From assembly GCA_903944555.1 (NCBI GenBank), contig CAJASG010000062.1, forward strand, positions 1 to 10,730: a stretch of DNA of 10,730 nt. Reading direction: 5' to 3'. A model generated the notes under the pieces. That model searched no databases. It was given only the letters and a program-made list of their open reading frames with translations, and was not told the origin of the DNA. This DNA is from an uncultured beta proteobacterium. GTDB taxonomy: Bacteria; Pseudomonadota; Gammaproteobacteria; Burkholderiales; Burkholderiaceae_C. Positions 1 to 10,730 of this stretch are shown here, piece after piece (within the stretch, counting starts at the first letter, position 1; every line of letters starts with the position of its first letter). Both the position numbers and the translations under genes were made by a program.

Positions 1-1265
1 CGGCACTCAAGACCACCTACCGCACGCAGATTCAGGTCGGCAACCTGTACTTCGGACTGATCGCCAACCCGGTTGTGGACGCCCAGGGCAACCGGCTCGG
101 GAGTGTGGTGGAGTGGTCCGACCGCACGGCCGAGGTGGGGGTGGAAAATGAAGTGGCCGGCATTGTGCAAGCCGCGGCAATGGGTGACTTCAGCTCGCGC
201 TTGGCCACTCAGGGGAAAACCGGCTTCTTTGCCAACTTGGCCACCGGCATGAACCAGTTGCTTGAAACCAGTGAGCAAGGGTTGACCGACGTCGCGGAGG
301 TGCTGGCCGCCTTTGCCGAGGGCGATCTCACCCAACGGATCGAGCGGGACTATTCAGGCTTGTTTGGCAAGGTCAAGGACAGCGCCAACTCCACGGCCGA
401 GAATCTGACCCGCGTGATGGGGGAAGTGCGCGCAGCGGCCGATGCCCTGACCGGCGCGGCCAACCAGGTGAGCGCCACGGCGCAGTCACTCTCGCAAGCG
501 GCCAGCGAGCAAGCGGCCAGCGTGGAAGAGACCACCGCCAGCATTGATGTCATGTCATCCAGCATTAGCCAAAACAGTGACAACGCGCGGGTGACAGATG
601 GCATGGCCACCAAGGCCAGCAAAGAGGCCACCGACGGTGGTGGGGCAGTCAGCCAGACGGTGGTTGCCATGAAGCAAATCGCCGCCAAGATTGGCATCGT
701 GGACGACATTGCCTACCAGACCAACCTGCTGGCTCTGAATGCGGCGATTGAAGCGGCTCGCGCCGGTGAGCATGGCAAAGGGTTTGCCGTGGTGGCAGCC
801 GAGGTGCGCAAGCTGGCGGAGCGCAGCCAGGAGGCCGCCAAAGAGATCGGAGAACTGGCCGGCAACAGCGTGCACACCGCAGAGCGCGCGGGCAAGCTGT
901 TGGACGAAATTGTGCCCAGCATTCAAAAAACCTCGGAGCTGGTGCAGGAGATTGCGGCGGCCAGCGCCGAGCAAAGCGAATCGGTGGTCCAAATTGGCGG
1001 AGCGATGGGGCAACTCAGCAAAGCCACGCAGCAAAACGCGTCAGCGTCGGAAGAGCTGGCGGCCACCAGCGAAGAGCTGTCCGGCCAGGCCGAGCAGTTG
1101 CAACAGAGCATCGCCTTCTTCAACATCGGCGACGGCGCAGCCAAGGTGCTCAGTCGCCATGCGCCGTCGGCCGTTGAACGCCGTGGCGGCGCAGCTCCCC
1201 GGCTGGGCACATCACTCACGCCCGCTGCGGTGCGTGGTGGTGGTGGCAACTTCAAGCCTTACTAA
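1..1265 (+). CDS. Methyl-accepting chemotaxis protein, N-terminus cut off by window edge
   Basis: Chemoreceptor that signals to CheA through CheW. The frame is open from base 3, so the gene starts left of the window; the GTG at 75 lies mid-domain and is not a credible start. The visible 420 residues hold the end of a PAS domain (about 1-45, ending [11 protein letters not shown]), two tandem cytoplasmic HAMP-like units (about 48-92 and 95-140, each with a GDF/GDL turn), then the MCP signalling domain. The hairpin tip [19 protein letters not shown] (about 249-267) is canonical. Glu/Gln-rich stretches ([23 protein letters not shown]) fit methylation sites. A Gly/Ala-rich flexible tail of about 40 residues ends in NFKPY, which fits the general CheR/CheB tether pattern x-aromatic-x-x-aromatic. 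No membrane segment is seen in the visible part. The signalling arms look one heptad shorter than E. coli Tsr. CheW starts 11 nt downstream. Confidence 0.95.
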
Positions 1266-1276
1266 GCCCGGTTGCC

Positions 1277-1747
1277 ATGGCCACCGAGGAAAGCACCCCC
1301 GCGCAGTACCTGACCTTCAACCTGGGTGCTGAGTTGTTTGCGATGGACATTCGCGCGGTGCGCGAAATCATCCAGCATGCCGCCATGACCGTGGTGCCCA
1401 TGACGCCGGACTGTGTGCGGGGTGTTATCAACCTGCGCGGCGCGGTGGTGCCGGTGATCGACCTGCAGTCGCGGTTTGGCCGTGCACCTGCCGTGGCGGG
1501 CCAAAAAACCTGTGTGGTGATCTTTGACGCCATCCAGAACGATGAAAGAACCGAGCTGGGCCTGATGGTGGATTCGGTGAGTGAAGTGATAGAAATTCAC
1601 CCCAAAGACATCGAACTACCGCCCCAGTTTGGCACCTCCATACAGCGCGACTTCATTCGTGGCATGGGCAAGGTCAAGGGCGAATTCATTGTGATTCTGG
1701 AGCCCGAGCGCGCCCTCAATATTGACGACATGGTCCTGGCCACATGA
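1277..1747 (+). CDS. cheW: CheW chemotaxis coupling protein
   Basis: A 156-residue, single-domain CheW scaffold that links chemoreceptors to the CheA kinase at the cytoplasmic face of arrays. The whole protein is one CheW fold: YLTFNLGAELFAMDI at about 11-25 is strand 1, followed by VREII, and the diagnostic RGVINLRGAVVPVIDL lies at 48-63 with the receptor/CheA-interface arginine R54. GLMVDSVSEVIEI (95-107) and FIRGMGKVKGEFIVILE (126-142) complete the second subdomain. Length is normal for the family. The ATG at 1277 follows the MCP stop by 11 nt with no obvious Shine-Dalgarno, so translation is probably coupled to the receptor. The stop TGA overlaps the ATG of the next gene (ATGA at 1744-1747). 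No CheA, CheR or CheB is in the window; they may lie upstream or elsewhere. Confidence 0.95.
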   Translation: MATEESTPAQYLTFNLGAELFAMDIRAVREIIQHAAMTVVPMTPDCVRGVINLRGAVVPVIDLQSRFGRAPAVAGQKTCVVIFDAIQNDERTELGLMVDSVSEVIEIHPKDIELPPQFGTSIQRDFIRGMGKVKGEFIVILEPERALNIDDMVLAT

Positions 1748-2679
1748 CAACTGCACACCAAACCCTTGAAGAACGCACCAAGCTTGCCGGCAACAACAAG
1801 TTTGAAATGCTGCTGTTTCGCTTGGGCGAGGCGCCGGGTAGCGGACAGCGTGAGCTGTTTGGCATCAACGTGTTCAAGGTGCGTGAAATCCTGGTCATGC
1901 CCGCCATCACCGAGCTGGCCAATAGCCACGCCCACCTTATGGGGGTGGCGAATATTCGGGGGCAAATCATCCCGGTCATCAACCTGCCGGCTGCCATGGG
2001 CTGCAATGCCACCAAGGGGCTGAACATTTTGATGGTGACCGAGTTTGGCCGCACCATTCAGGCCTTTGCGGTGGAAGACGTGCGCGAAATTGTGCAGTTG
2101 GACTGGAGTCAGGTCCTGCCGGCCGACCAAAGCCATGCTGGGGGCCTCATCACCGGGATTGCCCGCATTGATGGTGCCGTGGCTGACACGCGCCTGGCCC
2201 AGGTGCTGGATGTGGAGCAAATCCTGCGGTCGATCATTCCCACTACGGTGGAGGAAATCAACCGCGATGTGGTGGGCCCCGTGCTGGTGCTGCCGCAGGG
2301 CGGCAAGCTGCTGGCAGCGGACGACTCGGCGGTTGCCCGCTCGGTGATCGAGTTGGGTCTCAAGGCCATGGGCGTGCCCTACATCATGACCAAAACCGGC
2401 CAAGAGGCGTGGGACTTTCTGCAAACCACCTCCGAGAACATTGCCGTAGTGCTCACCGACCTTGAAATGCCCGAGATGGATGGCTTCACCCTGACCAAGC
2501 TCATCAAGCATGACCCCCGCTTTAAGCATATTCCGGTGGTCATTCACTCATCGCTCACGGGCACCACCAATGAGAACCATGTGAAAAGCGTGGGCGCGGA
2601 TGCCTATGTGTCCAAGTTTGCTCCGCGTGAACTGGCGGCCACCATCCGCAGCGTATTGCCCGCGCACCCGTTGGTCTAG
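1744..2679 (+). CDS. cheV: CheV-type coupling protein (CheW domain + receiver)
   Basis: A 311-residue CheV. It acts as a CheW-like array scaffold whose C-terminal receiver can be phosphorylated by CheA, usually viewed as adaptation or a phosphate sink. The CheW domain spans about 18-165 (FGINVFKVREIL at 39-50, VANIRGQIIPVINLPAA at 68-84). The receiver spans about 187-306 with acid pocket D193/D194, phospho-acceptor D239 in LTDLEMPEMDG, the serine pair S269/S270 in VVIHSSLTG, and K291 in VSKF, so all residues needed for phosphorylation are present. The start is ATG 1744 in an ATGA overlap with cheW; no separate Shine-Dalgarno is evident, which implies coupled translation. Having CheW and CheV side by side behind one receptor suggests both serve that receptor's array (inference). 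Confidence 0.94.
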   Translation: MTTAHQTLEERTKLAGNNKFEMLLFRLGEAPGSGQRELFGINVFKVREILVMPAITELANSHAHLMGVANIRGQIIPVINLPAAMGCNATKGLNILMVTEFGRTIQAFAVEDVREIVQLDWSQVLPADQSHAGGLITGIARIDGAVADTRLAQVLDVEQILRSIIPTTVEEINRDVVGPVLVLPQGGKLLAADDSAVARSVIELGLKAMGVPYIMTKTGQEAWDFLQTTSENIAVVLTDLEMPEMDGFTLTKLIKHDPRFKHIPVVIHSSLTGTTNENHVKSVGADAYVSKFAPRELAATIRSVLPAHPLV

Positions 2680-2690
2680 CCCGGTTTTAT

Positions 2691-4823
2691 ATGTCAAATA
2701 GTGCTGAAAGCCCCGTGGCGTATGCGCAACCAGCTCCTAAAACAGGAGCAGTTCAGATTCTGATTGTGGAAGATGAGATGGTGGTGGCGCGCGATGTACA
2801 GCTCCAGTTGGAGCTGTTGGGCTACGGGGTAGCGGGCCATACCACCCGGGGTGAAGACGCCATCACGCTCGCAGGCCAGTTGCGCCCCGACATGGTGCTG
2901 ATGGACATTCAGCTCGCCGGGGCCATGGACGGCGTGAGCGCTGCGCGGGCCATACGCGACCAGTTTGGCGTGCCCGTCATCTTTTTGACGGCGTTTGCAG
3001 CGGATGAGATTCTGGCCCGCGCCAAGATGGTGGAACCCTATGGCTACATCCTGAAGCCCTTTTCCGAGCGCGAGCTGAAAACCGTGCTCGAAATGGCACT
3101 GTACAAACACCAGGCGGAAACTCGGCTGCGCGAATCTGCGCTGCACAACCAGACCATCTTGGACAACATGGTGGACGGCGTCATCACCATCAGCGAACTT
3201 GGCGTGATCGAGTCGTTCAACAACGCCGCCTGCCGCCTGTTTGGCTACACCCCTGCCGAAGTGCTGGGCTGCAACGTGGCCATGCTCATGCCCGAGCCGC
3301 ACCACGGCCACCACGACGATTATTTGCAGCACTACCGCAAAACGGGGGAGTCCCGCATGTTGGGCAAGCCGCGCGAGGTGCAGGGGCGCCGGCTGGATGG
3401 CAGCGTGTTTCCCATGATGCTGTCGGTCTCCGGCGTTACGCGTGGTGGGCAAACGACTTTTATTGGCTTGGTGCGCGACCAGTCCGAGCACCACAGCGAC
3501 CTGGAAGAGATCCGCCGACTGGCGTTTCACGACGCCCTGACCGGTCTGCCCAACCGCCGCTTGCTGATGGACCGGCTGCAGCAAGCCATGCGCACCTCTG
3601 CGCGCACCGGTCTGCACGGCGCCCTGATGTTTCTGGACCTGGACCACTTCAAGCAGTTGAACGACACGCTGGGCCATGATGTCGGGGACGAGTTGCTGCA
3701 GCAGGTGGCCTCCCGGCTGCGCGCCTGTGTGCGGGAGGGCGATAGCGTTGCCCGCCTCGGGGGTGACGAGTTTGTGGTGTTGCTGGAGGCCTTGAGCCCC
3801 CATGCGCTGGAGGCGGCGACCCAAGGCGAGTGCATCGCCATCAAAATTCTGGAGACCTTGGGCCACCCCTGCCAACTTAAAAACCACAGCTACGCCATTA
3901 CCCCCAGCGTGGGGATTGTCGAGTTTCTGGGGGAGCACCAGACGCTGGAAGACCTGATGAAGATGGCCGATGTGGCCATGTACCAGGCCAAATCCGCCGG
4001 GCGCAACACCATTTGCTTTTTTGACCCCGACATGCAAGCGGCTGCGGCCGCCCACACGGCGCTGGAGAAAGACCTGCGCAAGGGCGTGGCAAACCACGAG
4101 TTCGTGCTGCACTACCAAATCCAGGTGGACGGGGATGGTCGTCCGACCGGTGCCGAAGCCCTGGTGCGCTGGCACCATATGGCGCGTGGCATGGTGTCGC
4201 CTGCCCACTTTATCCCGCTGGCAGAGGAAACCGGGCTGATTTTGCCGCTGGGCCAATGGGTGCTGGAGACGGCCTGCGCGCAGCTGGTGCAGTGGGCCCT
4301 GGCCCCCGCCACTGCGCACTGGACCGTGGCGGTCAACGTCAGCGCATCGCAGTTTGCCCAGCCCAACTTTGTGGCCAATGTCAGCACCGCATTGGAGAAA
4401 ACCGGGGCCAACCCCAAGCTGCTCAAACTGGAGCTGACCGAAAGCATGCTGGTGGCCGACGTGGACGCCATCATCGTCAAGATGAACGCCATCATGCAGC
4501 GCGGGGTCAGATTCTCGCTGGACGACTTTGGCACCGGCTATTCGTCTTTAAGCTACCTCAAGCGCCTGCCACTCTCGCAGCTCAAAATTGACCAGTCCTT
4601 TGTACGCGATGTGCTGACTGACCCGAGTGACGCGGTCATTGCCCGCACGATTTTGGCCCTGGGCCACAGCCTGGGTCTGAAGGTGATTGCCGAGGGTGTG
4701 GAGACTGCGGAACAACACCAATTTTTGGCTGACTTGGGCTGTGATGCGTTTCAGGGCTACCTCTTTGGTCGCCCCGTGGCGGCGGAAAATTTATTGGGAT
4801 TTGAGGGTGAAATATGTCGCTAA
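2691..4823 (+). CDS. REC-PAS-GGDEF-EAL bifunctional c-di-GMP synthase/phosphodiesterase
   Basis: A 710-residue cytoplasmic enzyme predicted to make and/or break cyclic-di-GMP under receiver and PAS control. The receiver (about 21-137) has E27/D28, phospho-acceptor D72, T100 and K122; its MDIQLAGAMDG and EPYGYILKPFSEREL motifs are of the type found with HisKA_2 kinases. The PAS domain (about 150-265) is FixL-like, with His208 and Arg228 at the positions of the haem ligand and a haem-pocket arginine. The GGDEF domain (about 275-445) has an intact GGDEF at 357-361 and an RxxD inhibitory site at R348-D351. The EAL domain (about 455-700) has E489-A-L, N549, ELTES at 581-585, DDFGTG at 611-616, K632 and E668, so catalysis should be possible. 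The first 20 residues are encoded by repeat copy A. The gap to cheV is 11 nt and no clear Shine-Dalgarno is seen. Confidence 0.95.
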   Translation: MSNSAESPVAYAQPAPKTGAVQILIVEDEMVVARDVQLQLELLGYGVAGHTTRGEDAITLAGQLRPDMVLMDIQLAGAMDGVSAARAIRDQFGVPVIFLTAFAADEILARAKMVEPYGYILKPFSERELKTVLEMALYKHQAETRLRESALHNQTILDNMVDGVITISELGVIESFNNAACRLFGYTPAEVLGCNVAMLMPEPHHGHHDDYLQHYRKTGESRMLGKPREVQGRRLDGSVFPMMLSVSGVTRGGQTTFIGLVRDQSEHHSDLEEIRRLAFHDALTGLPNRRLLMDRLQQAMRTSARTGLHGALMFLDLDHFKQLNDTLGHDVGDELLQQVASRLRACVREGDSVARLGGDEFVVLLEALSPHALEAATQGECIAIKILETLGHPCQLKNHSYAITPSVGIVEFLGEHQTLEDLMKMADVAMYQAKSAGRNTICFFDPDMQAAAAAHTALEKDLRKGVANHEFVLHYQIQVDGDGRPTGAEALVRWHHMARGMVSPAHFIPLAEETGLILPLGQWVLETACAQLVQWALAPATAHWTVAVNVSASQFAQPNFVANVSTALEKTGANPKLLKLELTESMLVADVDAIIVKMNAIMQRGVRFSLDDFGTGYSSLSYLKRLPLSQLKIDQSFVRDVLTDPSDAVIARTILALGHSLGLKVIAEGVETAEQHQFLADLGCDAFQGYLFGRPVAAENLLGFEGEICR
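2696..2753 (+). repeat. Junction repeat, copy A (coding, N-terminus of the GGDEF-EAL protein)
   Basis: One of four related copies of a short element found at gene junctions here. Its last 34 nt (2720-2753) match copy B (4834-4867) at 31 of 34 positions by hand count. It is translated as part of the downstream protein; the core reads YAQPAPKTGA. It lies immediately before the receiver domain, so the first 20 residues of that protein are element-derived rather than part of the fold. Confidence 0.8.
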
Positions 4824-4867
4824 CCCTTATGGAGTATGCGCAAGCAGCTACTAAAACAAGAGCAGTT
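4811..4867 (+). repeat. Junction repeat, copy B (between GGDEF-EAL gene and HK1)
   Basis: This copy overlaps the last codons and stop (4821-4823) of the GGDEF-EAL gene and fills nearly all of the 49-nt gap before HK1. The core tatgcgcaagcagctact is shared with copies A and D with small changes. In the same frame as the other copies it reads YAQAATKTRA. It contains a weak purine stretch (aagagc) ahead of the HK1 start. Confidence 0.8.
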
Positions 4868-4876
4868 CTGCAATGA
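4814..4876 (+). CDS. Possible 20-codon coupling mini-ORF inside repeat B
   Basis: An ATG at 4814, inside the end of the GGDEF-EAL gene, opens a 20-codon frame running through repeat B (MSLTLMEYAQ...). Its TGA at 4874-4876 overlaps the HK1 start as ATGA. It could carry ribosomes from the upstream gene to HK1 across the 49-nt gap. It resembles no known peptide to me, has no visible Shine-Dalgarno of its own, and may not be translated. Confidence 0.25.
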   Translation: MSLTLMEYAQAATKTRAVLQ

Positions 4877-6882
4877 AAAAATTACCAAAAGTGGCCGTCA
4901 AGCTGCTTTGGATCGCAGCCGGGCTCGTGGTCGGCAGCGGTGTGCTGCTGGCGCTGGCGCTGAACCATTTGTTCGAGCTCACCCATGAGGCCGCCCACCA
5001 GGGCACCGCAGCCGTGGCGCGCATCGTGCAGGAACAAACCGACCGCACCTTGCAAAACGTGGACCAGCGGCTGCAGTTGGCAGCGGTTCGGCTGGAGCAG
5101 CTGCACCGAGCCAGTGCGCTGACCACCGAGTCCGCCCAAGCCATGCTGCGCGGGGAGGTGAAAGACCTTCCCTTTGTGCGCGCCTTGTGGGTTATGGATA
5201 CCAAGGGCGTCATCGTGTACGACTCGGACAATGGCAACCTGGGTGTGAACCTGTCCGATCGCGCCTATTTTCAGGCGCACCTGCAGCAGCCCGCAACCGG
5301 ATTCTTTTTGGGTGCGCCGGTTAAAAACCGCAAGGGCGTTTGGGTCATGAGTGCCTCGCGGGCCCTTCATGGCGCCGACGGCGCGTTCGCCGGCATTGTG
5401 GTGGCCGCGCTCAGTCCGACCTATTTTGAGCAGCTGTGGGCTGAGCTGGACTTGGGGCCGGGTGGGTCAGTGGGTCTGTTTGGCCGTGATGCGGTGCTGC
5501 TGATGCGAAGCCCTTTTGTGGACGCCCTGATGGGCAAGCCATTTCCCGAGCTGCCGGTGTTTGACCTGTTGCCGCAAAACAAGCCTGCCGGTACGTTTGA
5601 GGCGCCCTCTGCGTTTGACCAGGTTGAGCGCGACTATGCCTACCGCACCTTGGCGCACTTCCCTGCCGTGGTGGTGGTGGGCAAGGCGCACGAGGTGACC
5701 TTTTTGGCTTGGCGACGCATGGTCGCCCTGTCGGTGACCATCTGGATTTCTGCCAGCGCTTGCGTGGCGTGGTTGTTGTTCCTGTTGGTGCGCGACTTGG
5801 TCAAGCGCGAGGTGGTCGAGCAGGCGCTGCGCCAAAGCAAAACCCAGTTGCGATCCATGTTGGACGCTCTGCCCGATCTGATGTTTGAGATGGACGCGGA
5901 CGGCCGTTACTACGACTACCACTCCCCCAGGGTTGACCTGCTGGCGGCGCCTCCCGACAAGCTGCAGAGTAAAACCATCGTTGAAATATTGCCGCCCGAG
6001 GCTGCGAAAACCACACTGCTCACGCTGCACGAAGCGCTGGAAACCGGGAAGTCCAGCGGCCGCCAGATCGAGATTCAGTTGGCGCAAGGCCTTCGCTGGT
6101 TTGAACTTTCTGCCTCCCGCAAAGAGCAGCTACCAGGCGAAGGCCCGCGCTGCATCGTCTTGTCGCGTGACATCACCGAGCGGAAACAGGACGCCATCGC
6201 GTTGCAAAACGCCCTGGACGAAAAAGTGGGCCTGCTCAACGAAGTCCACCATCGGGTGAAGAACAATCTCCAGGTCATCACAAGCCTGCTGCGCCTGGAG
6301 GCCAATCGCAGTGCACATGAGGAGACCAAAGCAAGTCTGGGCGACATGCAGGGGCGCATCCGCTCCATGGCCTTACTGCACGAGTCGCTGTACCGCACTG
6401 GCACCTTTGCGTCGGTGGAATTGGGCGCGTACTTGACGCAGCTGTGCACGCAGGCCTTTCGCGCCAGTGCCCAGCAAAACGAAGGCGTGCAGCTGGTGCT
6501 GGACGTGGGCGCGGTGCAGGTCAGCCTGGACCAGGCGACCCCGTGCGGTTTGCTGGTCAATGAGCTGGTCTCCAACTGCTTCAAGCACGGTTTCCCAGGG
6601 GGGCGCACGGGGGAGGTGCGTGTGGCCCTGGTGCCGTTGGACGCCAGTCAGTGGAGCTTGAGCGTGAGCGACAACGGCGTGGGCTTGGCCCACGACTTTG
6701 ACGCCCGGCGCGCCACCTCGCTGGGGCTGCAGTTGGTGTCGGATTTGGCCCAGCAGTTGAACGGCAAGCTGGCGGTCGGCCCCGGACCGGGGGCGGCGTT
6801 TACCGTGGTATTTTCGATAAATCAGCCTGTAGCCCCTGCAGGACAAGCGCAGTCAGCTATTAAATCAGGAGCGGATGCATGA
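4873..6882 (+). CDS. HK1: membrane dCache-PAS-HisKA_2 sensor histidine kinase
   Basis: A 669-residue inner-membrane histidine kinase. After a short basic N-terminus (MKKLPKVAVK), a membrane helix at about 10-31 is followed by a periplasmic double-Cache sensor (about 35-272; NLSDRAYFQAHL and GFFLGAPVKNRKGVWVMSASR are typical Cache segments). A second membrane helix lies at about 283-306, a PAS domain at about 318-437, a HisKA_2 dimerisation domain with EVHHRVKNNLQV (H459/H460), and an ATPase domain with N-box NELVSN (563-568) and DNGVGL (600-605). The Cache fold suggests binding of a small extracellular ligand, unidentified. It has no receiver of its own; the REC of the upstream GGDEF-EAL enzyme is a plausible target (inference). 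The kinase core is a close paralogue of HK3. The last 19 or so residues come from repeat copy C. The stop overlaps the HK2 start (ATGA at 6879). Confidence 0.94.
   Translation: MKKLPKVAVKLLWIAAGLVVGSGVLLALALNHLFELTHEAAHQGTAAVARIVQEQTDRTLQNVDQRLQLAAVRLEQLHRASALTTESAQAMLRGEVKDLPFVRALWVMDTKGVIVYDSDNGNLGVNLSDRAYFQAHLQQPATGFFLGAPVKNRKGVWVMSASRALHGADGAFAGIVVAALSPTYFEQLWAELDLGPGGSVGLFGRDAVLLMRSPFVDALMGKPFPELPVFDLLPQNKPAGTFEAPSAFDQVERDYAYRTLAHFPAVVVVGKAHEVTFLAWRRMVALSVTIWISASACVAWLLFLLVRDLVKREVVEQALRQSKTQLRSMLDALPDLMFEMDADGRYYDYHSPRVDLLAAPPDKLQSKTIVEILPPEAAKTTLLTLHEALETGKSSGRQIEIQLAQGLRWFELSASRKEQLPGEGPRCIVLSRDITERKQDAIALQNALDEKVGLLNEVHHRVKNNLQVITSLLRLEANRSAHEETKASLGDMQGRIRSMALLHESLYRTGTFASVELGAYLTQLCTQAFRASAQQNEGVQLVLDVGAVQVSLDQATPCGLLVNELVSNCFKHGFPGGRTGEVRVALVPLDASQWSLSVSDNGVGLAHDFDARRATSLGLQLVSDLAQQLNGKLAVGPGPGAAFTVVFSINQPVAPAGQAQSAIKSGADA
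6817..6872 (+). repeat. Junction repeat, copy C (C-terminal tail of HK1 and HK2 Shine-Dalgarno)
   Basis: Diverged copy of the junction element, entirely within the HK1 coding region after its ATPase domain. The element frame is the HK1 frame and the core reads QAQSAIKSGA. It contains the 8-nt palindrome cctgcagg (6835-6842) and the ggag at 6868-6871 that serves HK2. Compared with copies A and B the 3' core keeps caGctattaaAtCaggagc-type spacing. Confidence 0.72.
6868..6871 (+). promoter_or_regulatory. Shine-Dalgarno for HK2, supplied by repeat C
   Basis: GGAG lies 7 nt before the ATG at 6879. It is the best-spaced ribosome binding site in the window and supports that start. It lies inside the repeat; the aligned positions in copy A are also ggag and in copy B agag. 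Confidence 0.65.
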
Positions 6883-7961
6883 GGCATCCCCGCGAGTTGG
6901 AGGACTTCAAGGCCGCACTGGACGCGCACGCCATCGTGGCCATTACCGATGCCCGTGGCACCATCACCTATGTCAACGACAAGTTCTGCGCCATCTCCAA
7001 GTGGTCGCGCGACGAGCTGCTGGGCAGCGACCACCGCATCATCAACTCCGGCCACCACCCGAAGGCCTTTATCCAGTCGCTGTGGGACACCATTCGCAGC
7101 GGGCAGGTGTGGAAGGGCGAGCTGAAAAACCTCGCCAAAGACGGCAGCATCTATTGGGTGGACACCACCATCGTGCCGTTTTTGGGCGATGACGGCCAAC
7201 CCTTTCAGTACATCGCCATCCGGGCCGAGATCACCGCGCGCAAGCTGCTGGAGGAGCACAACGTGGAACTGGTGGCCGAGCTGCAAGGCGCCAACCGCGA
7301 GCTCAATGACTTTGCCTATATCGTGTCGCACGACCTCAAAGCGCCCCTGCGCGGCATCAGCTCGCTGGCCAACTGGCTGAGTGCCGACTACGCCGACAAG
7401 CTGGGCGCCGAAGGCAGCACCCAGCTGGGCTTGATTGTCAGCCGTGCCAAGCGCTTAGGTGCCCTGGTGGACGGTATTTTGGCCTACTCCCGCGCCGGGC
7501 GGGGCCGTGAGGAGCGCATGGCCGTGGAGCTGGACCCGCTGGTGCGCAACACCATCGACTTGCTGGCGGCACCGCCCCACATTACCGTCACCCTTGCGAC
7601 GCCACTGCCGCGCCTGTGGATGGAGCCGTTCAAGGCGCAGCAGGTGTTTCAAAACCTGTTGTCCAACGCCATCAAGTTCGCGGATAAACCCCAAAGCCGC
7701 ATCACCGTGGACTGTGTTTTAGAGGGTGCTTTTTGGCATTTCAGTGTGACTGACAACGGCATCGGCATTGATGAAAAGTATTTTGGCAAAGTGTTTCAAC
7801 TGTTCCAGACACTGGCCCCGCGCGACAAGATTGAAGGAACGGGCGTCGGTTTGGCACTCGTCAAGAGAATTGTTGAAATCGAGGGGGGCAGCGTCTGGCT
7901 GGAGTCCTGCCCAGGGGTGGGCACGACCTTTCACTTCACCCTCCCCCAGGAAGGAACTTGA
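6879..7961 (+). CDS. HK2: soluble PAS-HisKA histidine kinase with Cph1-like DHp
   Basis: A 360-residue histidine kinase without membrane segments. An N-terminal PAS domain (about 8-122) has the sequence style of Aer/MmoS-like PAS domains (HRIINSGHHPKAF, then a WKGELKNLAKDGSIYWV stretch at 78-94); flavin binding is possible but not shown. A short helix leads to a HisKA domain, FAYIVSHDLKAPLRGI, with phospho-acceptor H151, and an ATPase domain with N263 (LLSNAIKF), DNGIGI at 292-297 and GTGVGLALVKR at 320-330. The DHp wording (ELNDFAYIVSHDLK) is that of the Cph1 phytochrome kinase family, but the GAF/PHY light-sensing module is absent. The receiver four nt downstream is Rcp1-like, so the two are probably a cognate pair. 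The ATG at 6879 overlaps the HK1 stop and has GGAG 7 nt upstream. Confidence 0.94.
   Translation: MRHPRELEDFKAALDAHAIVAITDARGTITYVNDKFCAISKWSRDELLGSDHRIINSGHHPKAFIQSLWDTIRSGQVWKGELKNLAKDGSIYWVDTTIVPFLGDDGQPFQYIAIRAEITARKLLEEHNVELVAELQGANRELNDFAYIVSHDLKAPLRGISSLANWLSADYADKLGAEGSTQLGLIVSRAKRLGALVDGILAYSRAGRGREERMAVELDPLVRNTIDLLAAPPHITVTLATPLPRLWMEPFKAQQVFQNLLSNAIKFADKPQSRITVDCVLEGAFWHFSVTDNGIGIDEKYFGKVFQLFQTLAPRDKIEGTGVGLALVKRIVEIEGGSVWLESCPGVGTTFHFTLPQEGT
7948..7955 (+). promoter_or_regulatory. Shine-Dalgarno for the Rcp1-like receiver
   Basis: The purine-rich AGGAAGGA ends 10 nt before the ATG at 7966. It supports that ATG over an in-frame upstream ATG at 7768, which would lie deep inside HK2. 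Confidence 0.6.
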
Positions 7962-7965
7962 CCCC

Positions 7966-8382
7966 ATGCAAGCCCATGAACATATTTTGCTGGTCGAAGA
8001 CGATGACGTGGACGTCATGACCGTACGCCGCTCCCTCAAAGAGCTGGGCGCACCCAACCCGCTGGACCTGGTGTGCGATGGTGAACAGGCACTGGCCTTT
8101 TTGCGCGACCCGGCCAGCGCGCGCCCGGGCCTGATTTTGCTGGACCTGAACATGCCGCGCATGAACGGCGTGGAGTTTCTGGTGGAGGTGCACAAAGACC
8201 CGGCCCTGAAGAGCATTCCCGTGGTGGTGTTGACGACATCACAGTTGGAGTCGGACCGTGTCGCTTCTTTTGGCAACTGTGTGGCGGGCTATATGGTCAA
8301 GCCGGTGGACTACCCCCAGTTTGTGCAAACCATGCGCGTGATTTGTGACTACTGGACAGCGAGCGTTTCGTCCCCTGTATGA
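7966..8382 (+). CDS. Single-domain response regulator, Rcp1-like
   Basis: A 138-residue stand-alone receiver with no output domain. It has the acid triad E11/D12/D13 in LLVEDDDVDV, phospho-acceptor D60 in ILLDLNMPRMNG, T90 in VVVLTTS and K112 in VKPVD, so it should be phosphorylatable. The VEDDDVD start, the LNMPRMNGVEFL segment and the long final helix fit the Rcp1 family that partners Cph1-type kinases, matching HK2 immediately upstream (4-nt gap). As it lacks an effector it probably works as a phospho-shuttle or by protein contact, possibly toward HK3, whose start overlaps its stop (ATGA at 8379-8382). That target is inference. Confidence 0.95.
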   Translation: MQAHEHILLVEDDDVDVMTVRRSLKELGAPNPLDLVCDGEQALAFLRDPASARPGLILLDLNMPRMNGVEFLVEVHKDPALKSIPVVVLTTSQLESDRVASFGNCVAGYMVKPVDYPQFVQTMRVICDYWTASVSSPV

Positions 8383-10205
8383 CCCTGCCTACTACCCTTA
8401 CCGCAACACCGATCGAGTTGCTGCTCATCGAAGACGATCTGGTGGATGAACTCGCCCTGATCCGGGCCTTGCAGCACCGCCAGCCGCCTTACCGGGTGAG
8501 CGTGGCACGCTCGGTGGCGCAAGCGCGTACGGCACTCGCGGCGCAGCACTTTGACATCATTTTGGCCGACTGCCAGTTGGGCGATGGCACCTCGTTTGAG
8601 CTGATGGATGCCCTGGCCGGTCAGCTGTTCATCTTCGTCACGGGTGCCGGTGATGAAGACCTGGCGGTGCGTGCGCTTGAAATGGGCGCGCATGATTACT
8701 TGCTGAAAGACGACGCGCACGGCTATCTGAAGTTGCTGCCCTGGCGGGTGCAAACCGCGCTGCGCCAGCGTGCAATGGCCAGGCACCTGGAAAAGAGTGA
8801 GATCAAGTTCAAAGCGGTGCTTGACGCCTCCCCGGTGCCCACCGCCTTGAACGATGAAGCCCTGAATGTCACCTACCTGAACCCGGCTTTCGTGGAAACC
8901 TTTGGCTATACGGCACAGGACATCCCGAACATCGTCGACTGGTGGCCGCTGGCGTACCCGGATCCCACGTATGCCCAAGGGGTGCAAGACGCCTGGGTTG
9001 CCAGATTCAAAGAGTCCAAGCGTACGGGCAATGCCTTCGTGCCGCTGGAGGTCAAGATCCGCTGCAAAGATGGCAGCGACCGGTTTGCACTGGTGAGCGC
9101 CTCGTCCTTGATCCCCGGTTTTGAAGAGGTCCATTTGGTGTTGCTGTACGACATCACCGAACGCCTACACAGCGAGCAGGTGTTGCGTGACCGCGAGCAG
9201 CGCTTTCGTGACCTGGTGGAGTCCTCCGACGGCATTGTGTGGGAGGCGGATGCGCAGACCTTTGGTTTTCAGTCCGTCAGCGAGAACGCCGAGCGCATGC
9301 TGGGCTACCCCGCCCAGGACTGGTTGCAGAGTGGGTTTTGGGCCAGCCACATTCACCCCGAAGACCGGGAGCAGGCGATTGCGCACTGCGCCTCCTGCAC
9401 CGGCCGTCTGGAAGACCACGACTTTGAATACCGCTTTATGGCCAGCGGCGGGCGTGTGGTGTGGCTGCGGGACATTGTGCGGGTGGTGGCAGATAACGGG
9501 CAGCCGCGCTGGCTGCGTGGGCTCATGATTGACATCACCCGGCACAAGCAGGTGGAAAGCGAGCTGCACACGGCGTTGCTGGATAAGACCGCCCTGCTGA
9601 AAGAAGTGCACCACCGGGTCAAAAACAACCTCCAGGTGATCACCAGTTTGCTGCGGCTGGAGGCCGCCCGCGGCACGCAGGCCGAAACCAAAATCGTGCT
9701 GGGCGAGATGCAGGCGCGCATACGGTCGATGGCGCTGCTGCACGAATCGCTGTACCGCGCGAACAGTTTTGCGCAGGTGGACTTGGGTGCCTACCTGAAA
9801 CAGCTCAGTCAGCAGGCGTTTCGCGCCAGTGCCGACAGTGGCACGGTGCGTCTGGAGCAGGACATGGTGCAGGTGCCTGTCAGCCTGGACCAGGCCACTC
9901 CCGCCGGTTTACTGGTCAACGAACTGATCTCCAACAGCTTGAAGCATGCATTTCCCCAGGGGCGCAGTGGCGTGGTGCGTGTCACCCTGCAACCGACGCC
10001 GGACGGTCGCTGGTGTCTGCAGGTCAGCGACGACGGCGTTGGCCTGCCCGGCGACTTTGCCGCGCGGCGCACCCAGTCGCTGGGCTTGCAGCTGGTGGAC
10101 GACCTGTCTCAGCAAATGCAGGGCAACTTGCACGTTGAGTCATCCATTGGCGCGTCAGGCGGCTCCAGTTTCAGTGTCATTTTTACAAGCCAAATATGCC
10201 TCTAG
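8379..10205 (+). CDS. HK3: soluble REC-PAS-PAS-HisKA_2 hybrid histidine kinase
   Basis: A 608-residue cytoplasmic kinase. An N-terminal receiver (about 11-130) has E18/D19/D20, phospho-acceptor D64 (ADCQLGDG), T88 and K110 (YLLKDD). Two PAS domains follow, about 138-262 (ends YDITERLHSEQ) and about 270-391, the second of the PAS_3 type with FWASHIHPEDR. The HisKA_2 domain has EVHHRVKNNLQV (H411/H412) and the ATPase domain has NELISN (514-519) and DDGVGL (551-556). The receiver at the front suggests that phosphorylation by another kinase controls its activity, for example through the Rcp1-like protein just upstream. The core is a paralogue of HK1: over the 82 residues from the H-box region onward I count 62 identities, ungapped. 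No Shine-Dalgarno is seen and the ATGA overlap implies translational coupling. Its last few residues and stop lie in repeat copy D. Confidence 0.94.
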   Translation: MTLPTTLTATPIELLLIEDDLVDELALIRALQHRQPPYRVSVARSVAQARTALAAQHFDIILADCQLGDGTSFELMDALAGQLFIFVTGAGDEDLAVRALEMGAHDYLLKDDAHGYLKLLPWRVQTALRQRAMARHLEKSEIKFKAVLDASPVPTALNDEALNVTYLNPAFVETFGYTAQDIPNIVDWWPLAYPDPTYAQGVQDAWVARFKESKRTGNAFVPLEVKIRCKDGSDRFALVSASSLIPGFEEVHLVLLYDITERLHSEQVLRDREQRFRDLVESSDGIVWEADAQTFGFQSVSENAERMLGYPAQDWLQSGFWASHIHPEDREQAIAHCASCTGRLEDHDFEYRFMASGGRVVWLRDIVRVVADNGQPRWLRGLMIDITRHKQVESELHTALLDKTALLKEVHHRVKNNLQVITSLLRLEAARGTQAETKIVLGEMQARIRSMALLHESLYRANSFAQVDLGAYLKQLSQQAFRASADSGTVRLEQDMVQVPVSLDQATPAGLLVNELISNSLKHAFPQGRSGVVRVTLQPTPDGRWCLQVSDDGVGLPGDFAARRTQSLGLQLVDDLSQQMQGNLHVESSIGASGGSSFSVIFTSQICL

Positions 10206-10248
10206 CCCTTGTCAAACGTGCGCAAGCAGCTATGTTTTCGATAGCAAA
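10191..10248 (+). repeat. Junction repeat, copy D (HK3 end to start of next gene)
   Basis: Fourth copy. It starts inside the last codons of HK3, contains its stop (10203-10205), and runs over the start of the next gene. The segment tgcgcaagcagcta matches copy B exactly. An ATG at 10196 aligns with the ATG at 4814 in copy B, and the shared frame reads RAQAAMFSIA into the downstream protein. The 3' part is more diverged. Confidence 0.75.
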
Positions 10249-10730
10249 ATTATGGCGCTCGCTGCGCTTGCGTCTGACGCTGACCATCTTGATAATTTTG
10301 CTGGTGGGCATTTGGGGCGTGGTGACTTATGTAAGCGCCGCGCTGCGCCAGGACCTGCAACGGGTGCTGGGCGAACAACAGTTGGCGCTGGTGACGGCGA
10401 TGGCCGACAACATCGACAAAGATGTGCGTGTGCGCATCCAGGCGCTGGAGGCGTTGGCACGCGACCTTGCGCCCGCACTCAAGCTGGCCCCTGCCGCGGT
10501 CCAAGCCGAGTTGATGCACCGGCCAGGCTACCAAGCGTTGTTTAACCGGGGGGTGTTTGTCTTGTCGCAAGACGGGCGGGCCATGGCCGACAACCCGCAT
10601 GCCCCTGGACGGGTGGGGCGCAACTATGGGGACGAGCTGGACGTCGCGCGCGTTCTTGAGGAGGGGACGCCGGTGGTTGGCCGCCTCAGGTTGGGTTCTG
10701 CGGTGAACGTGCCGGTGATTCCGCTGGCCG
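10232..10730 (+). CDS. Membrane dCache sensor protein, C-terminus cut off by window edge
   Basis: The frame is open from 10196 to the window end; the 166 residues from ATG 10232 are shown here. A basic N-terminus (MFSIAKLWRSLRLR) leads into a membrane helix at about 15-36, then a periplasmic region that looks like the first half of a double-Cache sensor: a long helix (about 37-95) followed by FNRGVFVLSQDGRAMADNP and GRVGRNYGDELDVARVLEEG. The output domain lies beyond the edge; a histidine kinase or a GGDEF protein are both likely for this layout. An in-frame ATG at 10196 would add 12 residues (MPLALVKRAQAA) and overlap the end of HK3. Neither start has a Shine-Dalgarno, so the choice is open. 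Both starts fall in repeat copy D. Its sensor region is the same general type as HK1's. Confidence 0.85.
   Translation, partial: MFSIAKLWRSLRLRLTLTILIILLVGIWGVVTYVSAALRQDLQRVLGEQQLALVTAMADNIDKDVRVRIQALEALARDLAPALKLAPAAVQAELMHRPGYQALFNRGVFVLSQDGRAMADNPHAPGRVGRNYGDELDVARVLEEGTPVVGRLRLGSAVNVPVIPLA

Follow-up and report, generated by a model that had tools for sequence, protein, structure and literature searches.

Results

The four copies and their genes

The window, by which we mean the whole analysed stretch of 10,730 nucleotides, was searched with a profile made from 50 copies of the same genome; at a threshold of E <= 1 it gave exactly four matches, every one on the + strand. They are listed below together with the genes around them, which are given as context and were assigned by Pfam; the bit scores and E values refer to the own-genome profile.

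2685..2753, + strand, copy A (43.1 bits, E 3e-13)
2691..4823, + strand, REC-PAS-GGDEF-EAL protein
4799..4867, + strand, copy B (56.5 bits, E 2e-17)
4873..6882, + strand, HK1, dCache-PAS-HisKA_2 histidine kinase
6810..6875, + strand, copy C (36.4 bits, E 4e-11)
6879..7961, + strand, HK2, PAS-HisKA histidine kinase
8379..10205, + strand, REC-PAS-HisKA_2 kinase, its 3' half paralogous to HK1 (72% identical repeats D1, D2)
10182..10248, + strand, copy D (52.9 bits, E 3e-16)

The REC-PAS-GGDEF-EAL gene begins within copy A, which encodes its N-terminus in frame f0. Copy B lies across the 3' end of the same gene, the TAA of which (4821-4823) falls inside the motif, and it ends just 5' of HK1; its frame is that of a short ORF running from the ATG at 4814 to the TGA at 4874-4876, which overlaps the GGDEF-EAL gene at its end as well as the ATG at 4873 where HK1 starts. 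The C-terminal tail of HK1, beyond the ATPase domain (the Pfam HATPase_c match stops at amino acid 647 of 669), is encoded by copy C and overlaps the HK2 start (6879). In copy D the second HisKA_2 kinase ends, its TAG being that of the motif, and the next ORF starts; the frame of the copy continues into this ORF, which begins at 10196.

An earlier note on this DNA had described four repeats at gene junctions. The repeats are real (36-57 bits) and lie at gene boundaries as it had claimed, with coordinates correct to within 12 nt, the element running 7-12 nt further 5' than had been drawn. The near-identity of A and B was also borne out (three differing positions in the 3' half), and the frame GCG-CAA-GCA-GCT is indeed open in all four copies. 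Two details had to be revised: the dCache sensor, attributed to the gene after copy D, is placed in HK1 by Pfam, and for the ORF that follows copy D Pfam gives nothing in the 178 amino acids lying within the window; furthermore, what had been taken for a ggag/agag ribosome site is where the motif varies at its 3' end (ATAGC/GTAGC/GGAGC).

Abundance of the motif

The motif is about 65 bp long, with the consensus TTTGAGTCAAATCGGCCTCTAGCGCCCGTGGAATATGCGCGAGCAGCTACTAAATTGATAGCAAA in G007, a complete congener, and a GC content of 48% (hand count on this consensus). It holds about 61 bits of information over 95 columns, a 60% GC background being assumed. The genome of the window, a MAG, contains 180 matches with up to 2 mismatches (81 + 99), and since the reversed pattern gave 0 + 1, the copies are clearly above chance. 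In G007, 250 copies were found in the sampled half of the genome (98 samples of about 20 kb), these being retained from 290 profile matches (28 bits or more, overlaps removed); nothing above 9.1 bits was obtained when G007 was read backwards. In 400 kb of the element-free control G062 there was a single match of 24.1 bits, the rest staying below 10.

Hundreds of copies are present in many Rhodoferax-family genomes, which supports the earlier claim of a dispersed element in this bacterial family. Within one genus the presence is patchy: 38 of 100 genomes have none, and 40 reach the upper limit of the scoring. In 49 other families of the order (290 genomes) the pattern of this dialect matched no more than twice per genome and showed no enrichment. 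Copy B had no match at E 0.01 among 72,556 plasmid and 50,697 phage records, a search of low sensitivity because it relied on a single diverged 71-bp query.

Origin of the copies inside genes

Thirteen in-gene copies were compared with homologs; these are the comparisons that could be obtained, with no random draw, and the solved-structure homologs are presumed to be motif-free. Three alignments judged paralogous at 32-44% identity (L115:16281, L135:9885, L158:6238) and two alignments that did not cover the motif were left out. The net length change at the motif was zero at 8 of the 13 sites, namely in PrmC (relative to 13 of the 20 element-poor genomes), LolD, IcmF, RmlD, LpxB, L122:12205, L165:8606 and Maf (zero against the best match 4oo0, +4 against 4p0e). 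At the remaining sites it was +1 or +3 (PepN), about +3 (MurI), +4 (TruB), +8 (L165:9222) and +4 to +11 (DapE, against 17 element-poor genomes, the loop being longer where the motif is present). The largest change was thus +11 amino acids, and the +21-22 expected from an insertion was seen at none of the 13 sites. At the nine near-ungapped sites (DapE, TruB, MurI and L165:9222 set aside) 73 of 195 native residues are retained, where 30.0 would be expected if they had been overwritten and the maximum of 20,000 permutations was 45. In the genes compared the motif arises in place, not by insertion. PGI had no match at the cut-off set in the homolog search, and in a DnaE-type polymerase the motif copies lie beyond the aligned segments or on their margins. 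DapE, L165:9222, TruB, MurI, PepN and one intergenic junction are the exceptions to a length-neutral origin.

Spacing, codon typicality and strand

In G007 the copies are evenly spread, with a variance/mean of 0.53 over 94 segments (4 of the 98 were dropped). Only one pair of neighbours lies closer than 500 bp, compared with 13.2 expected; this pair is direct, and no inverted pair was seen. Copy number correlates with codon typicality (rho 0.50), rising from 1.75 copies per 20 kb in the lowest typicality quartile to 3.3 in the highest; the motif is sparser in atypical DNA, typicality being a proxy for foreign DNA. The strands carry 117 + and 133 - copies (z of -2.2 in a runs test), with 20 consecutive + copies between 1.90 and about 2.2 Mb. 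Of the 53 copies at 1.90-2.69 Mb, 38 are on the + strand, and of the 197 elsewhere 118 are on the - strand, a pattern reached in only 3 of 200 shuffles. Replichore polarity was considered and set aside: the even sampling of G007 gave no clean pattern, though not nothing. In the single-contig genomes of a survey that covered 126 genera, among the matches listed, all copies below 1 Mb and all those above 3 Mb seemed to be on the + strand, which we suspect to be an artefact of how the places were picked.

A less likely explanation is that the motif is the binding site of a chromosomal protein (for compaction, segregation, repair or transcription end), maintained at hundreds of places by selection and without biased uptake. 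In-place origin, even spacing and the use of both strands fit any reader of double-stranded DNA. The AAA/TTT swaps of the A-tract, deduced from neighbour couplings, resemble indirect readout; the middles are genus-specific; and the strand-biased stretch of G007 could mean a link with replication. A further leaning in this direction comes from PMC1939737, where uptake sequences are described as less even than compaction sites ought to be. Nevertheless, it is hard to imagine selection acting at about 500 sites with enough force to distort LolD, PrmC or RmlD, no clustering of the copies at one region of the G007 chromosome was apparent (100-kb bins, by eye), and patchy presence within a genus would be odd for a core chromosome function.

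The same loci in relatives

At the place of copy A no match was found at the 5' end in the loci of any of eight relatives. At the place of copy B the motif occurs in five of the eight (G093 49.7 bits, G031 27.6, G080 24.1, G094 18.6, G022 17.7), and G061, G023 and G084 have no copy there. At one junction two related loci differ cleanly by about 57 bp, the motif being there in G031 and missing in G061; loss in G061 seems likelier than gain. G080 has two copies within about 180 bp, and some loci carry groups of 2-4 copies at distances of 600-1050 bp.

A palindromic repeat that moves or is copied (of the REP, MITE or Rickettsia type), inserting between genes and in frame within them, was at first favoured on the in-ORF frame data and was set back by the homolog alignments; we regard it as improbable. 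Rickettsia palindromic elements are insertions that encode in-frame peptides inside many proteins, whereas the present motif mostly replaces native residues in place. REP/BIME elements with RAYT are small, palindrome-like and found near gene 3' ends; the motif shares these features, its consensus being imperfectly palindromic (-13.8 kcal/mol), but it lacks covariation and any correlation with Y1 transposases, and it occurs in housekeeping genes without full insertion. The dispersal over genes and gaps, the DapE loop 4-11 residues longer with the motif, the clean present/absent junction and the clustered arrays speak for mobility. Against it stand the missing insertion-size changes, the retained native residues, and the avoidance in G007 both of other copies and of atypical DNA; moreover, the plasmid and phage records held no match to the one diverged query, within the low sensitivity of that search. 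A transposase link was rejected, as PF01797 is present in 93 of 100 genomes of the genus regardless of the motif, and Y1 transposase genes, usually single in a genome, are found whether the genome is rich in the element or free of it.

Placement relative to genes

With gene calls from a home-made caller, the copies of G007 were distributed as 96 per 1164 tandem gaps, 40 per 243 convergent and 13 per 254 divergent gaps, and 99 of the 250 lie inside predicted ORFs. That all four window copies stand at junctions follows from this tracking of gene 3' ends. There is no preferred direction: 47 copies run with and 49 against the genes in tandem gaps of G007, 45 with and 54 against inside ORFs, and 10 with and 11 against in tandem gaps of the own genome. 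The core could be located in 96 of the 99 in-ORF copies, and 40 of the 44 on the same strand share one frame. Among 49 copies with both neighbours facing the opposite way, f0 was open in 25, f2 in 22 and f1 in 1; an open frame is thus a property of the consensus, in which the conserved stops fall in another frame.

A transcript-level element (RNA hairpin, terminator or stability element) would account for the preference for gene 3' ends, but we consider it very improbable, as strand preference and compensatory pairs are both absent: pairing covariation in the G007 consensus fold was nil (mean z -0.1 over 20 pairs), alifold of the own genome showed double changes in none of 6 pairs, and Rfam yielded nothing at gathering score over the window, with three sub-threshold matches near copy B.

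The earlier note had taken the repeat for a frame-conserved element coupling the translation of consecutive genes, and had called for a genome-wide tabulation, which has now revealed copies on both strands, equally with and against the genes. The dispersed element and the frame agreement inside genes stand; the coupling role finds no support, and although f0 is open at all four boundaries of the window, this role is hardly credible given the balanced orientation, the frame left unread in half of the opposite-facing copies and the many copies within genes or between convergent genes.

Discussion

Our analysis suggests that all four copies belong to a double-stranded DNA motif found across the genome, most likely of the uptake-sequence kind, unusually long and unreported, a reading to which we give about even chances of being right. 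The motif would serve as a DNA uptake sequence: fragments bearing it would be favoured when relatives take up and recombine DNA, so that better matches would be driven up at tolerant sites, that is gene 3' ends, gaps and soft protein stretches in stop-free frames. A pilus receptor would presumably read the motif, and biased DNA uptake may be the driving force. The broader proposal, that the Rhodoferax-Curvibacter branch of Burkholderiales is a third lineage with independent uptake sequences, several times the known length and driven in place into hundreds of sites, housekeeping enzymes among them, with genus dialects and a proteome reshaped by transformation, is put forward more tentatively, at somewhat less than even confidence. 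To our knowledge uptake sequences are established only in Neisseriaceae and Pasteurellaceae. In the open-licence PMC literature we found no uptake-sequence report for Comamonadaceae, betaproteobacteria or Burkholderiales, and a search with the core sequence likewise gave none.

The motif shares with the two known systems its above-chance presence on both strands, in-place origin, core-genome preference and lineage dialects. It departs from them in the core, which is not the short one of 9-12 bp; at 61 bits, many steps would need driving. The DUS of Neisseriaceae (PMC3630211, PMC2397512) has dialects, a length of 10-12 bp, a proven uptake bias and the receptor ComP. Common to the DUS and our motif are the hundreds of copies, intragenic copies limited by a stop in one frame, a core-genome preference with absence from recently acquired genes, and related dialects per species group with some relatives lacking the motif (PMC3630211, PMC2397512). 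The differences are the length of about 65 bp, an uptake role that for our motif is a proposal, and inverted-repeat terminators, common for the DUS and not seen in G007. Many new DUS are argued in PMC2397512 to come by recombination, not point mutation.

The USS of Pasteurellaceae has a 9-bp core and a 17-bp extended form, and the motif resembles it in combining a core with an AT-rich flank (PMC12616744, PMC1939737, PMC2346458), in gradual evolution in place via point mutation (PMC1939737) and in favouring gene termini and one in-frame orientation (PMC2346458). The sequence is another one, and the USS hosts in these sources are gammaproteobacteria. BRE (PMC3110155) is likewise a dispersed intergenic and intragenic repeat, reported from Polaromonas, Rhodoferax and Delftia; with about 90 bp, 69% GC in Bordetella, a tandem VNTR-like layout and 4 copies in R. 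ferrireducens, it is rejected as the same element on length, GC and layout, our motif being mostly spaced in hundreds of copies, a comparison made by description.

Against the uptake reading, the clustered loci of 2-4 copies and the G080 pair conflict with even spacing; the length changes at 5 of 13 sites, the clean G031/G061 junction and the strand-biased stretch of G007 also count against it. On a link to competence ComEC was not informative, its presence not tracking the motif: it is found in 91 of 100 genomes of the genus whatever their motif status, and the nine without a match comprise five element-rich genomes (the MAG itself, G012, G020, G026 with 99% completeness, and G030) and four element-free ones.

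If the uptake reading is true, it would provide an independent and much longer case of uptake sequences, in free-living bacteria, in which one could ask what makes such motifs evolve, to what extent molecular drive can bend proteins, and how gene pools come to be separated by dialects. Whatever the reader protein, the appearance of a 65-bp motif in housekeeping genes, without full insertion, calls for an explanation.

The motif has lineage dialects, the middles differing between genera. Distinct middles were seen in G132, G199, G220, G156, G316 and g1 (two to four copies each), and the GCGCTT...AAGCGC form is common to several other genera. In g30, among the matches listed, 8 of 10 copies of G316 and 6 of 10 copies of G128 start with GCCTAAGCAGCTA or a near form.

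Motif architecture and reading frames

The earlier note had reported four copies of a repeat at gene boundaries of the window, all sharing one open frame, and all four were found, each on the + strand:

2685-2753, +, copy A
4799-4867, +, copy B
6810-6875, +, copy C
10182-10248, +, copy D

The window is an entire contig of a MAG that comprises 4.07 Mb in 792 contigs and belongs to genus g1. Alignment of 50 copies from this genome revealed a rigid motif whose conserved part extends from about -39 to +28 relative to GCGC, the sequence beyond it being nearly flat, and 248 copies of G007, a complete genome of the same genus, gave an information content of 61.4 bits across 95 columns (a background of 60% GC was assumed). 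The conserved TAG at -17, TNA at +13 and TAG at +22 share one frame, f1, therefore the consensus often leaves f0 (GCG CAA GCA GCT) open, and frame agreement among related copies is to be expected. Where both neighbouring genes ran opposite to the motif, f0 was open in 25/49 copies, f2 in 22/49 and f1 in 1/49. The arms of the palindrome-like consensus were without covariation; the strongest couplings linked adjacent bases, particularly in A-tracts, which are AAA or TTT depending on the copy, and this suggests double-stranded DNA read by its shape.

Position relative to genes

G007 was sampled at 98 places, each of 20 kb or slightly less, and 250 of the 290 profile hits were kept. Genes were assigned by a home-made caller, which finds all nine ORFs of the window but places three starts too far downstream.

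Table. Motif copies of G007 relative to genes
Tandem gaps: 47 with the genes, 49 against; 0.082 per gap
Convergent gaps: 40; 0.165 per gap
Divergent gaps: 13; 0.05 per gap
Inside ORFs: 45 with the gene, 54 against
Edges: 2

According to the per-gap rates, the copies track the 3' ends of genes in both orientations. The 51 copies of the window's own genome were of the same kind (tandem gaps, 10 with and 11 against; convergent, 7; divergent, 3; inside ORFs, 8 with and 6 against; edges, 6). Since copies face with and against the genes about equally in both genomes, the translational coupling that had been suggested from the shared frame was abandoned as a general role.

Copies inside genes

The core could be located in 96 copies that lie within genes, and 72 of them were flanked on both sides by coding-like sequence in the same frame; almost without exception, the motif in these rows scored below the sequence beside it. 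Copies on the gene's strand used f0 in 40/44 cases, and opposite-strand copies used one frame in 45/52. These are not chance coding matches, since 400 kb of the element-free relative G062 gave one hit only (24 bits) and the reversed G007 sequence none above 9.1 bits. The hosts include LolD, TruB, MurI, Maf, IcmF, LpxB, RmlD, PepN, PrmC, DapE (PrmC and DapE identified from their sequence) and a DnaE-type polymerase.

Insertion of a 65-bp repeat should lengthen the protein by 21-22 residues at the motif. The net change was 0 at 8 of 13 in-gene sites.

Table. Net change in protein length (residues) relative to homologs
PrmC: 0; of 20 element-poor genomes, 13 have the same length and 7 are gapped by a few residues
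LolD, IcmF, RmlD, LpxB, sites L122:12205 and L165:8606: 0
Maf: 0 against the best match, +4 against a second homolog
PepN: +1 or +3
MurI: about +3
TruB: +4
Site L165:9222: +8
DapE: +4 to +11 against 17 element-poor genomes

Nine cases aligned nearly without gaps, and in these the residues encoded by the motif were identical to the homolog at 73/195 positions, while permutation with peptides of other in-gene copies gave a mean of 30.0 and a maximum of 45 (20,000 draws); the flanks of the same cases matched at 159/205. The largest change, +11, falls short of a full insertion; in these genes the DNA motif thus developed from sequence that was already there, with some loss of protein conservation. 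At the prmC and dapE sites of 30 relatives the scores formed a gradient between about 52 and about 14 bits, and none exceeded 6.4 bits in 20 element-poor genomes. Compared with the 17 element-poor genomes, G007 has 4-11 additional residues in the DapE loop ahead of the GHTDVVP motif (L221-L270), which suggests that some copies add length.

At the 3' end of the GGDEF-EAL gene, where copy B lies, the motif is present in 5 of 8 relatives' loci.

Table. Motif at the place of copy B in relatives
G093: 49.7 bits
G031: 27.6 bits
G080: 24.1 bits; a second copy, 45.5 bits, close downstream
G094: 18.6 bits
G022: 17.7 bits
G061, G023, G084: no copy

G061 cleanly lacks about 57 nt that the similar G031 has, the single place where a clean indel distinguishes presence from absence of the motif. 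A loss in G061 may be the likelier account, because near relatives of G061 carry the motif. Copy A had no counterpart at the 5' end of the gene in the eight loci. Copies C and D sit just after the paralogous 3' halves of two HisKA_2 kinases (6168-6767 and 9530-10126; 72% DNA identity).

Distribution

An exact 31-base match recovered 13 stretches, from records named Rhodoferax, Curvibacter, Burkholderiales, Pseudomonadota or uncultured beta proteobacterium. In genus g1 (100 genomes), 38 genomes had no match, 40 scored at least 50 and 22 were intermediate. Within the family, 397 genomes gave between 0 and 499 matches (G112) when up to 2 mismatches were allowed, with reversed-pattern controls of at most 16; among 290 genomes from 49 other families of the order none exceeded 2 matches at up to 1 mismatch to the search pattern, which other dialects would escape. 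The outer parts are common to fourteen carrier genera, and the middle 16 or so bases differ in several, the altered middles agreeing among copies of one genus (for G132, G199, G220, G156, G316 and genus g1, from two to four copies of each genome); in genus g30, most of the matches listed for G316 and G128 read GCCTAAGCAGCTA.

Copy B had no match in plasmid or phage collections. A protein of about 240 aa with a Y1-transposase domain occurs in most of the 100 genomes of genus g1, mostly one per genome, whether the motif is present or absent; any Y1 match was obtained in 93/100 genomes. ComEC was found in 91/100, and five of the nine genomes lacking it are element-rich: going by ComEC, competence genes do not discriminate motif carriers.

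Likeness to uptake sequences and spacing

PMC3630211, PMC2397512, PMC1939737, PMC12616744 and PMC2346458 attribute to the DUS and USS of Neisseriaceae and Pasteurellaceae several traits common to our motif: copies are abundant on both strands and originate in place, those in genes use frames free of stops, and there are a gene-end bias, a core-genome preference and dialects. Uptake sequences form by gradual point mutation of pre-existing sequence according to PMC1939737, and PMC2397512 argues that many new DUS arrive by recombination. On the basis of the common traits we propose the motif as a candidate uptake-sequence-like element, which would be propagated by molecular drive. In the open-licence PMC literature searched, GCGCAAGCAGCTAT did not occur, nor was an uptake motif of this kind reported there for the Comamonadaceae, the betaproteobacteria or the Burkholderiales; BRE, as PMC3110155 describes it, is a different repeat in the same bacterial family.

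Unlike DUS and USS, the motif lacks inverted-pair terminators among its G007 copies; it also differs in length, and its spacing is more regular than PMC1939737 allows for uptake sequences, so that a chromosome-organising site is the main rival. Counts in 94 G007 segments were spread more evenly than at random (variance/mean 0.53, p 6e-5), and close neighbours were fewer than expected (below 500 bp, 1 vs 13.2; below 1 kb, 6 vs 25.6; below 2 kb, 28 vs 47.6). Segments of higher codon typicality (rho 0.50) and higher GC (0.61) held more copies; four segments had zero copies, two of them AT-rich.

Strand in G007 was not quite random, 1.90-2.69 Mb being + rich (38/53) and the remainder - rich (118/197), as equalled in 3/200 shuffles. 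At about 1.90-2.2 Mb of G007:C1 (loci L120-L128), 20 consecutive sampled copies were all on the + strand. Four loci (L006, L046, L060, L071) depart from even spacing; they hold two to four same-orientation copies, 600-1050 bp apart and with shared flanking stretches, and are perhaps gene-cassette arrays.
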